Shown here: piece after piece, positions 1-64,000 of the stretch
Layout of the letters: every line of letters starts with the position of its first letter
How positions within the stretch are numbered: position 1 is the stretch's first letter
Origin: Maridesulfovibrio ferrireducens
GTDB lineage: Bacteria; Desulfobacterota; Desulfovibrionia; Desulfovibrionales; Desulfovibrionaceae
DNA: 64,000 nt
Assembly (NCBI RefSeq): GCF_016342405.1
Contig: NZ_JAEINN010000002.1
Location: 124,001-188,000, forward strand
Direction: 5' to 3'
Notes under the pieces: model-generated
The model's database searches: none
What the model was told of the DNA's origin: nothing
The model's input: only the letters and a program-made list of their open reading frames with translations
Position numbers and translations under genes: made by a program

Positions 1-1
1 A

Positions 2-2203
2 ATGCCGGATTGGATGGCGCATAAAGAAAAAGTTCACGTTAATGCCGAAATCGCAGCCATAAAGGGTTTACCCGGTAAGCGGCTGAAAATTATTCTCAAA
101 AATGTTCTGTGCACAACCTCACATAAAATTTCCGGCGAAAATCTTTCTGAAATGGTTAATGAAACAACCAAGCTTGCAGGATATCTGCTTTGGACATGGG
201 AAAAGCCCGATGTTTTTCCAGTAAAGGGACAGAAAGTAAGTCTGTTGATAAAAGTGAAACCTGTTCACGGTTTTAAAAATGCCGGTGTCTGGGATTATGA
301 CTTCTACAACAGAACTAAAAATATTTTTTATCGTTTTTATACTCGCGGACCGCTCAAAAATGGCGAACTGAAACCTGTTGATCCCGGTTTTGGGGAGCGG
401 CTGCGTGCAGATTTACGGCATCGAATTGTTAGTAATACGCCGTCAACTCAAGGCGGCGCAATTTTTCCTGCGCTTCTTACCGGAGACCGATTCTTTTTAT
501 CGAGAGATACAGTTGAACTTATCCGCAGGGCGGGAGTTTCGCATTTGCTAGCTTTGTCCGGTTTGCATGTCGGGTTTGTCGCATCAATCGGTTTTGCTTT
601 CGCATGGTTGATAGGTTTATTCTTTCCACAAATTTATTTGAAAATTCCACGAATGAAGTTGGCAGTTATTCTGGCAACGCCGTTTGTGCTCTTTTATTTA
701 TGGCTGGGGCAATTTTCCCCGTCTCTTTTGCGAGCTGTGTGCATGTTTGGATTCTGGGGTTTGCTGCTGCTTATGAATCGGGGCAGGGTGCTGCTCGATG
801 GTCTCTTTCTGGCGGTTGTGTTGATACTGGTTTTTTCACCGCTCAGTGCTTTTGATCTTGGATTTCAGCTTTCAGTGCTGGCTGTTGGTGGAATCTCTGT
901 TTTTTACCCATATTTTCAATCTATACTTCCTGCCGGAATAACTTTCATTGGTAAAATTTCCCGTTTCATACTGGCTATTCTGGCGGTCAGCCTTTGCGCG
1001 AATATTACTATCCTTCCGATTACAATCTGGAATTTCGGGGTGCTGATTCCTAATTTAGTTTTTAATGTTTTGTGGATTCCGCTTTTAGGCTTTTTCCTTA
1101 TGCCTGTTTGCGGAGTGGGCGGTCTTGTTCTGTCGTTTGTAAATACTGCTGTTTCTCAGAAGCTCTTTTTATTAGGTGCGACGTGTTTTGACGAAATGTT
1201 TTCTCTTGTGCGGACCGCCGTTTCTGCCGGATGGCTTCCCGAATACGCTTTCTATCGGCCTTTATGGCAAGATTTTATAATATATTATGTTCTGCTGTTG
1301 CTTTGTCTTTCACTTCAAAAAAGCAGAAAAGTAAAATTGACAGCATTTTGCATGATAGTTCTGCTGGTTGGTTCGCGTATCGGCGCAATGTATGAATCCG
1401 GTGAATTGCCGGGAATAGGTCCTGAATTTGTAAAAGTTGATTTGCTTGATACCGGACAGTCGCAAGGTCTTGTAATTACTGGACCAAAAGGAACAAGGAC
1501 CGTTGTTGACGGCGGCGGGTCATTCGGAGATTCTTTTGATATTGGTAGAGCCATTGTAGGACCTTGGCTGGCGAGCGGTCATTTGCCGAAAGTTGATAAT
1601 ATTATTCTTACCCATGCTGACAGGGATCATTGCGGTGGCCTTGCTTATCTGCTGGAAAAATTTGACGTCGGTCATTATTATTCCGATGGAAATATGCCCG
1701 AAGGAGTCATCGGTGAAAGGTTTAAAAAAGCTTTTGCTGAAAAGGAAGTGGTACCTGAAAAAGTTGAGCGCGGTGATGTCATTGAATTGGAACCGGGGTT
1801 ATTTTTGCAGATTCTTCATCCTGCTTCGGATTTTAAAGGAACAAAAAATAATCGTTCACTTTTTTTACGATTGGTTTGGAATGGCAAGGGGCTTATTTGC
1901 ATCTCGGGTGATGTAGAGAAATCAGGAATCAAGACACTGCTTCGCAATAACGATGATCTTTTTGCCGATGTATTAGTTTTACCGCATCACGGCAGTGCAG
2001 GGGCTTATTCCTCTGAATTGTATGGCAGAGTAAATCCAAAAATTGCTGTTGCGGCATGTGGTTTTCTAAATAGATATAAGTTTGTTGCAGATAAAGTTGA
2101 GTGCGAATTGCGGACTAGAAAGATCAAAATTTACAAGACTTCTGAAAAGGGTATGATTTCAGCAAAATGGAATAAGTCCGGGGAAATTATTATTCGACCT
2201 TGA
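2..2203 (+). CDS. comEC: ComEC/Rec2-type DNA uptake channel protein (5' end missing)
   Basis: Inner-membrane channel that passes single-stranded DNA into the cytoplasm during natural transformation. The visible 733 residues hold a DUF4131-like beta-rich region (about 1-140), a hydrophobic Competence domain with many membrane segments (about 150-440, including SHLLALSGLHVGF, the family hallmark), and a C-terminal metallo-beta-lactamase-like domain (about 470-733) with the metal motif THADRDHCGG near residue 540 and LPHHGS near 660. The usual one or two N-terminal membrane helices before DUF4131 are absent, so the gene almost certainly starts left of the window and the first ATG is internal. 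No other competence genes are visible here. Confidence 0.9.
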   Translation: MPDWMAHKEKVHVNAEIAAIKGLPGKRLKIILKNVLCTTSHKISGENLSEMVNETTKLAGYLLWTWEKPDVFPVKGQKVSLLIKVKPVHGFKNAGVWDYDFYNRTKNIFYRFYTRGPLKNGELKPVDPGFGERLRADLRHRIVSNTPSTQGGAIFPALLTGDRFFLSRDTVELIRRAGVSHLLALSGLHVGFVASIGFAFAWLIGLFFPQIYLKIPRMKLAVILATPFVLFYLWLGQFSPSLLRAVCMFGFWGLLLLMNRGRVLLDGLFLAVVLILVFSPLSAFDLGFQLSVLAVGGISVFYPYFQSILPAGITFIGKISRFILAILAVSLCANITILPITIWNFGVLIPNLVFNVLWIPLLGFFLMPVCGVGGLVLSFVNTAVSQKLFLLGATCFDEMFSLVRTAVSAGWLPEYAFYRPLWQDFIIYYVLLLLCLSLQKSRKVKLTAFCMIVLLVGSRIGAMYESGELPGIGPEFVKVDLLDTGQSQGLVITGPKGTRTVVDGGGSFGDSFDIGRAIVGPWLASGHLPKVDNIILTHADRDHCGGLAYLLEKFDVGHYYSDGNMPEGVIGERFKKAFAEKEVVPEKVERGDVIELEPGLFLQILHPASDFKGTKNNRSLFLRLVWNGKGLICISGDVEKSGIKTLLRNNDDLFADVLVLPHHGSAGAYSSELYGRVNPKIAVAACGFLNRYKFVADKVECELRTRKIKIYKTSEKGMISAKWNKSGEIIIRP

Positions 2204-2326
2204 AATTTATGAATTTCTATGTTTTTGATTAAGAACATAACTTGATTTTGATGCTTAAAAGTGACAGAGTTTTGTGGTATGATATTCTGTTTTAATTTCA
2301 GTTAGCTTTAATGGAGGTGCGTCTGC

Positions 2327-2725
2327 ATGCGAATGCTTATTGTTGACGATGATTTTTACTGCCGCAATATGTTGCATGAGATCATGAAGCCTTACGCTCA
2401 ATGTGATATTGCAGTTAATGGCGAAGAGGCTGTATTTGCTTTCAAAAAAGCCCTTGAGGATGATAAAAGGTACGATTTAGTTTGCCTTGATCTCGTCATG
2501 CCGGAAATGGATGGGCAGCAGGCTCTTCGGGAAATAAGATCAATTGAGAAAGATTTTAAAGTTAATGGGGATGACGAAGTTAAAGTTATCGTGACAACGA
2601 TGCTTGATGATCGCAAGGAAACCCACGATGCTTTCTTCCTCGGAGGAGCGACCTCTTATCTGGTTAAGCCTATTGAGGAAGCTAAGTTGTTAAAAGAAAT
2701 GAAAAATTTAGGTTTTTCAGTGTAA
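2327..2725 (+). CDS. Single-domain response regulator (CheY-like receiver)
   Basis: A 132-residue stand-alone receiver domain. The acidic pocket is D7-D8, the phospho-acceptor is D55 in the stretch CLDLVMPEMDG, the switch Thr is T90/T91, and K114 lies in the YLVKPIEE loop, so all catalytic residues are present. There is no output domain, so it should act by protein-protein contact, as in CheY or Spo0F. A GGAGGT ribosome site lies 8-9 bases before the ATG. No histidine kinase adjoins it, so its partner is unknown. A strong terminator follows, making it a monocistronic gene. Confidence 0.9.
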   Translation: MRMLIVDDDFYCRNMLHEIMKPYAQCDIAVNGEEAVFAFKKALEDDKRYDLVCLDLVMPEMDGQQALREIRSIEKDFKVNGDDEVKVIVTTMLDDRKETHDAFFLGGATSYLVKPIEEAKLLKEMKNLGFSV

Positions 2726-2811
2726 TTAAAGTTGGTCTTGGCAATTTGATTTACGAGTATATTGCTGAGAGATAAATTTTTTTAAGCTTTATTATTTACC
2801 TGAAAAGATTT

Positions 2812-2843
2812 GAAATCCGCAGCATTTGTTGCGGATTTTTTTT
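2812..2843 (+). terminator. Rho-independent terminator after the response regulator
   Basis: The stem AAATCCGCA / TGCGGATTT with a short loop is followed by a run of eight T. It ends the response-regulator transcript. Confidence 0.85.
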
Positions 2844-2985
2844 GCTTAATTTTTTATAGTGTATTATTTAAAGACGTTATAGATGTAGAACTGAATTGAA
2901 GTTCCTTAGGAAGTGGTCTATTGTGTCCTATTCAAATTAAGTTTTATCCGCCCTTTGTTGGCGTACTATATAAGGTTCTTAAATA

Positions 2986-4176
2986 ATGTCTCAAATTTTA
3001 GGTGTTAAATTTAACGATTTCGGTCAGATATACTATTTTTCTTCCGGGCCTTTTGTTGTCCGCGAAGGACATTCAGTAATCGTAAAGACTGAACAGGGGA
3101 TGGGGCTTGGCAAAGTCTTTGTTGTTCAACAGGATTTGCCGGAAGACATCACTGAAGATTCAGTCAAAACAATATATCGTCTCGCAGGTGAAGAAGATCT
3201 GGTTATCGACGGTGAAAATAAAGATTTATCTCGCAATGCACTCAGGTTCTGTAAGGGATGCATTGAGGGTCAAAAGCTTGAAATGAAACTTGTTGATGTT
3301 GAGGTTTTCTTTGATCGCAGCAAGATGATTTTCTATTTTACCGCTCCCGGAAGAATCGATTTTCGTGAGCTGGTTAAAGATCTGGTTAAAGAATACAGAA
3401 CACGTATTGAACTTAGACAGATCGGTGTCCGGCATGAAACTCAGATGCTTGGCGCAATAGGTAATTGTGGGCAGATTTGTTGTTGTCGTCGGTTTATGCG
3501 TAAATTTATGCCCGTTACTATCCGCATGGCAAAAGAGCAGAATCTTTTTCTCAATCCGACAAAAATATCCGGTATATGCGGTCGTCTTTTGTGTTGTCTT
3601 TCTTTTGAACAGGAAAATTATGAGCAGTTTCACAAACGTTGTCCAAAAATTGGTAAACGTTACAATACTGCGCATGGAAATGTTAAGGTAACACGGACTA
3701 ATTTCTTCAGGAATACTTTGACTATCCTGCCGGAAGTTGGGGATGAAATTGAAGTTTGTCTTGATGAGTGGCCGGATGTTTTGAAAGCTACATCTCCGGA
3801 CCAGCTTGTAAAAAAAGAACTTCCGAAAGATGATTTAGATTTTGAAAGTAACGAGCCGCAAACTCAAATTAATTATAATGATCGAGACAGATCAAGTAAG
3901 CCGGCAGCTTCCGGGCGTGCAGATCGTCCCGAACGTCCTCGTGCCGCAAGGCCGGAGCGCCCTCGTCCAGCTAGGCCGGAACGTCCGCGTCCTGAAAAAA
4001 AGAAGCGTCCTTTTGTAAGCAGTGACAGTCCTGAACCTGTTGCAGAGCGGGATCGGGTTGTTTCAGAGCCGGTCAATAAGTCTGAGGCAGAAGCTCAAGA
4101 TAAAAAAACTGTCTCTAGAAATCGCCGTCCTTCAAGGCGCAGGCGCAGAAAAAAACCTGCAGGTGGCGATTCATAA
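2986..4176 (+). CDS. ricT: PSP1 domain protein, RicT/YaaT-like
   Basis: The first 270 or so residues match the PSP1 family (RicT/YaaT), which in Bacillus joins RicA and RicF in an Fe-S-bearing complex acting on RNA processing. The conserved cysteine-rich core is visible: GNCGQICCCRRFM near residue 157 and GICGRLLCCLSFE near 195. The last 120 residues are a disordered, strongly basic tail with repeats of the form RPERPRPA, ending in an arginine/lysine-rich patch, which suggests nucleic-acid contact. It lies directly upstream of metG in the same direction, an arrangement also seen elsewhere. The function in this lineage is inferred from the family only, and the symbol is tentative. Confidence 0.8.
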   Translation: MSQILGVKFNDFGQIYYFSSGPFVVREGHSVIVKTEQGMGLGKVFVVQQDLPEDITEDSVKTIYRLAGEEDLVIDGENKDLSRNALRFCKGCIEGQKLEMKLVDVEVFFDRSKMIFYFTAPGRIDFRELVKDLVKEYRTRIELRQIGVRHETQMLGAIGNCGQICCCRRFMRKFMPVTIRMAKEQNLFLNPTKISGICGRLLCCLSFEQENYEQFHKRCPKIGKRYNTAHGNVKVTRTNFFRNTLTILPEVGDEIEVCLDEWPDVLKATSPDQLVKKELPKDDLDFESNEPQTQINYNDRDRSSKPAASGRADRPERPRAARPERPRPARPERPRPEKKKRPFVSSDSPEPVAERDRVVSEPVNKSEAEAQDKKTVSRNRRPSRRRRRKKPAGGDS

Positions 4177-4254
4177 AAACTAAAGAAAACTAGATTTGAT
4201 TATCTTCGGGTTGTCGGCTATATGGCGGGCAGTTCGTGAGAAGTTAATAACCTT

Positions 4255-4297
4255 GCGGCCGGTGAAAGTAATAATACTCATCCGGCTGCATGTTTTT
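4255..4297 (+). terminator. Possible terminator between the PSP1 gene and metG
   Basis: An 8-bp stem GCGGCCGG / CCGGCTGC with a 19-base loop is followed by ATGTTTTTG. The loop is long and the T run short, so this is moderate evidence. Confidence 0.4.
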
Positions 4298-4404
4298 GTA
4301 TGTAGTGTCTTTTTCCAGCTTTGTTTTAATGCGGAATTTTTAACACGCTGAATTTAAGGCTGTTAATTGCGCTGTTTTTGTCACCGTAACAGGAGAGATC
4401 GATT

Positions 4405-6342
4405 TTGGATTCGTTTTTTATTACAACTCCCATTTACTACGTTAATGCCAAGCCTCATCTTGGTCATGCCTACACGACAATTCTTGCTGACTCCATGAAA
4501 CGGTTTCACAAGCTAATGGGAGATGATACTTATTTTCTCACTGGAACGGATGAACACGGTGATAAAATAGTTCAAGCTGCGGAAAAAGGCGGACAAACTC
4601 CAAGTGAGTACGTTGACGAAATCAGTGCCCTGTTTAGAAATCTTTGGCCTGATTTGCAGGTTGAAAACGATGACTTTATCCGGACTACAGAAAAACGCCA
4701 TATTAAGTGCGTTCAAGAAGTTTTGCAAAAAGTTTATGATAAAGGTGATATTTATTTCGGAGAATACGGCGGACATTATTGTTTCGGCTGTGAAAGATTT
4801 TATACCGAAAAAGAACTCGTTGATGGTAAATGTCCTCAGCATGAAACAAAGCCTGAATATATAGCTGAGAAAAACTATTTCTTCAAAATGTCTAAATATC
4901 AGGACTGGCTTATCGGGCATATTAATGCCAATCCAGATTTTATCCGTCCTGAAAGATACCGCAACGAAGTCATGAGCCTTCTTAAATCAGGTGCTCTTGA
5001 AGATTTATGTATTTCACGCCCCAAAAGTCGCCTCGAGTGGGGCATTGAACTCCCATTTGATAAAGATTTCGTTACATATGTATGGTTTGACGCTTTAATC
5101 AACTATATCACAGCACTTGATTATCCAAAGGGTGACAAGTTTAAAAAATTCTGGCCTTCTGCCAACCACCTTGTTGCTAAAGATATTCTCAAACCGCATG
5201 CTGTTTTCTGGCCTACAATGCTTAAAGCCGCTGAAATTGAGCCTTATCAGAATCTTAATGTGCATGGATATTGGCTGATTAAAGATACCAAGATGTCTAA
5301 ATCGCTCGGAAATGTTGTTGAGCCGCTTGAAATGGCTCAAAAATACGGGGTTAATGCTTTCCGTTATTTTCTCATGCGTGAGATGGTTTTCGGTAATGAT
5401 TCAAGTTTTTCTGAAGAAGCTCTCGTAGGCCGGCTTAATGCGGATCTGGCAAACGATCTTGGAAATCTTTTCAGCAGAACTTTAGCTATGACTCACAAGT
5501 ACTTTGGTGGGTTGGTTCCGGCCGAAGGCGAAGAGGGTGAAGAAGACTGCAATATTAAAAATATTGGACGCACCAGCATGGCTGCTTTTCAGCAGAACTT
5601 TTTGGAAGCTAAGTTTTCAAGAGGTTTAGAATCGTTATGGGAGCTTGTGCGCGGGCTGAATAAATATATAGATACAACGCAGCCTTGGACTCTCTATAAA
5701 GAAGAAAATCTTTCTCGTCTTGGCACCGTAATGTATGTTCTTCTTGAGAATATGCGTAAAATTGCTGTCCACTTGTGGCCGGTAATGCCTGAAGCCAGTG
5801 AAAAAATGTTGGCCGAGCTTGGAATTACTTTCCGTCCTGAGAAAGTTAATCTTCAAGGAGAAGTTGATGTATGGGGTCTTCTTGAGCTTGGTACGGAAGT
5901 AGCCAGCAAGTCGAATCTTTTCCCAAGAGTTGAGTTTGAAAAAACTCCTCCTGTAGAAAAGAAAAAGAGTGAGAAGTCTGCCAAAAAAACTAAAGAAGTA
6001 AAAACTGCGATTGAGGGAATTATTGAATTTCCTGATTTCCAGAAAGTAGATATGCGAATTGGAACGGTTCTTTCCGTTGCCAAGCACCCTGATGCCGACA
6101 AATTGCTGATAGTGAAAATTGATACCGGAGATGAAAAGCCGCGTCAGGTTGTTGCCGGATTAGCCGAGTTTTTCTCTCCCGAAGATCTTGAAGGCAAGCA
6201 GGTTGTAGTCGTGGTTAACCTTAAACCTCGTAAACTTAGAGGTGAGGTATCACAAGGAATGATTTTAGCTGTCCGCAACGGGGACGGGATGGAGCTGCTG
6301 ACTGTTACAGCCGGTGTTGCTAACGGGTCTAAGGTTTCCTAA
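4405..6342 (+). CDS. metG: Methionyl-tRNA synthetase
   Basis: Charges tRNA-Met with methionine using ATP. It is a class I synthetase of 645 residues: the HIGH-type motif is H18-L-G-H21 and the KMSKS loop is at 296-300. A single zinc knuckle (CFGC near 126, CPQH near 143) places it in the one-knuckle group. The C-terminal 105 residues form an EMAP-II/Trbp111-type tRNA-binding OB fold (FQKVDMRIGTV onward), joined by a lysine-rich linker. The start is TTG at 4405, chosen because AGGAGAG lies 7 bases upstream and the next residues (DSFFITTPIYYVN) are the conserved N-terminus. A terminator follows. Confidence 0.97.
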   Translation: MDSFFITTPIYYVNAKPHLGHAYTTILADSMKRFHKLMGDDTYFLTGTDEHGDKIVQAAEKGGQTPSEYVDEISALFRNLWPDLQVENDDFIRTTEKRHIKCVQEVLQKVYDKGDIYFGEYGGHYCFGCERFYTEKELVDGKCPQHETKPEYIAEKNYFFKMSKYQDWLIGHINANPDFIRPERYRNEVMSLLKSGALEDLCISRPKSRLEWGIELPFDKDFVTYVWFDALINYITALDYPKGDKFKKFWPSANHLVAKDILKPHAVFWPTMLKAAEIEPYQNLNVHGYWLIKDTKMSKSLGNVVEPLEMAQKYGVNAFRYFLMREMVFGNDSSFSEEALVGRLNADLANDLGNLFSRTLAMTHKYFGGLVPAEGEEGEEDCNIKNIGRTSMAAFQQNFLEAKFSRGLESLWELVRGLNKYIDTTQPWTLYKEENLSRLGTVMYVLLENMRKIAVHLWPVMPEASEKMLAELGITFRPEKVNLQGEVDVWGLLELGTEVASKSNLFPRVEFEKTPPVEKKKSEKSAKKTKEVKTAIEGIIEFPDFQKVDMRIGTVLSVAKHPDADKLLIVKIDTGDEKPRQVVAGLAEFFSPEDLEGKQVVVVVNLKPRKLRGEVSQGMILAVRNGDGMELLTVTAGVANGSKVS

Positions 6343-6361
6343 TTAAATTATGTTGCAAAAT

Positions 6362-6395
6362 AAAAAGGCAGATCATTTTTGATCTGCCTTTTTTA
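6362..6395. terminator. Bidirectional terminator between metG and slyX
   Basis: The stem AAAAAGGCAGATCA / TGATCTGCCTTTTTT serves metG on the plus strand and the convergent slyX homologue on the minus strand. Confidence 0.85.
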
Positions 6396-6409
6396 TGGTC
6401 TATCGATTT

Positions 6410-6637
6410 CTAGCTGTAATGTGGCGGTGGAACATCTTCTATATTGCCTGATGCTGAGGCTATATCTTTTAGATCTTTCATTTGTCCGGCAAGGATATCA
6501 ATTTTTTTTTCGAGTTCTGAAATTTGATTCTGCTGTGCAATAATGAAGACGTTCATGTCTTCAATTATCCTGTCCTGCATTGCAAGACTGGTTTCCAAGG
6601 TTTCAATTCGGTCTTCAAGTTTGTTTGGGGTATTCAT
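6410..6637 (-). CDS. slyX: SlyX family protein
   Basis: A small predicted coiled-coil protein (75 residues from the ATG at 6637; a TTG seven codons upstream is possible but neither start has a clear ribosome site). The heptad pattern LEDRIETLETSLAMQDRIIEDMN and the terminal PPPHYS are characteristic of the SlyX family. The biochemical role of the family is unknown. It may be co-transcribed with the 88-residue and FeoA-like genes upstream on the same strand, though 135 bases separate it from them. Confidence 0.75.
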   Translation of the reverse strand: MNTPNKLEDRIETLETSLAMQDRIIEDMNVFIIAQQNQISELEKKIDILAGQMKDLKDIASASGNIEDVPPPHYS

Positions 6638-6772
6638 GGGTTCAAAGTGCCAGAACAAAGAGTATAAGGCAATTGTCTAATGATTAATAAATTATATTAT
6701 ACTGAAATAATAGATTAAAATATATGTAGATGGATGATTTAATAGCTGAAAAGGGGCTGGTGAGCGGGGGAG

Positions 6773-7039
6773 TTAAGCTTTTTTATTGTCAGGAATGTCG
6801 TAAGGAACTGATGCCCCGTCTATAACAATGTTAACGATTCTTCCTTCGGTTTTTTCGATATAGTTTTTGTAACTGTTGAGTGAGTTCATGGTGGAAACTG
6901 TATCTTGAGTATTCGACCAGACTCCTTGAAATTTTTGCAGTTGATCATGAAGTTTTTTCATTTCACGAAGATCTGCGGAAAAGCGAGAGGAGTCATTCGC
7001 TAAAATTTCTACGGCTCGCCATTTTGTGTTAGAGTCCAT
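6773..7039 (-). CDS. Hypothetical protein, coiled-coil type
   Basis: An 88-residue, mostly helical, charged protein of no recognised family. It follows the FeoA-like gene with an 11-base gap on the same strand, so they probably share a transcript. A GAGAGAAC stretch precedes the ATG and may be the ribosome site. No signal peptide or membrane segment is visible. The function cannot be inferred beyond the linkage to the FeoA-like gene. Confidence 0.6.
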   Translation of the reverse strand: MDSNTKWRAVEILANDSSRFSADLREMKKLHDQLQKFQGVWSNTQDTVSTMNSLNSYKNYIEKTEGRIVNIVIDGASVPYDIPDNKKA

Positions 7040-7050
7040 AGTTCTCTCGC

Positions 7051-7311
7051 TTAATCACAGCATCCGCATATCGGGATAGCTAAAATCTTGTTAGCCATTT
7101 CTTTTCCCAGCGCGTATTCAGAGGAGCGAATTCTTATGGTCATTCTTCCACAATTTCTAAGCACATTTATAATGGTACCTGGAATAATACCCATGGAAAG
7201 CAGTCTGCTACAGAAGCATCTGCCTCCTTGTAAACTGATAACCCTTACTGACACACCTTCCTTATAACAGGATAGTGGTCTTGGCTTTGTTGTGTCTGGT
7301 AGTACGTTCAT
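7051..7311 (-). CDS. feoA: FeoA domain protein
   Basis: An 86-residue protein with an SH3-like FeoA fold: GVSVRVISLQGG, then SRLLSMGIIPGTIINVL, then the typical C-terminal strand GKEMANKILAIPI. FeoA is the small cytoplasmic partner of the FeoB ferrous iron channel, but no feoB is nearby, so this is a stand-alone FeoA-like protein that may instead act as a regulator or adaptor. The C-terminus ends in CGCCD and internal cysteines are present, which is unusual for FeoA and might bind metal. No clear Fur box was identified upstream. Confidence 0.8.
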   Translation of the reverse strand: MNVLPDTTKPRPLSCYKEGVSVRVISLQGGRCFCSRLLSMGIIPGTIINVLRNCGRMTIRIRSSEYALGKEMANKILAIPICGCCD

Positions 7312-7479
7312 TGCAATTGATATTTAAATTCATTTAGACTGTTTGTCAATGTCCTAATTCGTTTGGAACTGAAAAAGACGGGAATTCGAGACTTGCTCAT
7401 CTGCGAGTAATGTTTTATGGCTTTCTGTCACTTAAAAGTCCTAAAGATAATATCTCAAACCAATATTTGGGTGGAGTTT

Positions 7480-10400
7480 ATGCCTAAACGCACTGATATC
7501 AAGAAAATTATGCTTATCGGCTCCGGGCCGATTGTAATTGGCCAGGCCTGTGAATTCGATTATTCCGGAACTCAGGCTCTTAAAGCTCTTAAAGAAGAAG
7601 GTTACGAAGTAATACTCGTAAACTCTAATCCTGCCACAATAATGACCGACCCTCATCTGGCCGATCGTACATATATAGAACCGATTGAGCCTGGAACTGT
7701 TGCTAAAATTATTGAAAAAGAAAGACCTGACGCTCTACTGCCTACTCTTGGCGGACAGACTGCTCTGAATACTGCGCTTGCAGTGGCTGAGATGGGTGTT
7801 CTTGAAAAGTACGGCGTTGAACTTATCGGTGCATCTGTTGATGTCATTGAGAAGGCTGAAAGTAGAGAGCTTTTCCGTGCAGCAATGGAAAAGATTAATC
7901 TCAAAGTTCCTTTCAGCGGTATTGCCCGTAATATTGATGACGTGCGCTATTGGGGTAAAAAGATAAATTTCCCGATTATTATCCGTCCTGCATTTACTTT
8001 AGGTGGTACCGGCGGCGGTGTTGCTTATAATATGGAAGATCTCGAAGATATCGCCATGCAGGGAATTTCCGCAAGTTTACAAAGTGAAGTTATGCTCGAA
8101 GAATCCATTTTAGGATGGAAAGAATACGAGCTGGAAGTAATGCGTGACAAAAAAGATAACTGCGTAATTATTTGCTCCATTGAAAATATTGATCCCATGG
8201 GAGTCCATACTGGTGACTCCATAACTGTTGCCCCGGCTCAGACTCTTACTGATGTGGAATATCAGCTTTTGAGGGATGCTTCTCTCGCCATTATGCGTGA
8301 AATCGGTGTTGAAACCGGTGGATCAAATGTTCAGTTTGCAATTAATCCTGCAAATGGCGAACTTGCAATAATCGAGATGAATCCACGGGTTTCCAGATCT
8401 TCAGCTCTTGCTTCCAAAGCAACTGGATTCCCTATTGCCAAAATTGCGGCTAAGCTCGCTGTCGGTTATACTCTCGATGAAATTCCTAATGACATCACCC
8501 GCGAGACAATGGCTTCTTTCGAACCTACCATTGACTATTGCGTAATAAAAATTCCTCGTTTCACCTTTGAAAAATTCCCGGGAGCCGAAGATTACCTCAC
8601 CACAGCTATGAAGAGTGTTGGTGAAACCATGGCAATCGGACGTACTTTCAAAGAAGCTTTGCAGAAAGGTCTTAGATCTTTAGAAGTCGGCATGCCCGGT
8701 TTCGGTAAGAATTTCGAAAAACCTGAGATAGACCGTGAAGAGTTGATTCGACTTATGCGTAAGCCTAACTCAAAACGTATTTTTGCACTTCGCGATGCCT
8801 TCCTCTGCGGTTTCACTGTAGAAGAGATATTCGATATCTGTAAAATAGATCCTTGGTATTTAAATCAGTTTGAAGAGCTTGTTCGTTTTGAAGAGCAACT
8901 TAAGGCTTTCACTCTTGAAATCGGTATGTATTCTGAAAATGCAGAAATTCCGGCAATGCTAAAAAAAGCTAAAGAGTTAGGTTATTCCGATCCGCAGCTG
9001 GCCACTCTCTGGAAAAAAACTGAAGAAGAAGTCAGAATATTCCGAAAAAATCTCGAAATCAAACCTACATATTATCTGGTTGATACTTGCGCCGCAGAAT
9101 TTGAAGCCTATACTCCTTACTTCTACTCTACTTATGAGTCAGGGCAGGAAGCGGAGCCTATGGAAGGCCGTAAGGTAATGATTCTGGGAGGCGGTCCTAA
9201 CAGAATCGGACAGGGAATTGAATTTGACTATTGTTGTTGTCATTCCGCTTTTGCTCTTGAAGAGATGGGCGTTAAGTCAATTATGGTCAACTCCAACCCC
9301 GAAACGGTATCAACTGATTATGATACTTCAGATCGACTTTATTTTGAGCCGCTTACTTATGAAGATGTTCTTAATATTATTGAGTTTGAAAAACCTGATG
9401 GAATTATCGTTCAGTTCGGTGGTCAGACTCCGCTCAATCTGGCCATTCCTCTACTGAAAGCAGGGGTTAAAATCCTTGGAACTTCACCGGACAGTATTGA
9501 CCGTGCTGAAGACAGAGAGAGATTCCAAGCTCTTCTTCATAAGCTTGATCTGAAGCAGCCTGCAAACGGAACAGCCCGTTCACTTGAAGATGCTCAGAAA
9601 ATAGCTACTGAATTGACGTATCCTTTAGTGCTTCGTCCTTCCTATGTTCTGGGCGGACGGGGAATGGATATTGTTTACAGTGATGATGAATTTGAATCAT
9701 ATTTCCGCGAAGCATCGGTTGTTTCTCCTGAACATCCTATTTTGATAGATAAGTTCCTTGAGAATGCTGTCGAAGTAGATGTTGATGCTCTTTCTGATGG
9801 CGAGCAGACTTATGTAGCAGGCGTTATGGAACATATTGAGGAAGCAGGAATTCATTCCGGTGACTCCGCATGTGTACTTCCGCCTCATACGCTGAGCCCT
9901 GAAATAGTAAAAGAAATTGAACGGCAGACGATTGCTCTCGCGGCAGAGCTTGAAATTGTCGGATTAATGAATATTCAGTTCGCGGTTAAAGACAATGTTG
10001 TTTATATCATTGAAGTTAATCCCAGAGCATCAAGAACAGTTCCTTTTGTTAGTAAAGCAACAGGAATTCAGCTTGCAAAGTTTGCAACCAGAGTAATGCT
10101 CGGCGAAAAACTTTCTGATTTAGATCCTTGGTCTCTCCGTAAAGAAGGTTTTTACTCCGTTAAAGAAGCGGTCTTTCCTTTTAACAAATTCCCGAATGTT
10201 GATGTAAAGCTTGGACCTGAAATGCGTTCTACCGGTGAAGTTATGGGTATGGATGTTCTGCCCGGACTTGCTTTCATGAAAGCTCAACTCGGAGCCGGAC
10301 TTAAACTTCCGCTTGAGGGAACTGTTTTTATCTCTGTTAAAGACCGTGATAAAGAGGGGATTGTTTCTACGGCTCAGATTTTTAAAGAACTCGGATTTAA

Positions 10401-10719
10401 GATCCTTTCTACCGGAGGCACAGCGACCTTCCTTAATGAAAAGGGAATTGAAACTGAAAGAATTCTTAAGGTGAATGAAGGGCGACCTCATGTTGTTGAT
10501 TACATAAAAAATAACGACATTGATCTTTTAATAAATACGCCATCCGACAAAAAAACGGTTTCTGATTCGAAAGAAATCAGGCAGACCGCTTTGTTGTACG
10601 GGTTAGCATATACAACGACAGTAGCTGGCGCGCATGCCATGGCTTTAGCCATAAAAGAGCATCGCGGCACTGGGCTGGATGTACGGTGTTTACAGCATTA
10701 CCATAACATGGAAAAATAA
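7480..10719 (+). CDS. carB: Carbamoyl-phosphate synthase large subunit
   Basis: Makes carbamoyl phosphate from bicarbonate, ATP and ammonia delivered by CarA, feeding pyrimidine and arginine synthesis. At 1079 residues it is full length. Two homologous ATP-grasp halves are visible: the first begins at [22 protein letters not shown], the second at [21 protein letters not shown]. The C-terminal 140 residues form the MGS-like allosteric domain ([25 protein letters not shown]). The start was set at ATG 7480, preceded by GGGTGGAG; an in-frame ATG 21 codons upstream is less likely. carA is not in the window. Confidence 0.97.
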
Positions 10720-10784
10720 ACTGGAAATTATCGGGCCGGGCACATGCTCCGGTCCTTTCCTTTTTGAATACAAGAGCAGGAAAT

Positions 10785-12176
10785 ATGAAAAAAGAATATT
10801 GCGGACTCTTTGGAATATGCGGCCACCCCGAAGCAGCAAGAATGACCTATTTCGGTCTTTATGCTATGCAGCATCGCGGTCAGGAATCTGCTGGAATTGT
10901 TACATGGGACGGCGATACAATCCGTGAACAGAAGGGCATGGGATTGGTTGCTGACGTTTTTAACGAGCGTCATCTAAGTAAAGAATTGAAAGGTGATATT
11001 GCTATCGGGCATGTCAGATATTCTACTACCGGTGCATCACTGATAAAAAATGCTCAGCCGTTTGTCGTAAGATTTGGCGATTTGCGTCTTGCGATTGCCC
11101 ATAATGGTAATCTTGTGAATACGAAGGAACTTCGTGATGAACTTGAAGCGCAGGGCTCAATTTTCCAGACTACTATGGATTCAGAAGTTTTCGTCCATCT
11201 GATCGCAAAAAGTCTGAATGGGAATACCATTGAAGACGCTGTCATGAAAGCTTGCAAAAAGGTCAAAGGGGCATTTTCACTTTTGATTCTTGCAAATGAC
11301 AAGATGATTGCAGTTAAAGATCCTCATGGATTCCGTCCGTTAGTGCTTGGTAAAGTTAATGATAATTATGTTTTTGCCTCTGAAACATGCGCATTCGATC
11401 TGATCGATGCAAAATCTATCCGTGCTGTTAAGCAGGGAGAAATGCTTGTTGTTGAGGACGGCAAACTGACATCTTATATTTATGATGACACTACTCCCAA
11501 GAGACAATGTATTTTTGAATTGATTTATTTTGCCCGTCCTGACTCCATTATTTTTGATGAAGTTGTATATGAAAGACGTAAAAAAATGGGGCAGATTCTC
11601 GCTAGAGAAATGCCGAAGGATGTTGATTTTGTTATGCCTTTCCCTGACTCCGGTAACTATGCCGCTGTCGGATATTCTCAGGAATCAGGACTTCCGCTTG
11701 AACTTGCCATGATTCGAAATCATTATGTCGGTCGTACTTTTATTCAGCCTTCACAGGATATGCGCGATTTCAGTGTTAAGATGAAGCTTAACCCTGTTCG
11801 CAGCATGATCAAAGGCAAAAGCATCATGATTATCGAAGATTCCATTGTTCGCGGAACAACAATTCGCGCAAGGGTTAAAGAACTCAGGGCGCTTGGCGCA
11901 CGTGAAATTCATATGCGTGTCAGTTGTCCCGCAATTCGCTTCCCTTGTTATTACGGAATCGATTTTTCATCTAAGGGTGAACTTATCGCGGCTAATAGTA
12001 CGGAAGAAGAAATTGCAAGTTTTATCGGTCTTGATTCTCTTCATTATCTTTCAATTGATGGTCTTTTGGACTCAGTTGAAGATAGAGATTCTTACTGTCT
12101 GGCATGTTTTAACGGTGAGTACCCAATTGAGCCCTGCTCCTGTTCCGGTAAAATGTGTTTGGAAGATAAGTGCTAG
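10785..12176 (+). CDS. purF: Amidophosphoribosyltransferase
   Basis: First committed step of purine synthesis: glutamine plus PRPP gives 5-phosphoribosylamine. The N-terminal Ntn glutaminase has its nucleophile Cys at residue 6 (EYCGLFGICGH), implying removal of a short propeptide. The PRPP loop IMIIEDSIVRGTT is near residue 350. C-terminal cysteines (YCLACFNGEYPIEPC) match the iron-sulfur, Bacillus-type enzyme. The ATG at 10785 was preferred over a TTG seven codons upstream because AGCAGG lies 5 bases before it. The gene follows carB by 65 bases on the same strand and may be co-transcribed. Confidence 0.95.
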   Translation: MKKEYCGLFGICGHPEAARMTYFGLYAMQHRGQESAGIVTWDGDTIREQKGMGLVADVFNERHLSKELKGDIAIGHVRYSTTGASLIKNAQPFVVRFGDLRLAIAHNGNLVNTKELRDELEAQGSIFQTTMDSEVFVHLIAKSLNGNTIEDAVMKACKKVKGAFSLLILANDKMIAVKDPHGFRPLVLGKVNDNYVFASETCAFDLIDAKSIRAVKQGEMLVVEDGKLTSYIYDDTTPKRQCIFELIYFARPDSIIFDEVVYERRKKMGQILAREMPKDVDFVMPFPDSGNYAAVGYSQESGLPLELAMIRNHYVGRTFIQPSQDMRDFSVKMKLNPVRSMIKGKSIMIIEDSIVRGTTIRARVKELRALGAREIHMRVSCPAIRFPCYYGIDFSSKGELIAANSTEEEIASFIGLDSLHYLSIDGLLDSVEDRDSYCLACFNGEYPIEPCSCSGKMCLEDKC

Positions 12177-12203
12177 CAACAAAGCAATGGAGTATTTTCA
12201 TTT

Positions 12204-12731
12204 ATGAATGATCCTTTTGTTTGCGCACGATGTGCCGCTAAAGGCCCGACATGTTGCGAATTGACTCCAGGCTGTGAAGAAGTCTGTTTTCCAGTTTCTG
12301 AATATGAACGGGAGCGCATTCTAGAATGCGCTCTCGATTTAGGCGGGTTCGTTTTACAACCGAACACCGCCCTTTTTATTGAAAATTTACTTCGCTTGTT
12401 TCCTGATCAGCGCAGGGCTGTAAAAGAGTTGTTTCCTCCGGGAGGAGCTCATTATCGGTTAGCGGTTGATGAATCGGGAAAGTGTTTCTTTTTGGGGGAG
12501 CAAGGTTGTCTTATACCGCAGGATTTTCGTCCCTATTATTGCCGCTTATTTCCTTTTTGGACAACTGAGGGCGGTAGAATCAATGTTTTAGAAATAGCGA
12601 CTTGTCTTGCTCAACTTGAAAATAAGAGTCCGGGAAAATTGCTCAAAGCTCTGGATGTTTCTCAGGTTAAAGTCAGAGATCTTCATGCAAGGCTGAGACG
12701 GGCATGGGGATTTGATCCTCATTCAAAATAG
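12204..12731 (+). CDS. YkgJ-like cysteine-cluster protein
   Basis: A 175-residue protein with an N-terminal cysteine cluster (CARCAAKGPTCC, then GCEEVC) and a later GCLIPQDFRPYYCRLFPF, the pattern of the YkgJ/UPF0153 family thought to hold zinc or an iron-sulfur cluster. It lies 27 bases after purF on the same strand, so it probably belongs to that transcript. The family has no established biochemical role. Confidence 0.7.
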   Translation: MNDPFVCARCAAKGPTCCELTPGCEEVCFPVSEYERERILECALDLGGFVLQPNTALFIENLLRLFPDQRRAVKELFPPGGAHYRLAVDESGKCFFLGEQGCLIPQDFRPYYCRLFPFWTTEGGRINVLEIATCLAQLENKSPGKLLKALDVSQVKVRDLHARLRRAWGFDPHSK

Positions 12732-12821
12732 TTTTTTTGAGCCAACTGATATCATAGTCGAATTTTAGATTAATTATTATCCGGACCAGTTATCTGATTT
12801 GATAACTTGCGAGATTAGCAG

Positions 12822-15221
12822 ATGAAGAAAGTTTATAAAATAAGTCTGATTGTAATGCTTGTGATCGGGATTCTCGGGATATCTTCTGCGGCCGGTTTAT
12901 ACTACTGGGCCTCCAGAGATTTGCCGGGCTTTAAGAATGTTACCGATTACAACCCGCCTCTTGTTACTACTGTGTATACGCATGACAACAAGGTGCTTGG
13001 ATATTTCTATAAAGAAAAACGCTTCTTAGTAAGAATGGATGAAATGACTCCGCTTCTTTCTAAAGCGTTTCTCGCCGCTGAAGATGCTTCTTTTTACGAA
13101 CATGACGGTGTGGATTTTTCTGCTATTTCAAGAGCATTCGTAGCCAACCTTAGGGGAGGCTCCATTAAGCAGGGCGGAAGTACCATAACTCAGCAAATTA
13201 TTAAGCGTTTGTTACTTACTCCTGAAAAAAGTTATAAGCGTAAAATTAAAGAAGCAATTCTTGCTTTCAGGCTTGAGCATTATCTTGAAAAAGATGAAAT
13301 ACTCACAATTTATCTGAATCAAATTTATCTCGGCGCAGGGGCATATGGTGTTGAAGCGGCTGCCCGTGTTTATTTCGGTAAACATGTTAGCGACTTAACC
13401 GTTGCGGAATGTGCTCTCCTCGCAGGATTGCCACAGGCTCCGAGCCGTTATGATCCGTACAGACATCCTGAAAGAGCAAAAGCTCGCCAGCTTTATGTTC
13501 TGGGGCAAATGTACGAGCATAGATGGATTGACCGGGATCAGTACAATACAGCTATAGACCAACAGCTTGTATACAAAAGCATGGAAGATCCGTCTTGGCA
13601 GAATGGTCCATATTATCTGGAAGAAGTCAGACGTTGGCTTCTTGATAAGTATGGCGAAGAAGCTGTTTATTACGGCGGGCTCAATGTCGTAACAGCTTGC
13701 GATTTAAAACATCAGAAAGCGGCTGATGACGCTGTCAGAACCGGACTTGAAAATTCATCCACCAGAAGGGGATGGAAAGGGCCTTTGGCTCATCTACAGC
13801 CTGCCGATTTTCAGAAATTTTTGACAACCGATGTTGTTCCGGTTTCAGATCTTAAACCCGGTTACTGGGTAAAAGTTTTAGTTACAAAGGTTGCTAAAAC
13901 TGAAGCCTCAGTTAAATTTGGAAAATATTCTGCGAAAATGCCTGTAACAAGCATGCACTGGTGTCGTAAGCCGGATATTCGTAAAGCTCATGATCAAGTT
14001 CGCCCTGTTAAGGACGCTACAACTGTTCTAAAATCAGGGGATGTTGTCTGGGCTAAACTTACCAAGGCCTTTTTTAAAGACGGCAGTGAAGTTAATTTCA
14101 ATCAAGTCAGTGCTGATGCTGCTGAGCTTGAAGGTGTCAGTTGGACTGTTGATTTGGTTCAGAGACCCGTTGTCGAAGGTGCTTTGGTTTCTATGGACCC
14201 TAGGTCCGGTGAAATTAAGGCAATGGTTGGCGGGTATTCATTTCATAAAAGTCAGTTCAACCGTGCAACGCAGGCGAAAAGACAGCCCGGTTCGGCATTC
14301 AAACCCATTGTATATTCAACAGCAATGGACAATGGTTATACTCCGGCATCTATCATGATGGATGCTCCGTTTGTATATACTGATATGGTTGCAGGTAAGC
14401 TCTGGAAACCGGAAAATTTTGAAGGAGTTTTCTACGGACCTACTTTGTTGCGTACCGCTCTTGTGAAATCACGAAATCTGGTAACCATCAGACTTGCACA
14501 GAAGATGGGTATAAGTAAAATTGTTGAACGGGCTAAGACAATGGGACTTGAGGGCGAGTTTCCTCATGATTTGTCAGTTGCGCTTGGTTCCGCATCAGTT
14601 ACTTTGATTAATATGATTGAAGCTTACTCCGCTTTTGCGCGAGGTGGTACATCCGTTAAAGCTCGTCTGGTTTTGACTGTAAACAGTGCCTGGGGCGAGC
14701 TTCTTTATGAATCAAAGCCTGAAGTCCATGATGCAATCAGCCCGCAGACAGCGTATATAATGTGCAATCTTCTTAAGGAAGTTGTTCAGCGCGGCACAGG
14801 GTGGAGAGCAAAAGTACTTGGTCGTCCGGTTGCAGGTAAAACCGGAACTACAAATAATGAACAGGATGCTTGGTATATGGGATTTTCTCCTTACCTGCTG
14901 ACTGGTGTGTTCGTTGGTTTTGACCAGTTGACTCCGATGGGTAAATGGGAAACCGGCTCACGTGCCGCGAGTCCTATCTGGGTTTCTTATCGTAAAGAGG
15001 TCGAGAAGGATTATCCTTATATGGATTTTCCGCAACCGGACGGTGTTGTAATGGCGAAGATTGATGCCGCTTCGGGCTTGCTTGCCGGACCGGGGTCAAG
15101 TGAAACATTCTTCCTTCCGTTTAAGGAAGGAACCCAGCCTACCAAGACAGCTACTGGATCAGGATCAGGCTCTGAAAGTGGCGGTTCTTCCAGTGAAGAT
15201 CTGTTTAAGCAGACTTTCTAA
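12822..15221 (+). CDS. mrcA: Penicillin-binding protein 1A (bifunctional peptidoglycan synthase)
   Basis: Polymerises and cross-links peptidoglycan at the outer face of the inner membrane. It has a single N-terminal membrane anchor (residues 7-28), then a GT51 glycosyltransferase domain with its catalytic Glu at 87 in EDASFYEHDGVDF and GGSTITQQ downstream. An OB-like insert (about 330-420) matches the class A PBP1a layout. The transpeptidase has its nucleophile S491 in SAFK and K673-T-G-T. The 799-residue length is typical. A glycine/serine-rich tail ends the protein. A bidirectional terminator separates it from the convergent pyrE. Confidence 0.95.
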   Translation: MKKVYKISLIVMLVIGILGISSAAGLYYWASRDLPGFKNVTDYNPPLVTTVYTHDNKVLGYFYKEKRFLVRMDEMTPLLSKAFLAAEDASFYEHDGVDFSAISRAFVANLRGGSIKQGGSTITQQIIKRLLLTPEKSYKRKIKEAILAFRLEHYLEKDEILTIYLNQIYLGAGAYGVEAAARVYFGKHVSDLTVAECALLAGLPQAPSRYDPYRHPERAKARQLYVLGQMYEHRWIDRDQYNTAIDQQLVYKSMEDPSWQNGPYYLEEVRRWLLDKYGEEAVYYGGLNVVTACDLKHQKAADDAVRTGLENSSTRRGWKGPLAHLQPADFQKFLTTDVVPVSDLKPGYWVKVLVTKVAKTEASVKFGKYSAKMPVTSMHWCRKPDIRKAHDQVRPVKDATTVLKSGDVVWAKLTKAFFKDGSEVNFNQVSADAAELEGVSWTVDLVQRPVVEGALVSMDPRSGEIKAMVGGYSFHKSQFNRATQAKRQPGSAFKPIVYSTAMDNGYTPASIMMDAPFVYTDMVAGKLWKPENFEGVFYGPTLLRTALVKSRNLVTIRLAQKMGISKIVERAKTMGLEGEFPHDLSVALGSASVTLINMIEAYSAFARGGTSVKARLVLTVNSAWGELLYESKPEVHDAISPQTAYIMCNLLKEVVQRGTGWRAKVLGRPVAGKTGTTNNEQDAWYMGFSPYLLTGVFVGFDQLTPMGKWETGSRAASPIWVSYRKEVEKDYPYMDFPQPDGVVMAKIDAASGLLAGPGSSETFFLPFKEGTQPTKTATGSGSGSESGGSSSEDLFKQTF

Positions 15222-15262
15222 GGTTTTAATAGGCTGGTTTGAAATAATACCAGTCGATAATT

Positions 15263-15308
15263 AATCAAAAAAAAGGGCAAATCTTTAATTAAAGATTTGC
15301 CCTTTTTC
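15263..15308. terminator. Bidirectional terminator between mrcA and pyrE
   Basis: The stem AAAGGGCAAATCTTTAA / TTAAAGATTTGCCCTTT is flanked by an A run on the left and T run on the right, so it can stop both convergent transcripts. Confidence 0.9.
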
Positions 15309-15323
15309 GTGGTCAATTAATTC

Positions 15324-16019
15324 TTATTTAGGATAAGTTGAAATTCCGCCGTGAGCTCCAGACCATTCTACTGGATTGTTGAGGAAATTTTCGACTTCAT
15401 CCAAAGATTTGGTGTTGAAGTATTTTTCTTTTTTACAGACGTTAAGAATATCCCACCAGTTTGCCAGTGAGAGCATTTCAAGTCCTGCTGCAGCAAGGGT
15501 TTCTTTGGTGTTTGGGAAAATTCCGTAGTGGAAGAGTACAAAAGTATGAGTAACTTCTGCGCCTGCACGACGAAGAGCTTCAGCAAAAGTTATTTTACTG
15601 CGTCCGTCAGTGGTTAAGTCTTCAACAAGAAGAACTTTCGCTCCTTCTTTAAAATCACCTTCAATCTGTGCATCGCGGCCAAAACCTTTCGGTTTTTTGC
15701 GCACATACTGCATAGGAAGCATCAGTCTGTCAGACAGCCATGCAGCAAAAGGGATACCGGCTGTTTCGCCGCCTGCAATACAGTCGATTGACTCAAAGCC
15801 TACTTCTCTAAGAATAACAGAAGCCCCGAAGTCCATCAGTGTCTGACGAACACGCGGGTAGGAAATAAGTTTACGGCAGTCAATGTATACCGGGCTGGCC
15901 CAGCCAGAGGTAAACTTGAAAGGCTCATCAGCTCTGAAGCGAATAGCTTCAACTTCGATGAGCATTTTAGCTGTAATTTCAGCTATGGTTTCTTTGTCTG
16001 GAAAGCTGGTAGGAACCAT
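15324..16019 (-). CDS. pyrE: Orotate phosphoribosyltransferase
   Basis: Joins orotate to PRPP to give orotidine monophosphate. The PRPP-binding signature [14 protein letters not shown] lies near residue 130, and [15 protein letters not shown] and [10 protein letters not shown] are the usual orotate-site segments. At 231 residues it is slightly longer than the usual 210-215, owing to a C-terminal extension. A good ribosome site (AAAGGAGAAAC) precedes the ATG. A terminator separates it from the upstream pyrC, so it has its own promoter. Confidence 0.95.
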
Positions 16020-16043
16020 TGTTTCTCCTTTGTTGTTGTATGC

Positions 16044-16079
16044 GTAAAAAAAGCTGAGCCTAAAAAAAACGGCTCAGCC
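16044..16079 (-). terminator. Terminator after pyrC
   Basis: On the minus strand the stem GGCTGAGCC / GGCTCAGCT is followed by seven T, ending the amidohydrolase-pyrC transcript before pyrE. Confidence 0.8.
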
Positions 16080-16083
16080 TCTA

Positions 16084-17127
16084 TCAATCAACCAATTCCC
16101 AATAAAGGGGAGTGTCGGGGTTGAATATTCGAACCTCGTCCTCTCCCGCTTTGAAGAGCCATTCCATTGAAACGGGTATATCTCGTTTGGCTAGAGTAAT
16201 TGTGCTGCCATTGGGAGAAAATCCGTAAAATCTGGCTCCGTATATAGAAGTAAAGCCTTCGAGTTTTTCAAGGGCTTTATTTCTTTCAAAAATTTGAGTT
16301 ACATAACCGATTGAGGTCGGCGCATTAAAAATTCCGGCAGCAGCCCCTGCTTTTTCTTTGCTTGAACATGGGTGCGGCGCAGAATCTGTTCCGAGAAAAA
16401 ACTTTTCATTACCTGAAGTTGCTGCATCACGTAATGCTTCGCGATCTTTGAAAGTTTTCGCAACCGGCAGGCAGTACATGTAAGGATTCATGCCACCTTT
16501 AAAAAGATCGTTGCGGGTCAGCACCAGATGATGCGGAGTTATGGTCGCAACCGTGAATTCGTCTTGAGCAAGAACATAATCAACTGCGGTTTTGCAGGTC
16601 AAGTGTTCGAAAACTATTTTTAGTTCGGGAAAATCTTTACGAAGCGGTGCAAGCACTCTGTCTATAAAAACTGCTTCGCGGTCGAAAACGTCAACTTTCG
16701 GGTCAACAACTTCTCCGTGGACGGAAAGTGGAATTCCAAGTTCCTGCATCACTTCGAGTACCGGATAAACTTTCTTTATGGAAGTTACTCCGCTGTCGGA
16801 ATTTGTTGTAGCTCCTGCTGGAAACAGCTTAATTGCATGGAAAGCTTTAACTGCGCAAGCTTCGCGAATCTCTTCCGGGTCAGTTGTATCTGTCAGGTAG
16901 CAGGTCATAAGTGGTTCAAATCGTGAACCTTCCGGGCGCGCAGCGATAATTCGTCTGCGATATTCCTCAGCTCCGGCTACCGTGGTAACAGGAGGGGAGA
17001 GGTTAGGCATAACAATAGCTCTGCCGTAAATTTTTGCAGTGTAGGGCAGCACAGCCGCAAGCATATCTCCATCTCTAAGGTGGAGATGCCAGTCATCAGG
17101 TCTTATGATGGTAATTTCAGTGCTCAT
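16084..17127 (-). CDS. pyrC: Dihydroorotase, class II
   Basis: Cyclises N-carbamoyl aspartate to dihydroorotate. It is 347 residues, matching the E. coli-type class II enzyme. The metal motif is DDWHLHLRDG at residue 10 onward, with downstream HGEVVD, FEHLTCKTAVDYV and the substrate-binding GTDSAPHPCSSKE. The start ATG overlaps the stop codon of the upstream amidohydrolase gene by one base (TAATG), indicating translational coupling; a start nine codons earlier would run into that gene. Confidence 0.95.
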   Translation of the reverse strand: MSTEITIIRPDDWHLHLRDGDMLAAVLPYTAKIYGRAIVMPNLSPPVTTVAGAEEYRRRIIAARPEGSRFEPLMTCYLTDTTDPEEIREACAVKAFHAIKLFPAGATTNSDSGVTSIKKVYPVLEVMQELGIPLSVHGEVVDPKVDVFDREAVFIDRVLAPLRKDFPELKIVFEHLTCKTAVDYVLAQDEFTVATITPHHLVLTRNDLFKGGMNPYMYCLPVAKTFKDREALRDAATSGNEKFFLGTDSAPHPCSSKEKAGAAAGIFNAPTSIGYVTQIFERNKALEKLEGFTSIYGARFYGFSPNGSTITLAKRDIPVSMEWLFKAGEDEVRIFNPDTPLYWELVD

Positions 17128-18413
17128 TATTTGAACTCCGTAATTGTGCGGCAAAGTACAGATGTGCCCCGAATGAAATCTGCAATATCCATTTCTTCTT
17201 CGGGATTATGGGAACCGTTGCGATTTCTCACAAAGATCATTCCTGTGGGAACTCCGGCATTTGCGAAAAGTGACGCATCATGTCCGGCTCCGCTTGGTAT
17301 AGCTTCTATTGGCAATCCTTCCTCTCCACAAGCTTTATTTATGCGCTCAACAATACTTTGGTCAAGCACTGCGGGAGGAGTTTTTACAGGTTTATCAAAT
17401 TCGAACTGAACTTTGCGGTCATAAGTTATTGTCGCGCATTCAGAATGGATCAGCGCTTCAATGGCGGCAAGAGTATGTTCATATTGACTTCTTGCCTCAA
17501 AACTGAATGTCACTAAGCCGGGAATGCGTGACATAGCATGGTTTTGCGGGTTGGTTGTCATAATTCCGGTTGTTACAACCAGATCTCCACCATGTTGTAA
17601 AATTGTGGTCCAGTGATCGTCTATCCGGGTAATTAAATCCGCAGTTGCAAAAACAGCGTCACGTCTAAGCCAGCGCGGAACCGCTCCTGAATGTCCGTCT
17701 TCACCGATACAGAGAATTTTTCTGTGTCTGATGTTGCCGCGGATTCCGGTGACAGCTGCAACAGGAAGGTTGCGGGCAATCATAACCGGTCCCTGTTCAA
17801 TGTGGAGCTCAAAGAAGGCTTTGATTTTAGAGGTATCAATAAGCTTTTCGCCTTTAGATATTCTAGCAACATCCGCTCCGCACTGAGCCATGTGTGTTCC
17901 GAGAGTCTTGCCGTCATCGCGTTGAGGGAGAGCCTGCTCAGATTTTTCAAGTTTACCCAGAAGAGCTTTGGAACCTAAGTAACATGCGTCGAACCACGCA
18001 CTTTCTTCTCCGCGCAGGGCTATAACTTTAACGGGAGTTTCAGGGGATGTTCTGGTTCTTTTGTATTCAATCAGACATAGAAGGCCAGCGATAACTCCGG
18101 CCGCACCGTCATAGTTTCCGCCTTGCGGAACGGAATCAAGATGTGAGCCTATCAGTATGTATTCTTGATCTTGTGATATTTCTTCAAGTTCAATGACAAG
18201 GTTTGCAGCCGCATCACGCGAAGTGATAAGCCCTTCACTTTTGGCAAAGTTCTCAATCATGTCGAAAGCTTTACTTTCACCTTCGCCATATGAAGGGCGT
18301 GAAACCCCGATTTTATCTCTGGATAATTCTTCCAGATCGGCAAACAGTTTTTCTGCATCATTTGTAAGATGTTCGAGACTTGGCTGAGTTTCTAATACTC
18401 CATGTGGATTCAT
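17127..18413 (-). CDS. M20-family amidohydrolase (N-carbamoyl-amino-acid hydrolase / allantoate amidohydrolase type)
   Basis: A zinc-dependent hydrolase of the HyuC/AllC group, which cleaves carbamoyl groups from N-carbamoyl amino acids or ureides. Metal-binding motifs are visible: GSHLDSVPQGGNYDGAAGV, GEESAWF and ELHIEQGPVM, with a C-terminal SGAGHDA. The ATG at 18413 was chosen because GTGGGGAC lies upstream; an ATG 14 codons earlier (18455) lacks a ribosome site. It is translationally coupled to pyrC. Together with the TRAP genes upstream on the same strand it may serve salvage of a carbamoylated substrate, though the true substrate is unknown. Confidence 0.85.
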   Translation of the reverse strand: MNPHGVLETQPSLEHLTNDAEKLFADLEELSRDKIGVSRPSYGEGESKAFDMIENFAKSEGLITSRDAAANLVIELEEISQDQEYILIGSHLDSVPQGGNYDGAAGVIAGLLCLIEYKRTRTSPETPVKVIALRGEESAWFDACYLGSKALLGKLEKSEQALPQRDDGKTLGTHMAQCGADVARISKGEKLIDTSKIKAFFELHIEQGPVMIARNLPVAAVTGIRGNIRHRKILCIGEDGHSGAVPRWLRRDAVFATADLITRIDDHWTTILQHGGDLVVTTGIMTTNPQNHAMSRIPGLVTFSFEARSQYEHTLAAIEALIHSECATITYDRKVQFEFDKPVKTPPAVLDQSIVERINKACGEEGLPIEAIPSGAGHDASLFANAGVPTGMIFVRNRNGSHNPEEEMDIADFIRGTSVLCRTITEFK

Positions 18414-18490
18414 TATATTCGTCCCCACTGAATGTTCATTTACTATTGTTTGCATGTTACTATTTATAAATTGTAATTTTGTTCAGATCG

Positions 18491-19768
18491 TTAAGGTGCA
18501 ACCAGTCCGGGAAGGAAAGTTGCCAGTCCTGGAACGTAGGTGACGAGCATCAACACAAGGATATTGATGAAAAGGAAAGGCCACACTCCGTTAATGATGG
18601 ACATGACCGGTTTATCCAGTGTTGAAGATGCAACAAAGATATCCAGCCCGAAGGGGGGAGTTATCATGCCTATGCAGATGTTAAGGCAGACGATTTCACC
18701 GAAATGAATCGGGTCAATTCCCATAGACACTGCCACTGGGAAAAGTGGTGGGACAAGTATAAGGAGCGCGGAGTTCGGGTCTATGAACATTCCGGCAATA
18801 AAGAATGCAATGTTAACAATTATCAGGAATGTGATAGGTCCGGCCTGAATGTCTGTCAGGAAATTAGTAATCAGGATTGGAACCTGAGCAAGTGTTACAA
18901 AGTAGGAAAGAACACTGCCCATTGCCAGCAGAATGAAAATGATTGTGGTTGAAATAGACGCTCTTTCAGTAATGCTTATCAGTCTGGAAACGGTAAGGTT
19001 TTTATAAATAGCGGCTTCAACAAAGATTGCATAAACAACTGAAACAGCAGCAGCTTCCGTAGGAGTGAACAACCCTGTGTAAATACCACCTAAAATAATA
19101 ATAGGCAGCCCGAGTGCCCAGGCTGCTGCATTAAATGTTTTAAGGAAGGGGATAGTAGATTTTTCGCCTCTGCCTACGCCTTTTCTAAGACTTTCAAAAA
19201 TAACCAGACCACTGAAAGCCAGACCAAGAGTAAGTCCGACACCAAGACCACCGATGAACAGCCCTGTAATAGATGTTCCTGTCATCCAACCGTAAATAAT
19301 CAAGGTGATGCTTGGTGGAATGAGCAAGGCTGTTTCTGCGCTGGAAACGATCAGGCCGAGGCTGAATTTTTCGCTGAATCCGGTTTTACGCAGTTCAGGG
19401 TACATGAGCTTCCCCATGGCGGCGACTGTTGCAGGTGCGGAACCGGATACAGAACCGAAAGCCATTGATCCGGCAATGGTAGTGTGTCCTATTCCACCAA
19501 GCCTGTGAGCTGTGAAATGTTTTATAAGGTCAGTGAGGCGTTTTGCAATTTGTCCTGATGCCATAAGTTCGGCAGCAAAAATAAAAAATGGAATAGCGAG
19601 AAGTGTGGAAAAGTTAATACCGCCGACCATTTTTTGAATAAGTACCGGGTCGGGAATTCTTGAAAAAAGAAAAGTTTTAGTCAAAAAGGCAGGTATGCCG
19701 AGGACAAGTAGCATTTCAAATCCACAAACGAGCATTGTGAGAGCTATCAGGATTATTATAGGAGTCAT
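18491..19768 (-). CDS. dctM: TRAP transporter large permease (DctM type)
   Basis: The large membrane subunit of a tripartite, sodium-driven periplasmic transporter. Its 425 residues contain about twelve hydrophobic segments with family motifs such as GSVSGSAPATVAAMG, LLIPPSITLIIYG, TPTEAAAVSVVYA and NICIGMITPPFG. It starts 15 bases after dctQ, so the two are co-transcribed. The substrate cannot be read from the sequence; organic acids are usual. Confidence 0.92.
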   Translation of the reverse strand: MTPIIILIALTMLVCGFEMLLVLGIPAFLTKTFLFSRIPDPVLIQKMVGGINFSTLLAIPFFIFAAELMASGQIAKRLTDLIKHFTAHRLGGIGHTTIAGSMAFGSVSGSAPATVAAMGKLMYPELRKTGFSEKFSLGLIVSSAETALLIPPSITLIIYGWMTGTSITGLFIGGLGVGLTLGLAFSGLVIFESLRKGVGRGEKSTIPFLKTFNAAAWALGLPIIILGGIYTGLFTPTEAAAVSVVYAIFVEAAIYKNLTVSRLISITERASISTTIIFILLAMGSVLSYFVTLAQVPILITNFLTDIQAGPITFLIIVNIAFFIAGMFIDPNSALLILVPPLFPVAVSMGIDPIHFGEIVCLNICIGMITPPFGLDIFVASSTLDKPVMSIINGVWPFLFINILVLMLVTYVPGLATFLPGLVAP

Positions 19769-19783
19769 AATTATGCTACCGCC

Positions 19784-20305
19784 TTAGTTTGTTGGAGCAA
19801 CAAGAAGAGGTTTATTGTGACGGTCGTTTACACCAGTAAGTTCCAGTCCGTATCTGAGAGCCAGAAGTATGAACCCTACGGTCGGTGCAACGTATAGCCA
19901 GTACATAGGCAGTCCAAGCGTCGGGCTGACCTGGCCTGTACGCATAACAAATTTAACAAGCGCAACTCCAAGCCATGCAAGGTAGCAACTGAATACAATC
20001 CCTGTGGTATTGATTAATAAACAGATAATTTTTTTTGGTATCTTCGGGAGTCTTTCAAGAAGAGTCGTGACTGCGACATGGCGGCCTCGTTCCAACGCAA
20101 GTCCGAGAGCTAAGAATACAGCCCAGACCATAAGCAAGCGGGTTGCTTCGTCTATCCATGCGAAAGTACTTGAGTATTGGGGTAATATTTCTCGCACCAA
20201 TACATTAAAAGTATAGAGGGCGACCATGATCAAATTTATGGAAATGACGAGAAATCGTTCAACTGCCCTAATTCCTGTGAGTATGGAATTTAGTATTTTT
20301 CGCAT
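19784..20305 (-). CDS. dctQ: TRAP transporter small permease (DctQ type)
   Basis: A 173-residue protein with four membrane helices (about 18-40, 55-75, 95-118 and 138-157) and the family pattern WIDEATRLLMVWAVFLALGLALERGRH. It partners DctM and the binding protein. GGGAGA lies 6 bases before the ATG. Between dctP and this gene lies a hairpin with a U run on the transcript, which should lower its expression relative to the binding protein. Confidence 0.9.
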   Translation of the reverse strand: MRKILNSILTGIRAVERFLVISINLIMVALYTFNVLVREILPQYSSTFAWIDEATRLLMVWAVFLALGLALERGRHVAVTTLLERLPKIPKKIICLLINTTGIVFSCYLAWLGVALVKFVMRTGQVSPTLGLPMYWLYVAPTVGFILLALRYGLELTGVNDRHNKPLLVAPTN

Positions 20306-20317
20306 AATTTTCTCCCG

Positions 20318-20358
20318 AAAAAAAAATAGGCGGGAAAGATAAGTCTTTCCCGCCTGAA
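20318..20358 (-). terminator. Intercistronic hairpin between dctP and dctQ
   Basis: The minus-strand stem GGCGGGAAAGA / TCTTTCCCGCC with a short loop is followed by an A/T stretch read as U's. It sits inside the operon and probably acts as a partial terminator or 3' stabiliser so that DctP is made in excess. Confidence 0.7.
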
Positions 20359-20368
20359 TGGAATGTAA

Positions 20369-21388
20369 CTATTCTACAATACGTTTGTATTCAGCTTCGT
20401 AAAGCTTAACGAGTTTTTCACCTTCGCTACCAGCACGATCAAGGTAAGCGGCGATGGTTTTGGGGTACATGAGGCTACGCATGGTTGCGCGGTCTGCGTC
20501 GGAAAGAGGGCTGACTTTTACGCCTGCTTTTTTGATTACAGCAAGAGCGTCTTTCTGAGCCTGTTCTTTATGAACTTCAACACCGGGCATAACTTCCATG
20601 AAAGATGTTGTGATTACATCCTGATACTTTGCTGGAAGGCTGTCCCACCACATTGGGTTGAAAAGAATGAAATCTTCCATTGCGCCGTGTTCGGAAAGAA
20701 CAAGGTACTTCTGGACTTCGTAGAATTTCATGCGCTGAATGGTATCAAGAGGATTTTCTTCACCATCAACAACGCCGTTCTGTAGTGCTGTGTATAGTTC
20801 ACCGAAAGGCAATGCGATAGCAGAAGCTCCGATTGCAGAAAACTGCTCGATGAGGATTTTTGAATCCATTACGCGGAAACGCTGTCCTTTGTATGCTTCA
20901 ACTGAACCGAGAGGTTTGTTTGAAGTAAAGTTTTTGCGTCCGTTAGGCCAGGTTGCAATAGCTTTGAATCCTCTGGGGCCGAAACTTTTAAGCAGTTCTT
21001 TACCAAACTTGCCCTGACGAAGTTCCTGCGCTTTTGCGCGGTCAGTAGGGAGCAGGAAAGGAATATCCATGATGGATACAGATGGGTTGAATCCACCAAG
21101 GAATGCAGCGGCAGATACAGTACCTTCAATTGTACCGAACTGAACACCTTCGTTTATCTGACGCTGGTTGCCGAGCTGGGAAGAAGGAAAAATTTTAAAT
21201 TCAACAGCTCCGTTCGTGCGTTCTTTAACAAGCTTAGCGACTTTTTCAAGTCCCTGATGGCGAGGCTGAAGCGCTGATTCGATATGCCCGATACGAGCTT
21301 CGAATTCTGCAGCTCCGGCAGATATAACTCCGCCGAGAACCATACATAAGGCCAATGCAATTGAAACAATACGTCCAGATAATTTCAT
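20369..21388 (-). CDS. dctP: TRAP transporter substrate-binding protein (DctP type)
   Basis: The periplasmic solute receptor of the TRAP system. A signal peptide spans residues 1 to about 27 (hydrophobic core, AGA then AE). The 339 residues show DctP family segments: GHIESALQPRHQGLEKVAKLV, FKIFPSSQLGNQRQINEGVQ and the conserved Arg region KGQRFRVMDS, where a carboxylate is usually bound. An AGGAGG lies 8 bases before the ATG. It is the first gene of the dctPQM operon and is divergent from the XRE regulator at 21608, its likely controller. Confidence 0.93.
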   Translation of the reverse strand: MKLSGRIVSIALALCMVLGGVISAGAAEFEARIGHIESALQPRHQGLEKVAKLVKERTNGAVEFKIFPSSQLGNQRQINEGVQFGTIEGTVSAAAFLGGFNPSVSIMDIPFLLPTDRAKAQELRQGKFGKELLKSFGPRGFKAIATWPNGRKNFTSNKPLGSVEAYKGQRFRVMDSKILIEQFSAIGASAIALPFGELYTALQNGVVDGEENPLDTIQRMKFYEVQKYLVLSEHGAMEDFILFNPMWWDSLPAKYQDVITTSFMEVMPGVEVHKEQAQKDALAVIKKAGVKVSPLSDADRATMRSLMYPKTIAAYLDRAGSEGEKLVKLYEAEYKRIVE

Positions 21389-21465
21389 TCGTAATCCTCC
21401 TGATTAAAGCAGCAATGTTTTGATTCCTATTAAGTTGAAGTACAAGGGTGATTATTGTCAAGAAG

Positions 21466-21513
21466 ATTCTCATTTTTGAAACAAATAAAAAATCTATTCA
21501 CAAAAATGAGAAT
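21466..21513. promoter_or_regulatory. Putative XRE operator in the dctP/regulator intergenic region
   Basis: A perfect 13-bp inverted repeat, ATTCTCATTTTTG (21466-21478) and CAAAAATGAGAAT (21501-21513), separated by 22 bp, lies between the divergent dctP and XRE genes. It has no T run and is too widely spaced for a simple terminator. The position suggests that the neighbouring XRE protein binds here to control both promoters. Confidence 0.6.
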
Positions 21514-21607
21514 TTAAGTAATTGTTATTAACAAAGTTGGCAAAACCTTTTTTTTCGTATTGTTTTAGCGTTTATGATTATAAAAATCAGAATAGCGGAG
21601 AATCTAG

Positions 21608-22495
21608 ATGGGCGAATTGAGTGCCAAAGAAATTGGTCAGAGACTCAAGGCTTTCAGACTTGGAAGTGAGTATAGTGCGGAGGACATTGCAGCGAAAATC
21701 GGTATATCTCGCGCAGCCCTTTATCGCTATGAAAAAGGAGATCCTCCTAAGCTTGAAACCCTTGAAAGTATAGCTGAATTGCTTGGTGTTTCGCTAACTT
21801 CTTTAATGGGAGTCGGGGTTGAATATGTTCCGTCTGCTGTGAGTTTTTTTGAAAGAATGCGACAGGCAGAATCCGTATCGGAACACTTGTTTGTAATGTT
21901 CGGTCCTGTTTCATACTTATTGACTACCGATGAATTTGATGACGTTTTGGCTGTCGTTTTAAAAGAAGGTTTGTCATCGGCAATACCAGATTTACGGCAG
22001 GCGGCAACATCCGTTGATGAAATTTTAACAATTTTGAAAGAACGCAAAAAAGCTTACCATGAACGCAAACCAAGCGTGGTCAGTCTTGTTTCTGCATCGG
22101 AACTTGAAAGATTTTTGCGTAATGGTTTCATTGGTAGATATGATTTGCCCGCAAATGTGTTAAAAGAACGTAAAGAGATAGCGCGTAGAGAAGTCGAAAA
22201 TGTTTTGGACATGCTGGAAAAACAGCCTATAGGTGTTCAAATTGGGGTATTGCGGGACTCTATACCCAGTACGAGTTTTCAGATTTTCAGACAGCCGGAA
22301 CGTTCTGTGCTTGCAGTAAGTCCTTTCAGGCTTGGTGAGTTCCCTAACGTCCGTCTTGGTGTTGCAATGATAACGTCGGCACCGGAAGCGCTGGTTCTTC
22401 ATGAAAAAATGGTAAACGAGCTTTGGGATAGATCTCTTAAAGGACTTGAGGCAGCCCGTTTTTTAAGGAAACTTATTCAGGAAACCGGCTCATAG
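21608..22495 (+). CDS. XRE-family transcriptional regulator with a large C-terminal domain
   Basis: Residues 8-62 form a clear helix-turn-helix (IGQRLKAFRLGSEYSAEDIA, then IGISRAALYRYEKG, then the LETLESIAELLGVSL tail). The remaining 230 residues are an unannotated sensory-like region found in regulators next to TRAP operons. GCGGAG precedes the ATG by 7 bases. It is divergent from dctP with an inverted repeat between, and is followed 14 bases later by the MIF-family gene. It most likely senses the TRAP substrate or a product of its metabolism. Confidence 0.85.
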   Translation: MGELSAKEIGQRLKAFRLGSEYSAEDIAAKIGISRAALYRYEKGDPPKLETLESIAELLGVSLTSLMGVGVEYVPSAVSFFERMRQAESVSEHLFVMFGPVSYLLTTDEFDDVLAVVLKEGLSSAIPDLRQAATSVDEILTILKERKKAYHERKPSVVSLVSASELERFLRNGFIGRYDLPANVLKERKEIARREVENVLDMLEKQPIGVQIGVLRDSIPSTSFQIFRQPERSVLAVSPFRLGEFPNVRLGVAMITSAPEALVLHEKMVNELWDRSLKGLEAARFLRKLIQETGS

Positions 22496-22509
22496 AGAGG
22501 AGGTAATGT

Positions 22510-22854
22510 ATGCCTTTTGTAAGAGTTGAAACTAATATGAAAATTGAATCTGCCGAAGCTGATGCGTTTGTTGCGAAGCTTTCAGAATTCACATCAATCG
22601 CATTAGGTAAGCCTGAAGTGTATGTTACTGTCATGCTGCATCAAAATGTCAATATGTTGTTATCTGGAAGCAATGAGCCTGCCGCGTTTGTGACTTTGGG
22701 CAGTATCTCTTTGCAGTCTGATAAGTGTTCAGAATTATCAGAAAAATTTTGCGGATTTATTTATAAAGAATTTTTGATACCCGGAAGCAGGGTCGTTATT
22801 GAATTTCGTGATCTTGAACGTTCCATGTTCGGTTGGGACGGGCGGACTTTTTAA
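22510..22854 (+). CDS. MIF/tautomerase-family protein
   Basis: A 114-residue homologue of macrophage migration inhibitory factor. The N-terminus MPFVRVETNM leaves the catalytic proline exposed after Met removal. The family spacing TSIALGKPEVYVTVML followed by SNEPAAFVTLGSISL is close to animal MIF. Such proteins tautomerise phenylpyruvate-like keto acids. AGGAGG lies upstream, and the gene is co-transcribed with the XRE regulator. MIF homologues are uncommon in bacteria; linkage to a TRAP transporter suggests a keto-acid substrate, which is inference. Confidence 0.85.
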   Translation: MPFVRVETNMKIESAEADAFVAKLSEFTSIALGKPEVYVTVMLHQNVNMLLSGSNEPAAFVTLGSISLQSDKCSELSEKFCGFIYKEFLIPGSRVVIEFRDLERSMFGWDGRTF

Positions 22855-22856
22855 GT

Positions 22857-22897
22857 TAAAAAAAAGTCCCGATGCAAATTATAAAATTCGCATCGGG
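22857..22897 (-). terminator. Terminator after the U32 gene
   Basis: The stem CCCGATGC / GCATCGGG extended by AATT pairs lies next to an A run that reads as U's on the minus strand, so it ends the leftward U32 transcript. Confidence 0.75.
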
Positions 22898-22927
22898 AAT
22901 AGATTGTTCACATGTCGTCAAGGACGA

Positions 22928-24904
22928 TTAGAGCAAGGACAGATCCCAGTTGAACGTACTGGTTCTGGTAGGGGTTGGGACGGCTTTAGGCCATGATTCG
23001 GTGATTGTCAGAAACATTGAATATCCGGCACTTTCAAGTTTCTTGGTTACAACTCCTAAATCGAGTTCCCAGCCGGGATAAACCCAGTAGTTCTGGTTGT
23101 ATTTTCTGACCCAGCAGATTTCTTTTTTCTGGCTGTAGATAGGGCTCATAAGTTCAGTTTCTTCGGCAATGATCCTTGAAATTCCCAGCGGCCAAAGGCC
23201 TTTGGTTACAATTCCCAAAGGAAGCGGGCTGTGAGCCGGAAGGGCAAGGAAATCCGCCTTTGAAAGTTCAGGGCTGACGAATGCTGAGGAGAAGCCCATT
23301 TCATAAAGTTCCATCAGCGCAAGCGGATTGGATACATTGCAGAATGGCCCTGCGTGAAAATGTAAATTTTCGTCGTCAGGGAAAAGTCCTTTCTGCCAAG
23401 GAGAACCAAGAACAAATTCTGTTGCTCCATGCCCGAGGCAGTAAGCGACAAGCTGTTTTATTTCAGATTCTTCGTTCGGCCATATGACCGGAGGAAGATG
23501 CCACCAGATCTTTGACACAAGCGGTTTTGGAGTACGGTCCAGTGCATTGGCGGAAAGCCAGATACCTGTTCCGAACTTGTTTTTTCCGCGCGGAGGGTTC
23601 CTTTGAAGACTAAGAACTTTAACACGCTCAGTCGGGTTGAAAGGATGCGGAAGATCCACTTGAACGGAGCTTGAAGTTTTTTCTGGAACTTTAATCTTTG
23701 AGAGAGCTGTTTCCAGCTTCTTAAGAGAATTGACCAGACCTTCTTCGCGACGGTCGATCAGGAATACTCTGGTACCTGATTTCAGGCGGGCCTTGCCTTG
23801 AATCGGAATAGATACTTTGCCGCGTTTAGGGACAGATCTTCTGATTTTCAAGGTTTGATGTCCGGGCTGATCCTGATAGCCAATGCGGAGGAAGTCACCG
23901 CTCAGAAGTTCCTGACGGCATTCGAAGTAAGGTTTTCCGTTTTTCTCCTGCTTGGTAATCCCGATGAGAAAACCGGAACCGGTTTCATTATTCGGATCAA
24001 GCGGAACAAATGGACGCTGCGGCAGAAAGTTTGAATGGGATGACGGTCTGCTGAGAGCCAGTTCAAGTAATTCAACTGCTGTCTTACGGACTTTGGCATC
24101 ATTAGGATGATCGCGCAGCATGCGGTAACCTGTGACAGTATAGTAAACGTAATGCGGACCTTTTTTACGGCCTTCAATTTTCCATGAAGATACTTCTGGA
24201 ACTGAAAGCATAGGTTTGGTCAGCACGTCGAGACTTAAGTCGAGACAGGAAAATAGACGTTTTGGCTGATCTTTACGGGAAGAGCCGCCGTAAAGTCTGC
24301 GACAGGGTTGCACACAACGTCCACGGAGGCTGCTTTTTCCGCCGAAGTAGGAACTCCAGTAGCAACGGCCTGATACGCTGTAGCAAAGGGCGCCGTGAAC
24401 AAACATCTCAAGGGTGATTGATTCAGGGCAGGCTTCAGCCATCTGTTTGATTTCTTCTAAGTTAAGCTCTCTTGGGACAACCACGCGAGTGACACCCATT
24501 TCAGCGGCAACTTTTAGTGCGGCAGGGTGGCTTACATTGGCAAGGGTAGAGAGGTGGATTTCACCTTCGTAACCAATTTGTCTGGCAATGTTAACCATTG
24601 CCAGGTCTTGAACAATGATACCGTCCGGTTTAATCGTCTGGGCCACTCGGTCCAGCAATCTGGCCGCGGAGTCGATATCATCCGGTTTAACCAAGGTGTT
24701 CATGGGGATATAGGTCTTAACGCCATTTTCCCGTCCAAGCTGCGCAAGTGCAGCTAGTTCGCTGGTAGAGAAGTTATCAGCTTCCATACGAGCGGAAAAA
24801 TGTTTAAGTCCGGCGTATACTGCATCTGCTCCGGCTGCGATTGCAGCAAGGAAAGATGATTTATCGCCCGCCGGGGCAAGAATTTCTGGTTTATGTTTTG
24901 TCAT
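22928..24904 (-). CDS. U32-family protein, RlhA-like (rRNA/tRNA hydroxylation type)
   Basis: A 658-residue member of the family once called peptidase U32, whose studied members (RlhA, TrhP) are needed for cytidine or uridine hydroxylation in RNA. Its N-terminal TIM barrel begins with PEILAPAGDKSSFLAAIAAGADAVY. The cysteine signature is present: LEMFVHGALCYSVSGRCYWSS followed by RGRCVQPCRRLYG, the residues thought to hold an iron-sulfur cluster. A DUF3656-like central part and a long C-terminal extension follow. It is divergent from pyrK with 55 bases between. Which RNA it modifies is not readable here. Confidence 0.85.
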   Translation of the reverse strand: MTKHKPEILAPAGDKSSFLAAIAAGADAVYAGLKHFSARMEADNFSTSELAALAQLGRENGVKTYIPMNTLVKPDDIDSAARLLDRVAQTIKPDGIIVQDLAMVNIARQIGYEGEIHLSTLANVSHPAALKVAAEMGVTRVVVPRELNLEEIKQMAEACPESITLEMFVHGALCYSVSGRCYWSSYFGGKSSLRGRCVQPCRRLYGGSSRKDQPKRLFSCLDLSLDVLTKPMLSVPEVSSWKIEGRKKGPHYVYYTVTGYRMLRDHPNDAKVRKTAVELLELALSRPSSHSNFLPQRPFVPLDPNNETGSGFLIGITKQEKNGKPYFECRQELLSGDFLRIGYQDQPGHQTLKIRRSVPKRGKVSIPIQGKARLKSGTRVFLIDRREEGLVNSLKKLETALSKIKVPEKTSSSVQVDLPHPFNPTERVKVLSLQRNPPRGKNKFGTGIWLSANALDRTPKPLVSKIWWHLPPVIWPNEESEIKQLVAYCLGHGATEFVLGSPWQKGLFPDDENLHFHAGPFCNVSNPLALMELYEMGFSSAFVSPELSKADFLALPAHSPLPLGIVTKGLWPLGISRIIAEETELMSPIYSQKKEICWVRKYNQNYWVYPGWELDLGVVTKKLESAGYSMFLTITESWPKAVPTPTRTSTFNWDLSLL

Positions 24905-24959
24905 AGTGTATCACGCTTTGCCGCATAACGCGGACAGCAAAAATCTATAGGATTAAATC

Positions 24960-25754
24960 ATGAGTGCAAACAATTGCAGGGCAGTTAAAGTCATTGACGT
25001 TACGCCCCTCGGACACTCCTCACCGGGTGAGGAAATCGTCGAACTCAAGCTCGAATATCCGGGCTGGGAATCTGGCTGGCGCGTTGGCCAGTTTGTTATG
25101 ATCAGGCCCGTATCGTGGCCGCTTGACCTAGTATGGGGACGTCCTTTTTCCATCAGTAACGCAGACGACACCACTCTGACTATTCTTTTTCAAGTTATAG
25201 GACGTGGCACAAAACGTCTTGCGCAACTAACCAAAGGCGAGCAGGTTAATGTATGGGGTCCGCTTGGAACCTTTTTCAGCAAACCTAAAGACCGTCCAGT
25301 ACTAATGCTCGCTGGAGGGATGGGCATAGCGCCCTTTTGCGGTTATGTCGACTCCCATGATCAGCCTGAAAATTTAAAGCTCTTTTTTGCGCATCGCCCT
25401 CCGTTGGAAAATTATCCCTATAAGGCCCTGTCTGAAAAGGTAGAAGTTGAAGATATCCGCGAAAATAAACCGGAAGATATTCACTCTATTATTGCACGAG
25501 TTGAAGCGCTTGTTAAGGAATATGCTGATAAAAAAGGATTGGTAACCGCCTGCGGACCGACTCCTTTTCTGCGTACTGTCCGCAACGCCGCCATTAAATA
25601 CGGAGTTGAAGCGGAACTTTCGCTTGAAAATCGTATGGCCTGCGGAGTTGGTGCATGCCTCGGTTGTGTAACGAAAGACAGCAACGGGCATCATACGCAG
25701 GTATGTACAACCGGCCCGGTTTTTAAAGCTACTGATATCAGTCTGGAGGGTTAG
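24960..25754 (+). CDS. pyrK: Dihydroorotate dehydrogenase electron-transfer subunit
   Basis: Carries electrons from dihydroorotate dehydrogenase B to NAD through FAD and a [2Fe-2S] cluster. It is 264 residues: an FAD-binding ferredoxin-reductase fold (GRPFSISNAD, VNVWGPLGTFF), an NAD-binding region (PVLMLAGGMGIAPF) and the cluster cysteines C228, C233, C236 and C249. It ends 2 bases before pyrD, so the pair is one operon encoding the class 1B enzyme. Confidence 0.95.
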   Translation: MSANNCRAVKVIDVTPLGHSSPGEEIVELKLEYPGWESGWRVGQFVMIRPVSWPLDLVWGRPFSISNADDTTLTILFQVIGRGTKRLAQLTKGEQVNVWGPLGTFFSKPKDRPVLMLAGGMGIAPFCGYVDSHDQPENLKLFFAHRPPLENYPYKALSEKVEVEDIRENKPEDIHSIIARVEALVKEYADKKGLVTACGPTPFLRTVRNAAIKYGVEAELSLENRMACGVGACLGCVTKDSNGHHTQVCTTGPVFKATDISLEG

Positions 25755-25756
25755 TT

Positions 25757-26674
25757 ATGGATATGTCAGTTGATTTTGCCGGACTGAAGTTAAAAAATCC
25801 CATACTCACAGCGTCAGGCACATTCGGTTTCGGATTGGAATTTAAAAGATTCGGAGATCTCGAAAGCCTTGGCGGTATCGTTGTAAAAGGGCTTTCATTG
25901 AAACCCAGAGAAGGCAATCCCATGCCGAGAATAGCTGAAACTCCGTGCGGCATGCTCAATGCCATCGGAATTCAGAATCCCGGTGTTGAAGCTTTCATCA
26001 AAAATAAATTACCCAAGCTGCCGTGGAAAACTCTACCTGTGCTTGTGAATCTTTATGCCACTGATGCTACTGAATTCGGCGAGCTGGCAGCTGTGCTTTC
26101 AGCAGAAGAGGGCGTTGCCGCGCTTGAAGTGAATGTGTCATGTCCTAACGTAAAAGAGGGTGGTATCGCCTTTGGTCAGGACCCGCGTCAGATCACAAAA
26201 GTTGCCGAGGCTGTTAAGAAGAATGCAGGCAATAAGCCTGTAATCATCAAGCTGTCACCAAATGTAACGGATATCGCCACCTGTGCCCGCGCTGCCGAAG
26301 ATGGCGGAGCGGACGGAATCTCACTCATCAATACTCTGTCAGGAATGGCGGTGGATATTGAAAGACGTGTGCCACGCTTAACTAACGTTATAGGCGGTCT
26401 TTCCGGTCCTGCGGTTAAGCCCGTAGCATTGAGATGTGTGTTTCAGGCCGTAAATGCGGTTAAGATCCCCGTAATTGGTCTGGGCGGCATAGCCTCAGCA
26501 GAAGACGCCGCAGAGTTCTTGTTGGTGGGCGCTACGGCTGTACAGATAGGTACTGCTAATTTCTTAAGCCCTGATATGGCTTTTAGAATCGCAGAAGAAC
26601 TTCCGAAAGTGCTCGAAAGAGTGAATGCGAAATCTCTGGATGAGTTCCGTGGAAGCTTAAAATTGCCTAAATAA
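25757..26674 (+). CDS. pyrD: Dihydroorotate dehydrogenase, class 1B catalytic subunit
   Basis: Oxidises dihydroorotate to orotate with FMN. The 305 residues include NPILTASGTFGFG at the N-terminus, the catalytic cysteine in NVSCPNVKEGG (near 129, cysteine rather than serine as in class 1), and the FMN phosphate loop GLGGIASAEDAAEFLLVGATAVQIGT. It pairs with pyrK immediately upstream. The next feature downstream is the tRNA-Ser gene. Confidence 0.96.
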   Translation: MDMSVDFAGLKLKNPILTASGTFGFGLEFKRFGDLESLGGIVVKGLSLKPREGNPMPRIAETPCGMLNAIGIQNPGVEAFIKNKLPKLPWKTLPVLVNLYATDATEFGELAAVLSAEEGVAALEVNVSCPNVKEGGIAFGQDPRQITKVAEAVKKNAGNKPVIIKLSPNVTDIATCARAAEDGGADGISLINTLSGMAVDIERRVPRLTNVIGGLSGPAVKPVALRCVFQAVNAVKIPVIGLGGIASAEDAAEFLLVGATAVQIGTANFLSPDMAFRIAEELPKVLERVNAKSLDEFRGSLKLPK

Positions 26675-26769
26675 GCACTTTCTTTCATGTTATTTAAAAT
26701 AATTGAATAAAAAGTGAGAAATAGCTTGCCAAGCTACTCTGATTTAGCTAAATCCTTTTTCACCCAAGC

Positions 26770-26859
26770 GGAGAGGTGTCCGAGTATGGCTTAAGGAGCA
26801 CGCCTGGAAAGCGTGTTTAGTTAACGCTAACGGAGGTTCGAATCCTCTCCTCTCCGCCA
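26770..26859 (+). tRNA. tRNA-Ser(GGA)
   Basis: A 90-base gene with acceptor stem GGAGAGG / CCTCTCC, anticodon loop CTGGAAA giving anticodon GGA, a long variable arm as expected for serine, T loop TTCGAAT, and an encoded CCA. The 3' half plus the following terminator is repeated at 27675, so this gene is the attachment site of an integrative element. Confidence 0.97.
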
Positions 26860-26906
26860 GATTGGTTATACAGCCCCTTACAACGAAAGTTGTGAGGGGC
26901 TTTTTC
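26834..26906 (+). repeat. Attachment-site repeat, copy 1 (in tRNA-Ser)
   Basis: A 73-bp stretch from the tRNA-Ser T arm through its terminator that recurs at 27675-27747 with one mismatch (A to G). This is the arrangement left when an element integrates at a tRNA 3' end and restores the gene. Confidence 0.85.
26872..26906 (+). terminator. Terminator of tRNA-Ser
   Basis: The stem AGCCCCTTACAAC / GTTGTGAGGGGCT is followed by five T. The same hairpin recurs in the second attachment-site copy at 27713-27747. Confidence 0.8.
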
Positions 26907-26911
26907 GTGAT

Positions 26912-26950
26912 AAAAAAGAAGCCCCGATCATTTGTAATGATCGGGGCTTC
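26912..26950 (-). terminator. Terminator after the 186-residue gene
   Basis: A perfect 15-bp stem (GAAGCCCCGATCATT and its complement) with a 3-base loop lies next to an A run that reads as U's on the minus strand. Confidence 0.85.
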
Positions 26951-26968
26951 CCTGCTTGAAAATGCTAT

Positions 26969-27529
26969 CTATGGTTTTGGTTCAACAGGAGGGGGAATAA
27001 TAGCTTCGGCCTCTTTTGGTGCAATATTACTTTGCAGAGATTCAGCAAACTCGCCCTCAATTTCTTTCCATGTGACAATATCCACTAGTCCAATGTATTT
27101 TTGGAAGGAAGATATGGGCTTTTTATTTTCATCATCTAGGTAAATATGAACGTTGAAAAAAAAGTCTTTTGAAATTGGAGTCCTATCTATTCTATATCTG
27201 GAGATATCGCCCGAACTTATTAGAGCATTAAATGCCTCAATGAGTTTTTTTCGGAAAGTTGTAACAACTTCGCCTGTTATTGGGTCACTCTCATCTATCT
27301 TCCTCACCATAGCGTCGACAAGTAATGGCTCTTTATTTTGAAACTCAACAATGTCTCTGGAAGATAATTGACGAGTAAGGTCGCCCACTTTTAGCTTAAA
27401 AGGAAATTCTTCTTTATCTGAAGGAATTATTTCGTAGTGCACAATGTTTTTGCTAGATTTTTCTTTTTCCAGAAAGGCAGAGAGGTTTCTTTTAAAATCT
27501 TCGATTTTTTCTGCTAGTTTTTTAGCCAT
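26969..27529 (-). CDS. Hypothetical protein of the tRNA-Ser element
   Basis: A 186-residue charged protein with no family I recognise. It has an N-terminal helical lysine/glutamate-rich part and a proline-rich acidic tail ending PPPVEPKP. Its ATG overlaps the stop of a 45-residue upstream ORF (ATGGCTAA), indicating coupling. It has its own terminator and is much more AT-rich than the flanking pyrD gene. It lies wholly inside the attachment-site repeats, so it is the main cargo of that element. Confidence 0.6.
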   Translation of the reverse strand: MAKKLAEKIEDFKRNLSAFLEKEKSSKNIVHYEIIPSDKEEFPFKLKVGDLTRQLSSRDIVEFQNKEPLLVDAMVRKIDESDPITGEVVTTFRKKLIEAFNALISSGDISRYRIDRTPISKDFFFNVHIYLDDENKKPISSFQKYIGLVDIVTWKEIEGEFAESLQSNIAPKEAEAIIPPPVEPKP

Positions 27530-27659
27530 TGTAGTTATTCTCCTTCGCCCATTCGTGGATATAGTCTTCTAGAAAAGTTTCTTTGATGTATTTAAATTTC
27601 ATATTGTAATCATCAGCTGTATAAAATGATGTGTCAACCTCTTGGACCGTGTCCGTCAT
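27522..27659 (-). CDS. Small ORF upstream of the 186-residue gene
   Basis: A 45-residue reading frame (MTDTVQEVDTSF at the N-terminus, ending KENNYNG) whose stop overlaps the next gene's start. No ribosome site is visible and a stop codon lies just before its ATG, 15 bases from the repeat border, so it may be the stump of a longer gene cut by integration. Confidence 0.35.
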   Translation of the reverse strand: MTDTVQEVDTSFYTADDYNMKFKYIKETFLEDYIHEWAKENNYNG

Positions 27660-27674
27660 CTATAGGGCACTTCA

Positions 27675-27747
27675 AGGTTCGAATCCTCTCCTCTCCGCCA
27701 GATTGGTTATACAGCCCCTTACAACGGAAGTTGTGAGGGGCTTTTTC
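27675..27747 (+). repeat. Attachment-site repeat, copy 2
   Basis: Repeats 72 of 73 bases of the tRNA-Ser 3' end and terminator, without the rest of the tRNA. It marks the far end of the 841-bp element and the beginning of the prophage scar. Confidence 0.85.
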
Positions 27748-27764
27748 ATTTTTGGGGGATTTTT

Positions 27765-27867
27765 CAGCAGAAGCGTCGTGAAGATAAGATTCTTGCGTTT
27801 AAAGATAATCTTCCGCTGAATACGTGAATGAAAAAGGGGCCTAATAAGAAAGTAAACCCTTACACTA
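27765..27867 (+). pseudogene. Terminase large-subunit remnant with two internal deletions
   Basis: About 100 bases match three separated pieces of the intact terminase gene in this same window: 54169-54220, 54746-54771 and 54904-54925, in the same order and strand. The first junction falls in CCGC, a 4-base identity shared by both deletion ends. No reading frame of useful length remains. It shows that a second, related prophage once occupied the tRNA-Ser locus. Confidence 0.8.
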
Positions 27868-27896
27868 AATATAAAACCCCGCCGAAGCGGGGTGTA

Positions 27897-28133
27897 TTAA
27901 TGATCTGCTGGGTGTTGTGAGTCAATGCGGTTAGCAATCCATGTTTTGATTACAGCCTGTCGGTTGACTCCCAATCGTGTTGCTTCACGATCCAAAGCTA
28001 TTATCATCCATGCGGGAAAATCTACGTTTACCCGTTTAATGTCTTTATTCGGTCTGGTGGCTTTGGATAAGTCCAGTTGTTCAGTTATGTCTTGATCTGA
28101 TTCAAAAGCTTCATCAAATTCTTTAGCTTTCAT
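27897..28133 (-). CDS. brnA: BrnA-type antitoxin, copy 1
   Basis: A 78-residue antitoxin with a C-terminal ribbon-helix-helix segment (RVNVDFPAWMIIALDREATRL then NRQAVIKTWIANRI). It should bind and neutralise BrnT and repress the operon. The ATG at 28133 lies inside the end of brnT (11-base overlap) and is preceded by GAAGGAGGTGG; upstream in-frame starts lie deep inside brnT and are unlikely. It differs from the second copy at 55190 by only two residues. Confidence 0.85.
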   Translation of the reverse strand: MKAKEFDEAFESDQDITEQLDLSKATRPNKDIKRVNVDFPAWMIIALDREATRLGVNRQAVIKTWIANRIDSQHPADH

Positions 28134-28383
28134 AAAGTTCCACCTCCTTCTTTCTGGAACGGCGCACTGATATAATGCGGATAACTCCATTGCGTGGAGT
28201 TGTTACGGCTGACCAGTGTTTGCCGTTTATGATTCCAATAAAAAAAATACGGGGTTCGTCTTGAGTACGTGCCGGAATTTCCAGCAAGTTTGGATCATTC
28301 CAAAGGGCTTGCGCTTGTTTGAAGTCAATCCCGTGTTTTTCTAAATTGGATACACTTTTGTTGTTGTCGTATTCAAACTGCAT
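28123..28383 (-). CDS. brnT: BrnT-type toxin, copy 1
   Basis: An 86-residue RelE-fold ribonuclease of the BrnT/DUF497 family. Typical segments are FEYDNNKSVSNLEKHGIDF, RIFFIGIINGKHWSAVTT and RIISVRRSRKKEVELYE, where the basic residues form the active site. In the family it inhibits translation by RNA cleavage when BrnA is lost. It is the first gene of the pair. It differs from the prophage copy at 55416 at five of 86 positions. It is intact although the surrounding prophage is gone, consistent with plasmid-like addiction protecting the scar. Confidence 0.87.
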   Translation of the reverse strand: MQFEYDNNKSVSNLEKHGIDFKQAQALWNDPNLLEIPARTQDEPRIFFIGIINGKHWSAVTTPRNGVIRIISVRRSRKKEVELYES

Positions 28384-28417
28384 ACCTATATTGTATATTT
28401 TTGTTGTTTGTTGTCAA

Positions 28418-28513
28418 GATGGGGGAATTAAGATTTGGTCTCATCAGTGTAAGGAGCATGGTTGTTTGCTGGCTCAGATTAGGCAGGGGATTAAGAGTAT
28501 TTATGGGGAGTGA
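28418..28513 (+). pseudogene. 3' fragment of the 74-aa zinc-ribbon phage gene
   Basis: Matches the last 90 or so bases of the gene at 54941-55165, and a further partial copy at 55711. It begins directly after the brnT promoter region at GATGGGG. Only the gene's tail is here. Confidence 0.75.
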
Positions 28514-28597
28514 GCTGTATTGTTATTATGTGTTTACATCTGTTTTTTAGCTGCATACACTGATGTGTAATATATATTACAAGAAGGAGGCCTCATT

Positions 28598-29773
28598 ATG
28601 CCTGAAGTTGTTGTGCCTTTTGCTGCTATTAGTATTGATAATGATATTTTGAAGAAGCATGATTATAATTTTTTGAGAGGAATTTTAAAACAATTAGAGC
28701 AGTTTGCAGGTAATAAAGATGTTGAAATTATTCAAACTGATATTGTCCACAAAGAATCTGTGAAACATCTTGCGGAAAAAATTAACGGGGCGCGTAGTTC
28801 ATTAGATAAATCAATTAAAGATGTTGCTAAGTATCTTCAGTTAGACAGTAAGGCGGTTGATTCTGCTTTTGTTTTTCTTTCAGATCCTGACTCTGATGAG
28901 CTTGTAGCTGAAAAGCAATTGGCTGAGTTTTACAATCGTATTGGAGCTGAGGTTTTAGAATCTGACAGTGATACAATTGATGTAAAGCAACTTGTTGATA
29001 TGTATTTTTCTCATGAAATGCCGTTCGAGAAAACAGGTAAAAAGAAAGAAGAATTTCCTGATGCAATATCATTACTTCGGTTAGAATGGTGGGCTGAAGA
29101 GCTGGGAGTTCACGTTATTGCTGTTAGCCGCGATGGTGGGTGGTTAAAGTATGGAGAAGGTTCGAAACGGCTAACCGTTGTTGATGATTTGGCTTATGCA
29201 ATGTCATTAATGCATGAAGAAGGCATTTCAAAAACAATAGAAAAAGCCATTAATGCTGTGCTAAGTAAGAATGATAATTTTTCAAAAGAAATAGATAGTG
29301 CGATTGAATCATGTTTAGATGGAGCTGACATTGCGATTGAATTTGAGTCATCGTTATATGTTGATTATTTTGATACAAGTGTAAATATTTCGAGTCATGT
29401 TCTACAGCATAAAGGGGAAGATATTGCTGTTAGTGTTGTACGGGTTGAAAATGATTCCGTTATCGTCAGAGTTCGTGCCTTCGTTGAGTGTGAAGTTAAG
29501 TGTGGGTTTGATTTTTATGTCTATGATTCATTTGATAAAGAAGATATCAAGCTTACAACTAATTATAAGAGTACTACTGAAAAATTCAAAACAGATGTAT
29601 TGTTGTCATTTAGCTGTGACTTAGCAGCTGATTTAGATACGTTCGAGTTAGAGGATATTGAGGTTGAGAGTTGCCTACAATCAGCTCATTTTGGTGATGT
29701 TGAGGTTGAATTTGAACAAGAACCTGAAGACGAAGAAGAATATGAAATTGCTTCTTTACTATCTGAATTTTAG
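28598..29773 (+). CDS. PIN-domain protein (DUF4935-like) with C-terminal extension
   Basis: A 391-residue protein. Residues 5 to about 215 resemble the DUF4935 PIN-like ribonuclease domain: an early acidic residue after a hydrophobic strand (AISIDNDI), then KTGKKKEEFPDAISLLRLEWWA and VIAVSRDGGWLKYGE, the metal-binding acidic positions of that family. The last 170 residues are an acidic, beta-rich region without a known match. AAGGAGG precedes the ATG by 8 bases and a terminator follows. It sits beside the BrnTA scar in the tRNA-Ser island, so a phage-defence or toxin role is plausible but unproven. Confidence 0.7.
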   Translation: MPEVVVPFAAISIDNDILKKHDYNFLRGILKQLEQFAGNKDVEIIQTDIVHKESVKHLAEKINGARSSLDKSIKDVAKYLQLDSKAVDSAFVFLSDPDSDELVAEKQLAEFYNRIGAEVLESDSDTIDVKQLVDMYFSHEMPFEKTGKKKEEFPDAISLLRLEWWAEELGVHVIAVSRDGGWLKYGEGSKRLTVVDDLAYAMSLMHEEGISKTIEKAINAVLSKNDNFSKEIDSAIESCLDGADIAIEFESSLYVDYFDTSVNISSHVLQHKGEDIAVSVVRVENDSVIVRVRAFVECEVKCGFDFYVYDSFDKEDIKLTTNYKSTTEKFKTDVLLSFSCDLAADLDTFELEDIEVESCLQSAHFGDVEVEFEQEPEDEEEYEIASLLSEF

Positions 29774-29786
29774 TTATTTTAAATGT

Positions 29787-29813
29787 AGCCCGCCCTCCGG
29801 CGGGCTTTTTTAG
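29787..29813 (+). terminator. Terminator after the PIN gene
   Basis: The stem AGCCCGCC / GGCGGGCT with a four-base loop is followed by five T. Confidence 0.88.
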
Positions 29814-29894
29814 GTTCAAGATTCATCCCAATTTAATCTTATTATATATTTTATATAATAGTCTTAATGTTAAATTTAAGAAGAGAGGATATTT

Positions 29895-30347
29895 ATGGAC
29901 CCGTTAGCCATGATTTCAACAGCCTTAGCATCTATTAAAGGTGCTGGTGATATTACTAAATCTTTGCTGAACCTCAAAAGTTCCGTTGATAATATTGAAT
30001 TGAGAGAACATCTTATTAATCTACGTGAAGCTTTGATTGACTCCAAGGATCAGATTCTTGAAATTCGGGATATTCTTCAAGAAAAAGATACTAAGATTAA
30101 GGAGCTTGAAGATCGGTTAGAGAGGGACGAGGAGCTTACATATAATTCCAGCTATGGGCTTTATGAATCAAAAGAAGATGGTAGAATTATTCGATACTGT
30201 ATGAAATGTCATGCTGAGGGTATTTATATACCTGTCAAAGAGGAAGAGCATATGTTTACATGTATGCGTTGTAATCAGCGTTATTCGCGTCCTGAATATC
30301 AACATCAAACTAGTGCAAATTGTGATTATGATATGTTTGGTCTTTAG
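29895..30347 (+). CDS. Coiled-coil protein with C-terminal zinc ribbon
   Basis: A 150-residue protein. Residues 35-85 are a strongly predicted coiled coil (EIRDILQEKDTKIKELEDRLERDEEL), and the C-terminus carries two CxxC pairs (YCMKCHAEG and FTCMRCNQRY) that should bind zinc. Similar small proteins occur on phages and mobile islands. AAGAGAGG lies upstream. It is the last gene of the tRNA-Ser island before conserved chromosome resumes. Function unknown. Confidence 0.65.
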   Translation: MDPLAMISTALASIKGAGDITKSLLNLKSSVDNIELREHLINLREALIDSKDQILEIRDILQEKDTKIKELEDRLERDEELTYNSSYGLYESKEDGRIIRYCMKCHAEGIYIPVKEEEHMFTCMRCNQRYSRPEYQHQTSANCDYDMFGL

Positions 30348-30526
30348 CAGTTCATTTATATAAGTTTAGTAATCAAAATCCAATATCCAATGCCTTAATT
30401 CCAGACAGCATTGTTACTATCTCCCTTTTTATGATAACTACGACTCTAGGGATTCAACAGTTGTCGTGACGATTCTTATCTGCTTTCAATCAAGTTAACT
30501 ATGAATTAGACGAACCGGAGTTTTTG

Positions 30527-31048
30527 ATGAAAATGAAAGGTATGCGTGTCTTGATGTTTGTGGAGAATGTTTTTGAGGATATGGAACTTTTGTATCCTTA
30601 CTATCGTTTGATTGAGGAAGGTGCAGAGGTTGTGGTAGCCGGACCTGAATCCGGAACCGTTTATACTGGTAAAAACGGTTATCCTTTTCGCTCCACAGCC
30701 GCTATTGCGGACCAGCAGGAGGATGATTTTGATTTGCTTGTAATTGCGGGCGGTTTTGCTCCGGATAAACTTAGACGTGATGCTAAAGTTCTAGAGCTTA
30801 CCCGTAAGATACATGAAGCCGGGAAAATTGTTGCGCATATCTGCCATGGCGGATGGATTCCGATTTCAGCAGGAATTATGAAAGGTTTCACCTGTACCTC
30901 AACTCCCGGAATAAAAGATGATCTCATAAATGCCGGAGCCACTTGGGTTGATAAAGAAGTCGTTGTGGACCGGAATCAAATTTCTTCCCGCAAGCCGGAT
31001 GACCTGCCAGCTTTTTGTCGTGCCATTGTGGACTCGGTAACAAAATAA
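30527..31048 (+). CDS. DJ-1/PfpI-family protein
   Basis: A 173-residue class I glutamine-amidotransferase-like protein of the PfpI/YhbO group. The nucleophilic elbow holds C106 in AHICHGGW, preceded by LVIAGGFAPDKLR; the early acidic residue after VFEDMELL is typical. Members are reported as proteases or glyoxal-type deglycases and as stress proteins. The ATG at 30527 was chosen since CCGGAG lies 6 bases upstream. Confidence 0.9.
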   Translation: MKMKGMRVLMFVENVFEDMELLYPYYRLIEEGAEVVVAGPESGTVYTGKNGYPFRSTAAIADQQEDDFDLLVIAGGFAPDKLRRDAKVLELTRKIHEAGKIVAHICHGGWIPISAGIMKGFTCTSTPGIKDDLINAGATWVDKEVVVDRNQISSRKPDDLPAFCRAIVDSVTK

Positions 31049-31252
31049 CCTTGCAAGTGTTTGAAAACAAAATCAATTCCAGCCTGTTCTGACAAAAGTG
31101 TGAGAGGCTTTTGGTGTTGGATATGTAGTCGTCTATCTAACATTTTGTTTATACTTGTTGAGAACGTTAGTCTCTATATTTACGCGGCGTGGTAAAGTCT
31201 GTAAGGATAGTAGGAGTAGCTCTATTTAATGATGATTATGAGGTCCTAAAAT

Positions 31253-31999
31253 ATGAAATTTTTAAAGATCTGGCTTGTCACTGCAATTTTAATAATTGCT
31301 TCTCCTTTTGCGCACATCAGTGCTGCGGAGACTTTTCGTGTCATGCTTCAGGTCGAATCTTTTCCTCCGTATTCTTTCGAAAAAGGCGATTCAAGATCTG
31401 GAATTATTGAAGATTTATTCACAGCTTTTGCTAAAGAGACTGGAGATACCTTCGAATATGTCCGTGTTCCCTTTCGGCGCGCGCTTTATCAATTTGAAAC
31501 AGGTAAAATCGATTTAGAACCGATGTGTAATCCGATTTGGCGGCAGTCATCATCATTACGCGGTATATACAGCATTCCTTTTGCCGTCTCCGAAGAGATT
31601 GTTTTGTTTAATGCAGATAAATACATTCCGATCAATTCTCCCGAAGACCTATTAGGGAAGACCGTAGGAGTTATTTCGGGGTATCATTACCCGGTATACG
31701 GTCCGTATTTCGTTGATGGGCGCATAAATTCTTATCCTCTTTACAATGAAAATAAACTTATTCAGTTATTGCTTGCCGGACGTTTAGATCAGGCTCTTAT
31801 GAATAAGGATTTTGCTCAGTATGAAATAAAATTACAGAATCTTAAGGATCGACTTATCATAAGTGAACCTTGCAATGTTTTGGATATGATGATTCGTTTC
31901 CACCCTAGTAAAAAGGACGCTGTTCCTCGATTTAACAAGGCGATTCAAAAACTCTTGAACGACGGTACAATTGAACAAATTTATGATCGTTATCGCTAG
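31253..31999 (+). CDS. Periplasmic solute-binding protein (family 3 type)
   Basis: A 248-residue protein with a signal peptide (residues 1-24, cleavage after SAA) and a SBP_bac_3 fold: FRVMLQVESFPPYSF, GIIEDLFTAFAKETG, then DLLGKTVGVISGY and the C-terminal AIQKLLNDGTIEQIYDRY. Such proteins bind amino acids or act as sensors. No ABC permease or ATPase adjoins it, so it may work with distant transport genes. Confidence 0.85.
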   Translation: MKFLKIWLVTAILIIASPFAHISAAETFRVMLQVESFPPYSFEKGDSRSGIIEDLFTAFAKETGDTFEYVRVPFRRALYQFETGKIDLEPMCNPIWRQSSSLRGIYSIPFAVSEEIVLFNADKYIPINSPEDLLGKTVGVISGYHYPVYGPYFVDGRINSYPLYNENKLIQLLLAGRLDQALMNKDFAQYEIKLQNLKDRLIISEPCNVLDMMIRFHPSKKDAVPRFNKAIQKLLNDGTIEQIYDRYR

Positions 32000-32110
32000 A
32001 ATTTCAAGGTAAGTTAGAAAATAGAGCAGTATAGCTTTACACTTAACATTGACTTTCCCCGCCATCCTCCTATGATGCCGCATCAACATTAAAAATTGCG
32101 AGGAAATATA

Positions 32111-32374
32111 ATGATTCTACCATGTATGGCTAAAGATATTGTTACTCTAATTAAAGAAAACGGTGAAAAGTTTGAAGGGATTAAGGCCGTAATTTCTGCC
32201 CAGAGAATTATTACATTTCAGATTGATTTAGAGATCGATCCTAAAGACACAATTACATTTGAGTTGCCGAACGGCACTGTTGTTAACTATCTTGTTATTG
32301 ATTCTGAGCGTATTCCGAAAGAAGACGGCGTTGATGCTCATTACCAGCTTCTGGTTAGAAAGGTTCACGCCTAA
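32111..32374 (+). CDS. Hypothetical protein
   Basis: An 87-residue beta-rich protein (MILPCMAKDIVTLI at the N-terminus) of no family I know. GAGGAA lies upstream of the ATG at 32111, which favours this start over one five codons earlier. A terminator follows, so it is a single-gene unit. Confidence 0.6.
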   Translation: MILPCMAKDIVTLIKENGEKFEGIKAVISAQRIITFQIDLEIDPKDTITFELPNGTVVNYLVIDSERIPKEDGVDAHYQLLVRKVHA

Positions 32375-32427
32375 GTTTGACTAATAAACCTCTGCGTGAT
32401 TTGTAATTAGAATTTTATTTTGTCAAT

Positions 32428-32470
32428 AAAAGAAGCCCCGTACCTTTAGTTAGGTGCGGGGCTTCTTTAT
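32428..32470. terminator. Terminator between the 87-aa gene and tRNA-Pro
   Basis: The stem AAGAAGCCCCGTACCT / AGGTGCGGGGCTTCTT, with one G-T pair, has A and T runs on both sides and can act in both directions. Confidence 0.85.
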
Positions 32471-32544
32471 TCGCGATTGAATATTATTTGCTGAAAATAA
32501 AAAAGCCACTGAATTATCAGTGGCTTAGTAGGGTCTTTTTTTCG

Positions 32545-32621
<77 letters not shown>

Positions 32622-32776
32622 ACTCGAGTGAAGAGGAATTATTCTCATTCCTGTTCACTGTCAACTCAAAAAAAGATTTTCTGCTTAGTCTCTTCATAAG
32701 GATATAGGATAATGGTTTCAATTTGTTGAAATAAGATTAAATCAGGAATAGTATGCAGATAAGTACAGGAGGTTAG

Positions 32777-34159
32777 TTGAAGTACATTGCGGCTATTTTA
32801 TCTGTTTTTATCCACGTTTTAATCGTGTTTCTACTCTGCAAAAATATTTTCATTATACCGGAAATTGTTGTGAGCAGATTTGATATTGAATTGGTTCGTA
32901 CTTCTGTTCCTGAAAAAAAAAATTCTGAACTGAAATTAAAAAAAACAATTTCTCCGAAAATTGAACGTGTGAAAAAAAATGAGCATAAAATAGTCCGTAA
33001 AAAAAGATTATCGCCGAAACAAAAAGCTGGATCGTCTGGTTCAGTCAAACCTATTTCTGTTAAATCTGTTGCAAAGGTTAAGAAAGCGATTTCCGCGGTC
33101 TCTGCGCCCCCTGTAATTGAAAGCAAATCTATTCATAATAAGAATGCAATAGTCCTTAAACAAGGCAAAAGTCTAACTATCGGTAATAACACAGTAGTTA
33201 TTAAACGAGGTTCAGAGGGGCGTACTTTCGACAATCTGGCAGCTTATTCTTTTAATGAGGATGATTTTAGTGGACATTATGAGACTGAAACCGGAAGGGC
33301 GGTTGTTGTTATTGATGCAAGGCAGGATCATGGACGGCTTGTTTTGCATGATCAGAAAACTGGTTTGACCAGAAAGCTCAGAAAAGCTGGATTAGGAGAT
33401 TTTATTTATACTTACGGGCCGTCTTTTAATGAAGACTTTCCTGTCGAAGGATCAGTTGTTTTTCTGCCCGGTGATGAGCATTGGATAAGGCGTTTTATGT
33501 GGCTTCCCGGCAATGAATCTGCTGAATATCCGAGAAAAGGGCGTGTTCGCGAAGTTAGAGAGTCAGAAGAAGTAAAAGTGAATAATTTGTTTATACCTGA
33601 GTCGAAAGGAGTGTTTCCGGCAATTATTCTTGCTAGATTCGGAGCAGTAATCCCTGATGATCAATTTTCTGAAGTGGCTCGTCATTTGTCAGGCAGGGGC
33701 GTGGTGGTTCAGGTCGTTTCACCATTAAAAGAACTGACTGAAGAAGATTTGACACAACTGGCTGATAAAATGCGCCATATGAAAAAAGTAGATCCCGAGC
33801 ATGTTGGAATCTGGATTAGAGGCTATAAGCCTCAGTCCGTCCCGTTGATGCCGAAGTCATTGCAGATGTTTGATTTTGCGTTGCTGACAATCGATTCACC
33901 TGCCGGCAGTTTCTATCCCGAAAGGATAACTTCAATTATTCCGGAAAATATTCCGATGTTTATCGGATTCAGTAATGTGAGCAATAAATGGAAAAAAATG
34001 ATTTCGATAATGCCCACCGGTTTACAGTCTGTCCCCCATCAGCTTGAGGTGCTGGATAAAGCCTCAACCGTTATCGAGGCGGGGACAGACCTTGAATCTC
34101 TTGATTCATTGTCCGGGGATTTTGTAAGCAGTATATCCGCGTGGCTTGTTTCTCATTAA
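32777..34159 (+). CDS. Membrane-anchored protein with a degenerate alpha/beta-hydrolase-like domain
   Basis: A 460-residue protein starting at TTG 32777, with AGGAGG 4 bases upstream. An N-terminal membrane helix (4-27) is followed by a lysine-rich linker (50-110), as in TonB-type anchored proteins, then a small beta-rich region and a C-terminal part (about 270-460) laid out like an alpha/beta hydrolase (GVFPAIILARFGAV, VGIWIRGYKP, NIPMFIGFSN). The position where a hydrolase would have GxSxG reads WIRGYKP, so a nucleophilic serine is missing. Function unknown. Confidence 0.6.
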   Translation: MKYIAAILSVFIHVLIVFLLCKNIFIIPEIVVSRFDIELVRTSVPEKKNSELKLKKTISPKIERVKKNEHKIVRKKRLSPKQKAGSSGSVKPISVKSVAKVKKAISAVSAPPVIESKSIHNKNAIVLKQGKSLTIGNNTVVIKRGSEGRTFDNLAAYSFNEDDFSGHYETETGRAVVVIDARQDHGRLVLHDQKTGLTRKLRKAGLGDFIYTYGPSFNEDFPVEGSVVFLPGDEHWIRRFMWLPGNESAEYPRKGRVREVRESEEVKVNNLFIPESKGVFPAIILARFGAVIPDDQFSEVARHLSGRGVVVQVVSPLKELTEEDLTQLADKMRHMKKVDPEHVGIWIRGYKPQSVPLMPKSLQMFDFALLTIDSPAGSFYPERITSIIPENIPMFIGFSNVSNKWKKMISIMPTGLQSVPHQLEVLDKASTVIEAGTDLESLDSLSGDFVSSISAWLVSH

Positions 34160-34240
34160 TGCACTGCGAATTGATTACGGTGCGGATGCGAGAACTGCTT
34201 GTTTTAGTTAGGGAAGAGAGAGTAGAATGAGGGTAGATGC

Positions 34241-34414
34241 TTAAACTTCGTCTTGGTCAGTGTCTGATTCCAGCGAGTCGGCTTTTTCCTGATCATCCAG
34301 AGATTTAACCATGGCAGCAATGTTGTTGCTGATAGAACGAAATTTAAAAAGGTCGTTCTGTTCCATTTTTTTAAACGGGTCTGATTTTTCTCCAATTCCT
34401 GTATCTTTATTCAT
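34241..34414 (-). CDS. Small acidic hypothetical protein
   Basis: A 57-residue protein (MNKDTGIGEKSDPFKK at the start) with a very acidic C-terminus. A strong GGAGG lies 6 bases before the ATG at 34414, the main support for it being real. It is followed on the far side by a long gene-free stretch. No function assigned. Confidence 0.55.
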   Translation of the reverse strand: MNKDTGIGEKSDPFKKMEQNDLFKFRSISNNIAAMVKSLDDQEKADSLESDTDQDEV

Positions 34415-34426
34415 AAAAACCTCCAT

Positions 34427-34951
34427 TACGTTTTGGCGTTAGCTACTTTCGTTTTGAGATTTTCTAGCCTGAATCAACAAGTGGACTATACACTAAATAT
34501 AAAATTTGTCTAGAGATCATTGCTGAAAAAAAAGGAGTAAGGTTAAGGTTATGTGACTTTTAATTTAAAGATATAAATATAATGATACAAATAATTATGA
34601 AAAGTTGTAATGGAATACATAGTGTAATTGTCTTTAGTCTTTTAACTAACAGTGTTTGTTCGTGTTGTTTATAGTTATAATTGTGCGTAGAGTTTCTATT
34701 GTTACACTATATTAGTATTAATAATTAAATGTAATGCAACAATTCTTTGGAGTAATAGTGTGTTTACAGTTTATTATACTGCTTGTTCATTATTGAACTT
34801 GCTTGAAGTTTTAGAAATATTTGCACTCTGGAAAAAAAATATGGTAAAGGATAATCAGTAATTAATAGGATAATTCTTGATTGTGAACTTTAATTTTTTT
34901 AGTTATTGATTTGTATCGTAATCGCACACACGCTCAACACTGGAGGAAGCA
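34427..34951. other. Long AT-rich gene-free stretch
   Basis: About 525 bases of very AT-rich sequence with no supported reading frame on either strand, no strong hairpin and no repeats I could identify. It may hold promoters for the flanking divergent genes. Confidence 0.5.
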
Positions 34952-35503
34952 ATGAGTAATCCTAAAGAGTTCATTTTATATAGCGGCGGAGCTCCCGGCA
35001 CTGAAAGTGAATTTGGAGTCAACGCTGAAAAATACGGGCTTCAGGAAGTTAGTTTTAGCTTCGAAGGGCACCAGATTGCTCGTCAACGCGGCCTACGGGT
35101 TCTCACAGAGAAAGAACTCGAGAGCAAAGATGTCAGTTTGACGTATGTTTCCAAACTGATGAACCGCACTTTTACCCGTGCTCCTATTTTTCGTAAAGTT
35201 CTCCAGAGTATCTGCTGGCAGGTTAACAGCGGCCATGAAATTTTTATTGTAGGTACTATTCTTGAAGATGGCACTGTAAAGGGTGGCACCGGATGGGGCG
35301 CTGAATTTGCAAAAATATGCAACAAACCTCTTTATGTCTTTTCTCAGGATAAAGGCTGCTGGTACACGTGGCAGAAAGAACGCTGGGCCGAGTGTGATGC
35401 CCCTGTGATCTCGCATAGACACTTTACTGCAACAGGAACCCGTTTTCTCGAAGATTCCGGCAGGAAGGCAATCGGGAAGTTGTTTGAGGATAGTTTTAAA
35501 TAG
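34952..35503 (+). CDS. Conserved hypothetical protein, SLOG/Rossmann-like
   Basis: A 183-residue protein with glycine-rich loops suggesting a nucleotide-binding SLOG-type Rossmann fold: LYSGGAPGTESEFG at residue 9 onward and VKGGTGWGAEFAKICNKPLYVF near 105. TGGAGGAAGC precedes the ATG. The family has been linked to nucleotide or ligand sensing, but no specific role is known. A bidirectional terminator follows. Confidence 0.65.
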   Translation: MSNPKEFILYSGGAPGTESEFGVNAEKYGLQEVSFSFEGHQIARQRGLRVLTEKELESKDVSLTYVSKLMNRTFTRAPIFRKVLQSICWQVNSGHEIFIVGTILEDGTVKGGTGWGAEFAKICNKPLYVFSQDKGCWYTWQKERWAECDAPVISHRHFTATGTRFLEDSGRKAIGKLFEDSFK

Positions 35504-35525
35504 ATTTATTTTAGAAAAGAATTTT

Positions 35526-35565
35526 AAACGCCCTTGCTTTTTAAGAAGCAAGGGCGTTTTTTTTG
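35526..35565. terminator. Bidirectional terminator
   Basis: The stem AAACGCCCTTGCTT / AAGCAAGGGCGTTT followed by further T's separates the SLOG-like gene from the convergent chemoreceptor gene. Confidence 0.88.
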
Positions 35566-35579
35566 ATATTTTTTAAAAG

Positions 35580-37574
35580 TTAATTAAGTTTAAAGAATAG
35601 CATTGCCGCATGAAGTTCTTCTGCTTGACTGGAAAGTTCTTCTGAGGTCGCGGCAACCTCTTCTGAAGCTGAAGCATTTTGCTGAATAACCTTGTCCAGT
35701 TGTAAAGAAGACTGCTGAATAAGATTAATGCCTGAATTTTGTTCATCGCACGAAAGCGATATTTCTTTTATCAATTTTGCTGTTCGTTCAATTTCAGGAA
35801 CCAAGGCATCTAAATCTGTATGTGTTTTTTGGGCGAGAGTCAGACTGCTGGACGATAAATCTTCGATTTCGGTTGCTGCAATTCTACTTTTTTCAGCTAA
35901 TTTTCTAACTTCCGCCGCAACTACCGCAAATCCTTTGCCGTGTTCTCCTGCGCGAGCGGCTTCGATGGCGGCATTCAGCGCGAGCAGATTTGTCTGGCGG
36001 GAAATTTCTTCTATAATTTTAATTTTATCAGCAATTTCTGTCATAGCTGCCAGATTTTTTTTAACACCCTGACTTCCTTTTTTTGTGTTTTCAGCCGTTG
36101 TTATGGCGATCTGTTCTGTTTTGCGTGTGTTTTCAGCATTGTTTCGTATGCTGACGCTGATTTCTTCAATTGATGAGCTTAATTCTTCAATAGCGGCAGC
36201 CTGATCTGTCGCACCTTGTGACAGTCCTTCCGCAGATGCTGCTAACTCTTCACTTCCGGCAGAAACATTTTCAGTAGAGTGTTGTACATCCGTAACTACC
36301 TGTTTTAAATTTTCAACCATATTCATCATGGAAGCATATGCCCCTTGGGGCATTTGTGAAAGGGGTTCAATGTTTAGGTGTCCATGAGACATCTGCTCTG
36401 CAATATCTGATAATTCTTCCGGCTCCGCACCAATGGTAGCTGTGATTTTATTGGCAAAAATAGTTGCCGCAATTGTGATTATAATTCCAAGCAGTACTGC
36501 AACAATTACGATTAATTTGATCATATTGTTAATTGTCTGGTTTAACTTAGTCTGTTTTTCAAGCAGAGCGTTATCAATGTCGTCGATGTAAACTCCCATG
36601 CCGATTATCCAATTCCACGGTTTGAATAATTTGACATATGACAGCTTTGGGAAATCGCCATTTTCCCCGGGTTTTCCCCACCAGTATGAGACAGTTCCTT
36701 CTCCCTTATTTGTGCAGACATCAACGATCTCTTTGAATAGCAGTTTTCCTTTTGTATCCTTGAACTCGGCCATGTTTTTACCATTTAAATCCGGGCTTGC
36801 TGGGTGCATAACCATATTTTGTTTCGTATCATTTACCCAGAAATAGTTTCCGTCTTTCATCCGCATTTCTGCAATTTGTTCAAGAGCTTTTTCTTTCATT
36901 TCAAGGGTGATGTTATCCAGCCATGCCCCTGTTCCAATTATCCAGTTAAGTTCCGGAATAAGTTTAACATATGAAACTTTTTGAGTATCTTTGTTTGTGT
37001 CAGGTTTTTTCCATATATATGAAACAGTGCCTTCTCCATTTTTACGGCAAACTTCAACCATCTCTCTAAAAAGATATTTGCCGGAACTATCTTTTATGTT
37101 TGAAAGATTTTTTCCATTAAGCTGCGGCGAGATAGGATGCATGATTGTTTTCGCCTGCATATCATTTATCCAAATATAATTATTACCTTCATATCGAATA
37201 GGTTTGACTAGGTTTTTAAGCTTTTTTTCAAGTTCAGATTTGGAAATCTTGTTGTGATTAGATTTATAGAAGCTTGATAGCTGGGTCGCAATCGAATCTA
37301 TAGTGTTTTTTAATGATTTTGCTTTACTTATTTTAAGCAACTCAATGTCTTGCGATTTGTTGTAATAGGACTGAACTGTTTTTTCAGCCATGTTGACAAG
37401 TTCATTCAGTTCTGAAATTTTTTGTTCATACATTGTTTTTCGATATTTATTCATTTCGCTGTTTGTATATTTGTTCAATTGATAAATGAATATAACGCAC
37501 AATGATGCTATAGAGATTATTAGTACTGTGATTTGAAAAATTGTAAGTCTTGTTTTTAATTTCATCACTATCAC
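35580..37574 (-). CDS. Methyl-accepting chemotaxis protein with two Cache domains
   Basis: A 664-residue chemoreceptor. A first membrane helix (about 10-31) is followed by a periplasmic part with two repeated sCache_2-like modules (each with a [16 protein letters not shown] / [16 protein letters not shown] core and a [12 protein letters not shown] / [12 protein letters not shown] end), a second helix (about 350-375), a HAMP-like stretch and the cytoplasmic signalling hairpin with the conserved tip [31 protein letters not shown]. Cache modules of this type bind small carboxylates or amino acids. It is monocistronic. Confidence 0.93.
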
Positions 37575-37747
37575 TCTCCATGAGAAAATTAGAGATTCAG
37601 TAAAGATATTTTTGTGAATCTTTTAAATACTTAAATTTAATGTCTATGTACACATTTTTATAATCTTTAAGTGTTAAATCATGGATGTAATGTGTAGTAC
37701 ATGTTTGATTGACTAATCGTTTATTCGTGTTGTAAAAGAACTGAGTT

Positions 37748-37895
37748 TATTCTCAGGGCGGGGTGCAATTCCCCACCGGCGGTGTTCTTTAAGCCTTTAA
37801 AGAAAGCCCGCGAGCGCCTTTTTCATTGTGAGAAAGGGTCAGCAGATCTGGTGTGATTCCAGAGCCGACGGTTACAGTCCGGATGGAAGAGGATA
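37748..37895 (+). promoter_or_regulatory. FMN riboswitch (RFN element)
   Basis: Conserved RFN sequences are present in order: TCTCAGGGCGGGGTG, CCCCACCGGCGGT, a middle AGCCCGCGAGCG, GTCAGCAGATCTGGTG, ATTCCAGAGCCGACGG and AGTCCGGATGGAAGAGG. The closing helix pairs TATTCTC with GAGGATA. It lies 115 bases upstream of ribB. Binding of FMN should lower ribB expression. The hairpin GCTGTC/GACAGC at 37941-37963 may be part of the expression platform. Confidence 0.97.
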
Positions 37896-38010
37896 CGACA
37901 GTAGAAAACCCGCTATAACTCAATTTAGTTTATGGCGTGGCTGTCTTTTATCTATAGACAGCTGTCAGTTCTTGCGCCCTGATTCTGGTACCTTATTACG
38001 GAGACTTACC

Positions 38011-38664
38011 ATGAATCAGAATCTGTTATCTCAATTCGGCAATCCCATTGAAAGAGTAGAAAGAGGACTTCAGGCCTTGAAAGAGGGTCGAGGTGTGCTT
38101 GTCACAGACAATGAGGACCGGGAAAATGAGGGTGATCTTATTTTTTCGGCAGAGCAGTTGACTAATAGTCAAATGGCTATGCTCATTAGGCAATGCAGCG
38201 GCATTGTCTGCCTGTGTCTGACTGAAGAAAAAATCAGTCAACTTGGACTTCCAATGATGGTTGCTGAAAATACCTGCCGTAACCAAACGGGATTCACTGT
38301 TACTATTGAAGCCGCGGAAGGCGTTACCACCGGAGTTTCGGCTGCGGATCGTGTAACTACTATTAAAACCGCAATAGCTGATGATGCAAAACCTGGTGAC
38401 CTTCACAGACCCGGGCATGTTTTTCCTTTGCGTGCAAAGGCCGGCGGGGTTCTCGAAAGGCAAGGGCACACCGAGGCAACCGTAGACATGATGAATCTTG
38501 CAGGCCTTAAGCCTTATGGAGTTCTTTGCGAAGTCACGAATCCTGATGGAACAATGTCCAGACTGCCGGAAATCGTTGAACTTGGGAAAAAGTATAATAT
38601 CCCGGTGCTGACCGTGGATGATATTATCCAATACCGTCTTCAGTTGGCGCAAAAAGCTTCATAA
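38011..38664 (+). CDS. ribB: 3,4-dihydroxy-2-butanone 4-phosphate synthase
   Basis: Makes the four-carbon precursor of riboflavin from ribulose 5-phosphate. It is 217 residues, the length of the E. coli enzyme. Active-site segments are visible: [27 protein letters not shown] and [11 protein letters not shown]. The start is ATG 38011, after ACGGAGA; longer frames would run into the riboswitch. No GTP cyclohydrolase II domain is fused and no other rib gene adjoins it, so it is a lone riboswitch-controlled gene. Confidence 0.96.
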
Positions 38665-38745
38665 TAGAAAACATTCCTTTCCGGAATAGACCTTACCCCT
38701 TGATTCAATCTCGGCACCTGAATCAACACCGACACTTGATATATA

Positions 38746-38775
38746 AAAGCCTGCCGGAAATCCGGCAGGCTTTCT
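38746..38775. terminator. Bidirectional terminator between ribB and the cupin gene
   Basis: The stem AAAGCCTGCCGGA / TCCGGCAGGCTTT with a two-base loop serves both convergent genes. Confidence 0.88.
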
Positions 38776-38786
38776 TAATTTGAATC

Positions 38787-39185
38787 TTATTCATATACAT
38801 TACAGATGCAGCATAGAAATGTTGCAGATTCTGTTTCGCTTATGTTTCTCATGCCGTGAGGCTCCATACTTTCCGCATAAACCCAGTCTCCGGGGCCGCA
38901 AATTTTACTTTCGGCTACATCATCGGTTTCAGGATCATAACTGAAACACTCAAAAGATCCTTTCTCAATATATACGGTCTGCAAATAAAAATGATTATGT
39001 GCGGGAATTTCTCCGCCAGGTTCAACTGTAAAGTGCCTTAGTCCATATTCAGGCAGTCCGTTTGCATCTTTACCCGACTTGGAAAGCCAGCGGATGGTAA
39101 CCCCGTTCACTTCGTAAATTTCGCCTTTGTAGGGGATTTGCGCGACTTTAATGCCTTCAACATCTTTTACGTTCATAGCTTTCAT
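38787..39185 (-). CDS. Cupin-domain protein
   Basis: A 132-residue single cupin barrel. Metal-site motifs are LRHFTVEPGGEIPAHNHFYLQTVYIEKG (first motif, His-rich) and GDWVYAESMEPHGMRN (second). GGAGAG precedes the ATG. Such small cupins bind a metal and either catalyse or sense small molecules; nothing nearby narrows this down. Confidence 0.8.
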   Translation of the reverse strand: MKAMNVKDVEGIKVAQIPYKGEIYEVNGVTIRWLSKSGKDANGLPEYGLRHFTVEPGGEIPAHNHFYLQTVYIEKGSFECFSYDPETDDVAESKICGPGDWVYAESMEPHGMRNISETESATFLCCICNVYE

Positions 39186-39485
39186 TATGGCTCTCCAATA
39201 TATTTAATTGTTACTGTTTTTATTAATTAGATAAACCAGATTAATTGTTATGGTTGTAAGAATCAAGAATCAAAAATAAGCAAACGTGCTGATCTAATAG
39301 TCGTAATAGTTGAATTAGAACTGTAAATTTGTAACTTACGTTTCGCACTTATTCTTCCTTTCAATTTTGTCTAGCTGATTTAGTGATTAATGTAGTATGA
39401 TATGAATCGCTAAAGACAAGGCGGATATTATATTTTAACATGATTTCAATTGATATTGGAATCACACAATAAGGGAGAATTAGAA
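39186..39485. other. AT-rich intergenic region
   Basis: Three hundred bases between the divergent cupin and transporter genes. No reading frame is supported and I see no structure beyond probable promoters. Confidence 0.4.
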
Positions 39486-40040
39486 GTGGAGTCAAAATTA
39501 GCAAATCCGGCACCTTTGGGTCTTATGGGCTTTGGTATGACAACTGTCTTGCTTAATATTCATAATGCGGGGTTTTTCCCCATCAGTTCTATGATTCTTG
39601 CTATGGGAATTTGTTACGGTGGGATTGCTCAGGTTATAGCCGGTATTATGGAATTCAAGAAAGGTAATACTTTCGGCACCACGGCTTTTATCTCTTATGG
39701 TTTTTTCTGGCTGAGTCTGGTTGTTCTTATTATCTTGCCTAAAATTGGGTGGGCAGAAGCAACTCCGCACGCCTTTATGGCTTGGTATTTGATTATGTGG
39801 GGTGTTTTTACCTTGTTTATGTATGTTGGTACACTCAAGAGTAATAAGGTTTTGCAGTTTGTTTTTCTGTCACTTACCGTATTATTTTTCTTGCTTGCCG
39901 CACGAGATCTCACAGGCAACGCTGCCATAGGAACTTTTGCAGGTTACGAAGGTATACTCTGCGGTGCTTCCGCTATCTATCTTGCTATGGCTGAAGTTTT
40001 GAATGAAGTTCATGGGCGTACAATATTGCCTATCGGTTAA
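39486..40040 (+). CDS. satP: Acetate/succinate transporter of the GPR1/FUN34/YaaH family
   Basis: A 184-residue membrane protein with six helices and the family signature [23 protein letters not shown] at its N-terminus, followed by [20 protein letters not shown]. Members move acetate or succinate with protons. The GTG at 39486 was chosen because AGGGAG lies 8 bases upstream and the signature begins a few residues later. Fits an organism that oxidises organic acids incompletely to acetate. The symbol rests on family only. Confidence 0.88.
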
Positions 40041-40236
40041 TATTTAGTTTTTAACTTTTTTGCGAAAGGTGTCATCCGATGAAAGGTAATTCTTAAATCG
40101 GATGAGCCTTTGTTTTAATGAAATCAGCATCTTTTGTGAATTAGCTATAAAAATGATACTTTTTGTTGATATCACTTGACAATTTAAGATCAAGTTAATA
40201 GACATTCCCTTCGTCCTTGAGACGAATTCTTTTACA

Positions 40237-40321
40237 GAGAGGCCAGACGGCGGGTGCGCTGTGAATCCCGTCAGGTCCGAAAGGAAGCAGCGGTAACGGT
40301 TTATCCCGGGTGTCTGGTCTC
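40237..40321 (+). ncRNA. ffs: Signal recognition particle RNA (4.5S type)
   Basis: The domain IV hairpin is unmistakable: CAGGTCCGAAAGGAAGCAG with the flanking helices, and the ends GAGAGGCCAGAC / GTCTGGTCTC close the molecule. This RNA joins Ffh to target membrane proteins. A terminator follows ten bases later. The exact ends are estimated from the terminal helix. Confidence 0.95.
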
Positions 40322-40330
40322 GCTGGAAGA

Positions 40331-40369
40331 AAGGCGTGTTCGTAATGAACACGCCTTTTTTTATTTTTA
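40331..40369 (+). terminator. Terminator after the SRP RNA
   Basis: The stem AGGCGTGTTC / GAACACGCCT is followed by seven T. Confidence 0.9.
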
Positions 40370-40534
40370 AAGGTAGCATTTTATTTCATCCCATCAAAAG
40401 AATTGTCCGCCAGATTTTTTTTCTTATCAAAATATTATATATTCCTGTTTAAAAAAAGGTTGCTTTAATTATTCAATGTAAGTGACACTCTCATTTATTA
40501 TAATTATAAATATCATCACAGAATGAGGGTGGAA

Positions 40535-41812
40535 ATGAGTGCATCCATTACAAGAGAAAGCCGATGGAAGATTGTTGTCGGGGCCGTGCTTGTTCAACTT
40601 GCTTTAGGTGGAGTGTACGCTTGGTCGGTTTTTACTCCTGTGCTGCATATGGGCGGCTGGAGCAAAACACACACTCAGCTGGTTTTTACTGCCGCAATCG
40701 TGAGCATTGCTGTAGCAATGCTCTTTAGCGGAACTTTAATAAGAAGGTGGGGGCCGCGTCCGCTTATTCTTTTCGGCGGCTCAACCTTAAGTGCCGGCTA
40801 TCTCATTGCCGGGCTCAGCGGCACCACTTCATTTCTACCAGTTTTTCTGCTTATTGGAATTCTTGCCGGATTTGGTATCGGTTTAGGGTATATGGTGCCT
40901 CTTGTCGTAGCTATGCACTGGTTTCCTGATCGCAAAGGGCTGATTACCGGTGTTGTTGTTGCTGGGTTCGGTTTCGGCGTTATGGGTTGGGTTAAGCTTG
41001 CGGATTCATGGGGACACCTGCTTGAGAATATAGGCCTATCCAATACTTTTGTGGTTTATGGTGTTATCATTTTGTTGCTGGTAGCTATTGGCGGCAGATA
41101 TATGGTTTTCCCTGAGATTGAAGCTGGCATTAAATATCTTAATGATACAAATAGCCTCACGCGTAGGGAGATGCTTAGAACTCCTGAATTTTATATTATT
41201 TTTGTTGCTTACGCGTCCTTAGCTGCTTCCGGGTTAATGGCCGTAGGGCTTATGAAGCTTTATCCCATGGAATTATTAATGAATTCCGGGGTGGAGCGTG
41301 CTTCTGCCAGTGTTATTACCGGAACCGCGATGGGTGTTTTTTTCAGCCTTGCAAACGGACTGGGTAGAGTTTCGTGGGGGGCGGTAAGTGACAAGCTGGG
41401 CAGAAAAAGATCTGTTATGTTGATGGCTGCGACACAAGGATGCTGGTTTTTGTTGTTTCCGTCGCTTGCGGGAAGTGAATTTACTTTGTATCTCGGTGCA
41501 ACCCTGATAGGTTTTAATTTCGGTGGAAATTTTTCTCTCTTTCCGACGTTAACCGCAGACCTTTTTGGTGCGGATTCGGTTGGTGACAATTATCCGGTTG
41601 TAAATCTGGCTTTCGGGTTGGGCGGGATCATAGGGCCCACTCTGGGTGGGGTTATGGGCGATCTGGGTGACTTTACTATGGCTTTTACTATTTGTGGGTT
41701 TATGTGTTTCGCAGGTTCGTTTATCACTTTATTTTTGAAAAGTTCTGTACAACGATTTGCAGGAGAGCAGGACTATCAAGTTGAACCTGTTAGCAATTCA
41801 AGTCGCAGTTAA
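40535..41812 (+). CDS. MFS permease, oxalate/formate antiporter-like
   Basis: A 425-residue major facilitator with twelve predicted helices. The N-terminus GAVLVQLALGGVYAWSVFTPVL is the signature of the OxlT-like group, which exchanges carboxylates or moves monocarboxylates. GAGGG lies 5 bases before ATG 40535; an upstream ATG at 40523 lacks one. The rhodanese and DoxX genes follow on the same strand and may be co-transcribed. Substrate unknown. Confidence 0.88.
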   Translation: MSASITRESRWKIVVGAVLVQLALGGVYAWSVFTPVLHMGGWSKTHTQLVFTAAIVSIAVAMLFSGTLIRRWGPRPLILFGGSTLSAGYLIAGLSGTTSFLPVFLLIGILAGFGIGLGYMVPLVVAMHWFPDRKGLITGVVVAGFGFGVMGWVKLADSWGHLLENIGLSNTFVVYGVIILLLVAIGGRYMVFPEIEAGIKYLNDTNSLTRREMLRTPEFYIIFVAYASLAASGLMAVGLMKLYPMELLMNSGVERASASVITGTAMGVFFSLANGLGRVSWGAVSDKLGRKRSVMLMAATQGCWFLLFPSLAGSEFTLYLGATLIGFNFGGNFSLFPTLTADLFGADSVGDNYPVVNLAFGLGGIIGPTLGGVMGDLGDFTMAFTICGFMCFAGSFITLFLKSSVQRFAGEQDYQVEPVSNSSRS

Positions 41813-41833
41813 AATTTATATTAGGTATACTTA

Positions 41834-42289
41834 ATGAAAGTCGGAAAAAAATTAGCATTTGTATTCAAGATACTTTTAGTTTGTGCCGTTTCGGCAGGGT
41901 TGGCGTGGTCTTTTAATTCGTTGCGACCTGTTCCACCAATAACTATGCAGCAATCAGAAATTGTTGAAATTGATGGAGTAGAAACTCTTAAAATTTTTGA
42001 TTCCAATGAAGCTGTTTTTGTCGATGCCCGTAGCGATACTGATTTCGCAATGGGGCATATTCCGGGAGCGGTTAATGTGCCTTCGTGGGCTATTGGAATT
42101 GAGCTGGATGGTTTGATAACAAGTATTCCCAAGGATAAAATGATAGTTGTATATTGCGATGGTCTTTCATGCGGGAAAAGCAATATAGTTGCTCGCAAGT
42201 TGAGGGATAAAGGATTTAGTGATCTGGCTGTTTACCCTGATGGACTTGACGGCTGGCTCAGTCTCGGTAGAGATTTGGAGGGCAATTAG
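41834..42289 (+). CDS. Membrane-anchored rhodanese-domain protein
   Basis: A 151-residue protein with an N-terminal membrane helix or uncleaved signal (7-29) and a rhodanese fold: FVDARSDTDFAMGHIPGAVNVP and the active loop VVYCDGLSCGKSNIVA, in which a cysteine sits at the catalytic position (YCDGLSC). The domain would face the periplasm. The next gene begins directly at its stop codon, showing tight coupling. Sulfur transfer or redox relay with the DoxX-like neighbour is a reasonable guess. Confidence 0.85.
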   Translation: MKVGKKLAFVFKILLVCAVSAGLAWSFNSLRPVPPITMQQSEIVEIDGVETLKIFDSNEAVFVDARSDTDFAMGHIPGAVNVPSWAIGIELDGLITSIPKDKMIVVYCDGLSCGKSNIVARKLRDKGFSDLAVYPDGLDGWLSLGRDLEGN

Positions 42290-42694
42290 ATGTCTATTAA
42301 ATCCTTACCACGTATAGCTTTAGGACTGGTTTTTATAGTCGCATGTGTGGGAAAAATTGCCGATCCGGTAGCTTTTGGAGAGATCGTTAAGAATTATCAG
42401 ATATTGCCGGACATATTGGTCATGCCTGTAGCTTATTTTTTGCCGTGGCTGGAATTTGTGTGCGGGGCGTTGCTTGTCTGCGGAGTGATGACTGAGACTG
42501 CAACGGCACTCATTACAGCAATGCTTGTATTGTTTATAGCGGTTCTTTCTGCTAATCTTTACAGGGGTATTGATGTAGCTTGCGGCTGTTTTTCTACTGA
42601 CGTAAGTTTTAAATCTGACATGGTGATGACCATTGTCAGGGACGTGGTGCTGCTCGTCTTTGCTTTTCTGTCATTCAGGTTTAGAAAGGATTAA
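42290..42694 (+). CDS. DoxX/MauE-like membrane protein
   Basis: A 134-residue four-helix membrane protein of the DoxX/MauE group (RIALGLVFIVACVGKIADPVAFG, then ILPWLEFVCGALLVCG). It contains a CGCF pair in a loop (residues 100-103) that could take part in thiol redox, as proposed for MauE-like proteins. It abuts the rhodanese gene without a gap. A joint role in periplasmic thiol or sulfane-sulfur chemistry is inferred from linkage alone. Confidence 0.75.
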   Translation: MSIKSLPRIALGLVFIVACVGKIADPVAFGEIVKNYQILPDILVMPVAYFLPWLEFVCGALLVCGVMTETATALITAMLVLFIAVLSANLYRGIDVACGCFSTDVSFKSDMVMTIVRDVVLLVFAFLSFRFRKD

Positions 42695-42767
42695 GTTTAA
42701 AATATTAATCATGAAAGTGTTTTTTCTTGACAGTGAACGTTGCTGATGTATACCTGTCGTTCGTTAA

Positions 42768-42844
42768 GGGCAATTAGCTCAGTTGGATAGAGTGTCAGCC
42801 TCCGGAGCTGAAGGTCGCAGGTTCGAATCTTGCATTGCCCACCA
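42768..42844 (+). tRNA. tRNA-Arg(CCG), prophage attachment site
   Basis: A 77-base gene: acceptor GGGCAAT / ATTGCCC, anticodon loop CTCCGGA with anticodon CCG, T loop TTCGAAT, encoded CCA. A phage integrase gene starts its stop codon only 62 bases downstream and points back at the tRNA, so the left attachment site of the prophage lies at this 3' end. The right copy must lie beyond the window. Confidence 0.96.
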
Positions 42845-42886
42845 ATTATTTCAGGGGTTTAGAGCTGTATAGTGAGTCGGTTGTAA

Positions 42887-42909
42887 GCTTTACTCACTGC
42901 TTTACTCAC
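42887..42909. repeat. Possible integrase arm-type sites
   Basis: The 11-mer GCTTTACTCAC occurs twice in tandem (42887-42897 and 42899-42909), 43 bases from the tRNA 3' end and at the end of int. Short direct repeats beside the core site are typical arm-binding sites of tyrosine recombinases. Confidence 0.45.
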
Positions 42910-44054
42910 CTTATTTTCAAGCCTTCGCTTTTGCGGAGGCTTTTTTTTTTGCCTTTTAGCGGAATAACTTTGCCTGTTCCGAACACTTCATCCAGTGCCA
43001 CTTTTACGCCTCTGATTGAATGAATATACCTTGCTGTGGTTTCCGGTGACTTATGGCGTAAGATTGCCTGAATATCCGCCATAGGGATCATTTTATTATC
43101 CAGAATAGAAGCGGTAAGGTGGCGGATAGCGTGAAAACCGAAAGGTTTTACCTCTGCTCGTTTACACATGCGCTCCATCATCTTGTTCACACTGGAATAG
43201 TTCCGGCCTGTTGCTGGATTCACGAATACATATTCCGTGAACGGGAAGTTAAGCTTTTGCCGGGCAAGATGTTTAATAAGTTCATCGTGCAGTATTTGAG
43301 TCATAGGAATCCAATCGTATTCAACACCGCCGTCACGCTTGGCAGTCCATAAACGTATTTTACGGGCTGAGAAGTCGAGATCTTCTTTTTTCAGATTCAG
43401 AATTTCGGATTTTCTACCCGCAGTATGCAGGAAGGTAAGCAGGAGCGTTTTTCGGTGCGGCTCCAAATGGTAAACGCCTGTTCTATGGCTTGAACCGTCC
43501 GGAACCTGATCGGCTATTTCGTAGAGCTTCCAGAAGTCGTCCTCTGTAGGGATATAGCGTGGATTTTTTATTTCCTTATACTTTTCTACTTTCCAAGGGC
43601 ATTCACCCTTAGTCAGTCCAGCCTTGCTACCCCATGCCCACATTCTAAGAATATGGCGGCGGTATCTGTTTGCCCTGTGCCCCGTTTTTATAGAGGCTAT
43701 TTTATCAAGGAATTTACGAACTGTTTCGTGATCCAGATTAACCGCAGGTTCAAACGGCTTTACTCCGGAAGCGTTAAGAAGCTCTTTAAGCACCATTTTT
43801 TTATCCAGAAACCAGCGGGGGCTGATCCCTTTGGCTACTTGCGCTTCAAGGTGTCTAGTGGTGAGACTGTGCAAGGAGATTGAAAGGGTCGGGGTCGCGG
43901 ATAATTCGCTCAACCTCTGCCTCATCATACATTCCCAATCCAAGGCTTCTTTCTTGGTCGAAGCTTTCTTTTCTTTCTGCTTTCCATTCGGCAAGGTTAT
44001 CCTTGCGAACCATTCCTTCTTCTGTGTGGTCTTGTTTTTTCGCTGTATTGGCAT
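42906..44054 (-). CDS. int: Phage tyrosine integrase
   Basis: A 382-residue site-specific recombinase. The N-terminal arm-binding part (WFARITLPNGKQKEKKA) is followed by a core-binding SAM-like region and the catalytic domain with Arg in HTAGRKSEIL (near 213), H-x-x-R in FHAIRHLTAS (near 305), and the nucleophile Tyr in TTARYIHSI (near 341). It points towards tRNA-Arg, its target. Its first 200 bases overlap the downstream half of the preceding gene in another frame. Confidence 0.95.
   Translation of the reverse strand: MPIQRKNKTTQKKEWFARITLPNGKQKEKKASTKKEALDWECMMRQRLSELSATPTLSISLHSLTTRHLEAQVAKGISPRWFLDKKMVLKELLNASGVKPFEPAVNLDHETVRKFLDKIASIKTGHRANRYRRHILRMWAWGSKAGLTKGECPWKVEKYKEIKNPRYIPTEDDFWKLYEIADQVPDGSSHRTGVYHLEPHRKTLLLTFLHTAGRKSEILNLKKEDLDFSARKIRLWTAKRDGGVEYDWIPMTQILHDELIKHLARQKLNFPFTEYVFVNPATGRNYSSVNKMMERMCKRAEVKPFGFHAIRHLTASILDNKMIPMADIQAILRHKSPETTARYIHSIRGVKVALDEVFGTGKVIPLKGKKKSLRKSEGLKIR
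42921..42950 (+). terminator. Terminator for tRNA-Arg inside the int 3' end
   Basis: On the plus strand GCCTTCGC / GCGGAGGC (one G-T pair) is followed by ten T. It lies within the antisense of the integrase C-terminal codons, so the prophage supplies the host tRNA with a replacement terminator. Confidence 0.7.
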
Positions 44055-44244
44055 CGTCTGTTCCTCTGGTGAGGCAATTGACCATGTTTATTTCAAAGAA
44101 CACCCATTCTTTTCCCATGCGAACACCGCCGATAGCGGTTGCATTTCTATAAACCCAGTTTTTGGATTTCGCAAATGCTGTTGCTACGTCTTCGGCAGAA
44201 TAGCGGCGGCCTAAGTGGGATTGCAGGGTGCTTGTAAGATTCAT
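43855..44244 (-). CDS. Excisionase-like protein overlapping int
   Basis: A 129-residue protein whose first 55 residues resemble a winged-helix excisionase/MerR-type DNA binder (RRYSAEDVATAFAKSKNWVYRN, then GGVRMGKEWVF). The rest is charged and helical. It lies just upstream of int, where xis genes usually are. The last 200 bases overlap int in a different frame, an unusually long overlap; if both are translated, the shared DNA codes twice. A small role as directionality factor is likely. Confidence 0.6.
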   Translation of the reverse strand: MNLTSTLQSHLGRRYSAEDVATAFAKSKNWVYRNATAIGGVRMGKEWVFFEINMVNCLTRGTDDANTAKKQDHTEEGMVRKDNLAEWKAERKESFDQERSLGLGMYDEAEVERIIRDPDPFNLLAQSHH

Positions 44245-44256
44245 GGTGGGTTATCC

Positions 44257-44775
44257 TTATCTCAACGGGCACATTTGTGCGTCTCTTGAATCTCCGCCAA
44301 GCGCGGCAGAGTAACTTTCATCGATACGGCAGTTTTCTATAAGCTGTTCTGTGTTTGACCACGGTATGTAAGTGTTTGGAGTGGTCTTCTTTTCTGTGTG
44401 ACTACTTTTTTCAGGGGCAGGAGCATTTATTGCTTTTCCGGTTTCCTTCGCCAGCTTTTTACTTTCAAGAAACGTTGCGCGCATTAGGGCTTTATGCTTT
44501 TTAGATTCCGCGCGCATTTTGCGGAACCAAGTGCCGTCAAAAAATTCGGTTGAATCAAAATATTTCTCTACCAGTAGATCAACACGGAAAACGAAGCTTT
44601 CACCGTCTCGGCGGAGAGTATATTGTGGAAGGCGAGTTAAGCCCGGCTTAGTGGGCATCATTTGCCAGCCTATGCCGTAACCGGGATAATTTTTAGTGCT
44701 GAACACACGGCCTTTTTCATCGACCTCATAATCAAAGCCTTTTATCTTATGTCTTTCTGTGATTTGTTTTTTCAT
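44257..44775 (-). CDS. Hypothetical phage protein, NUMOD4-like N-terminus
   Basis: A 172-residue protein starting at ATG 44775 behind AGGAGGCTTT. The N-terminal FDYEVDEKGRVFSTKNYPGYG is reminiscent of the NUMOD4 motif of phage homing-type proteins, but no HNH nuclease follows. The C-terminal part is lysine-rich and has no match. It belongs to the leftward early operon and its start overlaps the end of the 72-residue gene upstream. Confidence 0.6.
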   Translation of the reverse strand: MKKQITERHKIKGFDYEVDEKGRVFSTKNYPGYGIGWQMMPTKPGLTRLPQYTLRRDGESFVFRVDLLVEKYFDSTEFFDGTWFRKMRAESKKHKALMRATFLESKKLAKETGKAINAPAPEKSSHTEKKTTPNTYIPWSNTEQLIENCRIDESYSAALGGDSRDAQMCPLR

Positions 44776-44990
44776 AAAGCCTCCTGAAATATGCACCGCA
44801 AACCTGCTTCGGTTTCTATTGCGGTTACATGTTTTGGTCTGAATATGCAGAGTCGTGTTTTATTCATGCGTCCGTTTACAATTTTGAATCCTACCCAAAA
44901 GCCGCGCGGGTCGAGCCGATCAACATATGCTAAGTATGGACGTTTCCGGATGCTTGTTTTTACCTGCACTCGCAGTCCAGCTTTCAACAT
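44772..44990 (-). CDS. Hypothetical basic phage protein
   Basis: A 72-residue, strongly basic beta-rich protein (RVQVKTSIRKRPYLAYVDRL). Its stop overlaps the start of the next gene by four bases, an operon hallmark. No family recognised. Confidence 0.6.
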   Translation of the reverse strand: MLKAGLRVQVKTSIRKRPYLAYVDRLDPRGFWVGFKIVNGRMNKTRLCIFRPKHVTAIETEAGLRCIFQEAL

Positions 44991-44993
44991 GAT

Positions 44994-45197
44994 CTAATCG
45001 TTGTAACGACAGCCACGGTGACAGTCGTTTTCGTCTGTCGAAATATGGTTCTGCGGGGCTGCATCGTTTTTAAGGTCCGTAAGTTCCACTATTAAGCCAC
45101 CAATTTTACACATGCCTTTGTTCGTCATGTGTGGGCGCAATTCTTGTAATTGCTTCTGTATTTTCGCCAATTCGTAATTCACATAAGGATTGCTCAT
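44994..45197 (-). CDS. Small hypothetical phage protein
   Basis: A 67-residue protein starting at ATG 45197 (CGAGGCCGAGT upstream). It is helical at first and ends in a cysteine/histidine cluster (CHRGCRYND). It overlaps the upstream 79-residue gene by 92 bases in another frame; both have ribosome sites. Confidence 0.5.
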   Translation of the reverse strand: MSNPYVNYELAKIQKQLQELRPHMTNKGMCKIGGLIVELTDLKNDAAPQNHISTDENDCHRGCRYND

Positions 45198-45345
45198 ACT
45201 CGGCCTCGTAAAGCTTGTTGCAGTCTTCATGGTCTTTGGTGAACTTCTTCACGGCCTCCGCACTGGTTAGCCATTCGTGCGCGCCGCAATAAGTGCATGT
45301 CGCTTCAAAGGTGACTTTGCGGTGAAAGATTACGTGTAGAGACAT
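45106..45345 (-). CDS. Small zinc-finger-like phage protein
   Basis: A 79-residue protein with one likely zinc site: TCTYCGAHEWL and a later HEDC. GGAGATAACCTT precedes the ATG. It is the first gene downstream of the strongly structured stretch at 45367-45462 on the same strand. Confidence 0.55.
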   Translation of the reverse strand: MSLHVIFHRKVTFEATCTYCGAHEWLTSAEAVKKFTKDHEDCNKLYEAEYEQSLCELRIGENTEAITRIAPTHDEQRHV

Positions 45346-45366
45346 AAGGTTATCTCCTTTTTCTTG

Positions 45367-45462
45367 TTCGAAGCCTGTGAGGGGGCCGGAAAGGGGAGTT
45401 CCGGCACACCCACAGTTAGTGAGGAGGTGTCTATATCTATGTAGCCCTTCACAGACTTCGAA
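45367..45462 (-). other. Highly structured intercistronic region (candidate RNA element)
   Basis: Bases 45367-45384 and 45445-45462 pair over 18 positions with one C-A mismatch and one G-T pair. Inside are two further hairpins: GCCGGAA (45385) with TTCCGGC (45399), and ACACC (45106+300, i.e. 45406) with GGTGT (45426). The result is a multi-branched fold of about 96 bases between two phage early genes. It lacks a U tract, so it is not a simple terminator; it may be a leader, a processing site or a small RNA. Confidence 0.5.
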
Positions 45463-45471
45463 AATTTTAAA

Positions 45472-45711
45472 TTAGTAAGAGCCGCAAGGGTTTCCCTTTT
45501 TGTTTACTCTCACCCTAAGAAAGTTCTGATTGCCGAAGTACTGAACGCCTGTATTTTTGTCCGTATAAAGCTCTATTGAAGAACTCGACGGACTTAATGG
45601 TGCGTTTGTGTATTCATTTGTTTTGGCAAGTTTGTAACCACAAAAAGCGAAAACAAAGACCATTATGCAGGCCCACAGACAAATCATTAGATTAAAAGGT
45701 CTTATTTTCAT
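45472..45711 (-). CDS. Small membrane protein, DUF6440-like C-terminus
   Basis: A 79-residue protein with one N-terminal membrane helix (7-27) and a C-terminal stretch DKNTGVQYFGNQNFLRVRV resembling the DUF6440 pattern. The ATG at 45711 follows GAGAGG by 7 bases. It is the first gene of the leftward early operon and lies beside an operator pair, so it should be repressed in the lysogen. Confidence 0.6.
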   Translation of the reverse strand: MKIRPFNLMICLWACIMVFVFAFCGYKLAKTNEYTNAPLSPSSSSIELYTDKNTGVQYFGNQNFLRVRVNKKGNPCGSY

Positions 45712-45811
45712 GGATATACCTCTCACGTTATTAACACGTTGATTCAAGGCGTACTTGCTCCGGATGTTTCGCGCGGTGCGTTTGGTCTTGTGGTCGTTGT
45801 GTTGAAAATAA

Positions 45812-45827
45812 GTTACCGCGTGTAAAC
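45812..45827. promoter_or_regulatory. Repressor operator, left pair, site 1
   Basis: GTTACCGCGTGTAAAC; its reverse complement equals the right-pair site at 47724 in 15 of 16 bases. Half-sites fit GTTWMY. Confidence 0.65.
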
Positions 45828-45846
45828 TTTATCGTCAAGACTAAAA

Positions 45847-45862
45847 GTTACTGAGCGTTAAC
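45847..45862. promoter_or_regulatory. Repressor operator, left pair, site 2
   Basis: GTTACTGAGCGTTAAC, a 16-bp imperfect palindrome exactly 35 bases from site 1, the same spacing as the right pair. Confidence 0.6.
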
Positions 45863-45934
45863 ATTTTTTATTCTATGTATGATTAAGTTTATTATGTTGA
45901 GCTGAAAATATTAAATTTAAGAGAGGTGGTGGAT

Positions 45935-47017
45935 ATGGATTTTGCTGATAAAGTGAATGCCTTAGCAATTAGAGTTAACGAGCTGAGAGAACACTTAGCT
46001 ACTGAAGAAGCCACTAAAAATGCTTTAGTTCAGCCTTTTTTGCAGATGTTAGGCTATGACACATTTGATCCAAGAGTGGTTGTTCCTGAATTTACTTCTG
46101 ATACTGGAACCAAAAAGAATGAAAAGGTTGATTATGCTGTTATGAAAGACGGCAATCCTATCATGCTTATGGAATGCAAGGCTTGTGGATGTACTCTTGA
46201 TCAGGGCAAAGCTAATCAATTACATCGATATTTCCAGAATACACCGACTGCTCGTGTGGCTATTTTGACAGATGGAATAACATATAAGTTTTTTTCTGAT
46301 TTGGATAAGCCGAATCTGATGGACGCAAAACCCTTTATGGTTTTTGATTTTGAGAAAGTAGAACAGGCTTTAATACCAGAGTTAAGAAAAATTTCTAATG
46401 GGCAGTTTGATGAAAATTCAACTATGTATGCCGCACAAAATCTAAAGTATACACGAGAAATCAAGCGTCTTTTAGCTAATCAGTTTGAAGATCCTAGTGA
46501 TGAATTTATAAGGCTTTTTGCAGGGCAGGTCTATTCCGGACCGTTACGCGCAACCGTGATTGAAGAGTTTCGTGATAGAGTGGTGCAGGCTGCTCAAGAT
46601 TGTATCAATGAAATTATTAATGATCGACTTAAAAGTGCAATGACAGGTGAAGCTGTTCCTTCTAGTAATCATATTGCAGATAATAAGGCTCAGTCTGAAA
46701 ACTATGATGAAGATGAAGCTCCAAAGGTTGTTACTACTGAAGAGGAAATAGAAGGTTATCACATTATTAAGTCTATTTTGCGGGAAGTTGTTGAACCTTC
46801 CAGAGTCATTATGAGGGATACTAAAAGCTATTGTGGAGTTCTGCTTGACGATAATAACCGTAAGCCTCTTTGCCGTATGCACTTCAATACAGGGCAGAAA
46901 TATTTAGGTTTGCTAGATACAGATAAGAATGAGACTCGGCATCCTATTGAATCAGTAGATGATATTTATTCTTTTGCTGATGGTTTAAAAGAATCTCTTG
47001 CAAGGTATAATGATTAA
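45935..47017 (+). CDS. Orphan HsdR-N-type PD-(D/E)xK nuclease
   Basis: A 360-residue protein with an N-terminal type I restriction HsdR-N domain. The nuclease core shows D66 in KVDYAV and E80-C-K82 in LMECKA. A C-terminal beta-rich region (about 270-350, VIMRDTKSYCGVLLDDNNRK) is the domain often seen with these stand-alone proteins. There are no helicase, methylase or specificity genes, so it is not a full type I system. GAGAGG lies 8 bases before ATG 45935. It is transcribed from beside the left operators towards the repressor, the place where lambda keeps its rex genes, suggesting superinfection exclusion. Confidence 0.75.
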   Translation: MDFADKVNALAIRVNELREHLATEEATKNALVQPFLQMLGYDTFDPRVVVPEFTSDTGTKKNEKVDYAVMKDGNPIMLMECKACGCTLDQGKANQLHRYFQNTPTARVAILTDGITYKFFSDLDKPNLMDAKPFMVFDFEKVEQALIPELRKISNGQFDENSTMYAAQNLKYTREIKRLLANQFEDPSDEFIRLFAGQVYSGPLRATVIEEFRDRVVQAAQDCINEIINDRLKSAMTGEAVPSSNHIADNKAQSENYDEDEAPKVVTTEEEIEGYHIIKSILREVVEPSRVIMRDTKSYCGVLLDDNNRKPLCRMHFNTGQKYLGLLDTDKNETRHPIESVDDIYSFADGLKESLARYND

Positions 47018-47042
47018 TTCACGATTTGGTTTAATAAAAAGT

Positions 47043-47076
47043 AAATCCCCTGAGACATTGGTTTCAGGGGATTATT
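47043..47076. terminator. Terminator between the HsdR-N gene and the repressor
   Basis: The stem AATCCCCTGA / TCAGGGGATT with a ten-base loop and T-rich tail lies between the two convergent genes. Confidence 0.8.
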
Positions 47077-47142
47077 TGATTAGGAAAAGTTTTGTTTGGG
47101 AGAATTCTTTTTTTAATGATTTTCCAGATGAATAGATAATTT

Positions 47143-47670
47143 TTAAGCTGATTTCTTGGTTTGCTGGGAATCACTATTTATTTCAATGTTTGCTTGCTCT
47201 GCCGCTTTATTCAGAAGAATAGCTGGGTTTAGATCAATACTCTTACATATAATAAAAAGTTCTTCAGGTGTGGGAGAATCTTGTCCTGAAGTTATTGTAT
47301 CCAGTCTTTCAGTTGTAATGCCTGTCATAGTTGTAATTTTTTTATTTGATGATCCTGCCAGTCGTATATTTTCAGTGAGTTCATGAGCTACCTGTTTATT
47401 AAACAGGGTTAGCGTGCTTGGTTCTTCTCCAAACATTTCAAGAGGAGATACTCCTAACTTCTTCGCGTAACGCACCATATCTCCAAAAGAATTTTTTTCT
47501 CCGCCTAAATTTTCCGACAACCACCGCGAAACAGCCGCCTTGGAAACTCCAAGTCTTTTGCCAATGGTTTCTAAGGTTTCGCCTTCAGTGCGAAGCTTTT
47601 TAATGCGTTCCATAACAGCTTGCCAGCCGTGTGCTGCTTCTTTGTCGAATGGTTTTGTACTCATGCTCAT
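47143..47670 (-). CDS. Phage repressor-like HTH protein
   Basis: A 175-residue protein with an XRE-type helix-turn-helix (ETIGKRLGVSKAAVSRWLSEN, residues about 28-50) and a second, weaker helical DNA-binding-like region (about 95-140). It lacks the S24 peptidase part of LexA-like repressors, so induction must work through another factor, perhaps the Rha or Cro-type proteins. The start was taken at 47670; the longer frame would begin inside operator 47689. It is divergent from the Cro-like gene. Confidence 0.75.
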   Translation of the reverse strand: MSMSTKPFDKEAAHGWQAVMERIKKLRTEGETLETIGKRLGVSKAAVSRWLSENLGGEKNSFGDMVRYAKKLGVSPLEMFGEEPSTLTLFNKQVAHELTENIRLAGSSNKKITTMTGITTERLDTITSGQDSPTPEELFIICKSIDLNPAILLNKAAEQANIEINSDSQQTKKSA

Positions 47671-47688
47671 ATGATTAGCCTGAATTTT

Positions 47689-47704
47689 GTTTACGTGAGT
47701 TAAC
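47689..47704. promoter_or_regulatory. Repressor operator, right pair, site 1
   Basis: GTTTACGTGAGTTAAC, an imperfect 16-bp palindrome just upstream of the repressor start. Confidence 0.6.
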
Positions 47705-47723
47705 ATATTTTCTTGATTTGTTT

Positions 47724-47739
47724 GTTAACACGCGGTAAC
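47724..47739. promoter_or_regulatory. Repressor operator, right pair, site 2
   Basis: GTTAACACGCGGTAAC, 35 bases from site 1 and ten bases before the Cro-like start codon, so binding should block that gene. Confidence 0.65.
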
Positions 47740-47749
47740 CTTTCTCGTT

Positions 47750-47977
47750 ATGAATGACCTTGAAAAATATCGGACCGATAATGGGCTGACCTTTGAAGCT
47801 CTCGCTACGAAAGTAGGGATGAGCAAACCGGGGGTTTTTCGTCATTGTAAAGAGCAACAAATGATTTCTGGAGAAGCGGCTCTTCGGTATCATATTAATC
47901 TTGGTCTTCCGCTCAAAGTGCTTCGCCCTGATCTTTTTTGCTCCAACAATGAACCTCCACCACCGGAGGCACCATAA
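47750..47977 (+). CDS. Cro-like HTH protein
   Basis: A 75-residue small DNA-binding protein (LTFEALATKVGMSKPGVFRHCKEQ) with a proline-rich tail (NEPPPPEAP). It is divergent from the repressor with paired operators between, the standard position of cro. It should favour the lytic programme and heads the rightward transcript. Confidence 0.7.
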   Translation: MNDLEKYRTDNGLTFEALATKVGMSKPGVFRHCKEQQMISGEAALRYHINLGLPLKVLRPDLFCSNNEPPPPEAP

Positions 47978-48132
47978 AACATATCATCATTCCGCTTTAA
48001 ACCAGACCTGACTAAGCGCGGTTTGTTTCGAATATTTATATCAATCTTAAAAAGCTAAATAACACCAGAGTGAAGGGGCTATCTACTACAGATCGGTTTT
48101 AACTTTGGAAGTCAAAAGGGGAGGGGGAAGTC

Positions 48133-48312
48133 ATGAACAAGAATGAGTTAGCAAGTCAGTTTGAAAAAGCTGTGAAATTAAAAGGAAGCGAAAAAGGCTC
48201 TAGCGATGTTTTGAAAGAATTCGCTAGAGCCTTGGGATGGGATGTGAACAAATTGTATGTGCTGTCCAAAACGTTAGTTACAGAAGAACGTATTAGACAC
48301 CTTCAAGAATAA
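48133..48312 (+). CDS. Small phage protein (59 aa)
   Basis: A 59-residue frame (MNKNELASQFEKAVKL at the start, ending RIRHLQE) with GGGAGGGGGAAG upstream, giving good support. It is helical and charged, perhaps DNA-binding (LKEFARALGWDVNKLY). It overlaps the convergent 75-residue gene by 20 bases. Confidence 0.55.
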   Translation: MNKNELASQFEKAVKLKGSEKGSSDVLKEFARALGWDVNKLYVLSKTLVTEERIRHLQE

Positions 48313-48520
48313 TCACGAGGTCTTCTGTGTTTAATCGGCGTGTCTGATCAGGTAGCCAATTATATTTGTCTGCGCAGTATCTGCAAATGGCATCCATTCC
48401 CCTTAAATTGGGGTAGCCATAGTTTTCCCCGATTAAATCGCCCTGCCTGATCAACTGATACATGAGTTTTTTGTCGGCTTTTAAAAGTTTTAAGCGAGAA
48501 TCATCTTCTTTAGCACTCAT
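48293..48520 (-). CDS. Small hypothetical protein on the opposite strand
   Basis: A 75-residue protein (MSAKEDDSRLKLLKADKKLM at the start) with AAGGAGAACTTT directly before the ATG, a convincing ribosome site. It contains a single CRYC pair. It opposes the rightward early transcript, so it may be expressed in the lysogen. Confidence 0.55.
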   Translation of the reverse strand: MSAKEDDSRLKLLKADKKLMYQLIRQGDLIGENYGYPNLRGMDAICRYCADKYNWLPDQTRRLNTEDLVIILEGV

Positions 48521-48641
48521 AAAGTTCTCCTTATAAAGTTTATTTGATTGCTTTTGATATCATCGATGGACCTAGATAAAAAGAGTAATGATTTACTTAA
48601 TTATTAGCCTAATTATTGACCGTAACTTTAGAGGGTTATTC

Positions 48642-49109
48642 ATGAATAAATCACGCAAAAGCGTAGCAGTAGAAATTCAAAATATGGTGTTACGGCATCA
48701 TAATATGTCGGTTGAGGTCATAACAGAACAGACTTTCGGTTCTACCAAAAGTCACTGGACCTTATACAAGGAACTGAACCCCGAAGATTCCACCGCGAAG
48801 ATGGGCGTGCTGGACCTTGTGCCACTTATGAAGACATGCGGATCAGTGGCCCCGCTTGAGGCCATAGCCCACCAGATGAATATGGTGGTTGTCCCGCTAC
48901 CTGAAGCGGGTATTTTTTCGGCCTGTCTGGAAGACGACATGAACCGGACTACTAAAGAATTCAGCGATTCCGTAACTAAATTTGTTGCCATCATGGAAGA
49001 CGGCAAGATTGATCGGGCAGAGTTTGAGCAGTTTGATAAAGAGATAATGGAACTGATTTCAACAGCTCTTTACTGGCGTGACGGTATTAAAGCTATGGTG
49101 AAGGGCTAA
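48642..49109 (+). CDS. CII-like phage regulatory protein
   Basis: A 155-residue protein matching the Phage_CP76/CII-type regulators: a diverged helix-turn-helix (MSVEVITEQTFGSTKSHWTLYKELNP) and the LDLVPLMKTCGSVAPLEAIAHQMN segment. These proteins activate the repressor promoter at the lysogeny decision. The start was set at ATG 48642 after AGAGGG. It ends two bases before the primase gene, so they are coupled. Confidence 0.75.
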   Translation: MNKSRKSVAVEIQNMVLRHHNMSVEVITEQTFGSTKSHWTLYKELNPEDSTAKMGVLDLVPLMKTCGSVAPLEAIAHQMNMVVVPLPEAGIFSACLEDDMNRTTKEFSDSVTKFVAIMEDGKIDRAEFEQFDKEIMELISTALYWRDGIKAMVKG

Positions 49110-49111
49110 AT

Positions 49112-51478
49112 ATGGGGTGGGCTGGAACACATCTATCTGAAGAAGAGCGCAAGACCATAGCGCGTTCACTGTTTGAGGATGCAAAAGAAGAGGGTAAATG
49201 GCTGAACGGTAAATGTCCGTTTCATGCTGATGATAATCCTTCCTTTGGCTACAACTTTGAAGACGACTATTTTAAATGCCTTGCCGGATGCACCGACTGT
49301 GGCGATTTGATCAAGCTTTACAGCTTGGTTAACGGTTTGCCCAATGATGAAGGTTTTACTGAATTTAAAAAGAAGTTCGGACAGGGCGTAAACGATGGGC
49401 CGCAATCTAAAACCACTGTTCAGCAGAAGCGTAAGCCTAGTAAACGCGGTGCTAATGTCGTGATACCGGAATCAGCATGGGGCCGTATGGCTTTGTTACC
49501 TGATGATTGGTTTTTCATTCTGAAAAAAGAGCGCGGTTGGAATCCAGACGTTATCAAACGGCTAGACCTACGTATGCAGATGGTTTTCCGAAATAGTGAA
49601 GGTGCAATACTTCCTGTTAACGGTGCGCCTATGCGTGTGGCTATCCCCATTCGTGGCAATGATGGACAGCTTTATAATGTGCGCCTTTATCGTAAGCCCG
49701 GCACGAATTTGAAGAGTAAGATCATATCGTGGGGCAGGGGCTACGGTAATGCCCGTTTGTTTCCTGCACCTTGTACGCTCAGTAAGTCCGGACCTGTTCT
49801 GCTATGCGAAGGAGAACCGGATACCATATGCGCTATTTCTAACGGCTTCAGTTCCATTACTCAAACTTCCAAGACGGCTAAGTGGTCTAAAGAACATATG
49901 GAGCCGTTCACGGGCCGTGATGTGATTATAGCTTATGATGCTGACCAGCCGGGACAGGTTCATGCTGAAAACGCGGCGCGGTCTTTGGTTCAGGTGGCGC
50001 GTTCGGTGCGTATTATCGAATGGCCGGAATTCATGGGCCGTAATGCGGACGGTAGCTTGCCTGAAAAAGACGGGCTCGACCTTACCGACTTCTTTGTGCG
50101 TTTCAAGCAAGGGGCGAAGGATTTGCAAGCCCTGTTCGCCACGGCCCGCAAGGTTGAGATTCCGCAGGGCTGTGAAACAGGCGGGGAGTGGGCCTTTTTC
50201 CTTGATAATAGGTTCAAGCCTCGTTTGTTGGCGGATCAGCTTCTACGGGATCAGCCTTTGCTTGCTGATGATATGACGGGTTTGTTGTATCGCTGGAACT
50301 CAAAATACTGGGAACAGATTTCACGCGGCAACCTTCAGCAGTCGGCTACTCATTATCTCGGCATAGAGGCTTCAACCGCCCGTGTGAATGATGCAACGTC
50401 GCTGGCTATCAATTTAGCTAATCTTCCGCATGGGCGCGCGGTCAACGATCAAGGTGATTGGGTGTGTCTGCAAAACGGTATGCTTAATCTTAGAACTCTT
50501 GAGCTAAAGCCGCATGACCACGATTACTATTCCACTATATGTCTCGGTGTATCTTTCAATCCGGATTCAGAAGCTAAGTGTGATCGCTGGCTTAAATATC
50601 TGGCTGATACGGTTCAAACACCTGAACCTATTGCCCAGCTTCAAGAGTTCATGGGCTATAGCCTTACCCGTGATACGCACTTTGAAAAGTGTTTGTTGTT
50701 GCTGGGTGACGGTTCGGACGGTAAATCAACATTTCTAAATATCACGCGCGCGTTGGTTTCACCTGAAAATTGTTCGGCAGTTGCCTTTCAGGATTTGGAA
50801 GACCAGTTCCGGCGCGCCAGTCTCTATAACAAGCTGCTTAACATTTCTACGGAAATAGGTTCGGCGGCTATGGAAACACCCATATTTAAGGCTGTCGTAT
50901 CCGGTGACCCTATTCAGGGCGCATTTAAGCATAAAGATTCATTTGAATTTATGCCGTTCTGTAAGCTGGCTTTTGCCGCTAACAAGTTGCCACGTGTGCT
51001 TGATAATACAGACGGTTTTTTTAGGCGCATGTTGCCCATCAAATTCAAGCGGCAATATCTGGAAGGTGATCCAGACCGCAATCCGAACTTGTTTAAAGAA
51101 TTGGTTGCAAACGAATTGTCCGAAATCTTTCATTGGGCATTGGTCGGACTGCATAGGCTGTATGAGCAGGGGCGGTTTTCATCCTCAGATGAAACCATTG
51201 ATCTGCTGATGGATTACAGGCGGCTTAATAATCCAGTTCAGGCTTTCGTTGAAGATAAATGTGAGCTTGCGGACGGGGCTAAAGAGGCCAAGGACTCACT
51301 TTATAAGGCTTATCGTGAATACTGTTCTTTAAACGGCTATCAGGCCATGCACAAAGAGAATTTCTTTAGAGAGTTATACTCAGCGGTCAAGACTCTGCGT
51401 GAAACTCGTCCTCGTGTAGATGGGCGGCGTTGTCGTATGATTTCAGGCATTAAAACTAAGTTCGAGCTTACAGCCTAA
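49112..51478 (+). CDS. Phage primase-helicase (P4/D5 type)
   Basis: A 788-residue replication protein. An N-terminal zinc finger (CPFH at 35-38, CLAGC at 56-60) and a Toprim centre (VLLCEGEPDTICAI near 229) provide primase activity. The C-terminal half is a D5_N region with an SF3-type helicase whose Walker A is GDGSDGKST (about 531-539). The last 80 residues form a winged-helix-like Pox_D5 region, a diverged copy of which follows the Rha gene at 59350-59640. It should start replication at a nearby origin, probably in the downstream intergenic region. Confidence 0.92.
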   Translation: MGWAGTHLSEEERKTIARSLFEDAKEEGKWLNGKCPFHADDNPSFGYNFEDDYFKCLAGCTDCGDLIKLYSLVNGLPNDEGFTEFKKKFGQGVNDGPQSKTTVQQKRKPSKRGANVVIPESAWGRMALLPDDWFFILKKERGWNPDVIKRLDLRMQMVFRNSEGAILPVNGAPMRVAIPIRGNDGQLYNVRLYRKPGTNLKSKIISWGRGYGNARLFPAPCTLSKSGPVLLCEGEPDTICAISNGFSSITQTSKTAKWSKEHMEPFTGRDVIIAYDADQPGQVHAENAARSLVQVARSVRIIEWPEFMGRNADGSLPEKDGLDLTDFFVRFKQGAKDLQALFATARKVEIPQGCETGGEWAFFLDNRFKPRLLADQLLRDQPLLADDMTGLLYRWNSKYWEQISRGNLQQSATHYLGIEASTARVNDATSLAINLANLPHGRAVNDQGDWVCLQNGMLNLRTLELKPHDHDYYSTICLGVSFNPDSEAKCDRWLKYLADTVQTPEPIAQLQEFMGYSLTRDTHFEKCLLLLGDGSDGKSTFLNITRALVSPENCSAVAFQDLEDQFRRASLYNKLLNISTEIGSAAMETPIFKAVVSGDPIQGAFKHKDSFEFMPFCKLAFAANKLPRVLDNTDGFFRRMLPIKFKRQYLEGDPDRNPNLFKELVANELSEIFHWALVGLHRLYEQGRFSSSDETIDLLMDYRRLNNPVQAFVEDKCELADGAKEAKDSLYKAYREYCSLNGYQAMHKENFFRELYSAVKTLRETRPRVDGRRCRMISGIKTKFELTA

Positions 51479-51895
51479 TGAACTTCTTTACTGGCATATA
51501 TGTAAGTGGGGCGGCCTGTGCTGTTTCCCCCGCACCCCCTTCAGTAATAACCCAGCGGCGTAGCCACGCCTTACCTACTGGACAAATTAATACATGTTCG
51601 GAATTTCTGCTTCCCCCGGCGAAGCGGTTCCAATGTGTCGGTACCACACGGTCCACGTGTCAAAGCTTGGCAAGCCCCGTGAATACTGGATCGGTCCACG
51701 GTGGTACCAACGGTCCACGGTGCAGGGTGAAAGTCCCTTATATGCGTGCGTGGGCGCGTACGCATACGCGATACTCTCAGCATTTGGTTTTTAGCCTTGG
51801 TACATGGACTTCTGGAACAGAAAAGAAAAAGAGTAATGTTCTCAGTGGTTTTAATCATCAGTTGACTCGGGTTTAACCTTGGAACCGGAACCAAT
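51479..51895 (+). other. Gene-free region with iterated motifs, possible replication origin
   Basis: 417 bases between primase and the next gene. CGGTCCACG occurs at 51649, 51692 and 51711; CGGTACCAC at 51639 and its near-complement GTGGTACC at 51701; CGGTTCCAA at 51625 with its complement at 51878. A stem TATGCGTGCG (51741) / CGTACGCATA (51757) lies beside them. A 132-residue open frame crosses it but has no coding character. Iterons next to a P4-type primase are what a phage origin would look like. Confidence 0.45.
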
Positions 51896-52330
51896 ATGAA
51901 CGCATTAACAAAGCTTCAAAGCAAATACAAAAAGGCAGAACCTGAAAGTCTTTTCAACAAGTACTGCCGTATGTGTAGGCAGGACAGTATTGAATCTATG
52001 CCGGAAAATGAATTCAATCAGCATTGGCAGACTTTCGAAACGGGGCATGAAGCAATGAAGACGCTAGGCCGGATGATTCGTGAACAAGGCCAGCGGTTCA
52101 TGGTCAAGCGGAACAAGGCTGATGATTTGGTTGTGGTCATTGATGAAGCATGGGGCAGGGCCAATGGTGAAACCGTGTGGCAAATGTGGGAGCTATACGA
52201 AAAGGCCGCGCCGTTGATATGTTTATGCTACCTGAATCGCTTACCTTTTCACGGTGAAGAACCACCGAAGAAAATTACAAGCACCATGTTAACTTTAGGT
52301 ACTCCCCAGCGGTTCGCGAAACACGGGTAA
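51896..52330 (+). CDS. Hypothetical phage protein
   Basis: A 144-residue protein of no recognised family (MNALTKLQSKYKKAEPESL at the start). It is helical, with a YCRMC pair. It lies between the possible origin and the terminase genes, transcribed with them. Confidence 0.6.
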   Translation: MNALTKLQSKYKKAEPESLFNKYCRMCRQDSIESMPENEFNQHWQTFETGHEAMKTLGRMIREQGQRFMVKRNKADDLVVVIDEAWGRANGETVWQMWELYEKAAPLICLCYLNRLPFHGEEPPKKITSTMLTLGTPQRFAKHG

Positions 52331-52430
52331 CGTGAGGCTCGAGTCTTTTGCACACGGAATGTTTTAAAAAATATGCACACTGCACAAACTGTATCAAACG
52401 TGTCACTTTCACAATTCAGGTGCTACTTAA

Positions 52431-53000
52431 ATGGTTGAAAAATTTCACAAATCGATAAATCAGGCGTGGGTTCAGTTCGGGCAGGAGAACTGGCAGATTT
52501 CGCGGCGGACCTTCTTTAATTACGTCGGGAAGAACAAACAGGTGAAGCCCATCGGCGGCAAATATTACGAAGACGATATTTCAGAACTTGCTCAGCAACT
52601 TGGCTGGGTTCCCATCGGTAAAAAGGTGGAAGCGGACCAGCCGGATGAGGAAGGATTAACTGGAGATTCGGCAAAGCGTTTTCAGGAAGCTAAAGCCAAG
52701 GACAAGGAATACGAAGCGGAGCTTAGACGGCTGAAACTTGAGCAGACACAAGGCAAGCTCATTGACCGTGAAAGCGTGGAAATGCTCATGGCTGGTAAAA
52801 CTTCGGTACTGGATACGGGCCTTCGCCAACTGTTTTTGATGAAAGGGCGTGAATTAATCCATGCTGTTGAAGGTAATCCGGAACATGAGGAAGCATTTAT
52901 CCAGCTTATGAATGATGAGCTTGACGAATTACTGAGCGAGTTTGCGCGTACTGATCAAATCACAATGGAGTTTGTAAGTGGAAGCCAGTTCGATAGTTAA
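52431..53000 (+). CDS. Terminase small subunit-like protein (Nu1 type)
   Basis: A 189-residue protein. The N-terminal part (WQISRRTFFNYVGKNKQVKP) is a winged-helix-like DNA binder, followed by a long charged coiled coil, as in lambda Nu1 relatives. Its end overlaps the terminase large-subunit start by 23 bases. It should recognise the packaging site and recruit the motor. Confidence 0.75.
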   Translation: MVEKFHKSINQAWVQFGQENWQISRRTFFNYVGKNKQVKPIGGKYYEDDISELAQQLGWVPIGKKVEADQPDEEGLTGDSAKRFQEAKAKDKEYEAELRRLKLEQTQGKLIDRESVEMLMAGKTSVLDTGLRQLFLMKGRELIHAVEGNPEHEEAFIQLMNDELDELLSEFARTDQITMEFVSGSQFDS

Positions 53001-54939
53001 AAATATGGTCGGAAAGCCGGTACTCGTTCCGGTAGGTCGTTTTTCATTGTCTCCGGAAATGATTGGGAAGCGGTTCACCTTTTCATTCAGCCGTGGTGAA
53101 AAGCAGATTTTGCGGAAGCGTAAAAAGATCAAGGTCAGCAAGTGGGCGGAGCAGTCGCGCATTCTGGTTCCTGAATCCAGTTCCTTACCGGGCATGTGGC
53201 GCAATGATGTAACGCCTTACCTTACCGATATAATGGATAGCCTTTTTCATAGCGGAGTTCAGACCGTTGTTGTTTGTGCCGCTCCGCAGGTTGGTAAAAC
53301 CGAAGTGCTGCTTAACGCGCTGGGCTATGCCGTGGATCGCGAACCGAGTCCGGCAATGATCATCTATCCCGATATGACAGCGGCGAAGGATTCGAGCAGG
53401 GATAGAGTTCTGCCCATGCTTAAAACTTCACCTAAACTATCCAAGTATCTGACTGGCTCAACGGATGATGAAGCATCACTCCGCATAAACTTGCGGCACA
53501 TGCCGATCTATATGGGCTGGGCGCACTCTGCATCCCGTCTGGCATCGAAGCCTATCCGGTATGTTTTCTTTGATGAGATTGATAAATATCCAACCACCGC
53601 AAACAAGAAAGAAGCTGATCCGCTCAGTTTGGCGGAAAAGCGCGGGCGTACTTATCGCAATCGCAAATTTTTGAAAATTTCCACACCGACAAATGAAAGC
53701 GGCCCTATCTGGACGGCTCTGAATATCGAAGCGCAAGTTGTATTCGGCTATAAGGTGCGTTGCCCGATCTGCGGGCATGAGCATGAAATGGATTTTGATC
53801 AAATCAAATGGCCGGAAAGAGAAACGGCTGATCCTTCCCAGCATGCCGAACGGGTCGAGGCTGAAAAGCTGGCGTGGTACGAATGCCCGAACATGGGTTG
53901 CAAGTGGGATGATGGAACACGGGATAAGGCCGTAAGTTTTGGCGCATGGTTCGATCGTGTGTCCGGCACTCCGCTTGAAGCTTACCTTAAATCGAAGCGG
54001 CCCAAGAAGATCGGTTTTCATATTCCTAGCTGGCTATCAAGATTCGTTTCCTTGTCCGAAGTAGCCGCCGCATTTTTGCGGGGTCAGAAGTCCGGCCTTA
54101 ATCCTGAATGGCGCGAAAAGCTGAAAGACTTCATGAACTCTCACAAGGCGGAACCGTGGGTTAACTATCAGCAGGAGCGCAGTGAAGATAAGATTCTTGC
54201 GCTTAAAGATGATCGTCCGCGCTTGCTTGTTCCCGGTGGTGATGTGGTGGCTTGTCTCACTGCCGCCATTGATACGCAGTCCGGCAGGGGCGGTTATTTT
54301 CCCTATGAAATCCGCGCGTGGGGTTACGGCATGGTGCATGAATCATGGCTGGTTGCTGATGGCGAAGTTGATAGCTTTGAAGCTTTGGCGGAAGTTTTGT
54401 GGGATCGGGAATACAAGGACGCAGAAGGCAACCCTTACCTTGTGCGGCTGGCTCTAATAGATGCAATGGGGCATCGGACAGATGAAGTTTACGATTTTTG
54501 CCGACTGAATCGGGGTCGAATTCTGCCGCTGAAAGGTGAGCAGACAATGGCCCGCCCGTTTTCATACAGTCAGATTGATATTTTCCCCGGTTCAAACAAG
54601 CCGATTCCCGGCGGCCTTAAGCTTTTGCGGGTGAATGTGACGCATTACAAGAACGCTTTATCCAACCGCCTTGCCATTAATCCCGCTGATCCGGGAGCGT
54701 ATCACCTGCACAGTGAAGTTTCGGATGCGTGGGCGCGGGAAATGACCGCTGAATACGTGAATGAAAAAGGGTTTTGGGAATGTCCGAAAGGAAGGCCCAA
54801 CCATGCATGGGATATCGCCGGATACAATCTTGCGGCTGCGGACCTGCTGGGCGTTAAGTCTTACAAGCAAGCGGGTATGAAGACCAAGAAGAAAGCTCCG
54901 AAAAAGAAAGTAAACCCTTACACTAACGGCGGTAGATAG
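52978..54939 (+). CDS. Terminase large subunit (GpA type)
   Basis: A 653-residue packaging motor of the lambda GpA family. The Walker A is APQVGKTE (102-109) and Walker B is VFFDEIDK (near 196), giving the ATPase; the C-terminal half carries the nuclease. Zinc-like CPICGHEHEMD lies near 262. It starts at GTG 52978 with GGAG 8 bases upstream. A deletion-scarred copy of this gene lies at 27765, showing that a relative was once integrated at tRNA-Ser. Confidence 0.93.
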   Translation: MEASSIVKNMVGKPVLVPVGRFSLSPEMIGKRFTFSFSRGEKQILRKRKKIKVSKWAEQSRILVPESSSLPGMWRNDVTPYLTDIMDSLFHSGVQTVVVCAAPQVGKTEVLLNALGYAVDREPSPAMIIYPDMTAAKDSSRDRVLPMLKTSPKLSKYLTGSTDDEASLRINLRHMPIYMGWAHSASRLASKPIRYVFFDEIDKYPTTANKKEADPLSLAEKRGRTYRNRKFLKISTPTNESGPIWTALNIEAQVVFGYKVRCPICGHEHEMDFDQIKWPERETADPSQHAERVEAEKLAWYECPNMGCKWDDGTRDKAVSFGAWFDRVSGTPLEAYLKSKRPKKIGFHIPSWLSRFVSLSEVAAAFLRGQKSGLNPEWREKLKDFMNSHKAEPWVNYQQERSEDKILALKDDRPRLLVPGGDVVACLTAAIDTQSGRGGYFPYEIRAWGYGMVHESWLVADGEVDSFEALAEVLWDREYKDAEGNPYLVRLALIDAMGHRTDEVYDFCRLNRGRILPLKGEQTMARPFSYSQIDIFPGSNKPIPGGLKLLRVNVTHYKNALSNRLAINPADPGAYHLHSEVSDAWAREMTAEYVNEKGFWECPKGRPNHAWDIAGYNLAAADLLGVKSYKQAGMKTKKKAPKKKVNPYTNGGR

Positions 54940-54940
54940 T

Positions 54941-55165
54941 ATGTCAGCCAAGTTAATAGCGGCGGCAATGGCTAAAGCGAAAGAGGGCGTGATATTCAGC
55001 CCTAAAGATGGCGCTGTGTGTCCGTGGTGCGGAGCTGTGAGGATTCCGGTTACTTCATCGCCTAAGTGGGATGGGGGGATTAAAGTTCGGTATCATAAGT
55101 GTAAGGAGCATGGTTGTTTGCTGGCTCAGATGGGGCAGGGGGTTAAGAGTATTCAGGGGGAATAG
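54941..55165 (+). CDS. Small zinc-ribbon phage protein
   Basis: A 74-residue protein starting one base after the terminase stop. A CPWC pair near residue 24 and CKEHGC near 53 probably hold a zinc. Its last 30 codons plus the following hairpin are repeated at 55711 beyond the toxin-antitoxin pair, and a third copy lies in the tRNA-Ser scar at 28418. Confidence 0.65.
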   Translation: MSAKLIAAAMAKAKEGVIFSPKDGAVCPWCGAVRIPVTSSPKWDGGIKVRYHKCKEHGCLLAQMGQGVKSIQGE

Positions 55166-55187
55166 GTAACCCCGCCGGAGCGGGGTA
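55070..55187 (+). repeat. Cargo-flanking direct repeat, copy 1
   Basis: The 3' end of the 74-aa gene from GATGGGG, plus its hairpin ACCCCGC / GCGGGGT. Repeated at 55711-55836 on the other side of brnTA. Confidence 0.8.
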
Positions 55188-55189
55188 TA

Positions 55190-55426
55190 TTAATGTTCTG
55201 CGGGGTGTTGTGAGTCTATGCGGTTTGCAATCCATGTTTTGATTACAGCCTGTCGGTTGACTCCCAGCCGTTTTGCTTCACGATCCAAAGCTATTATCAT
55301 CCATGCGGGGAAATCTACGTTTACCCGTTTAATGTCTTTATTCGGTCTGGTGGCTTTGGATAAGTCTAGTTGTTCAGTTATGTCCTGATCTGATTCAAAA
55401 GCTTCATCAAATTCTTTAGCTTTCAT
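55190..55426 (-). CDS. brnA: BrnA-type antitoxin, copy 2
   Basis: A 78-residue ribbon-helix-helix antitoxin, identical to the copy at 27897 except at two positions (an Ala-Lys versus Ala-Thr in REAKRL, and PAEH at the end). The start at 55426 lies inside the toxin gene's end and follows GGAGGTGG. It is in the prophage cargo block and opposite in direction to the late genes. Confidence 0.85.
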   Translation of the reverse strand: MKAKEFDEAFESDQDITEQLDLSKATRPNKDIKRVNVDFPAWMIIALDREAKRLGVNRQAVIKTWIANRIDSQHPAEH

Positions 55427-55676
55427 AAAGTTCCACCTCCTTTTTTCTGGAACGGCGCACTGATATAATGCGGGTAACTCCATTGCGTGGAGTTGTTACG
55501 GCTGACCAGTGTTTGCCGTTCATGATTCCAATAAAAAAAATACGGGGTTCGTCTTGAGTCCGTGCCGGAATTTTCAGCAAGTTTGGATCATTCCAAAGGG
55601 CTTGCGCCTGTTTGAAGTCAATCCCGTGTTTTTCTAAATTGGATGCACTTTTGTTTTCATCGTATTCAAACTGCAT
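55416..55676 (-). CDS. brnT: BrnT-type toxin, copy 2
   Basis: An 86-residue BrnT ribonuclease toxin with all family segments intact (FEYDENKSASNLEKHGIDF, RIFFIGIMNGKHWSAVTT, RRSRKKEVELYE). Five residues differ from the scar copy at 28123. With its antitoxin it forms a unit bracketed by repeats of a phage gene tail, so it looks like an inserted cassette that could stabilise the prophage or abort infection. Two near-identical pairs in one cell may cross-neutralise. Confidence 0.87.
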   Translation of the reverse strand: MQFEYDENKSASNLEKHGIDFKQAQALWNDPNLLKIPARTQDEPRIFFIGIMNGKHWSAVTTPRNGVTRIISVRRSRKKEVELYES

Positions 55677-55710
55677 ACCTGTATTGTATATTTTTGTTGT
55701 TTGTTGTCAA

Positions 55711-55836
55711 GATGGGGTAGCGGGATTACGGTTCGGTATCATAAGTGTAAGGAGCATGGTTGTTTGCTTGCGGAGATGGGGCAGGGGGGTAAGAGTATTC
55801 AGAGGGAATAGACAACCCCGCCGGAGCGGGGTTGTC
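55711..55836 (+). repeat. Cargo-flanking direct repeat, copy 2 (gene fragment plus hairpin)
   Basis: A diverged copy of the 74-aa gene tail, starting at GATGGGG right after the brnT promoter region and ending in a perfect hairpin GACAACCCCGC / GCGGGGTTGTC. It is not an intact gene. Confidence 0.8.
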
Positions 55837-55845
55837 CTAGGGCTC

Positions 55846-56877
55846 TTATACATCTAAGCAAATAGACCAAAATTCTCTGGAATCTAAAGAGAATTTTTCT
55901 TCATGCTCTTCTTCAAAAATTCCAGCAAATTCTTCATAGTTCTCTTCCATAAAAATAGCTAATTCGTGGATTGCAGTCTCTGTTTTTTGTGCTTTAGGAC
56001 TCTCTTCATCAATGTGATATCCATCATTAGCTTCATATACAAGTGTCTTATCCAAAGCATCTTGTATCTGATATGCTTCATAATCTGCTGTTTTGTATGG
56101 AAGGTCTAAGCCTTTAGTATTGTAGTAAAAAACGTCACAAACGAATATACTAAATGAATTAAGTCGTTGTTTTACATTATCACATAACTTTTCAAACTGT
56201 TCTTTTTGAGGTAAAGCTTCAAATTCAATTCTTTTTACTTCGTCATTATTTTTAGCATTTTTTATTTGTTCAATTAGTTGACTCTGCATGTTGGTTTTGT
56301 CTTTTAAAACATCTACCCTGTTTTTATATGAATCTAAAGTCTCCTCTAGTTGGGAATACTTTTCTGGAGTTATCAAGGTTGGACTAGGGGTATCTGCAAT
56401 TATTTGCGGAATATCGGTTAGAAAATCTTTTAAATTGTCGTCCCATAGGGCCGCATCAAAAGCTTTAAGCTCTAGTTGTTTTATTATGCTATTGCAAACT
56501 TCACCTAGATCAGAACTTTCTGTAATATTAAGTAGTTGTGAGTTAGAAATAATTGATCCTAAATCACTAAAACTAAGGTCAGAAACTTTTAAAGGAATTA
56601 AATCATGTTTTTTCGCCCAAATGGCCCCCCATTCACATAAGCAAAATTGGCTTTTCAAATAATTGGAAGTTATCAACGCTATTGCAACTTTGGGTTCTTG
56701 TATCTCGTTATGAATTCTATTCATAAAATTTTCGCCTGGTCCAATTTTTGACCCAACCACTGACGTGCAAAAAAAATCATTACTAGACAGATTAAGACCA
56801 AGCTTTAAAAAAATCATTAAACGCTTAACAATTGCATGATCTGCACTAGCATGACTTACAAATATATCCTTACTCAT
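55846..56877 (-). CDS. TIR-domain protein
   Basis: A 343-residue protein with an N-terminal TIR domain (residues 1-135): DIFVSHASADHAIVKRL, then the second box GSKIGPGENFMNRIHNEI, then the catalytic Glu at 82 in FCLCEWGAIW. Bacterial TIRs of this kind cleave NAD or make signalling molecules and kill infected cells. The rest is helical with a coiled coil (about 165-210) and a unique acidic C-terminus that may sense infection. It is AT-rich, in the cargo block, downstream of an MltR/HEPN-type gene and a SWIM gene. Confidence 0.85.
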   Translation of the reverse strand: MSKDIFVSHASADHAIVKRLMIFLKLGLNLSSNDFFCTSVVGSKIGPGENFMNRIHNEIQEPKVAIALITSNYLKSQFCLCEWGAIWAKKHDLIPLKVSDLSFSDLGSIISNSQLLNITESSDLGEVCNSIIKQLELKAFDAALWDDNLKDFLTDIPQIIADTPSPTLITPEKYSQLEETLDSYKNRVDVLKDKTNMQSQLIEQIKNAKNNDEVKRIEFEALPQKEQFEKLCDNVKQRLNSFSIFVCDVFYYNTKGLDLPYKTADYEAYQIQDALDKTLVYEANDGYHIDEESPKAQKTETAIHELAIFMEENYEEFAGIFEEEHEEKFSLDSREFWSICLDV

Positions 56878-56900
56878 TTTAACCCTTTTCGTTGTTAGTT

Positions 56901-56960
56901 TTATTTCTGAACACCATCAGCCAAAATCCGAGCAACCCATTTCGTCCCAGCCGTAACCTG
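56901..56960 (-). pseudogene. Tail fragment of a second SWIM gene
   Basis: Between the MltR/HEPN stop and the TIR start, 20 codons read QVTAGTKWVARILADGVQK and stop, matching the C-terminus of the SWIM protein (LVTAEKKRFARVLGDGVKG) at 10 of 19 positions with the stop aligned. No upstream part of that gene remains. Confidence 0.65.
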
Positions 56961-56971
56961 CTTAGTCCGTC

Positions 56972-57565
56972 TTACGATGACCTGTCTTTAACTTTTAGTT
57001 TAATATTTTCAATAGATTCTTTGTATTTATCTAAATCAATTCCTCTCATTGGAGCTGATAAATAAAAAAGCATATTGGTTACAGACATAGCAAATATAAA
57101 TTTAAGCCGACTAACTGATACCTCTTCAGGATTCTTTGATGATTTCTTTTCAGCCTTATTTAACAAATCCCATACATTGGAATTTACATCAGCTAATGAT
57201 AGTCTCATAATTTCATCTTCAATATCATCAAGTGAAAAATTTGAATAATTATGGGCTGTACTATTACGTATCTTTTTTATTAAAGATAATTCATCATGCA
57301 CATCTTTGGGGATAAAACCAAGAGCATGGCAAGCAGTCATACGTTTATGGTATGAGTGTAAAGATTTTATAAACTCTTCTTTTACCGTTTTATTTGAATT
57401 GCATTTCTTTAATTCATATCGGAGTAGTTCTACCATAAAACTATCTAGTAAGGCTGTTGCAACAATGAAAACGCCTCTATCTGATTCTTGTAATAGTGTT
57501 TTAAACATTTCTTCATAGGCTTCAGTTGCAGGCTGGCCTTTGATATCAAATTTCATGTAGTTCAT
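56972..57565 (-). CDS. MltR/HEPN-type protein
   Basis: A 197-residue helical protein resembling the MltR family (ESDRGVFIVATALLDSFMVELLRYEL). It also carries R100-N-S-T-A-H105, the R-x4-H pattern of HEPN ribonucleases, in IKKIRNSTAHNYSNFSL. An RNA-cleaving toxin-like role is therefore possible. AAGGA precedes the ATG, three bases after the SWIM gene stop, so the two are co-translated. Confidence 0.65.
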   Translation of the reverse strand: MNYMKFDIKGQPATEAYEEMFKTLLQESDRGVFIVATALLDSFMVELLRYELKKCNSNKTVKEEFIKSLHSYHKRMTACHALGFIPKDVHDELSLIKKIRNSTAHNYSNFSLDDIEDEIMRLSLADVNSNVWDLLNKAEKKSSKNPEEVSVSRLKFIFAMSVTNMLFYLSAPMRGIDLDKYKESIENIKLKVKDRSS

Positions 57566-57568
57566 TTG

Positions 57569-57973
57569 CTATCCTTTCACTCCATCCCCCAAAACCCGCG
57601 CAAACCGCTTCTTCTCAGCCGTAACCAGCTTTGCAATCTTCTTCTTCTCAACTTCGAATTTTGCAAGCTTGGCTTCATACTCTTTCATGAGTTTATCAAG
57701 TCCGTACTGCGTTACCCATTTTAAAACATGGGCATACTCAGCCTCGCGCCCATTCATATATTCAGGATTCATGATTGAACTGTCACCCTTGATGAGAGCC
57801 GCTTTGTGCTTGCACATTTGACCTCGTGATCCGGCGGGGCAGTCACAAGAAACCATTAAGCCTTCACCGTCTTCGTATGCTTCGAAGGAAACAACATAGC
57901 CACTTCCGGTGCTACCAAGAACGTAAATCTGGATTATTTCTTCATCTTCTAAAAGTTCTTCAATTGTACTCAT
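57569..57973 (-). CDS. SWIM zinc-finger protein
   Basis: A 134-residue protein with a SWIM motif C43-x-C45-x8-C54-x-H56 (VSCDCPAGSRGQMCKHKAAL) and a long lysine-rich C-terminal helix. SWIM fingers bind DNA or proteins. The ATG at 57973 follows GAGGG and starts one base after the upstream stop. It is the middle gene of the cargo operon; a tail of a second SWIM gene lies two genes downstream. Confidence 0.75.
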   Translation of the reverse strand: MSTIEELLEDEEIIQIYVLGSTGSGYVVSFEAYEDGEGLMVSCDCPAGSRGQMCKHKAALIKGDSSIMNPEYMNGREAEYAHVLKWVTQYGLDKLMKEYEAKLAKFEVEKKKIAKLVTAEKKRFARVLGDGVKG

Positions 57974-57974
57974 T

Positions 57975-58610
57975 TTATCCCTCAATCAAGAATTTGATAA
58001 ATTCATCTTGGCTTAATGTCTTAAGTTCTATTTCATCGTTCTGGCTAAATTCAAAAGTCACTTTTCCTGAATACCTTTTGTGGTGGATTTTTTCTTTAGT
58101 TTCTCTATCGATAGTTGTGTACGCTGGCACTGCTTCATTTGCATCTTTTACAAGGATATATGTGGTGGATTTATCGGGCCATCCTTCAATCCGGATAGGA
58201 TTTTTATTGCCTTCAGAGTCGACTAATACATAAGCCGCAGGTGTCTTTTTAATTACGTCATTTTTCTTGAAGCAAAAGGCTGATGATTGAAACTCAATAT
58301 CTCTGGCAATACTTGTCATGCCTTTTTCATCAGGTTTGCACATTATCTTTTCTTTTTCAGTAAGTTCTTCATATTGCAAACGGGATGTTTCTTTTCCCAC
58401 TTTGCATCCAAGGCGATTGTGAAACCATTCAGGAACAGCAAACTCCCAGCCTCTAACAAAGTGGTAGTATTTAGGGCCATCTGGAAAATCAAAAAAAGGT
58501 ATATTCTTACTCTGTTTTGCTGTTTTACGTGGCGTTGAAACTAATTTGTCGAGTAATTTAAGGGCTTTTTGTTTAGATTCTAATCTATGTAGCTCAGAGA
58601 TATTATTCAT
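57975..58610 (-). CDS. Hypothetical protein, first gene of the cargo operon
   Basis: A 211-residue protein of no family I know. It is beta-rich with scattered aromatic residues (GPKYYHFVRGWEFAVPEWFHN) and ends in an acidic tail. GGAG lies 7 bases before the ATG. A promoter-like TTGAAA (58663-58668) and TATTAA (58640-58645), 17 bases apart, precede it. It may be a sensor or partner of the SWIM, HEPN and TIR proteins downstream. Confidence 0.55.
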   Translation of the reverse strand: MNNISELHRLESKQKALKLLDKLVSTPRKTAKQSKNIPFFDFPDGPKYYHFVRGWEFAVPEWFHNRLGCKVGKETSRLQYEELTEKEKIMCKPDEKGMTSIARDIEFQSSAFCFKKNDVIKKTPAAYVLVDSEGNKNPIRIEGWPDKSTTYILVKDANEAVPAYTTIDRETKEKIHHKRYSGKVTFEFSQNDEIELKTLSQDEFIKFLIEG

Positions 58611-58639
58611 TCATACACTCCATTATTTCTCTTAAGTAG

Positions 58640-58668
58640 TTAATAATTGGATTGCTATATTTTTTCAA
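58640..58668 (-). promoter_or_regulatory. Predicted promoter of the SWIM-HEPN-TIR operon
   Basis: Minus-strand TTGAAA and TATTAA with 17-base spacing, 30 bases before the first ATG. Confidence 0.45.
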
Positions 58669-58689
58669 CGTCTAAATATAATTCCTTGC

Positions 58690-58718
58690 TTGACAGTAGC
58701 TCTGTAGGTTTGTACGTA
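58690..58718 (+). promoter_or_regulatory. Predicted promoter of the ribbon-helix-helix gene
   Basis: TTGACA (58690-58695) and TACGTA (58713-58718) at 17-base spacing. The expected transcription start falls at or next to the ATG at 58726. Confidence 0.45.
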
Positions 58719-58725
58719 TGGGGTT

Positions 58726-58890
58726 ATGGAGAGAAAGCTTAAGTCAATCACAATCAAAGTGGATGAGGTAACGCACAGGAAGTACAAGGTGTACTTGGCT
58801 GAAATGGGATTAACCTTCAAAGATATTTTTAATGAGGAAATGGAAAGAAGAATAGCCGAAGCAGAAAAGCAAAAGAAAGAAGAAAAGTAG
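58726..58890 (+). CDS. Small ribbon-helix-helix-like protein
   Basis: A 54-residue protein (MERKLKSITIKVDEVTH at the start) with a beta strand followed by two helices (RKYKVYLAEMGLTFKDIFNEEMERRI), the pattern of ribbon-helix-helix DNA binders. It has only a weak ribosome site and its predicted promoter leaves almost no leader. It is divergent from the cargo operon and is its most likely repressor. Confidence 0.55.
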   Translation: MERKLKSITIKVDEVTHRKYKVYLAEMGLTFKDIFNEEMERRIAEAEKQKKEEK

Positions 58891-58970
58891 CCCAAATAAA
58901 ATCGGCCCGGAACGGTGCGCCAACACCAGAACCGAGCCTAACCACAAACAACCTAACAGAGGAGGTTGTC

Positions 58971-59483
58971 ATGGCTGGAAAGAACTTAGCCAATTCAAAC
59001 ACTTCTGACAACAGTTCAGTTGTCGGTTTCCCTACGCTTGTCATTACGAATGGTAGGCCTGTTGTTTCGTCCCTTACTGTTGCCGAGCATTTCGGAAAGC
59101 AGCACAAGAATGTTTTGCAATCCATTGAGCGGCTTGAAGTTCCAATACATTTTACTGAGCTGAATTTTCAGCCCAGTGAATATTTAGACAAGACTGGCCG
59201 TAAACTTCCCGCTTACAACATAACCCGTGACGGTTTCACCCTGCTAGTAATGGGCTTTACCGGAAAGAAGGCCATGCAATGGAAGATTCGCTATATCGAA
59301 GCTTTTAATGCAATGGAGCAGGAACTTTTGCGTGTGCGGAACAGGCCGCTAGAAAATAAAACTATAAAAGCAATCTCGGATTGCCTGATCCGTGACAATT
59401 CGGTGCATGCTTTTATTGAAGAAGCTTGCGAAGTAGCCTCATGGGGCAGGGTTTCAAAAACTGAGCTTTTCGAAAGCTATTAG
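58971..59483 (+). CDS. Rha-family phage regulatory protein (ends at an amber codon)
   Basis: A 170-residue protein with a Rha domain: PTLVITNGRPVVSSLTVAEHFGKQHKNVLQSIE and RDGFTLLVMGFTGKKAMQWKIRYIEAFNAME. Rha-type proteins act as antirepressors or block growth of competing phages. After it, residues from about 148 align with the primase C-terminus, and this match continues without a frameshift past the TAG at 59481-59483 to 59846. The gene therefore looks like a 291-residue protein with a single in-frame stop. GGAGG precedes the ATG. Confidence 0.85.
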   Translation: MAGKNLANSNTSDNSSVVGFPTLVITNGRPVVSSLTVAEHFGKQHKNVLQSIERLEVPIHFTELNFQPSEYLDKTGRKLPAYNITRDGFTLLVMGFTGKKAMQWKIRYIEAFNAMEQELLRVRNRPLENKTIKAISDCLIRDNSVHAFIEEACEVASWGRVSKTELFESY

Positions 59484-59846
59484 ACTTATTGCAAACGCAC
59501 ACAATGCCGTTCTGTGCATCGTGCAAGATTTTTTACCGACCTTTACGCCATGATAAGAAGCGTTAAGGAAACCCGCCCTCGTGTAAAGGGAGCGCGGCCC
59601 CGTATGCTTTTGGGCATTGCTCCATACAATCAGCTTCCGGCAGGATCGGAGCCGTTAGAGCTTCCAGTGTCCGCAAATCATGATTACAGCCTGAATTCTC
59701 CAGAATCCTGCATTGCCACCGCAAAAGAACTCCTGCTTAAAAACCTGTCCAGCCTCCCAAGGTCGGAAAGACAAGCCATGCTTTTAGCTTATGATGCCCT
59801 GATCGAAGCGGAACAGGGGCTTTGTGCGGAGGTGCGTCATGCTTAA
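59484..59846 (+). pseudogene. Downstream half of the Rha/Pox_D5 fusion after the amber codon
   Basis: Same frame as the Rha gene. It contains FFTDLYAMIRSVKETRPRVKGARPRMLLGI, closely matching the primase C-terminus FFRELYSAVKTLRETRPRV. No convincing start with a ribosome site exists inside it, so it is expressed only by readthrough or suppression, or not at all. A leucine-rich stretch follows before its stop inside the next gene. Confidence 0.7.
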
Positions 59847-60078
59847 AGATGAATTATGTCACCATGTTTCGGATATGATGTCTGCGGCCTGTACGCTTGA
59901 GTACTTGCAAGAAAAGCTAGAAGATGAACACCGTTATGGCGAAGCTTTTATGTTGGGCTTAATCAAAAAGACAATTTCAGAAGGTGCCGAAGCTTTCAGT
60001 ATGTATGAGACACAGGAGCAGAGGAAGAAGGCGGGTAGGGGTAAGCCTGCGGCGGTTTTGGAGTTGGTGCGGAAGTGA
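59839..60078 (+). CDS. Hypothetical phage protein
   Basis: A 79-residue helical protein (MLKDELCHHVSDMMSAACTL at the start) beginning eight bases before the upstream stop, with GGAGG 6 bases before the ATG. The coupling means its translation may depend on ribosomes reading through the amber codon. No family recognised. Confidence 0.55.
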   Translation: MLKDELCHHVSDMMSAACTLEYLQEKLEDEHRYGEAFMLGLIKKTISEGAEAFSMYETQEQRKKAGRGKPAAVLELVRK

Positions 60079-60103
60079 GGGGAATAAGCGAAGATGGAAA
60101 GAA

Positions 60104-60132
60104 AGAAGCCCCGCTTTAGCGTGGGGCTTTAC
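60104..60132. terminator. Terminator between the 79-aa gene and the membrane-protein gene
   Basis: The stem AAGCCCCGC / GCGTGGGGCTT has one bulge and lies between convergent genes. Confidence 0.65.
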
Positions 60133-60686
60133 TTTGTCCTGTTATCAACCGTCTGCGTGCTATATGTAGAGTTATCTATTTTATTTTCTATAGCAGTGTT
60201 ATTCTTTGAAGATTCAACTTCTTTTGGATTAAAATGTGCGAGGTATGCAATATAAAATGCACCTATGGTAAAAAACAGGGTAAGAGTCGATACAATTGTG
60301 TGTTTCGTAAATTGATACGATATCCACCGACATACAACGTTAAATGTTTTTTGAAATAAGTTTTCATGAAATAATTCAACTTCTTTTATTGATGAATTAA
60401 GAAAGATTTGAGCTTCTTTTAAGCCTTTCAAATAGGCTGTCTTTTTTTGTTCATGGCTTCTAGTTATAGAGTCCTCAGTAACAACGCCCCAGCAACTATA
60501 TAATGCCCAAAAATCAATTTCTTGGAACTGTTCTAATCTTTTAGGGTTGTCTTTAAAAATATTTTCGATAACTCTGCTAGTGTCTTCATACCAAGTTTTA
60601 AAATCTTCTTCCATTTCTTGATTAGATAATTGAGAAATACTTTTAAGTTGATTCTTTAATATTGAAATTGCTTTGTGTTTATTCAT
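60129..60686 (-). CDS. Tail-anchored membrane protein of the cargo block
   Basis: A 185-residue protein. The N-terminal 110 residues are helical (FKTWYEDTSRVIENIFKDNPKRLEQF), a pattern also seen at the N-terminus of some abortive-infection effectors. One membrane helix (about 133-152, HTIVSTLTLFFTIGAFYIAYLAHF) precedes a short polar tail. It is AT-rich, opposite to the late genes and isolated, all typical of a lysogenic-conversion gene. A role in exclusion is inferred only. Confidence 0.55.
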   Translation of the reverse strand: MNKHKAISILKNQLKSISQLSNQEMEEDFKTWYEDTSRVIENIFKDNPKRLEQFQEIDFWALYSCWGVVTEDSITRSHEQKKTAYLKGLKEAQIFLNSSIKEVELFHENLFQKTFNVVCRWISYQFTKHTIVSTLTLFFTIGAFYIAYLAHFNPKEVESSKNNTAIENKIDNSTYSTQTVDNRTK

Positions 60687-60806
60687 GGTTATACATGGGG
60701 TGTTGGTTGTTTTTTACTTGTAATTAGGCAAGGAATAATCTTTTATTGTTAAGATTTCAATCAGTAAATTTTACTCCCCAGTAAACAACCCCATTCCAAA
60801 ATAACC

Positions 60807-60864
60807 ACCTCGATTGTTATGATTGTCCCAACTTGAAGGACAACCATAATAATCGAGGTTTTTT
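60807..60864 (+). promoter_or_regulatory. Long hairpin with T run directly before the gpW-like gene
   Basis: A 22-bp stem (60807-60828 with 60838-60859; one G-T pair, one mismatch) with a 9-base loop is followed by six T and then the ATG at 60866. The ribosome site (CGAGG) lies in the 3' arm. It can work as a terminator or sequester the site. Confidence 0.65.
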
Positions 60865-60865
60865 A

Positions 60866-61075
60866 ATGCTCCAGAAACGGCTGGACTCTCTAAATAAGGC
60901 AATCGAAGCAATTGAAGGCGGCGCACAGTCCTATACCTTGAATGGTCGGACTCTCACCCGTGGTTCTTTGCAGTCGCTTTATTCTGAGCGGGACAAAGTG
61001 GAAATGCGCCTTGCTTTTGCTGGTAACGGCGGCAAGGGATTCATTGCCCGTGCTTCGTTTCGGGGGCGTAGATGA
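60866..61075 (+). CDS. Head-tail connector protein, gpW-like
   Basis: A 69-residue protein (MLQKRLDSLNKAIEAIEGG at the start, then SYTLNGRTLTRGSLQSLYSERDKVEM) with the size, fold pattern and position of lambda gpW, immediately upstream of the portal gene; the stop overlaps the portal start (ATGA). It completes the head before tail joining. Confidence 0.75.
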   Translation: MLQKRLDSLNKAIEAIEGGAQSYTLNGRTLTRGSLQSLYSERDKVEMRLAFAGNGGKGFIARASFRGRR

Positions 61076-62535
61076 ACGTCTATAATGGCTGGACTTCTTT
61101 TGTTGCTCAGTGTGTAGGTGCTTTTTCGCCGGATGCTGCTGCAAGCTGGTGCCGTAGCCGTGCGAATCTTTCTGCTTACTCTGCGGCTTCCCGTCGTGGT
61201 CCCAATTCTAACTGGCGACCAACCAACCGCAGTGCCGATAACCTTTCCCGTCATGAACATGCTTTGATTGTGGCCCGTGCGCGTGATCTGGTTCGCAACT
61301 CTACTCATGTTTCCGGTGCGCTGGAGCGCATAGCAAACAACGTGGTTTATACCGGAATCAAACCGCAGGCCGCACAGCTCAATGCTGATGGTGATCTTGA
61401 CCACGCATTTAACCGTAAAATCGAACAGCATTATAAAGACTGGTCGGAAGCGGATGAAGTTGGTTTTGAAGATAAGCAACGGCTTATTATGAATCACCTT
61501 TGGCAGGATGGAGAATGCCTTCTCCGTTACTATCCTGATCCTGATTTGATGAAGCAGGGGCTTGCGCCTTTAGGTGTTGAACTTCTGGAATGTGACCACT
61601 TGGACAGCTCCGTTGATGGTCCTTTAGAAGGTGGCGGCTATGCCATGCGGGGTGTTGAGTTCAACCGTAAAGGGCATCCTGTCGCTTATCATCTATTCAG
61701 TGAACACCCCGGTGATATGCGCCGCTTGATGAGCCGCGAATCTGTTCGAGTTTCGGCTCAGTGGGTGCGCCATATATTCCGGCCTATTCGCTCCAGCCAG
61801 AACCGTGGCATTTCGTGGATGGCTCCGGTTGTTATGGAAATGCGCGATTTCAGTGAATTTCAGGACTCGCACCGTATTGTTGCACGGCTGATGGCGGCTT
61901 TCGGATTCTTTGTTGAAACTCCTTATGCCGAAATGGTGAATCCACTCGGTGGCGAAATGGGTGATCAGTCCGAAGGCGTGGACGGGTACATTCCCGACTA
62001 CGTTGAACCGGGCCAGATTGTGACCCTGCCGCAAGGTACTAAAGTTCACGAAGCCCAATTTCAGCACCCCGGCCCGACCTATGAACCGTATGTAAAAACA
62101 AGCTTGCGCGGTTCTTCCACTGGTTTCGGCATGTCTTACGAAGCCTTTTCAAACGATTATTCAGATGCCTCCTTTGCGTCCGCTCGTTCCGCCACTCTGG
62201 AAGAACGGCGCGGCTATCGCGTTCAGCAAAATCTTCTAGGTCGTAAGGGCATTATGCCAACTTGGAAAATGTTCTGCCGGATGCTTTGGCTGGGCGGGCT
62301 TGAGCCTTTAATGACTGGCCCGAGTGTTCCGGCAAGTTGTCAGTTCCCCGGTTGGCCTTGGGTTGATCCTATGAAGGATGCCAAGTCCGCAGACATGATG
62401 CTGTCTATGGGATGCACAACGCGCCGCAAAATATGCGCGGAGCGGGGCGAAGATTATGATGAAGTTGTTGAACAGTTGGCCCGTGAAAATGACGACCTCA
62501 AGAAACGGGGACTGATGGAGAACAAAAGTGAATAA
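61072..62535 (+). CDS. Phage portal protein (lambda type)
   Basis: A 487-residue portal forming the twelve-subunit ring through which DNA enters the head. Family segments are RARDLVRNSTHVSGALERIANNVV, QDGECLLRYYPDP, LLECDHLDS and RPIRSSQNRGISWMAPVVMEMRDFSEFQDS. It starts by four-base overlap with gpW and is followed by the protease/capsid gene, overlapping it by eight bases. Confidence 0.92.
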   Translation: MNVYNGWTSFVAQCVGAFSPDAAASWCRSRANLSAYSAASRRGPNSNWRPTNRSADNLSRHEHALIVARARDLVRNSTHVSGALERIANNVVYTGIKPQAAQLNADGDLDHAFNRKIEQHYKDWSEADEVGFEDKQRLIMNHLWQDGECLLRYYPDPDLMKQGLAPLGVELLECDHLDSSVDGPLEGGGYAMRGVEFNRKGHPVAYHLFSEHPGDMRRLMSRESVRVSAQWVRHIFRPIRSSQNRGISWMAPVVMEMRDFSEFQDSHRIVARLMAAFGFFVETPYAEMVNPLGGEMGDQSEGVDGYIPDYVEPGQIVTLPQGTKVHEAQFQHPGPTYEPYVKTSLRGSSTGFGMSYEAFSNDYSDASFASARSATLEERRGYRVQQNLLGRKGIMPTWKMFCRMLWLGGLEPLMTGPSVPASCQFPGWPWVDPMKDAKSADMMLSMGCTTRRKICAERGEDYDEVVEQLARENDDLKKRGLMENKSE

Positions 62536-64000
62536 ACATTTCCCTTTGAATCTTGCAGAAAATGAAAATGCACCACTGCAATTAACAGCGGGCCTGAACC
62601 TTTCAGAACAGGAAGAAGGCAAGCCGCGCCGTTTCCATATTGTCGGTTACACCGGATCAGTTATTCAGCGTTATTTTGTACGTTTTGTAATTGAGCTTTC
62701 CGGCATTCGCACTGAAAAGCGCATTCCTATTCTTGAAGAACACGACCCTAAAAAGAAGATCGGTATTGCTGATTCTATCAAGCTTGAAAAATCCGGCTTG
62801 GTGCTGGAAGGGTTCTTTCTGGATACGGACGAAGCCAAGGAAGTCGTTAAACTCTCTGACCAGAAATTCCCGTGGCAAGCATCCATAGGCGTGTGGCCTG
62901 AAGCTGTTGAAGAAGTAAAAGCAGGCGCAACCGTTATTGTTAACGGTGAAGAGCTTGCTGGACCTTTATATGTGTGGCGCAAGTCATTTGTGCGTGAAAC
63001 ATCCTTCTGCGTTCTTGGCGCGGATGGGGAAACCGAGGCCGTAGCGATGAATGAACGGCCAAAACCTAAACCGGAGGAATCAGTCATGAAGAAATGGTTG
63101 AAACTTTTCCTGCGGGCTAATGGCCTTGAAAATGTCACTGAGGACTCTGCCCGCACCCTACTAAAAGAAATGGGGCTTGATTACGAAGCCCTGAATAATC
63201 TTGAAAATGCACCTGCATGGATGAGCGCGGTTGATGCTCCTAAAGTAGATCCTGTGCAAACTCCAACTCCGCAAGCACCTGCGAATCAGAGTGCTACTCC
63301 CCAACTACCGCAGGTTAACGAACAGGAGGTGGCTCTTGCGGAACGCCAGCGCATTAATTTTATTGATGATCAGGTAACTATGTTCGGGCTGTCTGCTGAT
63401 TTCCGTAAAAAGCTGGTTGATGGCGGTAAAGGGGCAAACGATTTGAATAAGCTTATCCTGTCTGAACTAAGTTCCCAGCACCAGCCGCTTGCTCCTTCAG
63501 GGCATATTTTTGCCGGACGTACTGAGGGTGAAAAGCTTCATGATGCCGCCGTATCCGGAATGCTTTTCCGTGCTGGAATAAGTGAAGAAAAACCCGCACC
63601 GGGTTATGAAGATTTCCGCGTGATGCGTCTTACCGATCTTGCGCGGGATATTCTGGAAAGAAGCGGCGTATCTACCCGTGGAATGTCACAATCAAAGATA
63701 GCTTCTCAAGTTCTCAGACCGCAGAACTTCGGAGCATCCACAAGTGATTTTCCGTCAATTTTTGCAGCAATAACTAATAAAGTATTGCTCAAAGCTTATG
63801 CAGAAGCTCCGGCAACATGGCGGCCTTGGGTAAACATCATCCCCGCCAATGATTTTAAAGAAATTCACGGCGTGAGTTTGTCCGAAGCTCCCGATCTGGA
63901 ACTTATCAACGAACACGGCGAATACAAGACCGGATCATTCAAGGATTCCATGGAAAGCTACCGCATTGCCCGTTACGGCAAAAACGTGCGCCTTACCCGT
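62528..64000 (+). CDS. Prohead protease / major capsid fusion protein (3' end missing)
   Basis: An open frame of 491 codons running off the window, from GTG 62528 behind GGAG. The first 190 residues form a prohead-protease-like domain with LEEHDPKKKIGIAD (catalytic His) and WQASIGVWPE (catalytic Ser). After a proline/glutamine-rich linker (about 230-270) the capsid-like part begins (RINFIDDQVTMFGLSADFRKK, then NFGASTSDFPSIFAAITNKV). Such single-chain protease-capsid genes are known in phages; the protease frees the capsid after assembly. Confidence 0.85.
   Translation, partial: MNKHFPLNLAENENAPLQLTAGLNLSEQEEGKPRRFHIVGYTGSVIQRYFVRFVIELSGIRTEKRIPILEEHDPKKKIGIADSIKLEKSGLVLEGFFLDTDEAKEVVKLSDQKFPWQASIGVWPEAVEEVKAGATVIVNGEELAGPLYVWRKSFVRETSFCVLGADGETEAVAMNERPKPKPEESVMKKWLKLFLRANGLENVTEDSARTLLKEMGLDYEALNNLENAPAWMSAVDAPKVDPVQTPTPQAPANQSATPQLPQVNEQEVALAERQRINFIDDQVTMFGLSADFRKKLVDGGKGANDLNKLILSELSSQHQPLAPSGHIFAGRTEGEKLHDAAVSGMLFRAGISEEKPAPGYEDFRVMRLTDLARDILERSGVSTRGMSQSKIASQVLRPQNFGASTSDFPSIFAAITNKVLLKAYAEAPATWRPWVNIIPANDFKEIHGVSLSEAPDLELINEHGEYKTGSFKDSMESYRIARYGKNVRLTR

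Follow-up and report, generated by a model that had tools for sequence, protein, structure and literature searches.

Probable separate passenger genes, including TIR and HEPN members, in a defence-type prophage hotspot of Maridesulfovibrio ferrireducens

A block of closely spaced genes with TIR and HEPN-type members lies within a prophage of Maridesulfovibrio ferrireducens, which raises the question of whether it forms one defence system or consists of separate passengers. The window (the whole 64,000-nucleotide stretch of DNA that was analysed) carries five genes at positions 55846..58890, whose coordinates were verified: four cargo genes on the minus strand and a ribbon-helix-helix (RHH) gene on the plus strand. 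Read along the minus strand, the cargo consists of a gene for a 211-residue protein with a fold unassigned by the libraries (58610-57975), a SWIM gene encoding 134 residues with a CxC...CxH motif (57973-57569 from its ATG), an MtlR-family HEPN gene with the motif R100-N-x2-A-H105 (57565-56972), and a gene for a 343-residue protein with an N-terminal TIR domain (56877-55846). They are separated by gaps of 1, 3 and 94 bases; the longest SWIM reading frame uses a TTG located 12 bases before the ATG and would overlap the 211-residue gene. The RHH gene (58726-58890) matches Pfam RHH_10 at E 0.0059, below the cut-off.

The initial annotation proposed a four-gene defence operon controlled by the RHH gene, and much of its description was borne out when coordinates and motifs were rechecked. 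It gave the genes, their strands, the gaps between them and their motifs correctly; the block is A+T-rich, with 35% G+C where terminase has 51%, portal 52% and the rha group 47%; it lies in the packaging-head interval, between terminase and portal and in opposite orientation to both; and a named system with this gene set was found neither in the domain and defence libraries nor in the literature searched. Because each of the four genes has protein relatives elsewhere, they are not chance open reading frames. The block matched nothing in E. coli genomes. A scan for regulatory signals returned 13 promoter-like sites (15.2 expected) and 7 terminator-like sites (5.2 expected), numbers that speak neither for nor against a separate promoter for the TIR gene.

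A tRNA-Arg gene (42768..42844, plus strand; ARAGORN) is the probable attachment site of the prophage, with an integrase gene beside it (42906-44054, minus strand; PHROG E 2.8e-41). To the left of the block lie the terminase large subunit gene (52978..54939, plus strand; PHROG E 5.9e-144) and a border gene for a 74-residue zinc-finger protein (54941..55165, plus strand). The latter protein has no match in Pfam or PHROG and is 45% identical to its counterpart on a distant contig, L135; that counterpart has an Ogr/Delta match at E 3e-5, a little short of the cut-off. On the right, a second cargo position encodes a 185-residue protein (60129..60686, minus strand) that matches the PDC-S35 candidate defence family (PADLOC E 8.2e-8); hydropathy places a hydrophobic segment around residue 131. 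Beyond it are the region of the right border, which contains a long inverted repeat (60762..60857, plus strand), the head-tail adaptor gene (60833..61075, plus strand; PHROG E 2.2e-10) and the portal gene (61072..62535, plus strand; PHROG E 2.2e-91).

Terminase relatives were found in 28 genomes, and the slot was compared in seven prophages of one genus, the window's included, and in G018 from another genus. Two contigs that end near terminase (G053, G051) were left out, five without a match to both border genes (L133, L134, L136, L137, L138) were not counted as slots, and L132, which carries the same cargo as G014, was not counted as independent. The six sister prophages have terminase (83-98% identical), adaptor and portal in common with the window and differ in cargo, with slots of 4.9-7.8 kb across the seven. 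Sequence similar to the right border region is present in all seven, 97-100% identical in four other prophages and more diverged in G015 and G016. In L135 the site is empty. Constant borders thus enclose differing contents, as in a hotspot. Genes that match named defence types occupy two of the nine slots examined: G006 encodes a PtuA-matching ATPase (E 1.5e-201; PDC-M01A, a candidate family, is its top match at 1.1e-210) together with an HNH protein that matches PDC-M01B (2.1e-102), and G018 has, at the same position, a toxin-antitoxin pair as well as a GmrSD-type gene. Most slot cargo has no assigned function, with about 20 such open reading frames in the sister slots.

The distribution of the four genes was then compared across these slots and in other loci. 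SWIM, HEPN and TIR genes were absent from all six sister prophages, and the 211-residue gene was present in one (G008). Profile searches of flanking regions detected neither TIR nor SWIM in 40 HEPN loci and neither HEPN nor SWIM in 17 TIR loci; the TIR and SWIM flank profiles were built from 4 and 5 sequences. Used on its own, the CxC...CxH pattern also hit two short open reading frames (65 and 47 residues) in the HEPN loci L105 and L016. Among 125 neighbours of HEPN genes, no TIR appeared in the best 25 of 54 Pfam families or the best 25 of 158 PHROG families; a lone weak TIR could lie among the remainder, and local profiles found none. The 40 HEPN loci, from which a broken relative in G161 was omitted, include two with the same gene by score (L020 and L086), a similar pair (L100/L101) and several that are one-sided. 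SWIM neighbourhoods came from four of the eight other genomes found, plus L120. Across the six sister prophages and the 40 HEPN, 17 TIR and five SWIM loci, the set was never found together. The outcome that the initial annotation had itself named as refuting the operon, independent cargo whose genes do not co-occur, is thus the one observed.

The RHH gene goes with rha rather than with the cargo. It lies upstream of rha in five of the seven prophages whatever the cargo, and four of these five lack SWIM, HEPN and TIR. In the window the group includes the N-terminal part of a Rha-type phage regulator (58971..59483, plus strand; Pfam E 1.5e-33) followed by a separate open reading frame (59514-59846). 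The RHH protein would therefore be a regulator, or a member, of the rha gene group, and its assignment to the block was not upheld. A single new operon of all four genes and an RHH regulator could draw on their adjacency, common strand, TIR and HEPN domains and A+T-rich composition; given that the genes did not co-occur in the loci examined and that RHH follows rha, this reading is largely refuted and we regard it as highly improbable. What stands of the earlier reading is defence-type cargo in a prophage; the single four-gene unit, RHH included, does not. High turnover, constant borders, known defence-type genes in two related slots and the independent distribution of HEPN, TIR and SWIM argue instead that the block probably consists of passenger genes that were acquired separately and stacked in a hotspot of defence type, which runs from terminase and an Ogr/Delta-like gene to adaptor and portal. 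Such passengers would act singly to protect the lysogen.

A narrower grouping deserves separate consideration. The 211-residue, SWIM and HEPN genes may be co-transcribed and could cooperate, as they lie on one strand with gaps of only 1 and 3 bases, and they might constitute one system in which the first two proteins sense or restrain the HEPN ribonuclease, with TIR apart. A distant SWIM protein in G020 has a long C-terminal part, the final stretch of which is similar to that of the 211-residue protein (9/20 residues identical, E 0.003 in a two-sequence comparison), in keeping with such a link. Against it, the 211-residue gene occurs in G008 in the absence of both SWIM and HEPN, the SWIM profile found nothing in the 40 HEPN loci, and three of the four SWIM relatives examined follow repressor-like genes. 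A further argument comes from a fossil of a SWIM-type gene 3′ end between HEPN and TIR (56911..56963, minus strand). Across 53 bp it is 79% identical to 57579-57631 (self-comparison, E 1e-6), and its local score of 64 exceeds that of every one of 500 plain shuffles (highest, 43). The fossil suggests that the block was assembled stepwise and that HEPN arrived later, to sit between a SWIM gene end and TIR. We consider a three-gene system unlikely.

Under the preferred reading of separate passengers, the SWIM protein and the 211-residue protein would both be accessory passengers of lysogeny. The SWIM protein matches Pfam SWIM at E 0.0015, just below the cut-off; its Cys and His residues do not vary among five aligned sequences, and no relatives were found in phages or plasmids. 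For the 211-residue protein, the best match in four libraries had only E 0.078, and a profile search against solved structures gave nothing below E 0.4. Its predicted structure, from an alignment of two sequences only, has a mean pLDDT of 30, too low to be of use. The sole other copy found, in G008, is 78% identical; plasmids, phages, IMG/VR contigs (searched with a single query and a two-row alignment) and genome_contigs yielded no relatives, in scans that reach mainly close relatives.

The sequences flanking the block bear on how cargo might be gained. A border repeat at 55067..55186 (plus strand), consisting of the zinc-finger gene 3′ end and the hairpin after it, recurs at 55713..55832 (plus strand) with 90% identity over 120 bp. 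Between the two copies lies a BrnT/BrnA toxin-antitoxin pair (55190..55676, minus strand; BrnT, Pfam E 1.5e-25; BrnA, NCBIfam E 8.3e-34), which also occurs in three of the six sister prophages, in G015 at 51-54% identity. The pair is a cassette of its own and lies outside the proposed gene set. Border copies on cargo are of the 3′ end of the Ogr-like gene, some with a hairpin, or in one case of the right-border inverted repeat, and G015 has three border copies and two cassettes. From these repeats we tentatively suggest, as an unlikely possibility, that the hotspot works as an array of cassettes and has no integrase of its own, and in which border copies would act as landing sites for inter-phage recombination and cassettes would be added serially; with the same reservation, the SWIM-end fossil could reflect this process inside the array.

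The TIR protein matches Pfam TIR_2 above the cut-off (E 2.3e-12), PADLOC spbK (E 6.6e-23) and, by profile, PDB 9phb (E 2.5e-23). TIR domain and catalytic Glu, as in TIR NADases, are both present: the Glu claimed earlier is E82, and it is aligned in 17/17 relatives. Of the records with relatives, 3 of 22 from plasmids and 0 of 3 from phages were taken in. The C-terminal extension is conserved, and full-length relatives occur on plasmids. Thoeris membership was rejected, with weak matches to ThsB models (E 0.006 and 0.019) and no ThsA match among the eight other slot proteins scanned. Most likely the protein is akin to SpbK, cleaving NAD in abortive infection as the product of a single-gene system. 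Its single-gene action is inferred, and the same-strand genes upstream of 13 of the 17 relatives count against it; these lie at most 35 bases away in L023, L119, L125 and L126 and overlap in L113. No two of the 13 upstream genes are similar at E 1e-3. By eye, loci L111 and L115 have a similar downstream gene in common. In the proposed mechanism, phage material would cluster the protein through its C-terminal part, whose role as sensor is a guess, and NAD would be destroyed.

For the HEPN protein, matches to DUF4145 (E 0.0005) and HepT-like (E 0.0013) fall below the cut-offs. Profile searches matched the MtlR structures 3brj and 6kcr and also 9oij, and the 12 best Foldseek matches of the predicted fold, modelled from an alignment of 25 of 33 IMG/VR loci, are all to chains of MtlR/YggD and HepS, though their E-values are weak. 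The window protein alone has no Pfam MtlR match; its relative in L128 is above that cut-off. Fold and profile together fit an MtlR-family HEPN, and the R-x4-H ascribed to it was confirmed as R100/H105. RNxxAH is present in 7/7 relatives found independently of the motif; its constancy in the 33 IMG/VR loci was left out of account because the search pattern itself contained it. A single query found no relatives in IMG/VR and none in plasmids, and of three phage records H27, with the same values as H26, was left out. The protein is most likely an MtlR-family ribonuclease with an intact motif, which would cut RNA once triggered. The cargo might alternatively be neutral or regulatory morons kept by drift, with HEPN an MtlR-like regulator devoid of nuclease activity: its best solved relatives are MtlR regulators, many cargo proteins lack any match, and PMC3710099 considers a large part of the MtlR family likely to be inactive. 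That paper also has some members predicted to be active RNases, and with R-x4-H kept here and PtuA-like and GmrSD-type genes in related slots, a non-defence role seems quite improbable.

In place of an unsupported four-gene system there is now a hotspot of a familiar kind, carried by prophages from a Desulfovibrio-type group. The novelty is the hotspot with its duplicated borders, not the gene set; the terminase-to-adaptor position was not found described as a hotspot in the literature searched. Such slots are a source of candidate defences. This one supplies a protein with its TIR domain at the N-terminus and an MtlR-type HEPN whose motif is intact, and the sister slots some 20 unassigned open reading frames; the duplicated borders and gene-end fossil make the route of cargo gain open to direct test.

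Comparison with known systems places each component. SpbK, a TIR NADase activated by phage portal protein, shares the TIR profile and catalytic Glu with the block's protein (as outlined in PMC12847820). In SpbK, however, the matched TIR part (residues 138-290) follows a portal-binding N-terminal domain, whereas the arrangement here is reversed, with residues 3-157 aligning to positions 149-306 of the PADLOC spbK model; SpbK membership was rejected, as the N-terminal sensor domain before a C-terminal TIR is absent. The HEPN protein resembles the MtlR family (PMC3710099) and HepS of the Salmonella Gifsy-1 prophage (PDB 9oij) in fold and profile. MtlR belongs to the mannitol operon and the aligned Vibrio MtlR lacks R-x4-H, whereas HEPN here is a phage gene with the motif intact. 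Septu, a PtuA ATPase with an HNH partner, has its likeness in the sister slot of G006 rather than in the window; the HNH partner there is PDC-M01B, and PtuB is not among the 25 matches listed. The slot as a whole is closest to the defence hotspots of P2-like and P4-like prophages and satellites described in PMC9122126. Those belong to another phage type, host family and pair of border genes; the present slot runs from terminase and zinc-finger gene to head-tail adaptor and differs in having partial border copies among its cassettes. Like it, they are small loci whose contents show high turnover while the phage gene on either side stays constant; they hold Septu, TIR, HEPN and other systems, and the P2 slot too adjoins the portal gene.

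The initial annotation placed four genes on the minus strand, encoding a 211-residue protein (57975-58610), a SWIM-finger protein (57569-57973), a HEPN-type protein (56972-57565) and a TIR protein (55846-56877), with a ribbon-helix-helix (RHH) gene (58726-58890) divergent on the plus strand. This layout was confirmed, and the gaps between the four genes, in that order, are 1, 3 and 94 bases. The proposed catalytic residues, E82 of TIR and R100-x4-H105 of HEPN, are both present, and the block is indeed AT-rich (35% G+C vs. 51% for terminase, 52% for portal and 47% for the rha group). In Pfam scans the TIR protein matched TIR_2 (E 2.3e-12), the HEPN-type protein gave weak matches to DUF4145 and HepT-like models, and the SWIM match fell just under the cut-off.

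The prophage in the window starts near a tRNA-Arg gene (42768-42844) and an integrase, and the block lies in the packaging-head interval, as had been proposed. To its left are the large terminase gene and a gene for a 74-residue zinc-finger protein (54941-55165); to its right are the head-tail adaptor (60833-61075) and portal genes. A long inverted repeat (60762-60857) ahead of the adaptor gene marks the right border. Further cargo of this slot consists of a BrnT/BrnA toxin-antitoxin pair (55190-55676, minus strand) and, to the right of rha, a gene for a 185-residue protein (60129-60686, 30% G+C) matching candidate defence family PDC-S35.

Terminase relatives, counted at E 1e-30 or better, are present in 28 of the 98 genomes of the relatives sample. 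Seven of 17 same-genus genomes, our own included, carry a terminase 83-100% identical and share one flanking frame. The slot, taken as the interval separating the zinc-finger gene from the adaptor gene, spans 5.7 kb in the window and 6.1, 5.1, 4.9, 6.4, 7.8 and 6.1 kb in sister prophages G008, G006, G012, G014, G015 and G016, respectively, and its cargo differs. In G008 it comprises BrnTA, the 211-residue gene, a BRCT-domain protein and two further proteins of 228 and 453 residues. In G006 a PtuA-matching ATPase (E 1.5e-201; top match, candidate family PDC-M01A) and its HNH partner, which matches PDC-M01B, are joined by a 358-residue protein, while G012 holds a repeat protein of 802 residues and another protein of 275 residues. 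Cargo in G014 includes BrnTA, a BRCT-type protein and a 234-residue DUF4145/Csm6-like protein; a BRCT-type protein is also present in G015, with a leucine-rich-repeat protein, a BrnTA-like pair and a 415-residue protein; and G016 has a BRCT-type protein with 431- and 459-residue proteins. The BRCT label comes from a Pfam scan of the G008 copy, to which the other BRCT-type proteins are alike by eye. This gene (L012:6364-7365 and loci L065, L066 and L067) occurs in 4 of the 7 slots, two of which have a long form and two a short form followed by a differing small gene. SWIM, HEPN and TIR genes were found in none of the six other same-genus prophages, and the 211-residue gene in one (G008, 78% identity).

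Beyond the genus, in a genome of another genus in the same family (G018), the interval between terminase and portal is occupied by a GmrSD-type gene (Pfam E 8.4e-33) together with a Phd/ParE-type pair. As the search for the zinc-finger border gene gave no hit in G018, we regard this as the same position, not as a proven same border. On contig L135 (terminase 53% identical) the zinc-finger, adaptor and portal genes are consecutive, the first two separated by 129 bp, and the slot is an empty site. Its zinc-finger protein is 45% identical to that of the window and matches the Ogr/Delta zinc finger slightly under the cut-off (E 3e-5). Overall, of the nine slots examined, one is empty and eight carry cargo; genes matching a named defence type occur in two.

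The four genes had been interpreted as a single defence operon. This was not supported, as SWIM, HEPN and TIR did not recur together in the sister prophages or in the flanks searched. HEPN relatives were collected from 40 loci, not all independent (33 from IMG/VR, two genomes and two phage records, and three more genomes). TIR and SWIM profiles had zero matches in the flanks of these 40 loci, and the bare CxC...CxH pattern picked out two ORFs, just 65 and 47 residues long. HEPN neighbours vary, with Abi_alpha in G203, a SIR2-like gene in G234, and structural, regulatory and methylase genes in phages. In G203 (L016:7592-9973) a 370-residue gene with RNEMSH overlaps the closest HEPN relative (46%), and the Abi_alpha gene follows; the three possibly form a chromosomal defence unit. 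Nine of the 199 family genomes, our own included, encode a SWIM relative, and the neighbourhoods checked, those in 4 of the 8 other genomes and in locus L120, contained no other block genes. The gene ahead of SWIM is on the same strand and encodes 168-206 residues in all four SWIM genomes examined; three of these genes have matches among phage repressor or regulator families, and the remaining one matches just a family of unknown function. Since SWIM directly follows repressor-like genes (L071, L073, L074, in other family prophages), the two may be co-expressed in lysogeny. Searches for the 211-residue protein gave hits in 2 of the 98 relatives and in 1 of the 297 phylum genomes, our own included.

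For TIR, 17 loci with relatives (3 plasmids, 5 genomes and 9 from IMG/VR) had neither HEPN nor SWIM in their flanks. They include plasmid-borne full-length relatives (338-358 residues) from Agrobacterium, Mesorhizobium and Rhodococcus. G503 encodes relatives of HEPN and of TIR, on separate contigs. A same-strand gene lies upstream of the TIR relative in 13 of the 17 loci, no pair of these being similar at E 1e-3; two IMG/VR loci have a similar downstream gene in common, as judged by eye. Next to two close TIR relatives (L125:5904-9627 and L126:1486-5259), large, mutually dissimilar genes of 873 and 891 residues lie 18-22 bases upstream on the same strand, and are possible partner genes there.

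The RHH gene had been taken as the probable regulator of the cargo; across the sister prophages it tracks rha instead. In 5 of 7 prophages (window, G008, G012, G014 and G015) an RHH relative immediately precedes a rha-type gene and shares its strand; it is absent from G006 and G016, in neither of which the same search found an N-terminal rha part. Four of the five RHH-bearing prophages lack SWIM, HEPN and TIR, and RHH therefore belongs with rha. The RHH protein could still act on the divergent promoter. In the window rha (58971-59846, plus strand) is split into two ORFs (58971-59483 and 59514-59846), and G008, G012 and G014 have a single long frame.

Traces of assembly are visible within the slots. 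The 3′ end of the zinc-finger gene and its hairpin are repeated after BrnTA (55067-55186 and 55713-55832; 120 bp, 90%). Partial copies of the Ogr-like gene end lie within 5 of 7 slots (window, G006, G008, G015 twice, and G016; loci L066, L063, L012 and L067 besides the window), and none were found in G012 and G014. Three border copies in series surround two cassettes in G015, just a small ORF separates the first two copies in G006 and G016, and in G016 the right-border inverted repeat flanks the 459-residue gene at both ends. Between HEPN and TIR, a stretch of 53 bp (56911-56963) is 79% identical to the SWIM gene's end (E 1e-6 in a self-comparison; its local score of 64 exceeds 43, the highest value from 500 plain shuffles). 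Translated in one frame, it looks like a diverged SWIM C-terminus that finishes with a stop. Thus a SWIM-type gene probably once stood before TIR, with HEPN now between them. This fossil is evidence for stepwise assembly, and it is also compatible with an older SWIM-TIR neighbourhood.

At the level of individual proteins, the TIR catalytic Glu aligned in 17 of 17 relatives, the IMG/VR members having come from two patterns, one of which includes the Glu. RNxxAH is present in all seven HEPN relatives found without that motif, the SWIM CxC...CxH is invariant across an alignment of five, and the 211-residue protein gave no domain match and no usable fold prediction. The first 59 residues of the 185-residue protein resemble the N-terminal part of an IMG/VR TIR protein (L117:5644-6483; 27%, with E 1.7e-5 when compared against three proteins; L113:3584-4561 gave E 0.03), and a hydrophobic segment takes the place of TIR. 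Judged from sequence, an effector swap on one sensor is possible.

From sequence, context and distribution we consider it likely that the block genes are independent passengers protecting the lysogen, although the same-strand genes close upstream of several TIR relatives count slightly against this. Activity, trigger and benefit we infer: TIR would protect the lysogen via NAD depletion and HEPN via RNA cleavage.

The best Foldseek matches of the HEPN model (mean pLDDT 82) are MtlR/YggD and Gifsy-1 HepS, with weak E values (0.009 at best) and probability 1.00, and a profile search agrees (3brj, E 1.8e-7; 9oij, E 0.001). Vibrio MtlR, when aligned, lacks RNxxAH; according to PMC3710099, a large fraction of MtlR members are likely inactive, and some members are predicted to be active RNases. 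The TIR domain matches SpbK (PDB 9phb, E 2.5e-23), but the domain order is reversed. SpbK TIR domains are clustered by portal rings (PMC12847820), and by analogy triggering by a phage structural protein is plausible here. No description of the terminase-adaptor slot or of the four-gene set was found in the open-licence literature searched. Prophage slots with high defence-gene turnover are already known, and the portal gene adjoins the P2 slot too (both from PMC9122126), so within these sources the present slot is a new instance of a known sort, of which the duplicated borders are the least expected part.
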